Shown here: one piece after another, positions 1-44,988 of the stretch
Position numbering within the stretch: position 1 is the stretch's first letter
Layout of the letters: each line of letters starts with the position of its first letter
DNA from: Bacillota bacterium
Lineage (GTDB): Bacteria > Bacillota > Dethiobacteria > Dethiobacterales > Dethiobacteraceae
NCBI GenBank assembly: GCA_012521405.1
Contig: JAAYMK010000076.1
Coordinates: forward strand, 1 to 44,988
Length of the DNA: 44,988 bases
Direction: 5' to 3'
Program-made: the position numbers and the translations under genes
The notes under the pieces: generated by a model
Database searches by the model: none
What the model saw: only the letters and a program-made list of their open reading frames with translations
What the model was told of the DNA's origin: nothing

Positions 1-1103
1 AAACCGTCACTAAAACGGGTGGAACAATTCCAAAAAACATTACCGGAATCTACATGATCCATAAAGTAAGCAGCTTTCTTCCGGTCATTGGTAATAATGC
101 TGTCAGTATGACCTGAACCGTAAGTGTTAATATGCTCTATAGCCTCCTCCATACTATCCACAATTTTTATGGCCAGTTTATAGTCAAGGTATTCTGTTTC
201 CCAATCTGCTTTACTAGCCGGTTTAATGTTTATCAGCGCCTGTGCTTGGGGGCAGCCAAAAATCTCTACATTCTTTTCCTCCAAAGCTGTTTTTAGCAGC
301 GGCAAAAATTCCGCCGCCGCATTTTTATGCACCAGCAATGTTTCCACCGCATTGCAGACGGCTACGTATTGTGTCTTGGCATCAACAACAATGCGCTTGG
401 CCATTTCCAGATCGGCATTCTCATCCACATAGCAATGACAAATGCCATCGGCATGCCCCAGCACCGGGATATTAGAGTTCTCCATAATGTAGCGCACAAA
501 TTCATTTGAGCCTCTGGGAATAATTAAATCAATGTAGCTGTCCAGTTTAAGCATTTCCTGTACATCGTCCCTTGTTTCCAAAAGGTATGCCCAAAATTCA
601 GGCAAGCCCACTTCTTTTGTGGCGCTCAGGATAATTTCACTTAAAATCCTGTTAGTTTTTCTTGCTTCAGAGCCGCCTTTCAAGAGGACAGCATTACCGC
701 TTTTTAGGCACAATGTTGAAATCTGCACTAAGGCGTCCGGCCTGGATTCAAAAATTACCCCAATAACCCCGATGGGGCAGGTAACCCGGTATAATTCCAG
801 CCCTTCATCTAATTCTGTGGCCAGTAATGTTTTTCCCACCGGATCTTCCAGGCGGATTAGGCTGTTGATACCGGCAACAGCTTCATTAATTTTACTTTCA
901 TCAAATTTTAGCCGTTTTAATAAAGGCGCCGCCAGATTTTCTTTTTCGCTGCGCTCCAGATCTTCCAAATTAGCCTGCATAATCTCATCTTTTCTTGCTA
1001 AAAGTAAGTCGGCGATATTTTCAAGTGCTTTATTTTTTAGCTGTGTGGTAGCTGCGGCCAGTTCAAGGGAAGCCTGTTTTACCCGGCCGGCAATAACTTC
1101 CAT
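1..1103 (-). CDS. proA: Gamma-glutamyl phosphate reductase, C-terminus cut by window edge
   Basis: This is the second enzyme of proline synthesis: it reduces gamma-glutamyl phosphate to glutamate-5-semialdehyde with NADPH in the cytoplasm. Reading the minus strand from 1103 gives 367 residues that stay open to the window edge. The active-site stretch KTQYVAVCNAVETLLVH, with the catalytic Cys, and the late motif NCSTRFSDG are typical of ProA. The family is about 415-420 residues, so roughly 50 C-terminal residues lie outside the window. The ATG at 1103 has a GGGAGGG-type ribosome site about 13 bases upstream, a slightly long spacing; a nearer ATG (1116) is out of frame. proB is not upstream, where a SnoaL-like gene lies on the same strand, so it may lie beyond the left edge. 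Identification is secure. Confidence 0.96.
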   Translation of the reverse strand, partial: MEVIAGRVKQASLELAAATTQLKNKALENIADLLLARKDEIMQANLEDLERSEKENLAAPLLKRLKFDESKINEAVAGINSLIRLEDPVGKTLLATELDEGLELYRVTCPIGVIGVIFESRPDALVQISTLCLKSGNAVLLKGGSEARKTNRILSEIILSATKEVGLPEFWAYLLETRDDVQEMLKLDSYIDLIIPRGSNEFVRYIMENSNIPVLGHADGICHCYVDENADLEMAKRIVVDAKTQYVAVCNAVETLLVHKNAAAEFLPLLKTALEEKNVEIFGCPQAQALINIKPASKADWETEYLDYKLAIKIVDSMEEAIEHINTYGSGHTDSIITNDRKKAAYFMDHVDSGNVFWNCSTRFSDG

Positions 1104-1227
1104 TTTCAATGTTCATCCCTCCCATCAATCACTTAAGCAAACGTTTTTCTTCATTCGACCCAGACATCAGCTTTTCCTCTATTTTTAGACTTTACAATCG
1201 CTGCAGCCAAGATTTGCGCTTCAATTA

Positions 1228-1266
1228 AACTGAAAGCCCTGCAAAGTTTCAAGCTTTACAGGGCTT
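1228..1266 (-). terminator. Terminator after the SnoaL-like gene
   Basis: An inverted repeat (AAGCCCTG at 1234-1241 with CAGGGCTT at 1259-1266, extended by AAAG/CTTT inside) lies just after the stop codon of the 1277-2008 gene. On the minus strand it is followed by a modest T-rich tail. It separates that gene from proA. Confidence 0.7.
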
Positions 1267-1276
1267 ATCTTAGGCA

Positions 1277-2008
1277 TTATTTAGGGCGAAAACGATTAGG
1301 TTTAAGTTTTAACTTGGCGTTATAAGCAGCCTCACTGGTCTCCTTGCCGGTCACCGGATGCTTAAAATGGAAAGGATAAATATATCCGGAAGGATATTGT
1401 ATATCATATTCCGCCCAGATATCAGGGCTCAAATTCATGACAAACCTGGTTTCTTCCTTTTCTTCCGGGGCAGGAGCCTTGACAAACATTTGCGACGGCT
1501 GGTAAGCATAATGCATTTGGAAAGCCAGTTTTAAAATTTTCCAAATTCCGTCCTGCTTAATATATTCCATCTCATAGACTACGCCCATGTACAAGGGATC
1601 AATATTATCGTTAACAGGCTCGGTGGAAATAATGCCATAACCGTACCATCTGCCCTTGGCGGTTTGTCCATCTTCACTTAAAGTGATCACCGGAGAAACC
1701 TGCATTACCTGATGTAAAAAGGTAGGCGGTGCATCTTTCAAACGGTTGAAATATCTGCGAACCCCTTCAAGGCCAAGGTATGTACCTTCCACAAAAGTAG
1801 CGGACACATCGGGATGATCAGCAAAAAGATCAACAATTTCATCAACCATCCAATGTTCTAAATAATAACCATATGCATTCTGCAACCTGACAATAGCCCA
1901 CATATCTTCCTGTGCCTGTAAACGTTTTTCTTTAGCCGCCAATTCTTTCTGCAGTGATTCCACCAGCTCTTCTAATTTCTTTACCCTATCTTCCAAGTTT
2001 ACTGCCAT
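1277..2008 (-). CDS. SnoaL/NTF2-like protein with N-terminal coiled coil
   Basis: This is a 243-residue soluble protein. Residues about 4-35 are heptad-rich and charged (EDRVKKLEELVESLQKEL), a short coiled coil that could drive oligomerisation. The following part (WAIVRLQNAYGYYLEHW, then VDLFADHPDV and the GLEGVRRYFNRL segment) matches the start of the SnoaL-like/NTF2 cone fold, used by many small isomerases, dehydratases and ligand-binding proteins. No catalytic assignment can be made. The start is set at 2008 because AAAGGAGGAG lies seven bases before that ATG; the reading frame extends 20 codons further upstream without a better ribosome site. It has its own promoter-like sequence and terminator, so it is probably monocistronic. 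Domain call is fairly sure, function unknown. Confidence 0.82.
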   Translation of the reverse strand: MAVNLEDRVKKLEELVESLQKELAAKEKRLQAQEDMWAIVRLQNAYGYYLEHWMVDEIVDLFADHPDVSATFVEGTYLGLEGVRRYFNRLKDAPPTFLHQVMQVSPVITLSEDGQTAKGRWYGYGIISTEPVNDNIDPLYMGVVYEMEYIKQDGIWKILKLAFQMHYAYQPSQMFVKAPAPEEKEETRFVMNLSPDIWAEYDIQYPSGYIYPFHFKHPVTGKETSEAAYNAKLKLKPNRFRPK

Positions 2009-2058
2009 GACAACTCCTCCTTTTGCACTAGTCTGACTTTTCTTTATTTTCTTATTAT

Positions 2059-2087
2059 ACTTTATCATGGACGCCGGATGCTGTCAA
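2059..2087 (-). promoter_or_regulatory. Likely sigma-A promoter of the SnoaL-like gene
   Basis: On the minus strand a perfect -35 hexamer TTGACA (2082-2087) is followed after 17 bases by TAAAGT (2059-2064, four of six matches to TATAAT). A full TATAAT follows immediately (2054-2059) but at 22 bases from the -35. The element is about 50 bases upstream of the start codon at 2008. Confidence 0.5.
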
Positions 2088-2123
2088 TCAACCACCGCTT
2101 TTACCCAATGGCACCAAAAAAGC

Positions 2124-2155
2124 TAAAAAAGCACTGCAAAGCAGTGCTTTTTCCT
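2124..2155. terminator. Bidirectional-type terminator after carB
   Basis: A symmetric hairpin GCACTGC-aaa-GCAGTGC is flanked by an A-run on one side and a T-run on the other (2125-2152). On the minus strand it lies about 17 bases after the carB stop and gives a classical stem plus U-tract. Confidence 0.88.
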
Positions 2156-2168
2156 GAAAGATTACGGT

Positions 2169-5100
2169 TTATTGACTATCCTGAATTTCGGCATGATACT
2201 CCTGTAGGCTTTTAATTTTTTCCTCTTGCAGCTTCATATAAGCTTCAATGCCTTTGGCACTGGCCAGAGCCGCCGTCAAAGTTGTAATATAAGGGATCTT
2301 ATATTTAATGGCCGCTTTACGGATATAAGAATCATCTTTTTCCCCGATGCGACCTACAGGCGTATTAATTACTAAATCGATTTCCTTATTGGCAATGCTA
2401 TCAAGTATATTGGGCCGTCCCTCATATAGTTTTTTAATATAGGTCGACGGTATACCATGCTGGTTTAAAAAGCGATTTGTACCCTCCGTGGCAAATATTT
2501 TAAAACCAAGCTTGTTAAATCTTTGTGCCACTTCAAGCACATCCGGCCTGTCTTGAGGACGGACACTTATTAGAACCGTACCCGCGCAGGGTAAAGGGGC
2601 TTGGGTTGACTCTTGAGCTTTAAAATATGCCACCCCGAAAGATTCGGCAATGCCCAGCACCTCGCCGGTAGAACGCATTTCTGGACCTAAAACCGGGTCA
2701 ACTTCATGGAACATGTTAAAAGGTAGTATAGCCTCTTTGACCCCAAAATGGTGAATTTTTTTGGGTTTTAAGTGGGAAATTTGCTTTTTTCCCATAATTA
2801 TTTCCGTGGCCAACCTAGCCATGGAGACATTACAAACTTTAGAAACAAGGGGCACTGTACGGGAGGCACGCGGGTTGGCTTCCAAAACATAAACGCGCCC
2901 GTCCGCAATGGCATACTGTATATTCATTAAGCCTACCACTTTCAGTTCCCGGGCAATTTTCTTCGTATATTCGGAGATTGTTTGCAAATGCTTCCCGGCA
3001 ATACTGATGGGCGGGATGACACAGGCAGAGTCGCCGGAGTGCACACCGGCATATTCAATATGTTCCATCACAGCCGGTACAAAAACGTTTACCCCGTCGG
3101 ATATGGCATCAGCCTCGGCTTCTATGGCATGATCAAGAAACTTATCAATTAAAATGGGACGATCCGGCGTAACTTCAACGGCGGCCGCCACATATTCGCG
3201 CAACATTTCTTCATCATGCACACATTCCATTCCCCGTCCCCCAAGCACATAGGAAGGTCTGACCATGACCGGGTAACCTATTTCCTCGGCAATTTTAAGG
3301 GCTTCCTCCAAATTGCCGGCCATGCCTGCCTTAGGCATAGGAATATTTAATTTTTGCATCATGGCGGCAAAATGATCACGGTCCTCAGCCAAATCTATTG
3401 CTTCCAGGGCTGTGCCGAGGATGCGCACCCCTGCCGCCGCCAACTCCCCTGCAATATTTAGCGGTGTTTGTCCGCCGAATTGCACAATTACCCCTAAAGG
3501 TTTTTCCTTATGATAAATATTTAGTACATCTTCCACGGTCAAAGGCTCAAAATATAATCTGTCTGACGTGTCGTAATCAGTGGAGACGGTTTCCGGGTTG
3601 CAATTGACAATAATGGTTTCATAACCTAAATCCCGTAAAGCAAAAGCCGCATGGACGCAACAATAATCAAATTCAATACCTTGGCCAATACGGTTGGGCC
3701 CACCGCCTAAAATCATCACTTTTTCTTTTTTACTTGGCTTAATTTGCTCTTGACCATTATAAGTGGAAAAATAGTAGGCGGCATTTTCCACACCGCTGAC
3801 AGGCACATACTCTAAGGCACCGGTCAGCCCTAGGGCAAGGCGTTGCTCCCTGATGGCTTTTTCCTCCGTTCCCAGTAACATAGCCAGGTAACGATCGGCA
3901 AAGCCGTCCTTTTTGGCCCGTATTAATATTTCGTCCGGCAGTTTTTTGCCTTTATACTGCAAAATTTCTTCTTCCAAAAGCACCAGTTCCCGCATCTGTT
4001 GGATAAACCACGGTTTAATCTGTGTCAACTGGTGCAACTGCTCTACAGTGGCGCCTTTGCGCAGTGCCTCATACATAATAAACTGGCGTTCACTGGTGGG
4101 TTCCGCCAATAAAGCCAGCAATTCATTTAATGGACGCCTGTGATAATCCTGGGCAAACCCTAAACCGTAGCGGCCCACTTCAAGGGAACGTACAGCTTTC
4201 TGCAGTGCTTCTTTATAATTCTTTCCGATACTCATAACCTCGCCCACGGCTTTCATTTGGGTACCCAACTTATCTTCGGCCCCTTTAAACTTTTCAAAAG
4301 CCCAGCGAGGAAATTTAGCTACCACATAATCACCTGTGGGTTCATATTTGTCCAGTGTACCCTCTTTCCAATAAGGAAGCTCATCTAAAGTTATGCCCAC
4401 AGCTAACATGGCCGAAATATATGCAATGGGAAATCCGGTTGCTTTGGAAGCAAGGGCGGAAGATCTTGAGGTGCGGGGATTAATTTCTATGACCACAACG
4501 CGCCCTGTTTTTGGATCATGGGCAAACTGCACGTTGGTACCGCCAATGACCCCGGTTGCTTCCACAATTTTATACGCATACTCCTGCAGCCTTTTTTGCA
4601 GCTTTTTACTGATGGTCAGCATGGGCGCTACGCAAAATGAGTCACCTGTATGTACGCCTACCGGGTCCACATTTTCAATAAAGCACACCGTAATCATTTG
4701 GTTTTTGGCATCCCGGATAATTTCCAACTCTAATTCTTCCCAACCCAGGACAGATTCTTCCACAAGAATTTGTCCGATCATACTGGCGGAAATTCCCCTG
4801 GCAGCCACAACTTTTAGTTCTTCCCGGTTATAAACTAGGCCGCCCCCTGTACCTCCCATGGTATAAGCCGGGCGGATGACAACGGGGAAACCCAATTCTT
4901 CAGCAATTTTTTCCGCTTCTTCCACCGAATATGCCGGCTTGCTTCTTGGCATCTCAATGCCCAATTTTTTCATGCTTTCTTTGAAAGCAATACGATCCTC
5001 GCCCTTTTCGATGGCTTCCAGCTGGACACCAATTACTTTTACGCCGTATTTTTTCAGGATACCTTGTTTAGCCAACTCAATACTTAAATTAAGGGCAGAT

Positions 5101-5378
5101 TGCCCTCCTAAATTGGGCAGCAGGGCATCCGGTTTTTCTTTGGCGATAATGGCGGTTAATCTTTTTACATTTAACGGCTCAATATATGTGGCATCAGCCA
5201 GGCCGGGATCTGTCATAATAGTAGCCGGGTTGGAATTAACTAAAACTATTTCATACCCAAGGTTGCGCAATGCCTTACACGCTTGCGTCCCTGAATAATC
5301 AAATTCGGCGGCTTGTCCAATGACAATGGGACCGGAGCCAATGATTAAGATTTTACGGATATCTTCTCGCTTCGGCAT
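2169..5378 (-). CDS. carB: Carbamoyl-phosphate synthase large subunit
   Basis: The large subunit uses two ATP, bicarbonate and ammonia (delivered by the glutaminase subunit CarA) to make carbamoyl phosphate for pyrimidines and arginine. The 1069-residue length is normal. Two homologous halves are visible: the first starts with GSGPIVIGQAAEFDYSG (about residue 14) and has the glycine-rich ATP-grasp loop MGGTGGG; the second starts with GGGPNRIGQGIEFDYCC (about 555) with LGGRGMECV. The last 130 or so residues form the MGS-like allosteric domain that senses UMP/ornithine in other bacteria. The ATG at 5378 has an AAGGGG ribosome site. No carA or pyr gene lies nearby: upstream is coaW, downstream the SnoaL-like gene, so carA must be elsewhere. 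No pyrimidine attenuator is apparent upstream. Identification is certain. Confidence 0.98.
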   Translation of the reverse strand: MPKREDIRKILIIGSGPIVIGQAAEFDYSGTQACKALRNLGYEIVLVNSNPATIMTDPGLADATYIEPLNVKRLTAIIAKEKPDALLPNLGGQSALNLSIELAKQGILKKYGVKVIGVQLEAIEKGEDRIAFKESMKKLGIEMPRSKPAYSVEEAEKIAEELGFPVVIRPAYTMGGTGGGLVYNREELKVVAARGISASMIGQILVEESVLGWEELELEIIRDAKNQMITVCFIENVDPVGVHTGDSFCVAPMLTISKKLQKRLQEYAYKIVEATGVIGGTNVQFAHDPKTGRVVVIEINPRTSRSSALASKATGFPIAYISAMLAVGITLDELPYWKEGTLDKYEPTGDYVVAKFPRWAFEKFKGAEDKLGTQMKAVGEVMSIGKNYKEALQKAVRSLEVGRYGLGFAQDYHRRPLNELLALLAEPTSERQFIMYEALRKGATVEQLHQLTQIKPWFIQQMRELVLLEEEILQYKGKKLPDEILIRAKKDGFADRYLAMLLGTEEKAIREQRLALGLTGALEYVPVSGVENAAYYFSTYNGQEQIKPSKKEKVMILGGGPNRIGQGIEFDYCCVHAAFALRDLGYETIIVNCNPETVSTDYDTSDRLYFEPLTVEDVLNIYHKEKPLGVIVQFGGQTPLNIAGELAAAGVRILGTALEAIDLAEDRDHFAAMMQKLNIPMPKAGMAGNLEEALKIAEEIGYPVMVRPSYVLGGRGMECVHDEEMLREYVAAAVEVTPDRPILIDKFLDHAIEAEADAISDGVNVFVPAVMEHIEYAGVHSGDSACVIPPISIAGKHLQTISEYTKKIARELKVVGLMNIQYAIADGRVYVLEANPRASRTVPLVSKVCNVSMARLATEIIMGKKQISHLKPKKIHHFGVKEAILPFNMFHEVDPVLGPEMRSTGEVLGIAESFGVAYFKAQESTQAPLPCAGTVLISVRPQDRPDVLEVAQRFNKLGFKIFATEGTNRFLNQHGIPSTYIKKLYEGRPNILDSIANKEIDLVINTPVGRIGEKDDSYIRKAAIKYKIPYITTLTAALASAKGIEAYMKLQEEKIKSLQEYHAEIQDSQ

Positions 5379-5504
5379 CTTTAGTACCCCTTCGTCTTAA
5401 ATTTTTGCTAAACCATATTGTATACTAAACTGCGAAAAAAGGGCAGTAAAATTTATCTATTTTATTTTTCCTCTTTTTTCGCCCCCCAGTCTTACTTGTC
5501 ACAG

Positions 5505-5552
5505 GGCAGCAAGAAGCGCTTGTTTCTATAGGAACAAGCGCTTCTTGCTGCC
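5505..5552. repeat. Perfect 20-bp inverted repeat after coaW (terminator-like)
   Basis: Two perfectly complementary 20-base arms (5505-5524 and 5533-5552) are separated by an 8-base loop. The structure lies 16 bases after the coaW stop codon, so it probably ends that transcript or protects its 3' end, but there is no U-run directly after the stem on either strand. The stem is much longer than in the other terminators of this window. Confidence 0.75.
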
Positions 5553-5567
5553 AAATAAGGCAGTAAC

Positions 5568-6416
5568 CTATTTTTGCTCCAAATAGGGGATGGTAGCCCC
5601 AATGGCTGTGGCAAAAACTGCATTTTCCGGAATAATAAAATTAAGTCCATACATCTCCTTGAGGCCGGCAAAAACAGTGCGTGCATGTGGAAACACAGTT
5701 AAAGAGCCGGTAAAAACCACATCTTTGATGGTATCATTTCTACAAGCAAAAACCGCCAACATACCTACTGTTTGAAAAATCATATTTAAAAGACCCAGAG
5801 CTAAATCGGACTTTGTTGCGGTATTTTTGATACGGGCCAAGTTGGATGCGGTCACATCCGGTGGGAGTGAAGAAATTTTACTTTTTGTTATTTCTGAAAT
5901 AAACAAGTCTACATTATGCAAATCACCGTGGCGAGCCAATCTTTCAATGGTGTCAATATTTTTTTCCTGAAATAACAATTCCGACAAACCAAGAAGTGTG
6001 CCGCCGCCGACACCGCTGCCCCCAATATGGACAACCTTCTCTTTACTGGCACGCACATAAGCCGTGCCTGTACCCATACTAACAACTAAAGCTTCATCTA
6101 AACCGGCAAGTGTAAGCCCGCCGTAACCTATAGCCTGAAATTCGTCCACTTTGAAAGTAGGGATACCGTAAATATCTTTCTCAATATAAGAAGCACCCAC
6201 ACCTGTCAGCACAATGGTTTTTACCGCCGTAAGCGGTACTGCTTGCTGATACAAAAAACTTCCGATAGCGCCGTAAAGTGATGTTACTTGATCACTGGCT
6301 TTAACTTGCAGCGTACCAATCAATGTTTTGGTCTCATCGAAACCTACAATCTTTGTTGTCGATCCTCCCACGTCAATTCCTAAAACGACCCCAATAAAAT
6401 CAGCTCCTATCAGCAT
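5568..6416 (-). CDS. coaW: Type II pantothenate kinase
   Basis: It phosphorylates pantothenate with ATP, the first and usually controlling step of coenzyme A synthesis. The fold is the acetate/sugar kinase (ASKHA) ATPase: phosphate-1 loop GIDVGGSTTK at residues 13-22, phosphate-2 region VVSMGTGTAYV, and the following HIGGSGVGGGTLLGLSELL, all hallmarks of the Fumble/type II PanK family. About 282 residues fits bacterial CoaW. It follows panT and overlaps it by 17 bases. The start is uncertain: the ATG at 6416 lies inside panT with no ribosome site before it, whereas AGGAG (6404-6408) is eight bases ahead of an ATT codon at 6393-6395 that would begin IGVVLGIDVGG. Pairing with a pantothenate importer strongly supports the call. 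Confidence 0.93.
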   Translation of the reverse strand: MLIGADFIGVVLGIDVGGSTTKIVGFDETKTLIGTLQVKASDQVTSLYGAIGSFLYQQAVPLTAVKTIVLTGVGASYIEKDIYGIPTFKVDEFQAIGYGGLTLAGLDEALVVSMGTGTAYVRASKEKVVHIGGSGVGGGTLLGLSELLFQEKNIDTIERLARHGDLHNVDLFISEITKSKISSLPPDVTASNLARIKNTATKSDLALGLLNMIFQTVGMLAVFACRNDTIKDVVFTGSLTVFPHARTVFAGLKEMYGLNFIIPENAVFATAIGATIPYLEQK

Positions 6417-7047
6417 TAGACAATACTTTATTTAGAGGAGCTCCAATAGCATACGCTGCGAACCCCCCAAGAATAGCCTCTGGAATACCGCTGGTAAGAA
6501 TTGTGAGTACAATTAAGCCTAGCAAAAGGTTATATGCTGAACCAATGGCGGTAGCATAATCCTGTCCGAAGAAGAAATAAATTCCGCCTAAAACCAGGAG
6601 AGTATTGGTCAGACTGCCCAAAATGCCGCTTAAACCATAGGATAGTAGGCGATTTTTCGTGTGTTTTAAGGCTTGGAAAGTTAAACCTGTCACAACGCCA
6701 ATAAGGATTCGCGGTACAAAGCAGATCACCAAACTCCAAAAATTCCCTTGAAATTGTCCTAAGGAATAAAAGGGAGTAAAAACGAAAGCAATGGCGGGAC
6801 TAGGCGGAGCAAAAGACCAGACTAAAAAACTAAAAAGGCCAAAGAAAAACCCCATCCCCGCACCCGCTTTTGTCCCCAGCAACACAGCAGTAATGATTAC
6901 AGGTATGTGAGACAACGTGGCCACAATAGGCCCCAGCGCCGGCAAAGAACCAAGGGGAGTAAAACACACAATGGCTTCAATAGCAAGCAGAAGAGAAAAT
7001 TGAGCTAAAAATAAGATTTTATTTCTGCTGCTATTTTGCTCTTCCAT
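6400..7047 (-). CDS. panT: ECF transporter substrate-binding (S) component, pantothenate type
   Basis: This is a 215-residue integral membrane protein with about six hydrophobic helices, the size and layout of ECF-transporter S components, which bind a vitamin and are energised by the shared EcfAA'T module encoded elsewhere. The N-terminal helices (LLLAIEAIVCFTPLGSLP and ATLSHIPVIITAVLLG) resemble the PanT family. The gene overlaps coaW, so substrate import and phosphorylation are translationally linked, which is the main reason for the pantothenate assignment. The ATG at 7047 follows an AGAGGTGATACC ribosome site. The specific substrate is inferred from context; the S-component call from sequence is solid. 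Confidence 0.88.
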   Translation of the reverse strand: MEEQNSSRNKILFLAQFSLLLAIEAIVCFTPLGSLPALGPIVATLSHIPVIITAVLLGTKAGAGMGFFFGLFSFLVWSFAPPSPAIAFVFTPFYSLGQFQGNFWSLVICFVPRILIGVVTGLTFQALKHTKNRLLSYGLSGILGSLTNTLLVLGGIYFFFGQDYATAIGSAYNLLLGLIVLTILTSGIPEAILGGFAAYAIGAPLNKVLSNADRS

Positions 7048-7175
7048 GGTATCACCTCTTACATTTTTCTTGTAAAAAACACCCTATATATTTTACCAAT
7101 TCTAGAGCGAAAAAGATAGCCTTCTTCTTAGTTTTGTCATAAAGTTCTAGCAAAACTGCAAAATTACTGCCCTTG

Positions 7176-7212
7176 AGCTAAAGGACTCTGTATATAGCAG
7201 AGCCCTTTAGCT
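7176..7212. terminator. Inverted repeat after the ABC permease, terminator-like
   Basis: AGCTAAAGG-a-CTCTG (7176-7190) pairs with CAGAG-c-CCTTTAGCT (7198-7212). It lies about 20 bases past the stop of the 7232-8542 gene on the minus strand. There is no strong U-run after the stem, so termination efficiency is uncertain. Confidence 0.55.
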
Positions 7213-7231
7213 ATAAAAATAAGTGTAGATT

Positions 7232-8542
7232 TTAGCGACGCAGTGCTTCCACCGGCGGCACAGAAGATGCTGAAATTGCCGGATAAACGCCAAAAAGTAA
7301 ACCGGCGGCGATGGCAACACCCACCGCAATTTGTATGGCTTGAAAACTTATTGCCGTTTCAAATCCATAGCGGGCAAAGAGATTTGCACCCCAAACTCCG
7401 GCGGCCACTCCGGCAACGGCGCCAATTCCACTTAAATAAAGGGCTTCCAACATAAACTGTGTTAAAAGATCGCCCTGTTTGGCTCCCAAGGCACGCCGTA
7501 CGCCAATTTCTTTTGTTCTTTCCGTAACGGCCACCAGCATAATATTCATAATCCCCAAACCGCCAACCAACAAAGATACTGCTGCAATTCCCCCCAGCAA
7601 CAGCGTCATAACCCGATTAGCTTTGTCGGCTTCCTGTACCAGTTGATTTAAATTAGTGATAGTAACCAGATCTTTACCTGTTTTTAAACCTAATTGCTTA
7701 TCATCATCAGGTTCTTCTTCCATGGGGGGTACAGGTTCTTCAACCGGCACAGCAACATCTTCTTCTCCGGCAGGTTTAGTGGTTGGAGCTTTGGCATCTA
7801 AGCCCAAATTACGGGCAATAATTCGTCCCAATTGTACGGTTGCCAGGTCGGCCTCCAAAGCTGAACCGGCTTTGCCCCAAATTTCCGGTACCGTTTTCTT
7901 CTCAGTCATGCGCAGAGCCGTGGTATAGGGAATCACAATCTTGTCATCAATGCCCTCTGCCTGTTGAGGGCCTTTGGGGGCTAAAACACCAATAATACGA
8001 AAAGTCCGGCCGTCTAAAGTCAGTGTTTGCCCTACCGGGCTACGTCCCCCAAGTAAACCGCTGGCCACATTATAGCCCAGCACGGCTACAGGAGAGCGCT
8101 GCTCTACGTGCAAGTTGGAAAAAAAGTGCCCTGAGACTAAATCATGATCTCTAATTTCCGGAAATTTATTGTTTACACCCAAGATTTGCGCTATGCCCCG
8201 GTCGCGACGCCAGCGTACTGTAGCCTCACCATACACTACCGGTGTAATCTGTTTAAGTTGCGGCACAATCTCCTCTAATTCGGCAGCAAACTCAGGGGCA
8301 AATTCGGCAACGGGCTCCATGGCTTTGACCACGATCACATTGGCGCCTAAACTCTCAAACTGGCTAACCACAGCTTGTCGTGCCCCTTCCCCGATGCCCA
8401 TCAGGCTTACCACCGAAGCGACACCAATGGCAACACCTAAAACGGTAAGGGCGGATCTGAGCGGATTTACCAGTATACCGTGTCCGGCCATTTGCGCACT
8501 AAACCAAAAACGTATCCAGAGCGAGTAAATCCATTTAAACAT
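7232..8542 (-). CDS. MacB-like ABC transporter permease (FtsX domain)
   Basis: This is the permease subunit of a mechanotransmission-type ABC exporter. One transmembrane helix near the N-terminus (ALTVLGVAIGVASVVSLMGIGEGAR) is followed by a large extracytoplasmic MacB_PCD domain of about 230 residues, and then three C-terminal helices with the FtsX signature, including the cytosolic loop VTERTKEIGVRRALGAKQGD. An acidic proline-rich insert (EEPVPPMEEEPDDD) sits in the extracytoplasmic part, unlike most relatives. It is the last gene of a three-gene operon, 28 bases after the membrane-fusion protein. I chose the ATG at 8542 because GGGG lies eight bases before it; GTG 8551 and ATG 8548 in the same frame sit on top of the ribosome site. 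The substrate (antibiotic, peptide or lipid) cannot be told. Confidence 0.9.
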   Translation of the reverse strand: MFKWIYSLWIRFWFSAQMAGHGILVNPLRSALTVLGVAIGVASVVSLMGIGEGARQAVVSQFESLGANVIVVKAMEPVAEFAPEFAAELEEIVPQLKQITPVVYGEATVRWRRDRGIAQILGVNNKFPEIRDHDLVSGHFFSNLHVEQRSPVAVLGYNVASGLLGGRSPVGQTLTLDGRTFRIIGVLAPKGPQQAEGIDDKIVIPYTTALRMTEKKTVPEIWGKAGSALEADLATVQLGRIIARNLGLDAKAPTTKPAGEEDVAVPVEEPVPPMEEEPDDDKQLGLKTGKDLVTITNLNQLVQEADKANRVMTLLLGGIAAVSLLVGGLGIMNIMLVAVTERTKEIGVRRALGAKQGDLLTQFMLEALYLSGIGAVAGVAAGVWGANLFARYGFETAISFQAIQIAVGVAIAAGLLFGVYPAISASSVPPVEALRR

Positions 8543-8570
8543 CCCCATCACCCCTTAAAACGGACAAGCC

Positions 8571-10292
8571 TTAATTGTTCTCACCGGAAGGAGCATCATC
8601 CTCACCGGGACTGCCAGGCAATAGACGGTCATTGGCTTGAATCCGCTGACTGGGTAAAAGATCGGCGGTACTGCCGGTTATGACCAGGTCTCCCTCCTCA
8701 AGTCCTTCCTTTACTTCAGCATACCTGTCATTCATCAGACCAATTTTAATGGTAGCCAACCTGACGCTGCCGTCTTCCTCCAGTACTTCTACTTTTGACT
8801 GGCCGTCTTCTTCAAAAACTGCCTCCAGTGGTACCAGCAGCACATCTTTTGCACTGCCGGCGTTGATGTAACCAGTTGCTTGCATACCCGGACGCAACTC
8901 ACCGCTACCGGTAACTTTTATTTCCACATAAAAGCGCGTTACACCGTCCCGATCTCTTCCCATGGTGGAAACATGAACTACTTCTCCGGCAAAAGTTTGC
9001 CCCGGTACTGCATCTACGGAAACATCAACCTGCGATCCTTGCTGCACCAATAAAATATCTATGTCATCAATTTCCGTAACCAGCCTCATATCGGTGGCGG
9101 TATAAATATGGCCTAACCATTCGCCGGCTTGAACCGTTCTGCCGGGTTGAGCATCAATATAGGCCACAATTCCGTCCATGGGCGAGATAATATCTGTTTG
9201 GGCTAATTTGCTATAATGCTGCTGTATCTCTTGTTCCAACCCACGAATTTTTCTTAATTTTTCCTGAATGGTTGCCTGGGCATCGTCACCGGCCAAGGCA
9301 ATAAGGGGATCGCCTTTTTTCACCTCTTGCATGTTGCGCACATAAATCCTTGTAATAATTGCATCAGCGCGACTAAGCACTCTTTCTTCTTCAGCGTACC
9401 CGTCCACTGCGGCATAGTAACGCAGCCATCTGGTATTATACTCATTTAAAGGCTGACCTTGTTCTTTGGCTACACCGATCCTGGCGATCATACCAGGCTG
9501 CACCAATCCCGGGTTTTCTCCTTCCAATGTGACCCAGTGGACGAACACATATTGATCATCACTGGCGGCGCTGCCTACCGAATCGTACAGGTCTGCAGCC
9601 CTTTCTGTAATCACATTTGGATTTATATCAATGATTTTGGCAGATACTGTACCGGAAAATTGGGTAAAACTAAGCAGTGCTTCATCGCCTACCTTCATGC
9701 CTTGCAATTCACCGGGCAAGACTCTGGCTGTAAGAATAAATTTGTCATCATTAACGATTCTGGCGACAATTTCGCCCTGCTTTAAACTCTGCCCTTCCCG
9801 TACAGTTAAGTCAGTAACTCTTCCGTCAATGGGAGCCTGTAGGGTAATGCCGCGGGAAGGATCAATTAGCTCTAGCTCCTCCATCGCAACATTGAGCAAG
9901 TCGGCTAAAAGTTTGCGCTCCGTTTCCAGTTCTGCCTGCAAACTTTGGAGTTTTGTTTCCAAATCAGGGGCATCCAATTTTACTAAGAGCTGCCCTTGTT
10001 GTACTACATCTCCCTCTTTGACTAAGACTTCACTAATAACATATGTAATACCTCCACCGGACATCCCGCCGTACATGGAACCGGGTACCTGAATGCCTCC
10101 CCCGGATGACGGACTCAAAGTGCCGACTACTTCCACACCAACAGATATATCTCCCCTGGTAACCGGTTTAGTCGCATAAATTGGACCGGTGGCATCCTCT
10201 TCCGGCGGGGGAATCAACTGTTGATAGGCATAATAGCCTCCGCCTAAAACAATTAAAACAATAATTAAAATCGTTAAAAGTCGCTGAAGCAA
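8571..10292 (-). CDS. Membrane-fusion (HlyD/MacA-type) protein, internally duplicated
   Basis: This is the adaptor subunit of the ABC exporter. Residues 5-27 form an uncleaved signal anchor, then come beta-barrel and biotinyl-lipoyl segments. At 573 residues it is much longer than usual MacA-like proteins (about 350-420) and has two lipoyl/hairpin sets: VKEGDVVQQGQLL with APIDGRVTDLTVREGQSLKQGE in the first half, and VKKGDPLIALAGDDA with SPMDGIVAYIDAQPGRTVQAGE in the second. Each set flanks a helical hairpin, the first shorter. A single C-terminal membrane-proximal domain follows (VLEEDGSVRLATIKIGL). The start is a TTG at 10292, preceded by GGGAGGTG nine bases upstream, with no better ATG. 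It lies 21 bases after the ATPase gene. Role in bridging the permease to an external partner is inferred. Confidence 0.9.
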   Translation of the reverse strand: MLQRLLTILIIVLIVLGGGYYAYQQLIPPPEEDATGPIYATKPVTRGDISVGVEVVGTLSPSSGGGIQVPGSMYGGMSGGGITYVISEVLVKEGDVVQQGQLLVKLDAPDLETKLQSLQAELETERKLLADLLNVAMEELELIDPSRGITLQAPIDGRVTDLTVREGQSLKQGEIVARIVNDDKFILTARVLPGELQGMKVGDEALLSFTQFSGTVSAKIIDINPNVITERAADLYDSVGSAASDDQYVFVHWVTLEGENPGLVQPGMIARIGVAKEQGQPLNEYNTRWLRYYAAVDGYAEEERVLSRADAIITRIYVRNMQEVKKGDPLIALAGDDAQATIQEKLRKIRGLEQEIQQHYSKLAQTDIISPMDGIVAYIDAQPGRTVQAGEWLGHIYTATDMRLVTEIDDIDILLVQQGSQVDVSVDAVPGQTFAGEVVHVSTMGRDRDGVTRFYVEIKVTGSGELRPGMQATGYINAGSAKDVLLVPLEAVFEEDGQSKVEVLEEDGSVRLATIKIGLMNDRYAEVKEGLEEGDLVITGSTADLLPSQRIQANDRLLPGSPGEDDAPSGENN

Positions 10293-10313
10293 TTTTTTAC
10301 ACCTCCCGCAAAA

Positions 10314-11036
10314 TTATTTATTCTGTATTCCCATTTCTGCCACCAATGGCTGGGATAGTTTTTCTTCTCGCTCTATTTCGCCGTCTCGCAAATAAATAAC
10401 CCTTTGCGCATGGTGAGCAATTTCTGGCGCGTGTGTAACCTGAATAATGGTTATACCTCGCTCTCTGTTGAGCCGCTGAAAGATAGACATAACAATCTGC
10501 CCGGAAACAGAATCCAATGCACCGGTGGGTTCGTCAGCTAGAATCATGTCCGGCTCGCCCACCAGGGCCCGGGCTATAGCCACTCTCTGCTGCTCACCGC
10601 CTGAAAGCTCCGCCGGACGGTGCCGTCTTCTTTCAGCCAAGCCCACTGCTTCCAGTGCTGCCATGGCTCTCTTTTGCCGCTCTTTTCTGCCTACACCCCT
10701 GTAAATCAGTGGCAGTTCCACATTGCCCTGGGCATCAAGATCCGTCAGCAGGTGAAAACTTTGAAAAACAAAGCCGATGTAACGGTTGCGGATGTCAGCT
10801 AATTTACCGTCGCCAAGTTTCTCCACATGTTTTCCGTTAAAAAGATATGTACCTGTTGAAGGCTTATCTAAACAGCCGATAATATTAAGCAAAGTAGATT
10901 TACCTGAACCGGAAGGCCCCATAATGGAGATAAATTCACCCTTATCCACCGCCAGGTTAACGTTTTTCAATGCCGTTACACTCACTTGGCCTGTTTTATA
11001 AATCCGCGAGATGTTTTCCAACTCAATTAAAGGCAA
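10314..11036 (-). CDS. ABC transporter ATP-binding protein, MacB/LolD-type
   Basis: The cytoplasmic ATPase of the exporter. All ABC motifs are present in 240 residues: Walker [10 protein letters not shown] (40-48), signature [15 protein letters not shown] (about 144), Walker [13 protein letters not shown] and the switch His in [12 protein letters not shown]. The sequence class is that of LolD/MacB/YknY ATPases that work with FtsX-type permeases. It is the first gene of the operon followed by the adaptor and permease. The start is TTG at 11036, chosen because AGGAGGAGG lies just upstream and because the nearby ATG at 11040 is in another frame and stops after five codons. A promoter with a palindrome in its spacer lies about 75 bases upstream. 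Confidence 0.95.
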
Positions 11037-11111
11037 TCATTCCTCCTCCTTTCGAATAAAATTTAATATGCAATTAAATCTTTTCAGACGTTTTAAATGT
11101 TTAAAAACCCC

Positions 11112-11142
11112 ATAATAGGTAAAGATATCTTACCCTTGTTAA
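11112..11142 (-). promoter_or_regulatory. Long-spacer promoter with palindrome, MerR-type layout
   Basis: On the minus strand TTAACA (11137-11142, five of six -35 matches) and TATTAT (11112-11117, five of six -10 matches) are 19 bases apart. The spacer holds a near-palindrome with arms GGTAA (11118-11122) and TTACC (11130-11134) around GATATC. Promoters activated by MerR-family regulators have exactly this stretched spacer with the operator inside it. No merR gene is adjacent. The placement before a drug-exporter-type operon fits, but regulation is inference. Confidence 0.45.
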
Positions 11143-11301
11143 ATACACCTACATTTTACCACAATCAGCCAGCACTTTTGTTTAAGTAATCTTAAGAAAT
11201 AGCGAAAAATTTACTTACGGCGGTTTAGTATTGTTTCTTACCCTCTTGCCGGTTTTTAAACGCTTTTTTGGCTAAAAAGATATAGGAAGAAAGCAAATCA
11301 A

Positions 11302-11358
11302 GTTGCTATCATTTTTTAGCAACAAAAAAAGAAACGAGAGGCGTACCTCCCGTTTCCT
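11302..11358 (-). terminator. Terminator of the opp operon
   Basis: On the minus strand an 11-base stem (GAAACGGGAGG/CCTCTCGTTTC, 11331-11356, one mismatch) is followed by a run of seven T (11324-11330), about 15 bases after the oppA stop. A second small hairpin (GTTGCT/AGCAAC, 11302-11323) follows directly. The rest of the 11037-11372 gap holds the export-operon promoter and no gene that I can support. Confidence 0.88.
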
Positions 11359-11372
11359 TTTAATTACCCTTA

Positions 11373-13019
11373 CTAATTGGCGATCTGGGCATACATGAAG
11401 TATTTATATCCCAGCGGTGAAGAATAAGCATTCTGTAATTTATTACTCATGAGATATAGGTCTACATAGTAGTAGATAGGCGCCAACACGGCTTCCTCAA
11501 AGAGGATATCTTCAGCCCGGTGCATTTTCTCAAAGCGTTCTACTGGATCGCTGGAGTTTTTCACTTCTGCAATCAGTTTATCATATTCAGCATTTGACCA
11601 TTGGGCGTCATTGTTACCGCTACCAGTAATCCACATATCCAAGAATGAAATGGGATCGTTGTAGTCGGCAAGCCAGCCGTTACGAGCAATCTGATAGTCG
11701 CCGTTTTTCCGTGTATTCAGGAAAGTGCTCCATTCCTGAGAGGCCAGCTTCACTTCTACGCCTAATTGCGCCCACATTTGCTGCAGGGCTTCAGCAATGA
11801 GGCGATGGCCGTCACTTTCAGGGTTGTAGAGATACTCAACGACGGGGAAACCTTCGCCGTTTTCATAACCAGCTTCTTTCATCAGTTCTTTCGCACGCGC
11901 CAGGTTCTGTTCATAGGCTTCTTTAGAAACATCGATATAATCGCCGCCTACTTCGCGGAATTCTTTCGTGGGATCAACATCGGAGATACCGATGGAAACA
12001 AAGGCGCCAGCAGGCTGCTGACCGGCCTTCCCGATATTTTCCACGATGTAGTTGCGGTCAATGGCTAAACTGAAAGCTTCGCGCACAAGTTTGTTGTCAA
12101 AGGGCGCTTTCTGGGTATTAAAGCTGACATAGTAGGTGCCCAGTTGCCCCTCAATATAAAACTCGTCACTATCTCTCCAGGAATCAATTTCCTCGGTGGG
12201 CAAATCATCGGCAAAGAGGATTTGTCCGGTTTTAAAAGCACCCAGGACGGAATTAGCGTCAGACATTAAAACAAATTTGATTTGATCGGGTCCTAAAGCC
12301 TCATAGTTCCAATAACGTTCGTTTTTCTCATAAAGCATATGGGAAGAAGGTACCCATTCAACCAGCTTATAAGGCCCGTTGCCGATATAGGTTTCCGGAG
12401 CCAATGCCCAAGCTTCCCCATGTTCTTCAATGATATCTTTTCTCACAGGGCTGAAAGTGGGGAAAGCAGTTAACTCAAGGAAGTAGGGTGTCTTGGCCAC
12501 TAAATTTACCACTAAAGTTCTTTCATCAACAGCAGTTACATCCAGTTTACCTTCGTCATAGCCTTTGATGGATTCAAACATATAAGCATAGTCTGCCCCG
12601 GTGTCCGGATCAATGGCCCGGTTCCAGGCATAAACAAAATCTTCAGCTGTAAGCGGTGTGCCGTCACTCCAAGTCAAACCTTCCCGTAAAGTAAAGGTGT
12701 AAGTGAGGCCATCTTCACTAATATCCACCTTCTCAGCTTGTCCCGGAATGGGTACGCCGTTTTTATCCAACGTATAAAGTCCTTCAAAAGCATGGATAAT
12801 TAAGGTGGCACCATCAACGGCAGAGTTTAGTGCCGGATCAATGGTATCCGGGTTTGGCCCTACGTGTACGTTTAAAACGACAGGCTCAGAATCATTTGGT
12901 GCGGTTTGACCGTTTTCATTGTCCGGCAGGTTGTTGTTTGTATTCTTCTTACCAGAGCAACCTGCCAAGGTTCCTACCAGCAAAAGCAGCGCCAGCAGGA
13001 TTGCTAGTTTCTTTCTCAT
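11373..13019 (-). CDS. oppA: Oligopeptide-binding lipoprotein
   Basis: The extracytoplasmic receptor of the Opp ABC importer. Residues 1-20 are a lipoprotein signal with lipobox LAGC, so the mature protein is anchored by its Cys; a flexible Asn/Asp-rich linker follows. The rest is a cluster C (SBP_bac_5) fold: VGPNPDTIDPALNSAVDGA, FEGLYTLDKNGVPIPG, LTYTFTLREGLTWSDGTPLTAEDFVYAWNRAIDP and YIGNGPYKLVEW are typical of OppA/MppA-like peptide receptors. 548 residues is the usual size. The ATG at 13019 has AGGAGG eight bases upstream. It is the last gene of oppBCDFA; a last-position receptor with its own strong ribosome site is common where it is needed in excess. Confidence 0.95.
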   Translation of the reverse strand: MRKKLAILLALLLLVGTLAGCSGKKNTNNNLPDNENGQTAPNDSEPVVLNVHVGPNPDTIDPALNSAVDGATLIIHAFEGLYTLDKNGVPIPGQAEKVDISEDGLTYTFTLREGLTWSDGTPLTAEDFVYAWNRAIDPDTGADYAYMFESIKGYDEGKLDVTAVDERTLVVNLVAKTPYFLELTAFPTFSPVRKDIIEEHGEAWALAPETYIGNGPYKLVEWVPSSHMLYEKNERYWNYEALGPDQIKFVLMSDANSVLGAFKTGQILFADDLPTEEIDSWRDSDEFYIEGQLGTYYVSFNTQKAPFDNKLVREAFSLAIDRNYIVENIGKAGQQPAGAFVSIGISDVDPTKEFREVGGDYIDVSKEAYEQNLARAKELMKEAGYENGEGFPVVEYLYNPESDGHRLIAEALQQMWAQLGVEVKLASQEWSTFLNTRKNGDYQIARNGWLADYNDPISFLDMWITGSGNNDAQWSNAEYDKLIAEVKNSSDPVERFEKMHRAEDILFEEAVLAPIYYYVDLYLMSNKLQNAYSSPLGYKYFMYAQIAN

Positions 13020-13097
13020 CTTTCTCTCCTCCTAAATTTTAAATTTAGCTTATATATTCAGGCATGCAGACATGCCTAAATATCTTTGTGATTTTCT

Positions 13098-14060
13098 TTA
13101 ACAACAATGATGGCAAGCAACGAAATGGCCTGTTGAGACTTCGCGGAATTCAGGTTCTTGCTCTGCACAAATCTTGGTTGCATATTTACAGCGCGTCCGA
13201 AAACGGCATCCCGAGGGAGGATTTAAGGGACTGGGAACATCCCCCTCCAGCACAATGCGTTTTCTGCTACGACTGACTTTGGGATCGGCAATTGGTATGG
13301 CGGAAATTAAAGATTTTGTATAGGGATGCAAGCTGTGGAACGTCAACTCATAACTGTCTGCCAGCTCCACCAATTTCCCTAAATACATCACACCAATGCG
13401 GTTGGAAATATGCTTGACCACAGAAAGATCGTGGGCAATAAAAAGATAGGTGAGACCCAAATCAGCCTGCAACTCCTCAAACATATTAATAATTTGTGCC
13501 TGAATAGAAACATCCAAAGCAGAAACAGGCTCATCACAAACAATAAAATCAGGATCCACGGCTAAAGCTCTGGCGATACCGATACGCTGCCGCTGACCGC
13601 CGGAAAATTCATGGGGGAAGCGGTTAGCATGTTCAGAGTTGAGCCCGACTTTTTCCAAAAGGTAATAGATTTTTTCTTTTCGTTCCTGCTCGGTGGCGGC
13701 CAGTTTATGAATATCGATGGCTTCGCCGACAATATCGCCCACTGTCATACGCGGATTTAATGAGGCATACGGATCCTGAAAAACAATTTGCATTTTCCTG
13801 CGGTAGGGGAGCATATTAACATGAGTTATATCGTTGCCGTTGAAATAAATTTTCCCTGCTGTTGGTTCATAAAGGCGTATAATTGTCTTACCTGTAGTAG
13901 TTTTGCCACAACCTGATTCCCCTACAAGGCCCAATGTTTCTCCTTTACGAATATAGAAAGAAACATCATCAACTGCTTTAATATAACGTTTTTCAAATAA
14001 TCTACCACCCGGTGCAGGGAAGTATTGTTTTAAATTTTTAACTTCGATTAACTTACTCAT
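13098..14060 (-). CDS. oppF: Oligopeptide transport ATP-binding protein OppF
   Basis: One of the two ATPases that power peptide import. Walker A GESGCGKTT, signature FSGGQRQRIGIARAL, Walker B FIVCDEPVSALD and switch-His IAHDLSVVKHIS are all present in 320 residues. The C-terminal oligo/dipeptide extension has the Cys pattern CRFRTRC-x5-C-x-EQEPEF found in this subfamily, where such cysteines can bind a 4Fe-4S cluster. Its ATG overlaps the oppD stop (ATGA-type, 14057-14060), giving translational coupling. The N-terminal LKQYFPAPGG segment is characteristic of OppF rather than OppD. Confidence 0.96.
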   Translation of the reverse strand: MSKLIEVKNLKQYFPAPGGRLFEKRYIKAVDDVSFYIRKGETLGLVGESGCGKTTTGKTIIRLYEPTAGKIYFNGNDITHVNMLPYRRKMQIVFQDPYASLNPRMTVGDIVGEAIDIHKLAATEQERKEKIYYLLEKVGLNSEHANRFPHEFSGGQRQRIGIARALAVDPDFIVCDEPVSALDVSIQAQIINMFEELQADLGLTYLFIAHDLSVVKHISNRIGVMYLGKLVELADSYELTFHSLHPYTKSLISAIPIADPKVSRSRKRIVLEGDVPSPLNPPSGCRFRTRCKYATKICAEQEPEFREVSTGHFVACHHCC

Positions 14061-15064
14061 GATCCTACCTCATTCTTTAAAGTTTCAAAAGCTTCCTTTT
14101 GCAACAGCCAACAAGCGCTGTAATGCTCATCTGTAATATGGGTATAAGGCGGCATTTCCCGCAGGCAGATTTTCATACAGCTTTTACACCGTGGGGCAAA
14201 AGGACAGCCTTTTGGCGGCATCAGCAAGTCCACAGGGGTGCCCTCGATGGGGACTAATTTTTCGTGTTTTTCCGCAGTTAGTTTAGGAATACTTAAAAGC
14301 AACCCCTTCGTATACTCATGCTTTGGATTATAAAAGATATCATCGGTGCTACCATATTCCACAATTTTACCGGCATACATGACAGCAATTTTGTCACACA
14401 TGTTGGCAACAACACCAAGGTCATGGGTGATCAGGATAATAGACATGCCGATTTTTTCTTTCAATTCCATCATTAACTCCAGAATTTGTGCTTGAATGGT
14501 CACGTCTAAAGCTGTAGTAGGTTCATCGGCAATTAAAAGTTTTGGCTCACAGGCCAAAGCCATGGCGATCATGACCCGCTGGCGCATGCCGCCGGATAGT
14601 TCATGTGGATATTGCCGCAAACGTTTCTGGGGTTCATTAATGCCAACCAACTGTAATAATTCCAGTGCGCGTTCACGGGCTTCCTTTCTACTTTTTTTCC
14701 TATGCAGTAAAATAACTTCTTCTATCTGGTTACCAATAGTATAGACAGGGTTAAGGGAAGTCATGGGATCCTGAAAAATAATGCTAATCTCATTACCACG
14801 AATGGCCCTTAACTCTTTTTCGGTCATTTGATCAATACGATGCCCGTTAAAATAAATACTTCCACCAATAATGCGCCCGGGATACGGAACAAGCCCCATC
14901 AGTGAATAAGCAGTCACAGATTTTCCACTGCCTGATTCACCCACTATGCCAAGCACATCTCCTTCTTTCATGCGCAACGAGACATCATTTAAAGCTTTTA
15001 CTTCCCCTGCGGGCGTAAAAAAGGAAAGTCTTAAATTTTTGATCTCCACAAGATATTCACTCAT
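14057..15064 (-). CDS. oppD: Oligopeptide transport ATP-binding protein OppD
   Basis: The partner ATPase of OppF. Walker A GESGSGKSV, signature LSGGMRQRVMIAMAL, Walker B LLIADEPTTALD and switch-His ITHDLGVVANMC are clear; the C-terminal extension carries CPFAPRCKSCMKIC, the cysteine-rich element of the subfamily. Two in-frame ATGs exist; I prefer 15064 because AGGAG then sits seven bases upstream, while for the ATG at 15070 it is only one base away. It follows oppC with almost no gap and overlaps oppF by four bases. Confidence 0.96.
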   Translation of the reverse strand: MSEYLVEIKNLRLSFFTPAGEVKALNDVSLRMKEGDVLGIVGESGSGKSVTAYSLMGLVPYPGRIIGGSIYFNGHRIDQMTEKELRAIRGNEISIIFQDPMTSLNPVYTIGNQIEEVILLHRKKSRKEARERALELLQLVGINEPQKRLRQYPHELSGGMRQRVMIAMALACEPKLLIADEPTTALDVTIQAQILELMMELKEKIGMSIILITHDLGVVANMCDKIAVMYAGKIVEYGSTDDIFYNPKHEYTKGLLLSIPKLTAEKHEKLVPIEGTPVDLLMPPKGCPFAPRCKSCMKICLREMPPYTHITDEHYSACWLLQKEAFETLKNEVGS

Positions 15065-15074
15065 AAGCATTCTC

Positions 15075-16157
15075 CTAATCCTTTAGTTTGGGATCAAAAG
15101 CATCCCGCAGGCCATCACCCAACAGGTTAAAGGCTAAAATAATAATACTGATGGTAATGGCAGGTGCAAAAAGACGGTACGGGTAGGTATAAAGTCCGTC
15201 CAGAGCTGCTGAAGCCAATGATCCTAACGACGGCATCGGTGCACTTACGCCCAAGCCCAAAAAGCTAAGGAAGGTTTCAGTAAAGATGGAGGATGGAATT
15301 TGCAAAGTTGTGGTAACAATTAAAGTACCGATACAGTTTGTCAATAAATGTTTACGAATAATACGGCTGTGGCTGGCTCCCAGTGCCTTGGCGGCAGCTA
15401 CATATTCCAGCTCTTTTAAGGTAAGCACTTGGCTGCGCACAATTCTGGCCATACTTACCCAATAGAGCAGCGAAAAGACAATAAAAATACTAATTAGACC
15501 CACCCCAACTTTATTTATCCAAGCAAAGGTCGGCATTTCAGCCAAACGCTCCAAGGGGTATTTTAAAGTCACCGAGAGCAAAATAATTAGTAAAATATCC
15601 GGAACTGTGTAGATGATATCCACAATACGCATCATAATAGTATCAACCCACCCGCCAAAATAGGCGGCAATGGCACCATAGATGGAGCCAATAATGAGAA
15701 TAATGGCTGAAGCCACAATGCCGACAAGCAGGGAAATACGGCTACCCATCATGACACGGGCCATAATATCGCGCCCCAAAGTATCTGTACCGAAAATATG
15801 GGGAAAGACTTTTCCGCCCTCAGCCATAATGGCTTTTTCCGTTTCTGAATACTCAAAGGGTGCCAAAGATTCACTGCCGCGGATTTGCTCATAGTAATTG
15901 TAAGGATAAAAGTATGGTAAAACAAAGGCAAAAAACATCATGAACAAAACAACAATCAGACTAATCATGCCCATTTTATTTTTGCGGAAACGGCGAATGC
16001 CGTCCTGCCAAAAGTTGACGCTTTCCCGTATAGTCACCAAATCCTGCTTTTCTTCTTCACTGGCAGGCATAAAGTCATCCGCCTTTAAGTGGAAACTTAA
16101 TTTCCACTGTGGCTTTTCAGTATTTTCAGTTTCCTGCAGAAGACTTTTTTGCTTCAT
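15075..16157 (-). CDS. oppC: Oligopeptide transport permease OppC
   Basis: Membrane permease, 360 residues. A 65-residue cytoplasmic N-terminus (with the OppC_N-type FWQDGIRRFRKNKMGMISLIVV entry into helix 1) precedes a periplasm-side loop and five further helices of the BPD_transp_1 domain. The coupling-helix motif EYVAAAKALGASHSRIIRKHLL that docks on the ATPases is clear, as is the loop HIFGTDTLGRDIMARVMMGSR. It lies 11 bases after oppB and 10 before oppD. The start at 16157 has a GGCGGTG-like ribosome site. Confidence 0.95.
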   Translation of the reverse strand: MKQKSLLQETENTEKPQWKLSFHLKADDFMPASEEEKQDLVTIRESVNFWQDGIRRFRKNKMGMISLIVVLFMMFFAFVLPYFYPYNYYEQIRGSESLAPFEYSETEKAIMAEGGKVFPHIFGTDTLGRDIMARVMMGSRISLLVGIVASAIILIIGSIYGAIAAYFGGWVDTIMMRIVDIIYTVPDILLIILLSVTLKYPLERLAEMPTFAWINKVGVGLISIFIVFSLLYWVSMARIVRSQVLTLKELEYVAAAKALGASHSRIIRKHLLTNCIGTLIVTTTLQIPSSIFTETFLSFLGLGVSAPMPSLGSLASAALDGLYTYPYRLFAPAITISIIILAFNLLGDGLRDAFDPKLKD

Positions 16158-16168
16158 ACTTGCACCGC

Positions 16169-17086
16169 CTATCTGAGATTAATTCGGGGGTCAATCACTT
16201 TATAAACTATATCCACAAGTAAATTCATCGTCACAATTAAAAAAGCCAGAAAAATTGTTGTCCCCATAATTAACGGGTAATCCCGCCCGGTGATGGAAGA
16301 GATAAAAGAATCACCCAAGCCGGGAATGGTAAAAATCGTCTCCACAATAAAACTGCCGGTCAAAGCATATGCCAATAACGGCCCCAAGTAGGTAACAACA
16401 GGCAGGATCGCATTGCGGAGCGCATGTTTAAATAATGCTTTCATCTGGGACAACCCTTTTGCTCTGGCAGTACGCATATAATCCTGGCCCAGGACATCCA
16501 GCATACAGGAGCGCATGAGCCGGGAAATATAAGACATGGGGTAAAAAGCCAGTGCAAAGACAGGCATAATGTAACTACTAGTTGTATTTAAACCGAAAGT
16601 AGGCAAAATCTCCAGCTTCACGCCAAAAAAGTACAAAAGCAGGGTGGAAACAACAAAGCTGGGAATGGCTATGCCGCATGTGGATAAAAAGACAATAAGA
16701 TTGTCCAGCCATTTACCCCTATTCAGTGCCGCGATGGAACCAAAAAACACGCCAAAAACTACAGCTACCACAATGGCCATGCCGCCAACTTTAGCGGAGA
16801 CAGGAAGTCTGGTAAAAATAATATCGTTAACCTCACGTCCCCGTTGTTTTAAAGAAGTACCCAAATCGCCTTGCAGTAAACGCAGCATATAATTTTTATA
16901 CTGTATATGCAAAGGCTGGTCCAATCCGTATTTTGCTTCTAAAGCTGCCAAAGTGGCCGGTGAAGGAGCTTTTTCCGCCAAAAACGGACCGCCAGGCACC
17001 AGAAACATGAGAAAAAATGTCAGTGTGGCAACAATCCAAATTGTAATGACGGCTAAGACCGCCCTTTTTACGAAATACTTAAGCAT
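16169..17086 (-). CDS. oppB: Oligopeptide transport permease OppB
   Basis: First gene of the opp operon, the other permease half. The N-terminus (MLKYFVKRAVLAVITIWIVA, then FFLMFLVPGGPF) and the coupling motif DYMRTARAKGLSQMKALFKHALRNAILPVVTYLG are diagnostic. 305 residues with six helices is standard. The ATG at 17086 is preceded by AGGGGG. The 263-base upstream region holds two small hairpins described separately; no clear -35 was found. Confidence 0.96.
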   Translation of the reverse strand: MLKYFVKRAVLAVITIWIVATLTFFLMFLVPGGPFLAEKAPSPATLAALEAKYGLDQPLHIQYKNYMLRLLQGDLGTSLKQRGREVNDIIFTRLPVSAKVGGMAIVVAVVFGVFFGSIAALNRGKWLDNLIVFLSTCGIAIPSFVVSTLLLYFFGVKLEILPTFGLNTTSSYIMPVFALAFYPMSYISRLMRSCMLDVLGQDYMRTARAKGLSQMKALFKHALRNAILPVVTYLGPLLAYALTGSFIVETIFTIPGLGDSFISSITGRDYPLIMGTTIFLAFLIVTMNLLVDIVYKVIDPRINLR

Positions 17087-17142
17087 AAATTATCCCCCTA
17101 ACATGTGGCTTGTACCAAACTTCACAAGCAAATAAGGTCCGC

Positions 17143-17194
17143 TTACGCATGAAAGCGTAAACCTACACACAAGAAAAGCTTGCTCTCTGCAAGC
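17143..17194 (-). promoter_or_regulatory. Two-hairpin leader upstream of oppB
   Basis: On the minus strand the first hairpin met is GCTTGC-agaga-GCAAGC (17178-17194) followed by TTTTCTT, which looks like a weak intrinsic terminator; the second is TTACGC-tttcat-GCGTAA (17143-17160). They lie 57-108 bases ahead of oppB. A TATAAT box (17255-17260) upstream has no recognisable -35. An attenuator is possible but unproven. Confidence 0.35.
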
Positions 17195-17349
17195 ATTTAA
17201 GACAACATATAAAAATGCGGCAGGCTAAAATCATTTTTTATTTTATCACATTTTATTATAATTCGCACCATAAAAAAATTTCCCTGCTACAAATGTATGG
17301 AAATATTTACATTGGGCGACGGTGTTTTTCAACAAAACTGCTTTTTGCT

Positions 17350-19791
17350 TTATCGCTCAACCTGGCCTAAATTAAGCTGATGTCCACCCAAAAGTCTAGC
17401 AGTTTGCGGATCAAAAGTAGTAATAATCAATTGTTTTGTTTGCGCAAATTCTTGTAGAACTTCAGCCGCCGCTTTTTTTCTTTCCGGATCTAAATCAATG
17501 AGGGGATCATCCATGATCATAAAACCTTCTTCCTTTTGCAGCAAACATTGTGCCATGGCTAAGCGCAAAGCCAAAGCCACACCGCTAACAGTCCCACAAG
17601 AGAGTAATTCCAGCGGCAAGGGCGTTGTTCCGGTTTCTAGAGCAATACCTTCAGGTAACGCTCCCTGCATCTGTACATGTTTGTAACGATATCCCGTCAA
17701 CGGCGCCAGATTTTGCACAAACTGCTCCCGGAGGGGAGAAAAAGTATCTGCATCCAATTCTTCTTTCAATAAATAATATTCTTCCGCCACCACACGCAAG
17801 GCTTTTGCTTCTGCTTTTAACGCTTGTAGATTTTTCTCGGCCATTTGCAAAGCCTGTTCAATTTCTTCCGGTGATTCTTCCGGCATATTACTTTCTGCCC
17901 GGATTTTATTTTCTCGCGCGTGCAACAGCTGCTGCCACAGCATTTCTTTTTCTGCGCGAATTTTTGCTAATTCCTGCAGGAAAGCTTCGGCGCTTTTATA
18001 TTCTTGAGGCAAGGGCGCCAAGTGCTCCAGGGTTTCCCGGATGTTTTTGGCAGCACTTTTTAATTCCACCATCGCTTCCAATAAATTATCCAGGCTTTCA
18101 TATTCATCCTGCCAGGCTTTAAGTTGTAGTTGTAATTCTTCTCTTTCCGTAGACATTTCTTTTAACTGCATTTCTTCCCTGAGGAGGTCAGTTTTAATCT
18201 CTACCAGGTCACGCACTAATTTTTCTTCACCCGCTTGTTTAATTTCTGCTTCCAGATCGGGAAAAGCATGGCCTTGTAAAGTTTCTTCCAACTGCTTGCA
18301 CAAAGCTTCGCCTTTTATTTTTAACGCAGCGATTTTTTGCTTGAGATAACGTGCTTCTTCTACTCCGGTTACTCCTAAATTTTTTAGCTGTTTTTCCAGT
18401 TCATTGGTCAATATTTCCATTTGCCCTAGCATTACTTCCACATCTTTTTCTCCTGACTGCACAATGACACTCCAATCCTCTGTTTCCAGGCCAAAAAGCC
18501 CCTGGGCGGAAAAAATATTTTCTCCTTGAACCTGTCGGACGTTTTCTTTTGCCAGGGCAGAACGTATTTTTACCTCCAGCTCATTTTTGGTGTAAAATTT
18601 TATTTTTAATTTCATGCCGCTGATTTCAGCTTTTAGCCCGGCAAGCTGCTTTGCTTGCTGCTCTAACTCCTCTACCACTTCATTAGTTACCGGGGGCAGC
18701 TCATTAAGTTCTGTATTTATTTCCTTTAGCCGGTCACTAAGCGCCTTAGCGTCCTTGTATATTTGTCGCTTCTTCCTTATTTCCAATTCCTTTTCTGCTT
18801 GCTGCAGCTCTTGTGTTAAATTTTCCCTTCTTTTTTCCAGTTCCTTTATTTTCTCCTCTAAATTTTTTAACCGTTCAGCTTTTTGCGGCCACTGCTGCAT
18901 CACAGTTTTTAATTGTTCCAACTTTAGATTGCAGGTCTCAAGTTGCGGCTCCAGTGCAATTCTTTGTTGCATCTCATTTTCCAATTTTCCCATCAATTTT
19001 TCTTTCTCGGTAATTAAATTATAAGCTTTTTCTACTTCCTGTAACTGTGAAATGGCCTTTGCTAAATTATCTTCCGCCATCCTGGTTTCCTGCAACTTTT
19101 GCTGCAGCAAGCGCACTGCATAATATTGTGCCAAAATTTTACCTACATTTCGCCGGTGGGGATTATCTATATCCCGTCCACCCCGCGGGGTGTCTCTCTC
19201 CAGGTCCCAGTTACTTTCCAGCTCTTTCTTTTTTTCTTCCAGTTTCTGCGCCAATTTCTCCAGGGAAATTCCGGCGCCTTGTAACACTACAGCCCGCAGC
19301 ATGTCTGTCACCGTACCCAAGGCCTCTTGATCTGCTTTGATGCGCTCAAACGTGTAAACCAGCTCGTCCTGCCGTGCCAGAAAAATTTTTTCATAAGTGC
19401 CCCTGCCAAAACGCAGCAACGTGGAAAGTTTTTGCTGGATGGCGGCTTCCTCAACTATTTCTGTCCCGTGTGGCGTACAAAGGCAGGCTTTTTTTTCTGC
19501 ACCCCAAGCACAATAAAGTTGCCAAATTTCGTTTTTGCCGTCCACCAATTCCACCGTTACCCTGGCTGTATCACCATCCGGATAGGGCAGGTAAGGGAAA
19601 ATGACGTTTTTCCAGTCTTGTGAGTTGCGCTTGACGCTTGGGGGAATAAATAGAGCCGCATAAATGGCATTAACCAGCGTTGTTTTACCGGCTTCATTGG
19701 GCCCCACAACCACATTCAACCCGGGTGCAAATTGACAAAGCAGGCGGGAAAAGGCGCCAAAGGGTTCCAGCAGTATTTTTCCTAAGCGCAC
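17350..19791 (-). CDS. yhaN: SbcC/Rad50-like coiled-coil ATPase (YhaN type)
   Basis: This is an SMC-like ATPase of 813 residues that works with the nuclease encoded just upstream. The N-terminal Walker A is GPNEAGKTTLVNAIYAALF (about 31-49), the long middle (about 210-690) is heptad-rich coiled coil in two arms, and the C-terminus has the signature LSCGTVSGVALALRLAMA and Walker B FMIMDDPLIDLD, then TFDPQTARLL. No CxxC zinc hook is visible at the coiled-coil apex, which separates it from SbcC/Rad50 and fits the YhaN subfamily of Firmicutes. The start is a GTG at 19791 that directly abuts the TAA of the nuclease gene; GGAGGTG nine bases upstream lies in that gene. Function in DNA-end processing is inferred from the family. 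Confidence 0.88.
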   Translation of the reverse strand: MRLGKILLEPFGAFSRLLCQFAPGLNVVVGPNEAGKTTLVNAIYAALFIPPSVKRNSQDWKNVIFPYLPYPDGDTARVTVELVDGKNEIWQLYCAWGAEKKACLCTPHGTEIVEEAAIQQKLSTLLRFGRGTYEKIFLARQDELVYTFERIKADQEALGTVTDMLRAVVLQGAGISLEKLAQKLEEKKKELESNWDLERDTPRGGRDIDNPHRRNVGKILAQYYAVRLLQQKLQETRMAEDNLAKAISQLQEVEKAYNLITEKEKLMGKLENEMQQRIALEPQLETCNLKLEQLKTVMQQWPQKAERLKNLEEKIKELEKRRENLTQELQQAEKELEIRKKRQIYKDAKALSDRLKEINTELNELPPVTNEVVEELEQQAKQLAGLKAEISGMKLKIKFYTKNELEVKIRSALAKENVRQVQGENIFSAQGLFGLETEDWSVIVQSGEKDVEVMLGQMEILTNELEKQLKNLGVTGVEEARYLKQKIAALKIKGEALCKQLEETLQGHAFPDLEAEIKQAGEEKLVRDLVEIKTDLLREEMQLKEMSTEREELQLQLKAWQDEYESLDNLLEAMVELKSAAKNIRETLEHLAPLPQEYKSAEAFLQELAKIRAEKEMLWQQLLHARENKIRAESNMPEESPEEIEQALQMAEKNLQALKAEAKALRVVAEEYYLLKEELDADTFSPLREQFVQNLAPLTGYRYKHVQMQGALPEGIALETGTTPLPLELLSCGTVSGVALALRLAMAQCLLQKEEGFMIMDDPLIDLDPERKKAAAEVLQEFAQTKQLIITTFDPQTARLLGGHQLNLGQVER

Positions 19792-20910
19792 TTACTTTTT
19801 CACCTCCTGCAACAACGTATAGGCCAGTTGTAAAGCTTTTCTGTCCTTTCTTTTTGCCAGTCGCTCCAGGAGAAGATAAGGAAAAGATCCTTCCGGAAAA
19901 ATTTCCGCAATTGTCTTTTCAGTAATTTCCATCTGCAACAACGTATCGTCCCACTCCAGATAAAAAAGTTTTTCTTGCAACTGATCCCGCCAGTATATAC
20001 GCTTTGCAAAGTCTTCACGTGCCAGAATTCCTTGCAGTTTCAGCCTGACTAAAGTATGACCGCCGTCCTCTGACAGTGCTTGCAAGATTTCTTCCATCTC
20101 CTCGCCGGAGCTTATGTTTTTTTCCAGGTCAAGAAAACGATAAATTCCTGTGGTCACCGCTTTTCCTGTCACATTCCCGCCTTCGTCCACTTGTACAAGC
20201 CAAGCTGAACCTTCATGCCGGCAGTCGAACCCGTCCGGTTCCGGGGTGCCGCAATAGGCAAAAGGTCTATTAATAAACCGGTCCCTGGCGGGAATACGCA
20301 CATGGGTATGTCCGAAAAACCAAAAATTAAGACCTGTGGCAAGCAGTATTTCTTCCGTCACCGGATAGTATTGTTGCGCAAAATCCGGAGAATAGCCTTC
20401 CACAGTGCCATGGGCTATCCCTAAATGCCAACGGGCAGGAGGTCTATCCGGCAGAGCAAAAATCCAGCCAAGGGAGTGTTCGGAAGAATGTTTGGCATAA
20501 CAGGGGGCCGGATAAAGCGCCACCTCCAAACCGTATTCCGTTAATAGCTGCGGCTTGGTTTCAAAAAGCAAAACTGTGTTGTCGTCAGCATAAGCACAAA
20601 ATCTTTCCCAAAGGAAACTGCCGGTATGGTAATAATCGTGATTTCCCGGCAGCACCGCACAAACTCCGTGAAAACGGGAAAGCAGTTTTGCCACCCGTAA
20701 AATCTGTTCTTCTTTAATTTTAAGCCGCTCAAAAAGGTCTCCAGCCACCACAAATAATTGGCACTCCTCTTCATTGGCCATGGCTACCATTTGCTCTAGC
20801 ACCCGAAAACGAGCCTCAACCAACTCCTGCCTGACATCCTCTGGATAGCCCCTATTGGTGTATTGCCTACCTATATGTAAATCTCCGGTATGAAAGACTT
20901 TTAAAACCAT
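19792..20910 (-). CDS. yhaO: DNA repair exonuclease, metallophosphoesterase (SbcD/YhaO type)
   Basis: This is a calcineurin-like phosphoesterase with the full set of metal motifs: HTGDLHIGR (D and H), VVAGDLFE (GDxxE-type), PGNHDYY (GNHD) and GHTHVR (GHTH). The arrangement and about 372 residues match SbcD/YhaO-type nucleases, with a C-terminal capping region after about residue 260. The start is placed at ATG 20910, where GGTGGAG lies six bases upstream; the frame is open 13 codons further but lacks a ribosome site. It forms a two-gene operon with the coiled-coil ATPase, whose GTG abuts its stop codon. Nuclease polarity and DNA substrate cannot be judged from sequence. Confidence 0.9.
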   Translation of the reverse strand: MVLKVFHTGDLHIGRQYTNRGYPEDVRQELVEARFRVLEQMVAMANEEECQLFVVAGDLFERLKIKEEQILRVAKLLSRFHGVCAVLPGNHDYYHTGSFLWERFCAYADDNTVLLFETKPQLLTEYGLEVALYPAPCYAKHSSEHSLGWIFALPDRPPARWHLGIAHGTVEGYSPDFAQQYYPVTEEILLATGLNFWFFGHTHVRIPARDRFINRPFAYCGTPEPDGFDCRHEGSAWLVQVDEGGNVTGKAVTTGIYRFLDLEKNISSGEEMEEILQALSEDGGHTLVRLKLQGILAREDFAKRIYWRDQLQEKLFYLEWDDTLLQMEITEKTIAEIFPEGSFPYLLLERLAKRKDRKALQLAYTLLQEVKK

Positions 20911-20984
20911 AATTAACTCCACCTTATACTTTCTAGGATAGGGTTGCACCTGAAGATTGTAAATATTTCCTGCTTTTCCGGCAT

Positions 20985-21016
20985 AAAAAAGCAGGTGCCG
21001 CCTGTAGGCACCTGCT
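20985..21016 (-). terminator. Terminator of the alcohol dehydrogenase gene
   Basis: A perfect 10-base stem (AGCAGGTGCC 20990-20999 with GGCACCTGCT 21007-21016) with a 7-base loop is followed on the minus strand by six T. It lies about 90 bases after the stop codon at 21107. Confidence 0.9.
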
Positions 21017-21106
21017 ACTTTTGCCTTCCCTAGTACCTACATATACATGAACATGCTGTTTCCCAGTGCAGCTTGTCACGATAAGAGGTACAAATCCCAT
21101 CTACTT

Positions 21107-22261
21107 TTAGGCTTCTTCATAGGCGCGATGGAGCAGTTCTAAAATAGTTTCTTTGGGGGTTTCTTTGGGAATGAAAGGATAAGTATCATCTTTGGTAGCT
21201 TGTTCAGCCACTTTTTCCAGTACGTCTTTTTCTATGCCGAGTTCTTTCATGGTGGGAATACCGATTTCTTTAGATAAAGCTCTCACCGCATCGGCCACAA
21301 TCTTACCTGCTTCTTCCGGTGACTTGCCTTCCACATCCAGCTCCATAGCTCTAGCCATAACTTTAATTTTATCCGGCATAACATCAGAGATATACTCAAT
21401 AACATAAGGAGTAGCTATGGCACAAGCGATACCATGCGAGATGTGGCAGATGGCACCCATGGAGTGAGCAATTGAATGACCCAAATGCAAAACTGTATTT
21501 TCAAAAGCCATACCTGCAATGGTGGCAGCAAAACTCAAATTGGTCCGCGCTTCAAGGTTGCTGCCGTCTTTTACTGCGATGGGCAGGTATTTGTATACCA
21601 AGGAAATAACTTTTTCCGCCAGCATATCTCCCATGGGGTTAGCCAAAATGGTTGTCATTGATTCTACCCCGTGAGCAAAGGTATCCATGCCGGTAATGGC
21701 TGTGGACTTGGGTGAAAGCCCCAAAGTGAAATCGGGATCAATAATGGCTAAATCGGGTAAGCAAGGCGGTCCAATAACCCCACCTTTAACGCCTCTCTTG
21801 GTATCGGTAATGACGCTGACGGAGTTGGCTTCACTACCGGTACCGGCCGTTGTGGGCAACAGAATCAATTTCTTACCGGGGTTCATTTTAATGCTTTTAT
21901 CCAGGTAACGCGTAATGGGAGAGGGATTACCTAACAGAACGTTAATAGCTTTTGCGGTATCCTGTGCGCTCCCGCCGCCGATGCCGATAATGCCATCCAC
22001 ATTCTCTTTTTTCGCCAAATCTGCGCCCCGTTCTACAATCACATCGGGGGGATCGGGCTCTACTTCTTCAAAGCGGACAACTTCAATGCCCTCTTTAAGT
22101 AGGGTGTCTACAACCTTATCAGCAATTCCGCTTTTTTTGATAAACTGCCCGTGCACAACAAGAACTTTTTTACACCCCAGCTCCTTGACCTTTTCGCCGG
22201 TTTGTTGCGAAGCACCGCTGCCAAACACAATTTTCGGCGTTGAATTGAGGGTGAAAACCAT
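21107..22261 (-). CDS. Iron-containing alcohol dehydrogenase
   Basis: A group III NAD(P)-dependent dehydrogenase, interconverting an alcohol and an aldehyde or ketone. The nucleotide-binding GIIGIGGGSAQDTAKAI (about 90-106) and PTTAGTGSEA are in the first domain. The iron ligands are visible as D193 and H197 (GMDTFAHGVES) and H262 and H276 (LGHSIAHSMGAICHISHG), with the first pair four apart and the second pair fourteen apart as in FucO. 384 residues is standard. The ATG at 22261 has AAGGAG nine bases ahead. It appears monocistronic, with a promoter 250 bases upstream and an unusual leader. Fermentative ethanol, butanol or 1,3-propanediol metabolism are all possible; the substrate cannot be assigned. 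Confidence 0.94.
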   Translation of the reverse strand: MVFTLNSTPKIVFGSGASQQTGEKVKELGCKKVLVVHGQFIKKSGIADKVVDTLLKEGIEVVRFEEVEPDPPDVIVERGADLAKKENVDGIIGIGGGSAQDTAKAINVLLGNPSPITRYLDKSIKMNPGKKLILLPTTAGTGSEANSVSVITDTKRGVKGGVIGPPCLPDLAIIDPDFTLGLSPKSTAITGMDTFAHGVESMTTILANPMGDMLAEKVISLVYKYLPIAVKDGSNLEARTNLSFAATIAGMAFENTVLHLGHSIAHSMGAICHISHGIACAIATPYVIEYISDVMPDKIKVMARAMELDVEGKSPEEAGKIVADAVRALSKEIGIPTMKELGIEKDVLEKVAEQATKDDTYPFIPKETPKETILELLHRAYEEA

Positions 22262-22588
22262 GTAACCGCTCCTTTCTTTTTCTTATTATTTTTGCTTTTC
22301 TTACTATTTTTTACAAGGCACCTCCCAAATTTGCGCCTGTTACCGCATCGGGCACTCCCTGCTCTCTTCGAACTTACATGCCGGGGTCTTGGAGCTCTCG
22401 AAGAAATTTATGTAAGGCAGTGTCCAAAATTGCGCAGACAGGCAAACCCTGTAAACATTGAAGCTATAAGATTTTACAAAGGGCTAAGAAGCATTATTAT
22501 ACAACTACATGATATATTAACATTATTTGTTTTGTCAATATTCTTGCCTCTTTTCCCTTCTTGGTTTGCACACAAGCCCCAACCACTT
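22262..22588 (-). other. 327-base gap: structured leader candidate or gene relic
   Basis: This gap has no convincing gene. It contains an enclosing imperfect helix (22330-22340 with 22438-22446) around two 7-base inverted repeats that interlock: 22365-22371 pairs with 22398-22404, and 22373-22379 pairs with 22410-22416, an order that would fold as a pseudoknot. Two near-copies of the word CCAAAwTTGCGC occur at 22324-22335 and 22424-22435. On the plus strand one frame reads an acetyltransferase-like snippet (NIEAIRFYK), which may be chance or a decayed gene. If transcribed from the promoter at 22511-22538 it would be a 240-base 5' leader of the dehydrogenase mRNA. Confidence 0.4.
22511..22538 (-). 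promoter_or_regulatory. Likely sigma-A promoter of the alcohol dehydrogenase
   Basis: On the minus strand TTGACA (22533-22538) and TATATC (22511-22516) are 16 bases apart. The predicted start of transcription is near 22505, about 245 bases before the start codon at 22261, so the mRNA would have a long leader. Confidence 0.5.
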
Positions 22589-23359
22589 TTACCAGATAAT
22601 TTCCGGCGGGTATTCGCTGCCCACCAGTCTAATTTCCGCCTCCCGACATTTGTATTCTCGTGCAGCTTTAACTACCACATCTTTTATTTCCCGGTGTTCC
22701 TCATCATATTGAAAATGGGCAATTCTTCTGGCAATCCTTAAGAGACTTTTTAAACGCTTTTCTCTACTCATTTGCAGGTAATCAATATTTAAAACATCCA
22801 CGTACTGTAAAGCAATTTGCTCTATATAAATGAAATCATCATTCATAATTTTTAACCAACGCGAAAAATTATTTTCCGTCATCAATTCAAAGACGGCCTT
22901 TTGAAACCGGGCTTGGAACAAACGGATTATGGCTATGGTTTCATCCCAGATTACCCTGCTGTCAAAGGCATTATTTCCCACTTGTTTTTGTTTTGACAAA
23001 TGACGGATCCTCAGCTCTATCAATTTGTTTAAAGCCAACATGAGAAAAAACATTTCCGGATACAGATAATAACATTGATAATACACATTATGTTTGGGCG
23101 TAATGAGGGCAAGATGTTTCATCAGTTCTTCAGTCATGCCGTTATTTTTCAGCTCAACTTCCCTCTTGCCCTGCATGGCCTGTCTAAGATGATAACATAA
23201 AGCTAAAACACGTGTTGCCAAATCGTGGTACTGCTGGTACTGTTCAGTAAATTCATTAATCGTGATTGTATGTAAAGCCTGAATCAATTTGCCTAAATCA
23301 TAATAATCCCCGCTGATACAGACACCGGCCAAATTTTTCGTGTTAGTTATTTTTAACAT
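22589..23359 (-). CDS. DUF6904-like protein of unknown function
   Basis: A 256-residue protein without signal peptide or membrane segments. The opening, MLKITNTKNLAGVCISGDYYDLGKLIQALH, resembles the conserved start of DUF6904 family proteins (short beta strand, GV-x-ISGDY-x-DL), which are common in Firmicutes and uncharacterised. The rest is predicted mostly helical, with aromatic and basic segments (YYQCYYLYPEMFFLMLALNKLIELRIRHL) and a C-terminal short beta element. The ATG at 23359 has AGAGGTG nine bases ahead. It is divergent from the SLH protein gene and has no operon partner. The family assignment is from memory of the N-terminal motif and is tentative; the coding call is firm. Confidence 0.8.
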   Translation of the reverse strand: MLKITNTKNLAGVCISGDYYDLGKLIQALHTITINEFTEQYQQYHDLATRVLALCYHLRQAMQGKREVELKNNGMTEELMKHLALITPKHNVYYQCYYLYPEMFFLMLALNKLIELRIRHLSKQKQVGNNAFDSRVIWDETIAIIRLFQARFQKAVFELMTENNFSRWLKIMNDDFIYIEQIALQYVDVLNIDYLQMSREKRLKSLLRIARRIAHFQYDEEHREIKDVVVKAAREYKCREAEIRLVGSEYPPEIIW

Positions 23360-23497
23360 TACGGCACCTCTTATTTGGTTTTATAGTAAATTCGGCTTAC
23401 CGGCATAGAAACCCTTTCCGTTATTTCTACTATAATAAAATCTTTGACCGTTTGCGCCAAAATTGGTTAAATATTCTTCATCCAGGCAGGAATTATG

Positions 23498-23526
23498 TTG
23501 AAAAAAGGATAATTAATTAGTAAATA
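23498..23526 (+). promoter_or_regulatory. Possible promoter of the SLH protein gene
   Basis: TTGAAA (23498-23503) and TAAATA (23521-23526) are 17 bases apart and end about 40 bases before the start codon at 23568. Matches are moderate (five and four of six) in an AT-rich region. Confidence 0.35.
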
Positions 23527-23567
23527 TTTGCACAAATTTGATCCGACTATTAACAAGGAGTGGTTAG

Positions 23568-26165
23568 ATGTCAAGCTGCAAACGGTCAGGTATTTTACTA
23601 CTTATCTTTTTATTTTTGTTTTGTTCAGGGAATGTTTTAGCTCAAGGGTTATCACCTTTCCGTGATGTGCCGGATTCTCACTGGGCTTTGCCACATATTA
23701 TGAAAATGGCATTGCGTGGAGTAATTACCGGTTATGGTGATAATACTTTTAAACCTGACAATTCAGTAACTCAATTGGAAGCTGCAACCATGGCCGTCCG
23801 TGCCATGGGTTTACAAAGTGAAACGGAAAGAAGCGATATAAATCTTGATGTCAGTCATTACGCTCTGCCTACCTCTTGGAATGCGGCAGGCTATGTAAAA
23901 GTTGCCTTGGCAAAAGGCATTATTGATTCCACAAATTTCTCACCACATAGTGCCGCCAGTAGGGCTTGGGTGGCTCAACTGGTAATCCGTATGATCGACG
24001 CTGAAGACGAATTAGAAATAACCGCCTCTACTAATTTTGCTGACGACAGCTCCATTCCAAGCTGGGCCAAAAGCTATGTGGCATTGGCGGTGGAAAAAGG
24101 CATTATTACCGGCATTGAAAACTTATCCGGCGGTTATAGTTTTGTTCCCCATAATCCGGTGAAAAGATCCGAACTGGCCGCCATGATCAGCAGGTCTGAC
24201 CGTTACATGAATAATGTTAAGGGGCAACTGCCTATAGCTGAAGTTGTCTCCGTGGGCTTCAACACCCTAACGTTAAAGCAAACCGGCCAGACAGAAAAAA
24301 CTTACCAGACAACTTCCCGCACGGCTGTTTTTGACGTTGATGCCAAACGGAGTACCATGAGCCGGCTGCAAGCAGGCGATTTAATTCGTTACTATGCCAA
24401 TGAGCAGGATGTTTTAGTTTTTGTGGAACAGTTGAATAAAAAACATTATGAAACGCAAGAAGCCTTAACCGGCACGGTGGTCCAGCATTTCCCGAACGAC
24501 CATATCCTGACCATTCAAAGCAGCGACGGAAAATTATACACCTACCCTTATGTTAAAGGACTCCTCTCCGACGCCCTCCAGGTGGGCGATGTGGTGACCA
24601 TTACCGTTAAAAATAACGTCATAACCTCTGTGCGGCTGGACGAGCAAACCGGTGAACTGATCCGGGGCAATATTTTTTCCCTGGATTTAGATAAAAACAT
24701 TTTGACCCTGGAAGCTGACGGCCGTTATGCCTCTTACCTCATCTCCGCCAATGTCAGTGTAAACTATGGTGGCATACGTTTCCCCACCATTAAAGATTTG
24801 GCCCAGGGCGATGAAGTTGAAATTACGGTGGAAAATGACAAAGTTACAGTCATTACCCTCATCAAGCCGCTTGACAAAAAGTCATTTAGCGGTAAGATTG
24901 TTGCCATTTCTGCCACGGAACAAGTTGTAACCATCCGCACCGAGGATAATAAATTAATTGCCCTGGAAATACCTACGGGCGCTGACATTACCATTGGCGG
25001 GATACTAAACCCCCTCTTTAGCGATTTAAAAGTGGATGATTATGTTGACATTACCGTTGAAGACAATGTAGTGGTGTCATTGGCGGTAACAAACAGGGGC
25101 TATAAAACAGAAGTTACCGGTAAAGTAGAAGCTTTAAATATTTCCACCATGGTAATTGTGCTGGAAGACGAACAGGGAGATTTACATTCATATCGCATTG
25201 ACGATAATGTTTATCTCGACTTAAATAAAACAAGTCCCAAATTAACTGATATAAAAGTAGGCATGACTGTGACGCTCAAGCTGGAGGATAATATAGTTTA
25301 TGAGATTAATTTACAAAATAAAATTCAAGGTGAAATTGAGCAAATTGACAGTCAGCGCGCTATTATTACGGTCAAAACAGATAGCGGTAGGAAAAATTAT
25401 AAAGTGGACAATGCCCTGATTCGCATCTTGGGAGTCACCAATGCCCGTCTCAGAGATTTGGAGGTTGGGCAACAAGTAGTAATAACACTGGTGGAGGGCA
25501 GCGTAGACAGGGTTGACGTTATTACTACAAAAATAAGTACCTTGTCAAGCATTGAAACTAGCGCCAACAGAATCGGTATTAAAGACGGCGCAACAACTGC
25601 CCGCTACTATGTCTATCCCGATACAGCCATTATCCTTAAAGGGGTGAAAAACCCGTCCTTGCGTGATCTCAAAGTTGGTGACACAGTTAAGCTTACCTTT
25701 GTGGGCAGGGAATTACAGCAAATAGAAGTTATTCCTGCACATTTTGGCACCATTACTTCCGTAAGCCAACTGGCGGGCAGAATTGTAGTTCAAACCAATT
25801 CCGGGCCTGTCACAATTAGTTTAAATAATCAAGTTAATGTCTACTCCGACACCAATAAAAAGGTCTCCGTAAGCAGTTTAAAAGAAAATGATTTTGTCAA
25901 AATTATTATGACAGACGCGGGAACAGATATTTACCTGGCAAAAATAATTAAAGGTGAAGTGGTGGCAGTGGATTTTTCCACCAGAACACTCTATATTCTT
26001 GATGAAAAAGAAACCTATAAATGGTTTACCCTTATTGAATCGGTACCTGTGTGGGAAAAAGCTTCCGGATATCAGTTAAATGACCTCGCCTCCGGGACAA
26101 AAGTTGAAGTCTACCTGTTTGATGACCAAATCCATGGTATTTGTGTCATTGAAGCTTTAGGCTAA
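23568..26165 (+). CDS. Secreted S-layer-homology protein with nine beta repeats
   Basis: A cell-envelope protein of 865 residues. Residues 1-25 are a signal peptide ending in VLAQG. Three SLH modules follow (about 28-85, 90-140 and 150-215), each with the F-DV/W-A hallmark (FRDVPDSHWALPHIMKMA; NFADDSSIPSWAKSYVALA), which anchor proteins to pyruvylated secondary wall polymer. From about 220 to the end there are nine repeats of 60-72 residues built on the pattern G-x-V-x-x-I ... T-I/V-x-T ... L-x-D-L-K-V-G-D-x-V-x-I-T-V-E-x-N, likely small beta domains. The ATG at 23568 has AAGGAG nine bases ahead and a strong terminator follows. No enzymatic motif is visible; an adhesin, stalk or S-layer scaffold is likely. 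Confidence 0.92.
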   Translation: MSSCKRSGILLLIFLFLFCSGNVLAQGLSPFRDVPDSHWALPHIMKMALRGVITGYGDNTFKPDNSVTQLEAATMAVRAMGLQSETERSDINLDVSHYALPTSWNAAGYVKVALAKGIIDSTNFSPHSAASRAWVAQLVIRMIDAEDELEITASTNFADDSSIPSWAKSYVALAVEKGIITGIENLSGGYSFVPHNPVKRSELAAMISRSDRYMNNVKGQLPIAEVVSVGFNTLTLKQTGQTEKTYQTTSRTAVFDVDAKRSTMSRLQAGDLIRYYANEQDVLVFVEQLNKKHYETQEALTGTVVQHFPNDHILTIQSSDGKLYTYPYVKGLLSDALQVGDVVTITVKNNVITSVRLDEQTGELIRGNIFSLDLDKNILTLEADGRYASYLISANVSVNYGGIRFPTIKDLAQGDEVEITVENDKVTVITLIKPLDKKSFSGKIVAISATEQVVTIRTEDNKLIALEIPTGADITIGGILNPLFSDLKVDDYVDITVEDNVVVSLAVTNRGYKTEVTGKVEALNISTMVIVLEDEQGDLHSYRIDDNVYLDLNKTSPKLTDIKVGMTVTLKLEDNIVYEINLQNKIQGEIEQIDSQRAIITVKTDSGRKNYKVDNALIRILGVTNARLRDLEVGQQVVITLVEGSVDRVDVITTKISTLSSIETSANRIGIKDGATTARYYVYPDTAIILKGVKNPSLRDLKVGDTVKLTFVGRELQQIEVIPAHFGTITSVSQLAGRIVVQTNSGPVTISLNNQVNVYSDTNKKVSVSSLKENDFVKIIMTDAGTDIYLAKIIKGEVVAVDFSTRTLYILDEKETYKWFTLIESVPVWEKASGYQLNDLASGTKVEVYLFDDQIHGICVIEALG

Positions 26166-26195
26166 AAAAAAGACCCTGTCAGCAGGGTCTTTTTT
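26164..26195 (+). terminator. Terminator of the SLH protein gene
   Basis: AAAAGACCCTG-tcag-CAGGGTCTTTT (26168-26193) flanked by an A-run and a T-run, starting at the stop codon itself. It would work in both directions. Confidence 0.92.
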
Positions 26196-26295
26196 GTGCT
26201 GTTTTTCTCATTAAACTGCTACTCCCTGCCCCCTTTCTAATTTTTATTTTCTGCCGGGTTATTATTTGAATCTCGTTCTTCATTCAAGGATGTGC

Positions 26296-26332
26296 AAAAC
26301 TATAATGTATGTTAAAATTACGATATAGTTTT
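26296..26332. promoter_or_regulatory. Inverted repeat upstream of the ThyA-like gene
   Basis: Perfect 9-base arms AAAACTATA (26296-26304) and TATAGTTTT (26324-26332) are separated by 19 bases and end 33 bases before the start codon at 26366. The left arm overlaps a TATAAT sequence (26301-26306). It could be an operator or a leader hairpin; no convincing -35 was found. Confidence 0.35.
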
Positions 26333-26365
26333 GGTGCTCTAAAAACATAAACTGGAGGATTATGT

Positions 26366-27121
26366 ATGCAGGAAATCTTAGTAAAAGGAAAAACGCTCCC
26401 GGAAGCTTATCATCAATCACTCCAGGAGCTTTATACAAACGGCATAATTACCGCCTGCCCCGACTACAAACAAAAACAAAAGGAATGCAGTATGACAATT
26501 TTTGTGGCAGAACCTTTGGCAGAACCAATGATTAGTAAACTTTTTATCGGTGGCTTTGAGGAATTGGAACAGTACCGGCAGGAAATTCTTTACGGTATAC
26601 TGGACTTTTTAATCGGGCATGGTTGGGATTATACTTATCACGATCGCATCGCCAAGCAACTGCCTTTTATCTATTATGAGCTGCAAAGAAACCCATACAG
26701 CCGCAGGGCAGTCATTGATGTGAGAGACTTTGCTGCTGATACTAAAGAGGGCAATACCTCCCCGGCTTGCCTCCAACATATCCAATATTTTATTCGTGAT
26801 CAGAAACTGCATTGTAAAGTACTAATGCGCAGCAACGATGCCCCCGAGGCAGCCTTTATGAACATGTTTGCTTTCATTATGCTCCAAGAAAAGGTGGCAA
26901 ATAAACTTGGTTGCCAAATGGGTTCATACACCCACAGGGCAAATAGTTATCATTGCTATGAAAAAGATTTTCAATTGCTGGAGAATTATGTTTACAAAAT
27001 TAAAACTTGCAGTCTTGAAGAGCTTACCTACCCTTACGAAGGCTACTTTAAAGAACTGATGGAAGAAGCAAGGCCGAAAATTGCCCGGAAAGTGGAGGCC
27101 TTAAAACAAAAAAGAAAATAA
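26366..27121 (+). CDS. Thymidylate-synthase-like protein (divergent ThyA fold)
   Basis: A 251-residue protein that I assign to the thymidylate synthase/nucleotide hydroxymethylase fold. The landmarks align with E. coli ThyA by spacing: C135 (E. coli C146), R155-S156-x-D158 (R166-S167-x-D169) exactly 20 residues later, N166 (N177) 11 after the Arg, and H196-x-Y198 (H207-x-Y209) at +41 and +43. The phosphate-binding SRR at 112-114 matches R126/R127. Asn rather than Asp at 166 favours a uracil nucleotide over cytosine. The usual small domain between the N-terminal helix and the core is shortened and the C-terminus is charged instead of the ThyA tail, so folate binding is doubtful. Start ATG 26366 follows GGAGG. 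It ends three bases before the convergent macrodomain gene. Confidence 0.85.
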   Translation: MQEILVKGKTLPEAYHQSLQELYTNGIITACPDYKQKQKECSMTIFVAEPLAEPMISKLFIGGFEELEQYRQEILYGILDFLIGHGWDYTYHDRIAKQLPFIYYELQRNPYSRRAVIDVRDFAADTKEGNTSPACLQHIQYFIRDQKLHCKVLMRSNDAPEAAFMNMFAFIMLQEKVANKLGCQMGSYTHRANSYHCYEKDFQLLENYVYKIKTCSLEELTYPYEGYFKELMEEARPKIARKVEALKQKRK

Positions 27122-27124
27122 ACT

Positions 27125-27916
27125 TTATGTCAACAAACTACGATAAATCATTTCGTCTAGATCCGTAAAAACATTAAAAACAACACGTTTAATTCTGGTG
27201 TCTTGTTCCAGAAATTTTTTGACGCGGCTGACAGCAATTTCAGCCGCTTTATCTTTAGGAAAACGAAAAACACCGGTGGAGATACAGCAAAAGGCAATAC
27301 TTTGGCAACCTTTTTCCGCCGCCAACTGCAGGCAACTATCGTAACAGGAAGCCAACAAATCGCAATCTCGTTGAGTCAGCTCATGGTCAATAATGGGGCC
27401 TACCGTATGGAGTATATACTTGGCAGGCAGATTAAAGGCAGGTGTAATTTTAGCCCGGCCGGTAGGCTCCTCATGACCTTGCTTGACCATTAACTCATGA
27501 CAGTACAGTCTTAATTGAATGCCACTATATGTGTGAATACAGTTATCAATACAATCATGGCACGGGATCCAACAACCTTCCAATTGGCTGTTGGCGGCAT
27601 TAACGATGGCATCAATTTTCAGGGTGGTAATATCGCCTCTCCAGATTACCAGACGGGGATCGGCAGCCGTTGCTGCCAGCGTATTTGCATCCACAATCCC
27701 CCGCTCGCTAAGCAGTTCCTGCAGGAACTCATCTTGCACTTTCAGGAATTCTTCACTGATGGGCATACTGGGCCGCACATTCATTAAAGCACGCAACAAC
27801 CGCCATTGCTGTTGCGGATCTGCAGGGATTTTTATCTCTTGATAACGCGGGTTTTCTTTCAGCAATTCCTGGATTAAATAAAGTCTTCTTTCATCCTGTG
27901 TCAGCATGATCCTCAT
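27125..27916 (-). CDS. Zinc-type macrodomain protein ADP-ribosyl hydrolase (SirTM-linked)
   Basis: A macrodomain protein of 263 residues: an N-terminal helical extension of about 85 residues and a MacroD-like core with RGDITTLKIDAIVNAANS (93-110), GRAKITPAFNLPAKYILHTVGP and ISTGVFRFP. Inserted after NAANS is the Cys/His-rich GCWIPCHDCIDNCIH (114-128; C115, C119, H120, C122), the signature of zinc-dependent macrodomains encoded beside class M sirtuins, which remove ADP-ribose placed by SirTM. The gene overlaps the sirtuin stop codon (ATGA), so the two are co-translated. A second ATG nine bases on (27907) is an alternative start with better ribosome-site spacing. Family placement is secure; the target protein here is unknown. 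Confidence 0.93.
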   Translation of the reverse strand: MRIMLTQDERRLYLIQELLKENPRYQEIKIPADPQQQWRLLRALMNVRPSMPISEEFLKVQDEFLQELLSERGIVDANTLAATAADPRLVIWRGDITTLKIDAIVNAANSQLEGCWIPCHDCIDNCIHTYSGIQLRLYCHELMVKQGHEEPTGRAKITPAFNLPAKYILHTVGPIIDHELTQRDCDLLASCYDSCLQLAAEKGCQSIAFCCISTGVFRFPKDKAAEIAVSRVKKFLEQDTRIKRVVFNVFTDLDEMIYRSLLT

Positions 27917-28818
27917 TCCTTAATTTTTTGATAAAGCGCTTCTATAACATGGGCTGCATCGTACGGCATCTCCGTTGCCGCCGCCTTTAACTTTAACTCT
28001 TGTGGCACCATGGGATAGCCACCATGTCCTGGCCATTCTTTATATTCCGTATTCACCCGGAATAAATGGGCGTCATGATGGTAATATGCCAGGCGCTCAA
28101 AAGGCCAGCGAATAACCACGGGAGTATTAAATCCTACCCCGATTTCAAGAATACATAATTTTTTACCTACAGTGCTTTCCACAAAATCAACATAACGCTG
28201 TCTTTCTGCTTTATATCTCTCAAAGGCCCGAAAGGCAATGTCAAGGGGTGCACCACAGTAAGGACAGTAAGGAATGGCGCTTTCATCGGAAATCATAAAT
28301 GTTTCCGGATCAATTAAAGGCAGCAGCTTATCTATATAAGGTTTCACTTCCCATGTTTCCCTTGTGCAGCGTGCCGTACAGCGCAGCCTGTCATAACTGC
28401 CTTGCGCCTCAAAGACCCGCTCCATGGGAAAACCTGTACGCATAAATTGCCGGTCGCAATTGGAGGTGATAACAAAGAAATCTTTTCCTTGCACAATTTT
28501 TAGCAGCTTTTTATAAAGCTCTGCCGGCGGAAACACATAGCGTACAAAATGAATATGCCGCAGATTATAAGCCCATTCTCTGGCTTGGGGCCAGGGTTCA
28601 TGTTGGAAAAGCTCATAAGGGTATCTGTATCCCCTGGCCGCCATCTCCGGCTGAAATTTTTTAAACAATTCCTCATCTAAATAACTAAGGCCCGCGGCCG
28701 CCGAGAGCCCAGCCCCGGCACCGATTAAAATTTTATCGGCCGTATTAAGCCACGCATGCAGTTTCTCGATTTTTTCCGTAAATTCTCGCTGCTCCTCAAG
28801 TTTAGGCGTATTTTTCAT
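27913..28818 (-). CDS. Class M sirtuin, NAD-dependent protein ADP-ribosyltransferase (SirTM), copy 1
   Basis: A 301-residue sirtuin-fold enzyme. GAGAGLSAAAGLSYLD (33-48) is the NAD-binding GAGxS motif; TSNCDRQF (118-125) carries the catalytic Asn and EAQGSYDRL (137-145) has Gln where deacetylase sirtuins have the catalytic His, the change typical of SirTM, which transfers ADP-ribose instead of deacylating. The structural zinc Cys are C147, C151, C185 and C188. In studied systems SirTM modifies lipoylated GcvH-L and an adjacent Zn-macrodomain reverses it. The ATG at 28818 was chosen because GGGAGG lies five bases ahead. It follows a YjjG-like gene by 35 bases and overlaps the macrodomain gene. 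No gcvH-L or lplA2 is in the window. Confidence 0.93.
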   Translation of the reverse strand: MKNTPKLEEQREFTEKIEKLHAWLNTADKILIGAGAGLSAAAGLSYLDEELFKKFQPEMAARGYRYPYELFQHEPWPQAREWAYNLRHIHFVRYVFPPAELYKKLLKIVQGKDFFVITSNCDRQFMRTGFPMERVFEAQGSYDRLRCTARCTRETWEVKPYIDKLLPLIDPETFMISDESAIPYCPYCGAPLDIAFRAFERYKAERQRYVDFVESTVGKKLCILEIGVGFNTPVVIRWPFERLAYYHHDAHLFRVNTEYKEWPGHGGYPMVPQELKLKAAATEMPYDAAHVIEALYQKIKE

Positions 28819-28853
28819 CTGCTCCTCCCACAAAAAAATTTTTATATCATAAA

Positions 28854-29534
28854 CTACAATATAGCCTGCAATTCTTCCAGCCGGCGAATCTCATACTTGG
28901 GTTGCAAACCGCTATCATTGCTTTGCCCCCGGGGATTATACCAACAGGTATCAATACCAAAATTATGTCCCCCTTGCATATCGGAAGTAAGGGAGTCACC
29001 GACCATCAATGCTTTTTCTTTATTTGTATAGGCAATTTTTTTGAAGGTATAGGCAAAAATTTTTGGGTTTGGCTTACTGCAGCCGGCTTCTTCCGAAGTA
29101 ACCATAGCATAGATAAATTTTTTTAAAGGAGAATTTTGCAGCCTTTTCTGTTGAACTTCCGTAATCCCGTTTGTTACGATGACCAGCCGGTATTTTGCAG
29201 ACAAGTACCAGCAGACTTCTTCTGCACCACGAAGAATAAAGCCTGCCTCGCCTAAAAAATCCAAATAAACTTTGCTAAAATGCTCCAAATCTATTTTTCG
29301 TTTTCTGCCGGCAAAAAGCCGTGCAAATCTCACGGTGCGCAAGCTTAAATTGTCAATTTTACCCTGTTCATAATCCAACCAAATTTGCTCATTAATCTCA
29401 CGATACTTTTTTAGTTCCTCCAGGTGAAAAGGGATTTGAAAATATTTGTACGTTGCTTCTAAGGCATACGCTTCCGCTTTATGATAATCAAATAATGTAC
29501 CGTCGGCATCCAGTAAAATTATTTCATACTTCAC
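28854..29534 (-). CDS. yjjG: HAD hydrolase, YjjG-type pyrimidine nucleotidase
   Basis: A 226-residue haloacid-dehalogenase-like phosphatase. Motif I is DADGTLFD (9-16; nucleophile D9, acid D11), motif II VTNG (about 119), motif III lysine in GCSKPNPKIF and motif IV VGDSLTSDMQGG, where D-x5-D completes the metal site. The cap and the sequence LDADGTLFDYHKAEAYAL match the YjjG/YfnB group, which dephosphorylates pyrimidine nucleoside monophosphates including damaged or non-canonical ones. The start is a GTG at 29534 with GGAGG six bases away. It is the first gene of a predicted operon with SirTM and the macrodomain, behind an extended -10 promoter. Substrate is inferred from family. Confidence 0.88.
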   Translation of the reverse strand: MKYEIILLDADGTLFDYHKAEAYALEATYKYFQIPFHLEELKKYREINEQIWLDYEQGKIDNLSLRTVRFARLFAGRKRKIDLEHFSKVYLDFLGEAGFILRGAEEVCWYLSAKYRLVIVTNGITEVQQKRLQNSPLKKFIYAMVTSEEAGCSKPNPKIFAYTFKKIAYTNKEKALMVGDSLTSDMQGGHNFGIDTCWYNPRGQSNDSGLQPKYEIRRLEELQAIL

Positions 29535-29582
29535 CTTTAACCTCCAAGCTTAAAATTATCTCATTTGCTAGCATTCAGCCAC

Positions 29583-29611
29583 ATTATACCATTAAGCTGC
29601 CTTGCCATAAA
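29583..29611 (-). promoter_or_regulatory. Extended -10 promoter of the yjjG-SirTM-macrodomain operon
   Basis: On the minus strand TGGTATAAT (29583-29591) is a perfect extended -10. The hexamer 17 bases upstream is weak (TTTATG, 29606-29611), as is common with extended -10 promoters. It lies about 50 bases before the GTG at 29534. Confidence 0.55.
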
Positions 29612-29737
29612 CCCATGACATAGCACCAACTTAGAGGGAGGGAAGGCAAAATATTAACAATTTTCTTTCTTTTTTACAGGATATTCTTGCTTCCGCCTTG
29701 AATTTTAAGAAAGAGCATGACTATTGGAGGGGTTAAG

Positions 29738-30580
29738 GTGGAAAATAAGGAAAGGACTCTTTTGGATAGTTTTGTTGATGTGGCACCATTTTTACCGGAA
29801 TTATTCACGGATGATGTGGGAGTTTTGGTGGCCGATACGGAAAAAATTCTTTTCTGCCTTCCCGGTAAAACTATTGGTGAAAAATTAGAACCGGGCACAA
29901 AAATTGTCCCCGGTTCCGTCGCCGATACCGTACGAGCCACAAAAGAAAAAGTGGTACGCCAAGTAGGTGCGGAAGTTTTTGGCTTCCCCTACATCGGTAT
30001 TGGCTATCCCATCTTTAGTAAAACAGGAGAACTTTTAGGTTCAATTTCTATCATTACTAGTTTGGAACGGCAAAATCTTCTTTTTTCCATGGCCAACCGT
30101 TTATCTGCCGCCATTGAAGAAATGAGTGCCACCACGGAAAATATGGCTTCCCAATCTGCCACTTTGGCCGGGATCGGTAAACAATTGAGCAAGTTAGATG
30201 AAAAACTGCAGTCTTGCGTGCGGGAAACAAACAGCCATTTACGCACAATCAAAAATATTACAACACAATCAAAACTTCTTGGTCTTAATGCTGCCATTGA
30301 GGCGGCGCGCGCCGGTGCTGCAGGCAAAGGCTTTAATGTCATCGCAGAAGAAGTCCGGCACCTTGCGGAAAACACGGCCCGGTTTTTAGCGCAAATTGAG
30401 GCCAATGTGGGTGCCTTAAACCGTGCCAAAGAAAATTTGGGCACGGAAATCGCCAGCATTGCCCATATTTCTTCCGTGCAGGCCCAAGCAGCCAAACAGC
30501 TAACCGCCGCCGCCCAGGAAATGTCGTCAATGGCGCACAAACTGCTGGAGTATGCAGAAAACTTGATGAAATCAGATTAA
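29738..30580 (+). CDS. Soluble methyl-accepting chemotaxis-like signalling protein
   Basis: A 280-residue protein with no transmembrane segment. Residues about 1-110 form a small sensor-like domain (FVDVAPFLPELFTDDVGVLVADTEKILF, then GFPYIGIGYPIFSKTGELLGSISIIT), and about 115-280 is the receptor signalling hairpin with the near-invariant tip LGLNAAIEAARAGAAGKGFNVIAEEVRHLAENT that contacts CheA and CheW. The helical arm is shorter than in membrane receptors and there is no HAMP domain. The start is set at GTG 29738 because GGAGG lies seven bases before it; an ATG at 29717 lacks one. Its stop codon overlaps that of the convergent pepF. The ligand is unknown; the fused domain suggests sensing of a cytoplasmic signal. 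Confidence 0.88.
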   Translation: MENKERTLLDSFVDVAPFLPELFTDDVGVLVADTEKILFCLPGKTIGEKLEPGTKIVPGSVADTVRATKEKVVRQVGAEVFGFPYIGIGYPIFSKTGELLGSISIITSLERQNLLFSMANRLSAAIEEMSATTENMASQSATLAGIGKQLSKLDEKLQSCVRETNSHLRTIKNITTQSKLLGLNAAIEAARAGAAGKGFNVIAEEVRHLAENTARFLAQIEANVGALNRAKENLGTEIASIAHISSVQAQAAKQLTAAAQEMSSMAHKLLEYAENLMKSD

Positions 30581-32388
30581 GCTAAAAGCCGTTCCAGTTC
30601 CGTTAACTTCTCGGCAAAAACTTTACAAGCTGCGGCAATAGGTTCTTTACTTGTCATATCTACCCCGGCCTTTTGCAGAACTTTAATGGGATAATCAGAA
30701 CTTCCTGCCTGTAAAAATTGCAAGTATTTTTCCACCGCCGGCTTGCCGTCCGTTAAAATTTTCTGACTTAAAGCGGTGGCGGCACTATAACCGGTAGCAT
30801 ACTGATAGACATAATAATTGTAATAAAAATGGGGAATTCTTGCCCATTCCCAGCCTATTTCCTCGTCAATCTCCATCTCTTCCGTGCCGTAATACTTTTG
30901 ATTTAAAGCATAATACTCATTCGTCAGTGTTTCTGCAGTTAAAGCTTCATTATTTTGTGCTTTTTGATGTATAAGATGTTCAAATTCTGCAAACATGGTT
31001 TGACGAAAAACTGTGCCCCGGAAGCCTTCCAGGAAATGATTCAAAAGATAGATACGTTTTTTCTCGTCATCAATGGTACGCAGTAAATAATCATTTAAGA
31101 TGATTTCATTGCAAGTTGACGCCACTTCTGCGATAAAAATGGCATAACTGCCGTAACGATATGGCTGGGATTTCCTCGTAAAATAGCTGTGCACAGAATG
31201 ACCAAATTCATGGGCTAAAGTAAATAAATCATTAATATTATCCTGCCAGTTCATGAGAATATAAGGATTGGTGCCGTAGGCTCCGCTTGAATAAGCACCA
31301 CTCCGCTTTCCTTTATTTTCATAAACATCTATCCAGCGATTAGCAAAACCCTCCCGGATAACTTGTAAATAATCCTCTCCTAGCGGGGATAAGGCTTCTA
31401 ATAAAATATTTTTGGCTTCCTCGTAAGAGATTTTCATGTCTACATCATTAATTAGCGGCGTATACAAATCATACATATGCAATTTTTTTACTCCCAGCAC
31501 TTTATGGCGCAGTTTAAGATAACGATGTAAAAGGGGCAAATGTTCATTAATGGTACTAACCAGGTTTTCATAGACGCTTTCCGGAATATTGTTTTTTGCC
31601 AAGGCTGCTTCCCGGGCAGAGGAGTAGTTTCTCACACGGGCCAGAAAATTGTTTTTCTTAATGTTGCCGCTTAAAGTACTGGCAAATGTATTTCTAAATT
31701 TTTTATAAGTACTATAAACCGCTTTAAAGGCATCCCGGCGTACCCGCCGCTCCGGACTTTCTAAAAAGGTGATAAATCTGCCGTGTGTCACCTGGACACT
31801 TTCACCGTGCTCATTTTTAATTTGGGGAAATTCCAAATCGGCATCATTTAACATGCCAAAGGTAATTTCTGAGGCCGCCAGCACTTCGGATGCTTGTGCC
31901 AATAATGCTTCCTGCTCTCTAGGCAACACATGTGGTCTTTTACGATTGATTTCATCTAAAGCATGCGCATATAAGCGCAGCTTTTCATTTTCCTGTAAAA
32001 AAGCATTTATTTTTTCTTCAGGAATGCTTAAGATTTCCGGCACAAGAAAGGCCAATTGACTGGCAGCTTGCGCATATAAATTTCTAATCCTGTCCTCTTG
32101 CGCTTGGTAAAAGGAATTAGCGGTGTCCTGATCGGCACGCATATGGGCGTAGGCATACAGTTTCCCCAACCGTTCCGCCAGCTGATCTTCATACTCTAAA
32201 GCGGCAAGGAGAACAGCGGCGCTTTCCCCCAACTTCCCCTGAAATTCTTTGCCTTTTGACAGCAGTGCTTGTACTGACTTAAACTCTTCTTCCCAAGCTT
32301 CATCACTGGCAAAAATATCTTCCAATTTCCAGGTATATTCCTCTGGAATTTCCTCCCTTAACGGCACCTTCTTTACATTTTTTGCCAT
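30577..32388 (-). CDS. pepF: Oligoendopeptidase F
   Basis: An M3B zinc metallopeptidase that cuts short peptides in the cytoplasm. The zinc site LAHEFGHSVHSYF (HExxH) is present, with the third ligand Glu in IAEVASTCNEIILNDYLL, and a conserved end NYYVYQYATGYSAATALSQKI. The N-terminal PLREEIPEEYTWKLEDIF is typical. About 603 residues matches the family. Three ATG codons are in a row; the last, at 32388, has GGGGG six bases ahead. The gene ends tail-to-tail with the chemoreceptor-like gene, the two stop codons sharing bases 30578-30579. It may process peptides taken up by Opp, but it is not in that operon. Confidence 0.95.
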   Translation of the reverse strand: MAKNVKKVPLREEIPEEYTWKLEDIFASDEAWEEEFKSVQALLSKGKEFQGKLGESAAVLLAALEYEDQLAERLGKLYAYAHMRADQDTANSFYQAQEDRIRNLYAQAASQLAFLVPEILSIPEEKINAFLQENEKLRLYAHALDEINRKRPHVLPREQEALLAQASEVLAASEITFGMLNDADLEFPQIKNEHGESVQVTHGRFITFLESPERRVRRDAFKAVYSTYKKFRNTFASTLSGNIKKNNFLARVRNYSSAREAALAKNNIPESVYENLVSTINEHLPLLHRYLKLRHKVLGVKKLHMYDLYTPLINDVDMKISYEEAKNILLEALSPLGEDYLQVIREGFANRWIDVYENKGKRSGAYSSGAYGTNPYILMNWQDNINDLFTLAHEFGHSVHSYFTRKSQPYRYGSYAIFIAEVASTCNEIILNDYLLRTIDDEKKRIYLLNHFLEGFRGTVFRQTMFAEFEHLIHQKAQNNEALTAETLTNEYYALNQKYYGTEEMEIDEEIGWEWARIPHFYYNYYVYQYATGYSAATALSQKILTDGKPAVEKYLQFLQAGSSDYPIKVLQKAGVDMTSKEPIAAACKVFAEKLTELERLLA

Positions 32389-32407
32389 CATCATCCCCCG
32401 TTCTCTT

Positions 32408-32797
32408 TTAAGATAACTTTAGTATTACCCGTCTGCATAATCCGAAATCTTTCATTTGACAACATCTATGCCCCATGCCAAAACCAGGTACACTAACTCC
32501 GGGAAAACTTAAACTGCCAAGATACTTTCTAATAAGTACCTTTGCTTGTGGTGTCAGATTCAATAGCCTGTAAGCTGATTTATTGACAAGCAAGTTGTAA
32601 ACAAAAGCACCGAAAAAAATGAGGATAGCTACACCAACATGGAAGTTATCTGCCATGGCAAGATAAAGCAAAATAACGGGTGCCGTCTGCCACAATGAGT
32701 TTTGCCCTTGATAATTAATTGATTTTAAGCCAACAACAAGAAAATCTATGACACAGTATAAAAGTAAGAGAAAAAAAATATACACAAGCTTGCACAC
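32408..32797 (-). CDS. Small membrane protein, function unknown
   Basis: A predicted 129-residue protein, upstream of pepF on the same strand. Three hydrophobic stretches (LVYIFFLLLLYCVIDFLVVGL; TAPVILLYLAM; VGVAILIFFGAFVYNLLV) point to an integral membrane protein; the C-terminal part is basic, with two adjacent Cys (GHRCCQMKDFGLC). The start would be GTG at 32797 with only a weak ribosome site (TAGCGGG), so the true start may be downstream. The stop is 19 bases before the pepF start, allowing co-transcription. I do not recognise the family. It could be a non-coding stretch that happens to be open. Confidence 0.45.
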   Translation of the reverse strand: MCKLVYIFFLLLLYCVIDFLVVGLKSINYQGQNSLWQTAPVILLYLAMADNFHVGVAILIFFGAFVYNLLVNKSAYRLLNLTPQAKVLIRKYLGSLSFPGVSVPGFGMGHRCCQMKDFGLCRRVILKLS

Positions 32798-32896
32798 CCG
32801 CTAAACTTTAGGTTTAATTAATCTGACCATATATTCTCTTTGCTTGTATTTTTCTCCTTCCCGAAAAGGATGAAGCAAAGTTTAGGAGGCAATTAT

Positions 32897-33562
32897 ATGC
32901 AACTAATTAAAGAAATAGTGGCCCTGTTTGAGGCCAACAGAAATTACGCAAATGCTGAACCCATGGCTAAATATATGAAAAATCAATTTCCGTTTCTCGG
33001 CATAAAAACTCCTGTCAGGAAAGCTTTAATGCAAAAGTTTTTTCGCACAAGCGGCATCTTACAAAGTCCTTTTCAAGAAGCATTAGTTGTAGCTTTATGG
33101 GAAAAGGAAGAACGGGAATACCAGTATGCAGCCCTGGATTATCTTAAAAGGTCGCTACCTAAACTAACAAAAAATGACTTGCCCCTCATGCAAAAACTAA
33201 TCACCACTAAATCCTGGTGGGATACCGTTGACACCCTTGCCCAGCATCCTGTGGGTACAATTGCATTGAAATACCCGGAAGTTATTCCGGAAACTATTTT
33301 TGCTTGGGCGCAAAGCGAAAACATGTGGCTGCGCCGGACTGCCATTCTCTTTCAGTTAAAATATAAGGCAAAAACGGATGAAAAGCTTTTATATGAAATT
33401 ATTAAACAAAATGCCCACAGCAAAGAGTTTTTTCTCCAAAAAGCAATCGGCTGGGCGCTGCGTGAATACTCGAAAACTAATCCTGACTCGGTGAAAAAAT
33501 TTATCATGGAAAATGAACTGCCCAAGCTTAGCCTGCGGGAAGGAAGTAAATATCTCCCTTAA
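32897..33562 (+). CDS. alkD: DNA alkylation repair glycosylase, AlkD-like
   Basis: A HEAT-like-repeat DNA glycosylase of 221 residues that removes alkylated bases such as 3- and 7-methylpurines. The repeats are helical throughout; the conserved LGIKTPVRKAL near the N-terminus, TKSWWDTVD in the middle (with the catalytic-position Asp) and WLRRTAILFQL ... KEFFLQKAIGWALREYSKTNP near the end are signature segments of this family. The start is ATG 32897, preceded by AGGAGG with seven bases between; the frame is open 19 codons further upstream without a ribosome site. It ends near the shared terminator with niaR. Identification is good. Confidence 0.93.
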   Translation: MQLIKEIVALFEANRNYANAEPMAKYMKNQFPFLGIKTPVRKALMQKFFRTSGILQSPFQEALVVALWEKEEREYQYAALDYLKRSLPKLTKNDLPLMQKLITTKSWWDTVDTLAQHPVGTIALKYPEVIPETIFAWAQSENMWLRRTAILFQLKYKAKTDEKLLYEIIKQNAHSKEFFLQKAIGWALREYSKTNPDSVKKFIMENELPKLSLREGSKYLP

Positions 33563-33569
33563 AGAATTA

Positions 33570-33602
33570 AACACCCTCCCCAAATTTCCGGAGAAGGTGT
33601 TT
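33570..33602. terminator. Shared terminator between alkD and niaR
   Basis: AACACC-CTCC pairs with GGAG-aa-GGTGTT (33570-33601), a bulged stem lying between two convergent genes (stops at 33562 and 33622). U-tracts are short on both sides. Confidence 0.6.
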
Positions 33603-33621
33603 GACTATAGTAAAAATAATT

Positions 33622-34146
33622 TCAAGTTTCTTGGTCTACTAGAATCCCGGCTTCCCGTAAAGCAGAAATTATTTCTTGCATCACTTCAAGATTAGGAGCC
33701 TCGATGGTATGCAGGTGCACGCCGTCTGTAAGGATAGCAAGAGGTTGGGCCTGTGTATCTGCCAGTTGGGAAACAAAAAGATTTAAGTCTCGCCGGCTGG
33801 CGATCATAAGATTACCGCGTATTTCCCCATATAAGGGATGCTCCACAATGACATCTAACGCTTTTCCGCCTAAATCCACCACTATACCCAGTTCATCCAT
33901 GATTTGGTCCCGGTTATGACAACAAGCGATTACTTTTCTCACATTATCGCTTTTTTCTCTTTGCGGTAACATATAGCCTTGTGGCGTGGCTATGATCTCG
34001 TTACCGGCTGCCCGTAGAAGCGCAATATCCTGCACAATTACCTGCCTGCTTACCCCAAAATGATTAGCAATTTCCGCCCCGGTAACAGGTTTAGTCCTTT
34101 GTTTTAACAGGTGTAAAATTCTTTCGCGACGCTCCACGGCTTCCAT
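33622..34146 (-). CDS. niaR: Niacin-responsive transcriptional repressor
   Basis: The repressor of NAD-biosynthesis and niacin-uptake genes in Firmicutes (YrxA/NiaR), active when nicotinic acid is bound. The first 60 residues are a winged helix (VTGAEIANHFGVSRQVIVQDIALLRAAG), followed by a 3H domain named after conserved histidines, seen here as H77, H103 and H144-x-H146 (LTDGVHLHTIEAP); E85 is also conserved. H77, E85, H144 and H146 are the likely metal ligands by analogy with the Thermotoga structure. 174 residues is standard. The ATG at 34146 has GAGGTGAG five bases before it; a GTG six codons upstream lacks a site. No nad or niaP gene lies alongside, so it acts in trans. Confidence 0.94.
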   Translation of the reverse strand: MEAVERRERILHLLKQRTKPVTGAEIANHFGVSRQVIVQDIALLRAAGNEIIATPQGYMLPQREKSDNVRKVIACCHNRDQIMDELGIVVDLGGKALDVIVEHPLYGEIRGNLMIASRRDLNLFVSQLADTQAQPLAILTDGVHLHTIEAPNLEVMQEIISALREAGILVDQET

Positions 34147-34190
34147 AGACTCACCTCGCTTCACTCCGCCTTCATGGTAGGGGTGCCTGT

Positions 34191-36125
34191 TTATCTGCCC
34201 AGGTTATTAGCCACCGCATATGCTGCTTGCGTAGCGGCAAGGATATTTTTTGGCGTTACACAATCGCCGATTTGATAAAATTCAGGTGCACATTGAGCCA
34301 GCGCCAACGCTTCTTCACGTAGCGGTTCTTGTCCCACAGCATAAATCACCGTTTCGGCGGGAAGTTCCCAGCTGCCGGAAGGACCTTTTACCCAAACGGC
34401 CGTCTCGGTAATTTCAGCGGCAGTGGTGGAAGTATAAATTTTTATGCCAAGTTTGGCAATTTGGTCCCTGAGTGCCAAGGTATGCATACTAAACTTATCA
34501 ACAGACAGTTCAGGCAGCTTTTCCAGAATGGTTACAGCCCGCCCCTTTTGTGCCAAAAAGATCCCCAATTCAACACCCACCAGGCCGCCACCTAAAATAA
34601 CGGCCGTCTTGCCGACTTTTTCCGGCTCTAAAAAGGCGTCTACCGCTCCAAAAACATTTGGCAAGTTAATACCTTTTACCTGCGGTACAAGAGGACGGGC
34701 ACCGAGGGCGGCAATAATCACATCCGGAGCCAGCGTTTTGGCCATTTGCGGAGTGACTTCCGCCTGCAGCCGAATTTCTACCCCTGCCTTAACAAGCATG
34801 TGCGCTTGCAGATCCAAGTATGCTTTTACTTTTGCCTTAAAGGGTACTTTTTCCTCACAGCGTAAAACACCGCCAAGTTTTTCACTTTTCTCACACAAAA
34901 TAACCTGATGACCGCGCTCCGCAGCCGTCAGTGCCGCCTGCATACCGGCTACCCCGCCGCCCACCACCAGGACACGCTTTATTTTTCTCACAAAAGGAAG
35001 ATAGCCCGTTTCTTTTTCATAACCAATGATCGGATTAATGGCGCAATAGAATATGCGGTGCCTGCCCACACTGCCAAAGCAAGTGGAACAGCGCAAGCAT
35101 TTTCTAATTTCATCATCCCGGCCACTGCGTGCTTTTAGCGGCAAATCGGGATCGGCCAAGGTCTGGCGGGCCATGGCAATGAAATCGGCTTGGCCGGAAG
35201 CAATGATTTCTTCCATCTGCGCCGGGTCGGTGTAGGCACCTACAGTTGCCACATAAGATTTAACGTGTTGCTTAATGGCGGCGGCATATTGCAAATTGAC
35301 ACCATCCGGAAGAAACATACTTGGATGAGTGATAATGGTCGCCTCCGGTGCTTCATGGTGGCCGGCGGAAACATGGATGATATCCACTTTACCATCAATG
35401 GCTTTGGCCAAAGCAATACCTTCATCCAAATCGTATCCTTCCGGATAAAGCTCTGCACCGCTCAAGCGGAATTCAATAGGAAAGTTTTTACCCACAGCAC
35501 GGCGCACACTGTCAATGACGGCTAGGGGAAAACGGATACGGTTTTCGAAGCTTCCGCCCCATTTATCTTTACGGGTATTAAGCTTGGGTGAAAAAAACTG
35601 TGAAATTAACCAACCGTGACCGCCATGAATTGTCACCATCCCGAAACCGCATTGTTTGGCAAAAGCGGCCGCTTTCCCAAAGGCCTCGATAATATACTCA
35701 ATCATTTCCTCCGGCATTTCTTTGACTTCTCCATATTGATTAATGGTAGCCACAGGACCGTAAAGCTCTGCACCGGCAGCATAAGATGCTTGTGCATACA
35801 TGCCGGCGTGGGACAATTCAGCGGCAGCAACGGCACCATGGCGTGATATCGCATTAGCTACTTTGGAAAGTCCGGGCAGCATTTTCGGATTGTCCATGGG
35901 CAGCAACCAATCGTAATGACGCCCGTTTTTCCAGTCCACAATACAGTCGCCTATACAGACGGAAGCAAACCCACCTCGAGCTTTAATTTCAAAATAAGCA
36001 ACCATATCATCATTGGGAAATAAATCGGGCCCAAGATTATAGTAGCCTTGAGGTGACGATAACAATCTGTTTCTAAATAATGTCCCGGCAACTTCCAGCG
36101 GGGCAAAAAGATGTGGATATTTCAT
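34191..36125 (-). CDS. NADH:flavin oxidoreductase with FeS and FAD domains (2-enoate/2,4-dienoyl-CoA reductase family)
   Basis: A 644-residue three-domain flavoenzyme. The N-terminal half is an old-yellow-enzyme TIM barrel binding FMN (LFAPLEVAGTLFRNRLLSSPQGYYN; HGGHGWLISQFFSPKLNTRKDKWGGSFENR). It is followed by a 4Fe-4S site, C-x2-C-x2-C-x11-C, in CLRCSTCFGSVGRHRIFYC. A C-terminal FAD/NAD part has VLVVGGGVAGMQAALTAAERG and a second GG motif AVILGGGLVGVELG. This is the FadH/2-enoate reductase plan: NADH reduces an activated C=C bond. The HGG motif provides the substrate-binding His in OYE. The ATG at 36125 has AAAGGAG ahead; the frame is open further without a ribosome site. It is the last gene of a likely three-gene unit. 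The substrate is unknown. Confidence 0.93.
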   Translation of the reverse strand: MKYPHLFAPLEVAGTLFRNRLLSSPQGYYNLGPDLFPNDDMVAYFEIKARGGFASVCIGDCIVDWKNGRHYDWLLPMDNPKMLPGLSKVANAISRHGAVAAAELSHAGMYAQASYAAGAELYGPVATINQYGEVKEMPEEMIEYIIEAFGKAAAFAKQCGFGMVTIHGGHGWLISQFFSPKLNTRKDKWGGSFENRIRFPLAVIDSVRRAVGKNFPIEFRLSGAELYPEGYDLDEGIALAKAIDGKVDIIHVSAGHHEAPEATIITHPSMFLPDGVNLQYAAAIKQHVKSYVATVGAYTDPAQMEEIIASGQADFIAMARQTLADPDLPLKARSGRDDEIRKCLRCSTCFGSVGRHRIFYCAINPIIGYEKETGYLPFVRKIKRVLVVGGGVAGMQAALTAAERGHQVILCEKSEKLGGVLRCEEKVPFKAKVKAYLDLQAHMLVKAGVEIRLQAEVTPQMAKTLAPDVIIAALGARPLVPQVKGINLPNVFGAVDAFLEPEKVGKTAVILGGGLVGVELGIFLAQKGRAVTILEKLPELSVDKFSMHTLALRDQIAKLGIKIYTSTTAAEITETAVWVKGPSGSWELPAETVIYAVGQEPLREEALALAQCAPEFYQIGDCVTPKNILAATQAAYAVANNLGR

Positions 36126-36144
36126 TTTTTTAAATCTCCTTTCT

Positions 36145-37134
36145 TTAATCTTTAACGGTTGCAAGCAAAGCTTGGTTTTGCCGCACAATTGCCTCTTCCA
36201 ATTCTTCCACGGAGTTTGTCAGGAGTTCAAAGACCAAATATTGCGGTTGGACAGCCGCCATCACTTTCTTTATTTCCGGGCTGCAAAAAGGTTGATGCGC
36301 ATCTATCTTTTGAATATGCGGCATTATCAAGCCCACTTTCTCTTGCAAAGATTTTGCTTGTTTTAACTTTTCAATTTGTACCGAATGATCAGCCGCCAAA
36401 TAAGCACCCGGCAAGGTACTGTTTAAATGGATGGCTTTGATCTCTTTTTTCAGTTCATGTAGAGCCGCTAAACTTGCCAAAATATAGCTGCAAGCTTCTG
36501 CTTCATTTTTTAGGGATGGATTTGTGCAAATTAAATGGCTTATATCCAGCACAATACCTTTGCGAGGATACGAAATACTGGCAAGAAACTTTTTTGTTGC
36601 CTTGTAATCTAATAGTCGCATGCCCGGCCACCACAAATTTTCCAGCAATAACATAATTCCGGCATCGTCATCTCCAAAAACTTCATTGATAAGTTCGGCA
36701 CAAGCAGCCATCACATCTTCATCTGTATAGGTAAATTTCCAGGTATACGTATGTAATAATTCCACATGGGCCACATGAAAAACCATGTATTTTGCACCGA
36801 TACTTTTTGCCAACGCAAACTCGCGGCGGTAATAATCTATAAGAACCTGCCTGTCGGTGCCGCCGTAGTAATTTATAATTTCTTCTTCACTGCCAAATTG
36901 ATGTAAAAGTGCCGGCAAATCGCCTCTCCAAAGATCCAGCCACATGGGCTTATAACCCAAGTGGATTCCTGCCACAAGCTCCCGGGGTACAGTACTGTTG
37001 TCATATCCCTGATAAGTAAAAAGTTCTACGCCGTGGAAACCATGTTTTTTTAAAAACAGCCTCAACCGGTCCCAATCATGGTCAAGCAAATCCAGCAATC
37101 CGTGTACCGTGGAAACATGAAGTAATTTTTTCAT
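36145..37134 (-). CDS. Xylose-isomerase-like TIM-barrel protein (AP endonuclease family 2)
   Basis: A 329-residue protein of the sugar isomerase/AP endonuclease 2 barrel. Strand-end residues fit the metal site of the family: HGVELFTY near residue 35, YMVFHVAHVELLH (His pair), MLLLENLWW (Glu-Asn), KGIVLDISHLICT (Asp-His), KAIHLNST and the final YLVFELL (Glu). The Asp-x2-His and the terminal Glu are the usual divalent-metal ligands. It lies between the DUF89 gene (15 bases upstream) and the flavoprotein gene (19 bases downstream), on the same strand, and so is probably co-transcribed. Members include sugar epimerases, isomerases and inosose enzymes; the substrate cannot be named. Confidence 0.85.
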   Translation of the reverse strand: MKKLLHVSTVHGLLDLLDHDWDRLRLFLKKHGFHGVELFTYQGYDNSTVPRELVAGIHLGYKPMWLDLWRGDLPALLHQFGSEEEIINYYGGTDRQVLIDYYRREFALAKSIGAKYMVFHVAHVELLHTYTWKFTYTDEDVMAACAELINEVFGDDDAGIMLLLENLWWPGMRLLDYKATKKFLASISYPRKGIVLDISHLICTNPSLKNEAEACSYILASLAALHELKKEIKAIHLNSTLPGAYLAADHSVQIEKLKQAKSLQEKVGLIMPHIQKIDAHQPFCSPEIKKVMAAVQPQYLVFELLTNSVEELEEAIVRQNQALLATVKD

Positions 37135-37149
37135 TTTTTTCTCCTTTAT

Positions 37150-38022
37150 TTAGGAAGTTTTGATTTTATTACGCATGAAAACAGTTTCGCCAAATTTTAC
37201 ACCGGCACATTTTGCCACCAGGTCACATTTGGCTCTCAACACAAAAAATGTTTTCTTCCCGGCAAATTCATTTCCTTCCAGGGACTCGAAATTAGCTTGT
37301 CCTTTGCCGATTACCAGATCTGCCTCGGCAAACTTTTGCAGGAACTCTTGAGAACACCTTGTGAGTATTGTTCCTAAAAATCCGGCGCCGTTAGTGATCA
37401 CTTCGGCAATTTCCGTCATACCCGTTGCCACCGCATCTTCCATGGTAACATCGTTAAGAATAGGCGCTTCTTTTACCACATAAGTTACCTGTTTTTGCCG
37501 GGTTTTTAACGCCTGCACCAGCAACTTGTCAAAGACAATTTCCCCACTGTTATCACCTAAAATCATAATCTTTTGTGCTTGTTGCAGTAAGCGTTTAAAC
37601 TCATCGTAATCACATAAAGCAAATTCTTTTTCCGTAATCTCCGCCAGTGCCAGATCAAGATCAAAATCCGGCATAATCCCCATATCAATGATATTACCTG
37701 CCACCGATACTTTAAAAGCCGCTAGCAGCGGATCTTCCGCCGTCTCTACCAGCTTTTTTAGTTGAGGAAATAATTTTAGCGCCATTTCATTGGATTCCTG
37801 TTTGGCATGTTTAAAGGGATCTTCCATACCCATGGCTTTATAAGCTTCCAGCAGTACCAGGGTAGAATTTTCTGCCGGAGAAGCATCTATATCCAGTTGA
37901 GGAATAATGCGCATGGCAGCCTGAAAAACATCATTGGCCTTTTCTGCTGGATATTTTCCTATTTTGATGGCGGATAGTACTTGCTGCAAATAGCAGGGCA
38001 CGCATTCCATTTTGACCTTCAT
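37150..38022 (-). CDS. DUF89 family metal-dependent phosphatase (ARMT1-like)
   Basis: A 290-residue protein of the DUF89 (damage-control phosphatase) family, microbial subgroup. The N-terminus has MECVPCYLQQVL with paired Cys (C7, C10), a mark of this subgroup. The active site is in the second half: LGDNSGEIVFDKLL (Asp-Asn metal ligands), ITNGAGFLGT, IGKGQANFESLEG and FVLRAKCDLVAKC. The metal (Co, Ni, Mn or Mg in relatives) lies between the DN and the E/D of these motifs. Family members remove phosphate from reactive or useless phosphometabolites such as sugar phosphates; the partner sugar-isomerase-like gene fits this idea. The ATG at 38022 has AAGGAGAGG ahead. The specific substrate is unknown. 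Confidence 0.88.
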   Translation of the reverse strand: MKVKMECVPCYLQQVLSAIKIGKYPAEKANDVFQAAMRIIPQLDIDASPAENSTLVLLEAYKAMGMEDPFKHAKQESNEMALKLFPQLKKLVETAEDPLLAAFKVSVAGNIIDMGIMPDFDLDLALAEITEKEFALCDYDEFKRLLQQAQKIMILGDNSGEIVFDKLLVQALKTRQKQVTYVVKEAPILNDVTMEDAVATGMTEIAEVITNGAGFLGTILTRCSQEFLQKFAEADLVIGKGQANFESLEGNEFAGKKTFFVLRAKCDLVAKCAGVKFGETVFMRNKIKTS

Positions 38023-38325
38023 CTTACCTCTCCTTTAGCCATTGCTATAAAAGATGCTAAAATCTTTTTACTTCCTCAAGCTACTCGTAATACCATTAGT
38101 AATTCTATCATAATTTCTGCAATCCTTATTACTTTTGCCTCTATGAAGGCAGAGCATTTGCTTCATGTTTAGAAAGCTTTTCTCAGTCATTGTAAAAATT
38201 AGTCGCATGGGAAAGAAAACCCTTTAAAAAACTAAATTAGGAAGGTATTCTTCTTTACTTTACAGAAAGGGATTTAAACAGGCTGTAAAAAGGATAAAAA
38301 CAAACTACCGGAAAGGAGTATGCAG
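38023..38325. other. 303-base divergent intergenic region, nothing definite
   Basis: The region lies between the divergent DUF89 and metallo-hydrolase genes. It is AT-rich and holds a small hairpin (TGCCT/AGGCA at about 38132-38147) but no convincing promoter pair, RNA gene or open reading frame. Confidence 0.5.
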
Positions 38326-39141
38326 ATGAACAACAAAACGGAAGTTTGTGCCGGAGGCTTAAAAATTCGTTGGCTTGCTTGCTCTTGTTTTGAAATTGAG
38401 CTTCCCGGTGGGAAAAAAATTGTTACTGACCCTTATCTTACCGGGTCAACCAATAAAAACTTCTCCCCAGAAGAAATCGAGGGAGCAGACTATATTCTTG
38501 TCAGCCACACACATTATGATCATGTCATGGATCTGGGCTATTTGGCGGAAAAGTTTAATGCCAAAGTTTTGGTGGGAATGCTTTCGGCATACGATCTTGC
38601 CGCTTATTTTGACCTCAATCCAAAGCATATTCATGCCGTGACAGACGGCCAAATTTTTGCATTTGCGGATTGCACCATCCAAGCTTTTTTCGGCAAGCAT
38701 GTAGATTTGCCTTATACCATGAGCACATTTGGTAAGGAATTGGCGGAAAAGCACGGGCTGGCCGGAATGGAACGAGTCAACAATAACGGTTCACTGGAAT
38801 TTGTCAGCTACCTTGTAACTACGAAAAATAATCTCAGGATCCTTTTTTGGGGCGGAAAAATTGTCGCTGAACAATACACTCGCTTACAAAATTGCCGCCC
38901 TAATCTGGCCTTAATGCAAATTCCGGGACATTCACAAACCGCACTGGCCCAATTTATTAATCACCTTGGCCCGCAAATTGTTATCCCCCATCATCATGAC
39001 AGCTTGGCAAGAGGCGGTGATGTTGACCAATATCTGAACGGTCTGGCACAAGCGATGGCTACAAACGCCCCTTTCAGCAAGCTGCTTAAACCCCAAAGGG
39101 GGCAGTGGTACGAGGTTAAACTTACTGTGACTACTGTATAA
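38326..39141 (+). CDS. Metallo-beta-lactamase-fold hydrolase (UlaG-like)
   Basis: A 271-residue soluble MBL-fold protein. The HxHxDH metal motif is SHTHYDHV (about 66-73); further ligands follow in FFGKHVDLPY, the dinuclear-site region GKIV (position of the usual Asp, atypical) and VIPHHHDS near the end. The opening KIRWLACSCFEIELPGGKKIVTDPYLTGS is that of the UlaG/YtnP-like group of small hydrolases. The start at 38326 is favoured over ATG 38320 because AAAGGAG then sits seven bases away. It is a single gene transcribed divergently from the DUF89 unit. The substrate is unknown. Confidence 0.88.
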   Translation: MNNKTEVCAGGLKIRWLACSCFEIELPGGKKIVTDPYLTGSTNKNFSPEEIEGADYILVSHTHYDHVMDLGYLAEKFNAKVLVGMLSAYDLAAYFDLNPKHIHAVTDGQIFAFADCTIQAFFGKHVDLPYTMSTFGKELAEKHGLAGMERVNNNGSLEFVSYLVTTKNNLRILFWGGKIVAEQYTRLQNCRPNLALMQIPGHSQTALAQFINHLGPQIVIPHHHDSLARGGDVDQYLNGLAQAMATNAPFSKLLKPQRGQWYEVKLTVTTV

Positions 39142-39315
39142 AATTATTTGCCGAAATTTAAGCTGGCAAAGTGTCACCAAAGATAAAAAACAACTACTTT
39201 TCTTGTTGCCTTTGCAGCAAGAACTTTCTCGATAGCTTTTGCATATGATATGGTGAAATCTAAAGCTGCGGCTTTTTGATTTCTTTAACACTTACAAGAA
39301 AGGTAGTTGTGCGCC

Positions 39316-39996
39316 ATGTCTGATGAAATCTTAAAAGAACAAGAAGTTCCCATGGAAAAAGAAGAGGATGTTGCTGCTCAGTTAGAACCGTGTGACTGCG
39401 AAGAACAAGCGAGCCTGGGCCAGTCATACACACTTACACATTTCCCTAAAGATGATTACTTCCTCCTGCGTGTCTACAGTAAAACCCTTGAGGCAATTTT
39501 AGATGCACAAAAGCAAATACTTCATCGTTCGCCGATGGTAGATACCGTAGAAGCGGAAGTTTTATCTCACCAAGCCACATGCCGCAAACCCAGCCATTGT
39601 CCTCCCGGTTTCCAAGGGCGCTATACCGTCAAGTCCGGCGATACCATGTTCTTAATCGCCCAGCGCTTCGGAGTCTCACTACAAGATTTAATTAGAGCTA
39701 ACCCGCATATTTCTGATCCTAACAAGATTTTCCCCTGCGATGTGCTTTGCGTCCCTGGGAAACCACACCAAGATTGCCGCATACCGAAACATTGTCCTCC
39801 CGGCTTCCAAGGACGTTATACGGTTAAGCCCGGCGACACCATGTTCTTAATCGCCCAGCGCTTCGGAGTCTCACTGCAAGCTTTAATTAAAGCTAACCCG
39901 CATATTACAGACCCCAACAAGATTTTCCCCTGCGATGTGCTCTGTGTACCCCAAAAGCACAAAAGAGCCGAAGAGGACGACGAAGAAGAAGAATAA
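39316..39996 (+). CDS. Double-LysM protein, spore- or wall-associated
   Basis: A 226-residue protein with an acidic N-terminal region of about 90 residues and two LysM peptidoglycan-binding modules, about 100-150 and 165-215. Each starts with HCPPGFQGRYTVKSGDTMF and ends with NKIFPCDVLCVP, and the Cys in each are conserved (possible disulphides). The repeat unit is exactly 195 bases (65 codons) and the two copies are nearly identical over some 50 bases, so the duplication is recent or under conversion. The C-terminus is a short acidic tail (EEDDEEEE). No signal peptide is present, which, with this LysM type in Clostridia, suggests a spore coat/cortex location (inference). ATG 39316 is favoured; upstream TTG 39307 is possible. 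Confidence 0.85.
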   Translation: MSDEILKEQEVPMEKEEDVAAQLEPCDCEEQASLGQSYTLTHFPKDDYFLLRVYSKTLEAILDAQKQILHRSPMVDTVEAEVLSHQATCRKPSHCPPGFQGRYTVKSGDTMFLIAQRFGVSLQDLIRANPHISDPNKIFPCDVLCVPGKPHQDCRIPKHCPPGFQGRYTVKPGDTMFLIAQRFGVSLQALIKANPHITDPNKIFPCDVLCVPQKHKRAEEDDEEEE

Positions 39997-40005
39997 AGTT
40001 TAAAT

Positions 40006-40037
40006 GGGTTCGACTGCCCCAGTCGAACTCTTTTTTT
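40006..40037 (+). terminator. Terminator of the LysM gene
   Basis: GGGTTCGACT (40006-40015) pairs with AGTCGAACTC (40021-40030) across a 5-base loop and is followed by seven T. It lies ten bases past the LysM stop codon. Confidence 0.93.
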
Positions 40038-40166
40038 GCTTTAAAACTAAGCAAAACTAGCTGCCACCACTTACTGACTGAAGATTAGCAATTTAAAGAA
40101 GATTGACTTTTTAACAGAAACTACTATATACTTTACTCAAATACATTTTACAAGGAGGCTTGAACT

Positions 40167-41069
40167 ATGAATTTGGCAAAAGAATATGATGAAAAAGCGG
40201 CGGCGTTGTCCATCAGCCAGTATGACCCACCCCGTTGTTTCGAGTTGGCCGGCAAGCGTTTTGAGTTTGTTATTGACACAGGTGAAGAAACCGGTGATGC
40301 AGTACTTAATTTTATTGACGAAACAACTGTTGAATGGAGCATTAAAGGTAGTGAGACCTTAAAAGCGGAAAAATATGAATGCCGCAAAGCTGATGATTGG
40401 ACCTATCTTGTTTCTTACTGCATCTCAGATAAAACACCGCGCGAAAACCATACCTGGGTTATTGATAAAGAACAAATGTTGGTGACTTTCCTGCGTTGTG
40501 CCATGGGTGAAAACCCTTATTACCCATATCTAATTGAAAGCCATTGGGGCTTTGGGTACATCAAAGAAGAGGACAAACCACACACAGATCTTCGTCGCCA
40601 CGGGTTCACCACCGATCTGGTAGGAACATCTGTCAAATGGACTTATGGGCACAGGCTGGCCACGGTACATATTTATCATGATCCTTTTTGGTACCGTATT
40701 ACTTATCCCAAAATGCCTCCTGGCCAGAAAGAAGATGAAAAAACATTCAATGAGCAAATGAATGACGTGCTTAAAGTATTGCCCAGCTCCGATGAACCCT
40801 GCTACTACGTAAAAATCAAAGAAGGCATGTACTTTGTCAGTTTAACGGAACAAAATATGGAAAAACTGCTTGGCGACAAAGTTGGCTTCCGTAGCGACAC
40901 CCTATGTTTCCTGGATAATTGGAAACGTATGTACAGTGTGGGCCGCGGGTTTGGTACCATGACCATAGACGGTGAAGATAGAGAAATTTTCATCATGATT
41001 GGCAAATACGGCGCACCGGAGGACGTGGATGAAAGTTTTTTTACGGATCCGGTTCCATACCGGGTGTAA
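40167..41069 (+). CDS. MoaF-like (calycin-fold) protein, tentative
   Basis: A 300-residue soluble protein without signal or membrane segments. It seems to have two beta-rich halves. The first (CFELAGKRFEFVIDTGEETGDAVLNFIDETTVEWSIKG, then YECRKADDWTYLVSYC and HTWVIDKEQMLVTF) follows the strand pattern of the MoaF/lipocalin-like family; the second (TTDLVGTSVKWTYGHRLATVHIYHDPFWYRITYPK and YYVKIKEGMYFVSLTEQN) resembles the MoaF C-terminal domain. MoaF proteins were named after molybdenum cofactor clusters but their reaction is not established, and no moa gene is near. ATG 40167 follows AAGGAGG. It is monocistronic between two terminators. The family name is tentative; the coding call is firm. Confidence 0.8.
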   Translation: MNLAKEYDEKAAALSISQYDPPRCFELAGKRFEFVIDTGEETGDAVLNFIDETTVEWSIKGSETLKAEKYECRKADDWTYLVSYCISDKTPRENHTWVIDKEQMLVTFLRCAMGENPYYPYLIESHWGFGYIKEEDKPHTDLRRHGFTTDLVGTSVKWTYGHRLATVHIYHDPFWYRITYPKMPPGQKEDEKTFNEQMNDVLKVLPSSDEPCYYVKIKEGMYFVSLTEQNMEKLLGDKVGFRSDTLCFLDNWKRMYSVGRGFGTMTIDGEDREIFIMIGKYGAPEDVDESFFTDPVPYRV

Positions 41070-41106
41070 AGAGAAATAGAGTAATCAAAAATTACTGAAT
41101 TATCAC

Positions 41107-41138
41107 AAAAAAGTCCGCGCAAAAGGCGGACTTTTTTT
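41107..41138. terminator. Bidirectional terminator between the MoaF-like gene and SirTM copy 2
   Basis: AGTCCGC (41112-41118) and GCGGACT (41126-41132) flanked by A- and T-runs, placed between two convergent stop codons. Both strands have a U-tract. Confidence 0.93.
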
Positions 41139-41142
41139 ACAG

Positions 41143-42069
41143 CTATAGTTTCGCCTGGTTCTCATCCTTTACCACCATATGCTCCGCCAACCACTCAATG
41201 ACATCCTTGGCGTCATAAGGCAGAGGTGTTGCTTTATCTTTCTCCTTTAGTTCTTCCGGCACCATGGGAAAACCACCATGACCGGGCACTTCTTTATATT
41301 CATAATTGACACGGAATAAATGGGCCTGATTGTGGTAATAAGTCAAACGTTCAAAGGGCCAACGGATGACAGCGGGGGTATTAAAACCCACACCTATTTC
41401 CAATATACACAACTTTCTTCCAATGGTGCTTTCCACCCAATCAAGATAACGATTTTTTTCCTCTTCATATTCTTCATAATCACGTACTGCGGCAAAAAGC
41501 GGTGCCCCACAATAAGGGCAAGCGGGTATGGCACTTTCATCTTTAATCATAAAAGTTTCCGGATCGATTAAAGGAAGCAGTTTATCAATAAAAGGCTTGA
41601 TATGCCAAGTTTCCTTTGTACAGCTTCTCACACATTTTAACCTGTCATAACTGCCTTGGGCCTCAAAAACACGTGTCATAGGAAAACCGGTCCGGAAAAA
41701 CTGGCGATCACAATTGGAGGTAATGACAAAAAAGTCTTTATCTTGAACCACTTGGAGTAATTTTTTATAAAGTTCAGAGGGCGGAAATTGATAGCGGACA
41801 AAATGAATATGTTTTATATTGTAAGCCCATTCCCGCGCCGCCGGCCAGTTTTCTTTAAAGCGGTCAAAAAGTTCGTACGGGTGGCGATACCCCATAGCAG
41901 CCATTTCCGGCTGAAATTGTTTAAAAAGCTCTTCATCCAAATAGCTTAAACCTGCTGCCGCCGTTAAACCGGCACCGGCACCGATAAGAATTTTATCCGC
42001 CGTTTCCAGCCACGCTTTTAATTTTTGCATGGAACGGATGAAGGCACTATCTGCCTGCACATTTTGCAT
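41143..42069 (-). CDS. Class M sirtuin (SirTM), copy 2, without macrodomain partner
   Basis: A 308-residue paralogue of the SirTM at 27913-28818, similar along the whole length by eye. GAGAGLTAAAGLSYLD (30-45), TSNCDRQFF (117-125, catalytic Asn) and EAQGSYDRL (136-144, Gln in place of the deacetylase His) mark it as a class M ADP-ribosyltransferase; zinc Cys are C146, C150, C184 and C187. All catalytic residues of copy 1 are kept, so it is probably active. It stands alone: convergent with a MoaF-like gene and divergent from an aldehyde dehydrogenase. The start is uncertain: ATG 42069 aligns with copy 1 but its best ribosome site is about 13 bases away, and ATG 42105 has only a weak one. Confidence 0.92.
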   Translation of the reverse strand: MQNVQADSAFIRSMQKLKAWLETADKILIGAGAGLTAAAGLSYLDEELFKQFQPEMAAMGYRHPYELFDRFKENWPAAREWAYNIKHIHFVRYQFPPSELYKKLLQVVQDKDFFVITSNCDRQFFRTGFPMTRVFEAQGSYDRLKCVRSCTKETWHIKPFIDKLLPLIDPETFMIKDESAIPACPYCGAPLFAAVRDYEEYEEEKNRYLDWVESTIGRKLCILEIGVGFNTPAVIRWPFERLTYYHNQAHLFRVNYEYKEVPGHGGFPMVPEELKEKDKATPLPYDAKDVIEWLAEHMVVKDENQAKL

Positions 42070-42273
42070 CCTTAGACCACATCCCTCTTCCAAGTTTACT
42101 CTCATTGCCAACAATTATATCATAAGCACGACTTATTGTATTTATTTGTTGCTTCTTATATACTATATCCAGATAAAAAGATAAGCAAAAAGTTCAGAAT
42201 CTTATGAAGGATTTATTGTTTTTATCTTTTGCTATGCCCGGGATTGTATAAACAAAAGAAAGGAGAAAGATTG

Positions 42274-43713
42274 ATGAAAATGTTAATTGGCGGGCAAAAA
42301 GTTGCCTCAAGCTCCGGTGAAGAAATTAAGGTAATTAATCCGGCTACACAGGAATTACTTGATACTGTTCCCTCGGCCACCAAGGATGACGTGGACCGCT
42401 GTTTGGAAATAGCACAGGAAGGGAAAAAAGCATGGAGCTCCGTTCCCACATATGAAAGGGCCTCCATTTTAAAAAAATGTGCGCAAGCCATTTTAGAGCA
42501 CGAAAATGAACTTGTGGAGCTGTTAAGTAAAGAATCTGGCAAACCCCTTTATGTGGCCAGAAATGAAGTGCATGACGCAGCGGTAAAATTTGAAAGCTAC
42601 GCGGAAAAAGTAAATCATACTTATGGTGCAGTTATGCCCGATGTACAACCGGGTGCGGAAAAAGATATTGTTTTTACCCGGCGCGAACCTTTAGGGGTAG
42701 TAGTGTGCATCACTCCTTTTAATTATCCTTTAATCCTGGCCACGCAAAAAATCGGCCCCGCTTTGGCGGCCGGCAATGCCGTCATCTTGAAACCGGCCAC
42801 AGACAATCCCCTTGCCCTCATCCGCATGTGTGAAATTATGCTGGCATGCGGCATTCCCGGTAATGCCCTCCAAGTGGTAACCGGCAGGGGATCTACCTTG
42901 GGAAAATGGTTGGTATCCACGCCCAAAATTAATGCTGTAAGTTTAACCGGCAGTACAGAAGTGGGCCTGGAAATTAATAATTATGCCGCACCTTATTTGC
43001 ACAAAGTTTTCCTGGAGCTGGGCGGTAATGACGCATTTATCATTTTTGCTGATGCCGACCTTGATCTGGCCGTCAATGAAGCTATGACCAGAATCTACAA
43101 TAGCGGCCAAACATGTATGGCGCCTAAGAGATTTTTGGTGCAAAGCGGCATCAAGGACGCTTTTGTACGCAAATTGATTGACAAATTGGCTGAAGTGATT
43201 GTGGGTGATCCTGTGGATGAAAAGACACAAATGGGCAGTCTCATCAGCGAAAAAGCGGCAAAAAGGGTAGAGGAACAAGTTAACCTCACAATTAAGCAAG
43301 GCGCCAAATTAATGTATGGCGGAAAAAGATTTAATCATGCCTTTTATCAACCTACAGTCTTAGTTGATGTGACGCCGGACATGGACGTGGCGCGAGATAT
43401 GGAAGTCTTTGGCCCTGTTTTCCCTGTTATTGAATTTACCACGCGAGAAGCAGCTGTAAAGATTGCCAATAATTCTATTTACGGCTTAAGCGGCGGTGTC
43501 TTTACTTCTGATTTAAATAATGCCATGCTTACGGCAGCAGCTTTGGAAACCGGAACAGTGGCCATAAACGGCAGCAGTCTTTACAGCAATTTGGAAATAC
43601 CTTTCGGCGGTTACAAAATGAGCGGTTTAGGCCGGGAAGGTACCTCCTGCAGCATTGAAGATATGAGCCAAGTAAAAAATTATGTCCTCAAAGCTGTATT
43701 ACAAAACAGGTAA
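42274..43713 (+). CDS. NAD(P)-dependent aldehyde dehydrogenase
   Basis: An ALDH-superfamily enzyme of 479 residues oxidising an aldehyde to the acid (or to an acyl intermediate). The nucleotide-binding region has VVCITPFNYPLILATQKIGPALAAGNAVILKPA and LTGSTEVGLEI. The general base Glu lies in FLELGGNDAFI, the nucleophilic Cys in YNSGQTCMAPKRF, and the C-terminal PFGGYKMSGLGREG is standard. Motifs fit the broad GapN/succinate-semialdehyde/lactaldehyde dehydrogenase group; the substrate cannot be set. The ATG at 42274 follows AAAGGAG with eight bases between; the frame is open 15 codons further but without a site. Monocistronic, ended by a hairpin. Confidence 0.94.
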   Translation: MKMLIGGQKVASSSGEEIKVINPATQELLDTVPSATKDDVDRCLEIAQEGKKAWSSVPTYERASILKKCAQAILEHENELVELLSKESGKPLYVARNEVHDAAVKFESYAEKVNHTYGAVMPDVQPGAEKDIVFTRREPLGVVVCITPFNYPLILATQKIGPALAAGNAVILKPATDNPLALIRMCEIMLACGIPGNALQVVTGRGSTLGKWLVSTPKINAVSLTGSTEVGLEINNYAAPYLHKVFLELGGNDAFIIFADADLDLAVNEAMTRIYNSGQTCMAPKRFLVQSGIKDAFVRKLIDKLAEVIVGDPVDEKTQMGSLISEKAAKRVEEQVNLTIKQGAKLMYGGKRFNHAFYQPTVLVDVTPDMDVARDMEVFGPVFPVIEFTTREAAVKIANNSIYGLSGGVFTSDLNNAMLTAAALETGTVAINGSSLYSNLEIPFGGYKMSGLGREGTSCSIEDMSQVKNYVLKAVLQNR

Positions 43714-43732
43714 AATTATTTGCGGCAAGAAA

Positions 43733-43774
43733 AAAGATGGCTTTTGGGCTGAAATTCCCGGAAGCCATCTTTCC
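43733..43774 (+). terminator. Terminator of the aldehyde dehydrogenase gene
   Basis: AAAGATGGCTT (43733-43743) pairs with AAGCCATCTTT (43762-43772), with an inner GGG/CCC in the loop. The T-run is short, so strength is moderate; it lies between convergent genes. Confidence 0.7.
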
Positions 43775-43800
43775 GTTAAGCACTGAATTGTTTTTTGCTT

Positions 43801-44670
43801 CTATTCGTTTTTAAGCGGTTCTACATGAACCAATACCTGCACCTTTTGCTTTAAGACGTTTCTAATTTTATCTTCAATTTCATGCATTAATTCATGACAT
43901 TCTTCCACGCTTAAATCATGTTCTGTAACGATATGCATGTCAATATGCATATCGTGTTTACTTCCCCTGCTGCGAATATTATGCACATCTTTTACTTTTT
44001 CAAAACTCATGACAATCCTGCCTATTTCTTCAGGATCCACCACAGCTCTGTCCAGCAGGATATCACCGTTGTCACACAAAATTTGATAGGCGGCAAAAAG
44101 GATAAAACCGGCAACAACTAAAGAAACCAGGGGATCAATAATGGGTGGCAAACCCATTTTAACACCAACAAGCGTTAAAAGCACACCTAAAGAGATATAA
44201 ATATCGCTTTTTGTATGCAATGAATCTGAAATTAGGATTTGACTGTTTAATGCCTCGCCTTTATTATGTTCATATCTACTGACGAAAACATTTACACATA
44301 AAGTTAAAAGCAGGATTAAGATACTTTCTAACGTAACCTCCGGTGTGATGGGGTTAATAAACCTGCTGACGGCATCGATGACAATTTTTCCTCCCAGCAC
44401 AAACAGCATCCCGGCAATCACCAATCCCGCCAACATCTCAAATTTACTGTGACCGTAAGGATGATCTTCGTCCACAGGTTGGGAAGCGAAATGTATACCA
44501 ATTAAACCGACAATATTAGATGAACCGTCCGTAATGGAATGAAAGCCATCAGCTGTCATACTTGCACTTTTAATCATCACTCCCACGATAATTTTCAGCG
44601 CCGCCACAAGCAGATTGATAAATAATATTGTCCACAGCACCTGCTTTACTTTGCGATAATTTTTCTTCAT
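43801..44670 (-). CDS. Cation diffusion facilitator (CDF) metal exporter
   Basis: A 289-residue proton-driven exporter of divalent metal (Zn, Fe, Mn, Co or similar). Six transmembrane helices in the first 200 residues are followed by a cytoplasmic regulatory domain. The transport-site motifs are ADGFHSITDGSSN in helix 2 (D and H-x3-D, with HPYGHSKFEMLAG after it) and SDSLHTKSDIYISLG in helix 5. The C-terminal domain holds several His (SKHDMHIDMHIV, ECHELMHE), likely metal sensors. The ATG at 44670 was chosen with GGTGG close ahead; TTG 44688 is an alternative. A consensus sigma-A promoter and a hairpin lie upstream, suggesting regulated or strong expression. The metal cannot be assigned. Confidence 0.92.
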   Translation of the reverse strand: MKKNYRKVKQVLWTILFINLLVAALKIIVGVMIKSASMTADGFHSITDGSSNIVGLIGIHFASQPVDEDHPYGHSKFEMLAGLVIAGMLFVLGGKIVIDAVSRFINPITPEVTLESILILLLTLCVNVFVSRYEHNKGEALNSQILISDSLHTKSDIYISLGVLLTLVGVKMGLPPIIDPLVSLVVAGFILFAAYQILCDNGDILLDRAVVDPEEIGRIVMSFEKVKDVHNIRSRGSKHDMHIDMHIVTEHDLSVEECHELMHEIEDKIRNVLKQKVQVLVHVEPLKNE

Positions 44671-44700
44671 GAAGCCACCATCTTTCAAAATACAATAAAA

Positions 44701-44727
44701 TCTGTGAAACTAAGGCAGTTCCACAGA
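44701..44727. promoter_or_regulatory. Inverted repeat in the CDF leader
   Basis: TCTGTG-a-AACT (44701-44711) pairs with AGTT-c-CACAGA (44717-44727), an 11-base stem with one mismatch and a 5-base loop. On the minus strand it is in the 5' untranslated region about 30 bases before the CDF start. It could be an operator or a leader hairpin. It does not match the NiCo or yybP-ykoY riboswitch cores by eye. Confidence 0.4.
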
Positions 44728-44810
44728 TCATATTTCCGCTTGCATACACATCCCCTTGACAGCAGAAAAGACACTACTGACAAATTATACTGGAATTGTT
44801 CCGTACCCCA

Positions 44811-44840
44811 ATTATAAGCCACCCACAATAAAACTGTCAA
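44811..44840 (-). promoter_or_regulatory. Consensus sigma-A promoter of the CDF gene
   Basis: On the minus strand a perfect TTGACA (44835-44840) and a perfect TATAAT (44811-44816) are 18 bases apart. The predicted transcript starts near 44804, giving a leader of about 130 bases. A short palindrome, GGAAcaaTTCC (44792-44802), sits right at the start site and could be an operator. Confidence 0.75.
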
Positions 44841-44876
44841 TTTAAATATGGCAGTGCGGAGAGGGAGGAAGAGTTA

Positions 44877-44988
44877 ATGTACAGTTTTATCGAGAAGGGG
44901 AAAAAAATGATTTTACAATATTATAAGCCTGTTTTAAAAACAGCCGGCTTAATCTTGGGCGTCATTTTTGCCATTCCCTTTTTCTTTA
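44877..44988 (+). CDS. Start of a membrane protein, cut by window edge
   Basis: The last 112 bases encode an open frame beginning MYSFIEKGKKMILQYYKPVLK and entering a hydrophobic helix (AGLILGVIFAIPFFF). The ATG at 44877 has GGAGG eight bases before it; a second in-frame ATG at 44907 also has a G-rich site. A TrkH-type potassium transporter is one possible identity, but 37 residues are too few to decide. It is divergent from the CDF gene. Confidence 0.5.
   Translation, partial: MYSFIEKGKKMILQYYKPVLKTAGLILGVIFAIPFFF

Follow-up and report, generated by a model that had tools for sequence, protein, structure and literature searches.

The window analyzed here, a stretch of 44,988 nucleotides, contains a lone SirTM/Zn-Macro pair together with an extra SirTM gene, a locus of a kind that is already known. 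We consider it likely that these genes specify a stand-alone switch for reversible mono-ADP-ribosylation of a non-lipoyl protein target, with two writers, SirTM1 and SirTM2, and one eraser, Zn-Macro. In this switch SirTM1 and its unlinked paralog SirTM2 would use NAD+ to attach one ADP-ribose to an acidic residue in some protein of the cell other than lipoylated GcvH, and the single Zn-Macro would strip off this tag, releasing ADP-ribose. The enzymatic function and the bond chemistry are predicted from characterized relatives: the macrodomains of lone pairs, like those of SirTM-macrodomain fusions, do not demodify GcvH-L, but those of lone pairs act on Glu/Asp-ADP-ribose (PMC11490716). The service of two writers by one eraser, a role in redox or electrophile stress and co-transcription of the pair with a preceding nucleotidase gene, yjjG, are further features that we infer.

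Three minus-strand open reading frames were recovered where the earlier note had placed them: yjjG (28854-29534), SirTM1 (27913-28818) and Zn-Macro (27125-27916), the latter two joined by the ATGA overlap that it had described. The top phmmer matches of SirTM1 are two solved class M (macrodomain-linked) sirtuins, 5a3a and 8rsn, while generic SIR2 models score it weakly; we accordingly annotate it as a class M sirtuin and predicted protein ADP-ribosyltransferase. Zn-Macro is a predicted zinc-dependent protein-ADP-ribose hydrolase, with a score of 365 bits against a cut-off of 272 for the NCBIfam model NF003163, and its best PDB matches, 8rsi, 5kiv and 8rsl, are all solved Zn-Macros. The active sites are intact, as had been noted from the sequence: the SirTM has N125, Q144 and R202 along with four zinc-binding cysteines, and the macrodomain has C115, H120 and C122. 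The asparagine, glutamine and arginine are invariant across all 26 aligned SirTM sequences and correspond in the alignment to Asn118, Gln137 and Arg192 of the Streptococcus pyogenes SirTM, which have been shown to matter (PMC4518038). Both SirTMs of the window thus display the class M signature, namely QG replacing the catalytic HG, together with the Asn/Gln/Arg set, and SirTM1 additionally shows the linkage to a zinc macrodomain through the overlapping genes. In Zn-Macro the glycine-rich catalytic loop is replaced by the zinc motif GCWIPCHDC, with its C115, H120 and C122 invariant. While the gene identities and the intact active sites are established, the activity of the pair is a prediction from sequence; identity of the window's clade to the characterized bacterial enzymes is about 32% for SirTM and about 50% for Zn-Macro. 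Comparison with a sister species (G083) yields dN/dS values of 0.06 for SirTM1, 0.06-0.10 for Zn-Macro and 0.09 for yjjG; these genes and SirTM2 are all under purifying selection.

The predicted unit begins with yjjG, which has a GTG start and encodes a HAD-family noncanonical pyrimidine 5'-nucleotidase (TIGR02254, 232 bits against a curated cut-off of 159.9). Upstream of it lies a perfect extended -10 element, TGGTATAAT, read in the sequence at 29583-29591 on the minus strand. This promoter had been pointed out before, and we find it to be invariant in the sister species, where it forms a fully conserved run despite the divergence of the surrounding upstream region. The previous assignment of the SirTM1 start to a TTG at 28833 needs revision: the more likely start is the ATG at 28818, since it follows a GGAGG ribosome-binding site (28824-28828, minus strand) in the yjjG-SirTM1 gap, and the segment GGAGGAGCAGATG is kept in the sister species. 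This gap measures 35 nucleotides here and about 71 in the sister species, and no terminator was called within the 35 nucleotides. Given the conserved promoter, the short gap and the lack of a called terminator, co-transcription of yjjG, SirTM1 and Zn-Macro is likely.

At the other end, a gene for a divergent thymidylate-synthase-like protein (26366-27121) is convergent with the Zn-Macro gene, with 3 bases between them; the protein matches PF00303, has a match to TIGR03283 below the cut-off and has a P-A-C-x-Q region. Elsewhere in the window there is a DNA-alkylation-repair gene (32840-33562) and, on the minus strand at 34191-38022, a row of genes for an Oxidored_FMN/Pyr_redox two-domain enzyme, a xylose-isomerase-like protein and an ARMT1-like damage-control phosphatase. 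A link to DNA-alkylation repair was rejected, as such neighbors occur only here and in one further locus (L080), in a different arrangement.

The earlier inventory of the window was correct for the SirTM1/Zn-Macro pair but overlooked a second class M sirtuin, SirTM2 (41143-42114, minus strand; probable ATG start at 42069), which has no adjacent macrodomain and is flanked by a MoaF-like gene on one side and an aldehyde dehydrogenase gene on the other. It emerged as the second match when the host's own genome was searched with SirTM1, to which it is about 75-76% identical, and alignment shows all its catalytic and zinc-binding residues to be intact. Orthologs are present in G083 and in a further genome, G072; dN/dS against the former is about 0.08, similar to the values for SirTM1, Zn-Macro and YjjG, and SirTM2 is therefore under purifying selection. 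It too is preceded by an extended -10 element, TGATATAAT in the window and TGTTATAAT in G083, and there is a conserved block of about 35 nucleotides ahead of it. In the tree SirTM2 groups with the G083 and G072 copies with a support of 0.996, and this group lies near the first of the two SirTMs that stand in tandem, followed by a single Zn-Macro, in a Sporobacter metagenome-assembled genome (MAG; locus L076). SirTM2, itself unlinked to a macrodomain, groups with macrodomain-linked relatives. Its tree position and the tandem SirTM-SirTM-Macro arrangement together suggest that the writer was duplicated and that a single eraser serves both copies.

The host appears to be free of lipoylation. The earlier note had recorded the absence of the carrier genes from the 45 kb; we find them missing from the whole genome as well (2.1 Mb in 165 contigs, 97% complete), for which the absence calls are based on family searches. 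These detected neither of the genes that mark the extended operon, gcvH-L and lplA2, and no standard GcvH-L/LplA2 cluster elsewhere: there are no GCV_H matches, no LplA/LipB matches and no LipA above the cut-off in the genome. Only two Biotin_lipoyl domains exceed the cut-off, both with the EAMKM biotin motif, and that search found no lipoyl-type domain. By the same family searches GcvH and LplA are absent from G083 (96% complete) and G072, while a third related genome, G073, is without LplA and matches GcvH only below the cut-off. Since GcvH and the lipoylation enzymes are absent from the genome, the pair is not expected to act on lipoyl-GcvH-L here. The suggestion of a target other than GcvH-L is thereby strongly supported, all the more so as lone-pair macrodomains are inactive on GcvH-L in vitro (PMC11490716).

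That the pair nonetheless serves a lipoyl carrier, with the lipoylation genes missed by an incomplete assembly, might be argued from the fragmentation into 165 contigs and the 97% completeness; we hold this to be highly improbable, as GcvH, LplA/LipB and LipA are missing together, no lipoyl-type domain was found, and the relatives G083 and G072 likewise lack GcvH and LplA, with G073 lacking LplA and matching GcvH below the cut-off. Somewhat less improbable, although still unlikely, is the modification of a biotinyl carrier domain. Such a domain shares the barrel-sandwich fold of lipoyl-GcvH and is its nearest equivalent in the genome, which has the two EAMKM-bearing carriers; GcvH-L, a barrel-sandwich hybrid, receives its modification close to the swinging arm (PMC4518038). 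However, no biotin gene recurs among the SirTM neighbors in our survey of relatives.

This survey covered the 80 nearest SirTM loci, 72 of which have a Zn-Macro nearby. None of the 80 has a GcvH or LplA neighbor, as judged with a custom profile that was built from canonical GcvH and used without a GcvH-L control; a Lactiplantibacillus plasmid locus chosen as the positive control proved not to be an extended operon. The statement that gcvH-L and lplA2 normally accompany such pairs is hence untrue of the family as a whole, as is also evident from the literature (PMC4518038; PMC11490716), and the missing carrier genes are no surprise but the common state. Some apparent exceptions to the pairing of separate genes were discarded: the SirTM-Macro fusions seen at L082 and L083, both from Acidobacteria, have their domains in different frames and are artifacts of ORF calling, and the seemingly unpaired SirTM of L080 has a macrodomain masked by an opposite ORF. 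Contig C56 of G072 and contig C30 of G016, an assembly from a different family (loci L058 and L069), share one run of genes, oppositely oriented and terminating at Zn-Macro; probably one of these assemblies contains a cross-binned contig.

The SirTM of the window belongs to a clade of Bacillota MAGs, Sporobacter termitidis and Acidobacteria MAGs, with about 70-90% identity within it and about 30-42% to the remaining SirTMs. Within this clade the neighbors vary from genome to genome, and the target is therefore probably not encoded at the SirTM locus. The more distant lone pairs have recurrent neighbors: PNPOx-like flavin proteins at 21 loci, regulators of the HxlR type at 20, nitroreductases at 16, radical SAM proteins at 10 and NmrA-like NAD(P)-binding proteins at 6. 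Such neighbors would fit a response to redox or electrophile stress, in which the switch may have its role, but they are not conserved within the window's own clade. A general link to URO-D/corrinoid genes was rejected, these being found only at L075 and L084.

Of 398 genomes sampled from the phylum, 19 have a Zn-Macro and 379 do not; a lipoate ligase is present in 6 of the former as against 295 of the latter, a depletion with p = 4e-5 by genomes and 2e-4 by genera, uncorrected for phylogeny. The only strong GcvH matches come from these six genomes, on other contigs or far off on the chromosome. Weak matches in G162, G235, G073, G237 and G402 (E ~1e-4), with weak partial scores, were read as biotin-type domains and set aside. 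In three of the 19 (G233, G412 and G443) no SirTM was found near Zn-Macro within the fetched stretch. Tentatively, and with slightly more doubt than belief, we entertain a broader proposal, namely that in most of its carriers in the phylum the pair would be a lipoylation-independent ADP-ribosylation switch retained preferentially where the genome has no lipoate ligase, and that in the present clade two writers with different targets would share one eraser.

YjjG had been proposed to clean up an ADP-ribose or nucleotide by-product. That it takes part in the ADP-ribosylation cycle as a third component, removing phosphate from a nucleotide that arises as a by-product or serves as a substrate, would fit with the 35-nucleotide gap without a terminator, the common conserved promoter and the linkage kept in the sister species, and the thymidylate-synthase-like gene also flanks the pair. 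Clean-up genes can indeed occur in such loci: an Enterococcus casseliflavus plasmid (L215:3217-5888) has consecutive genes for Zn-Macro, SirTM, PNPOx and a NUDIX hydrolase, the last of which could dispose of the ADP-ribose that is set free. However, a six-frame search of the 80 loci found no YjjG near SirTM outside this genus, and a close YjjG is present in only three of the 98 genomes of the class (G000, G083 and G072). In G072 it is on a different contig from SirTM, adjoining an acetyltransferase-like gene, and in G073 a URO-D-like gene takes its place ahead of the pair. We therefore regard the clean-up role as quite unlikely; YjjG is probably just a neighbor, which in this genus would share the transcript by proximity and stand outside the pathway. 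SIR2 and macrodomains are also found in defense and DarTG-type systems, which might hint at an anti-phage or toxin-antitoxin-like module; no PADLOC model matched, a single distant relative was found among 2.9 million viral contigs, and the synteny is conserved between species of the genus, so that we give such a module very little credence.

We thus favor the stand-alone switch, in which two writers would be paired with a single eraser. Lone SirTM/Zn-Macro operons are known from several families, whereas the extended operon has been reported in Lactobacillales and Staphylococcaceae (PMC4518038). The window resembles the lone operons of Enterococcus faecalis and Treponema pedis in its SirTM adjoining Zn-Macro, the QG motif, the zinc ligands and the absence of GcvH-L and LplA (PMC4518038; PMC11490716); it differs in that its SirTM belongs to a separate clade, a second SirTM occurs elsewhere in the genome and the genome appears to lack lipoylation altogether. 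Its writer and eraser are homologous to those of the extended operon of Staphylococcus aureus and S. pyogenes and have identical catalytic residues, but its unit has no GcvH-L or LplA2, and its Oxidored_FMN protein (34191-36188) is a larger two-domain enzyme outside the unit. The fungal Mfs1 fusion has both homologous domains, but they are separate genes here with SirTM first, whereas the solved fusion, 8rsn, has the macrodomain first.

The substrate of the lone pairs is a stated open question (PMC11490716). A host unable to lipoylate excludes the only known substrate class, such that any protein labeled by SirTM in it would be a lone-pair target, and lipoylation-free hosts therefore permit a clean test for that target. 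If the negative association with lipoate ligase survives correction for phylogeny, the link to lipoyl-GcvH-L would not be the core function but a specialization of Lactobacillales and Staphylococcaceae.
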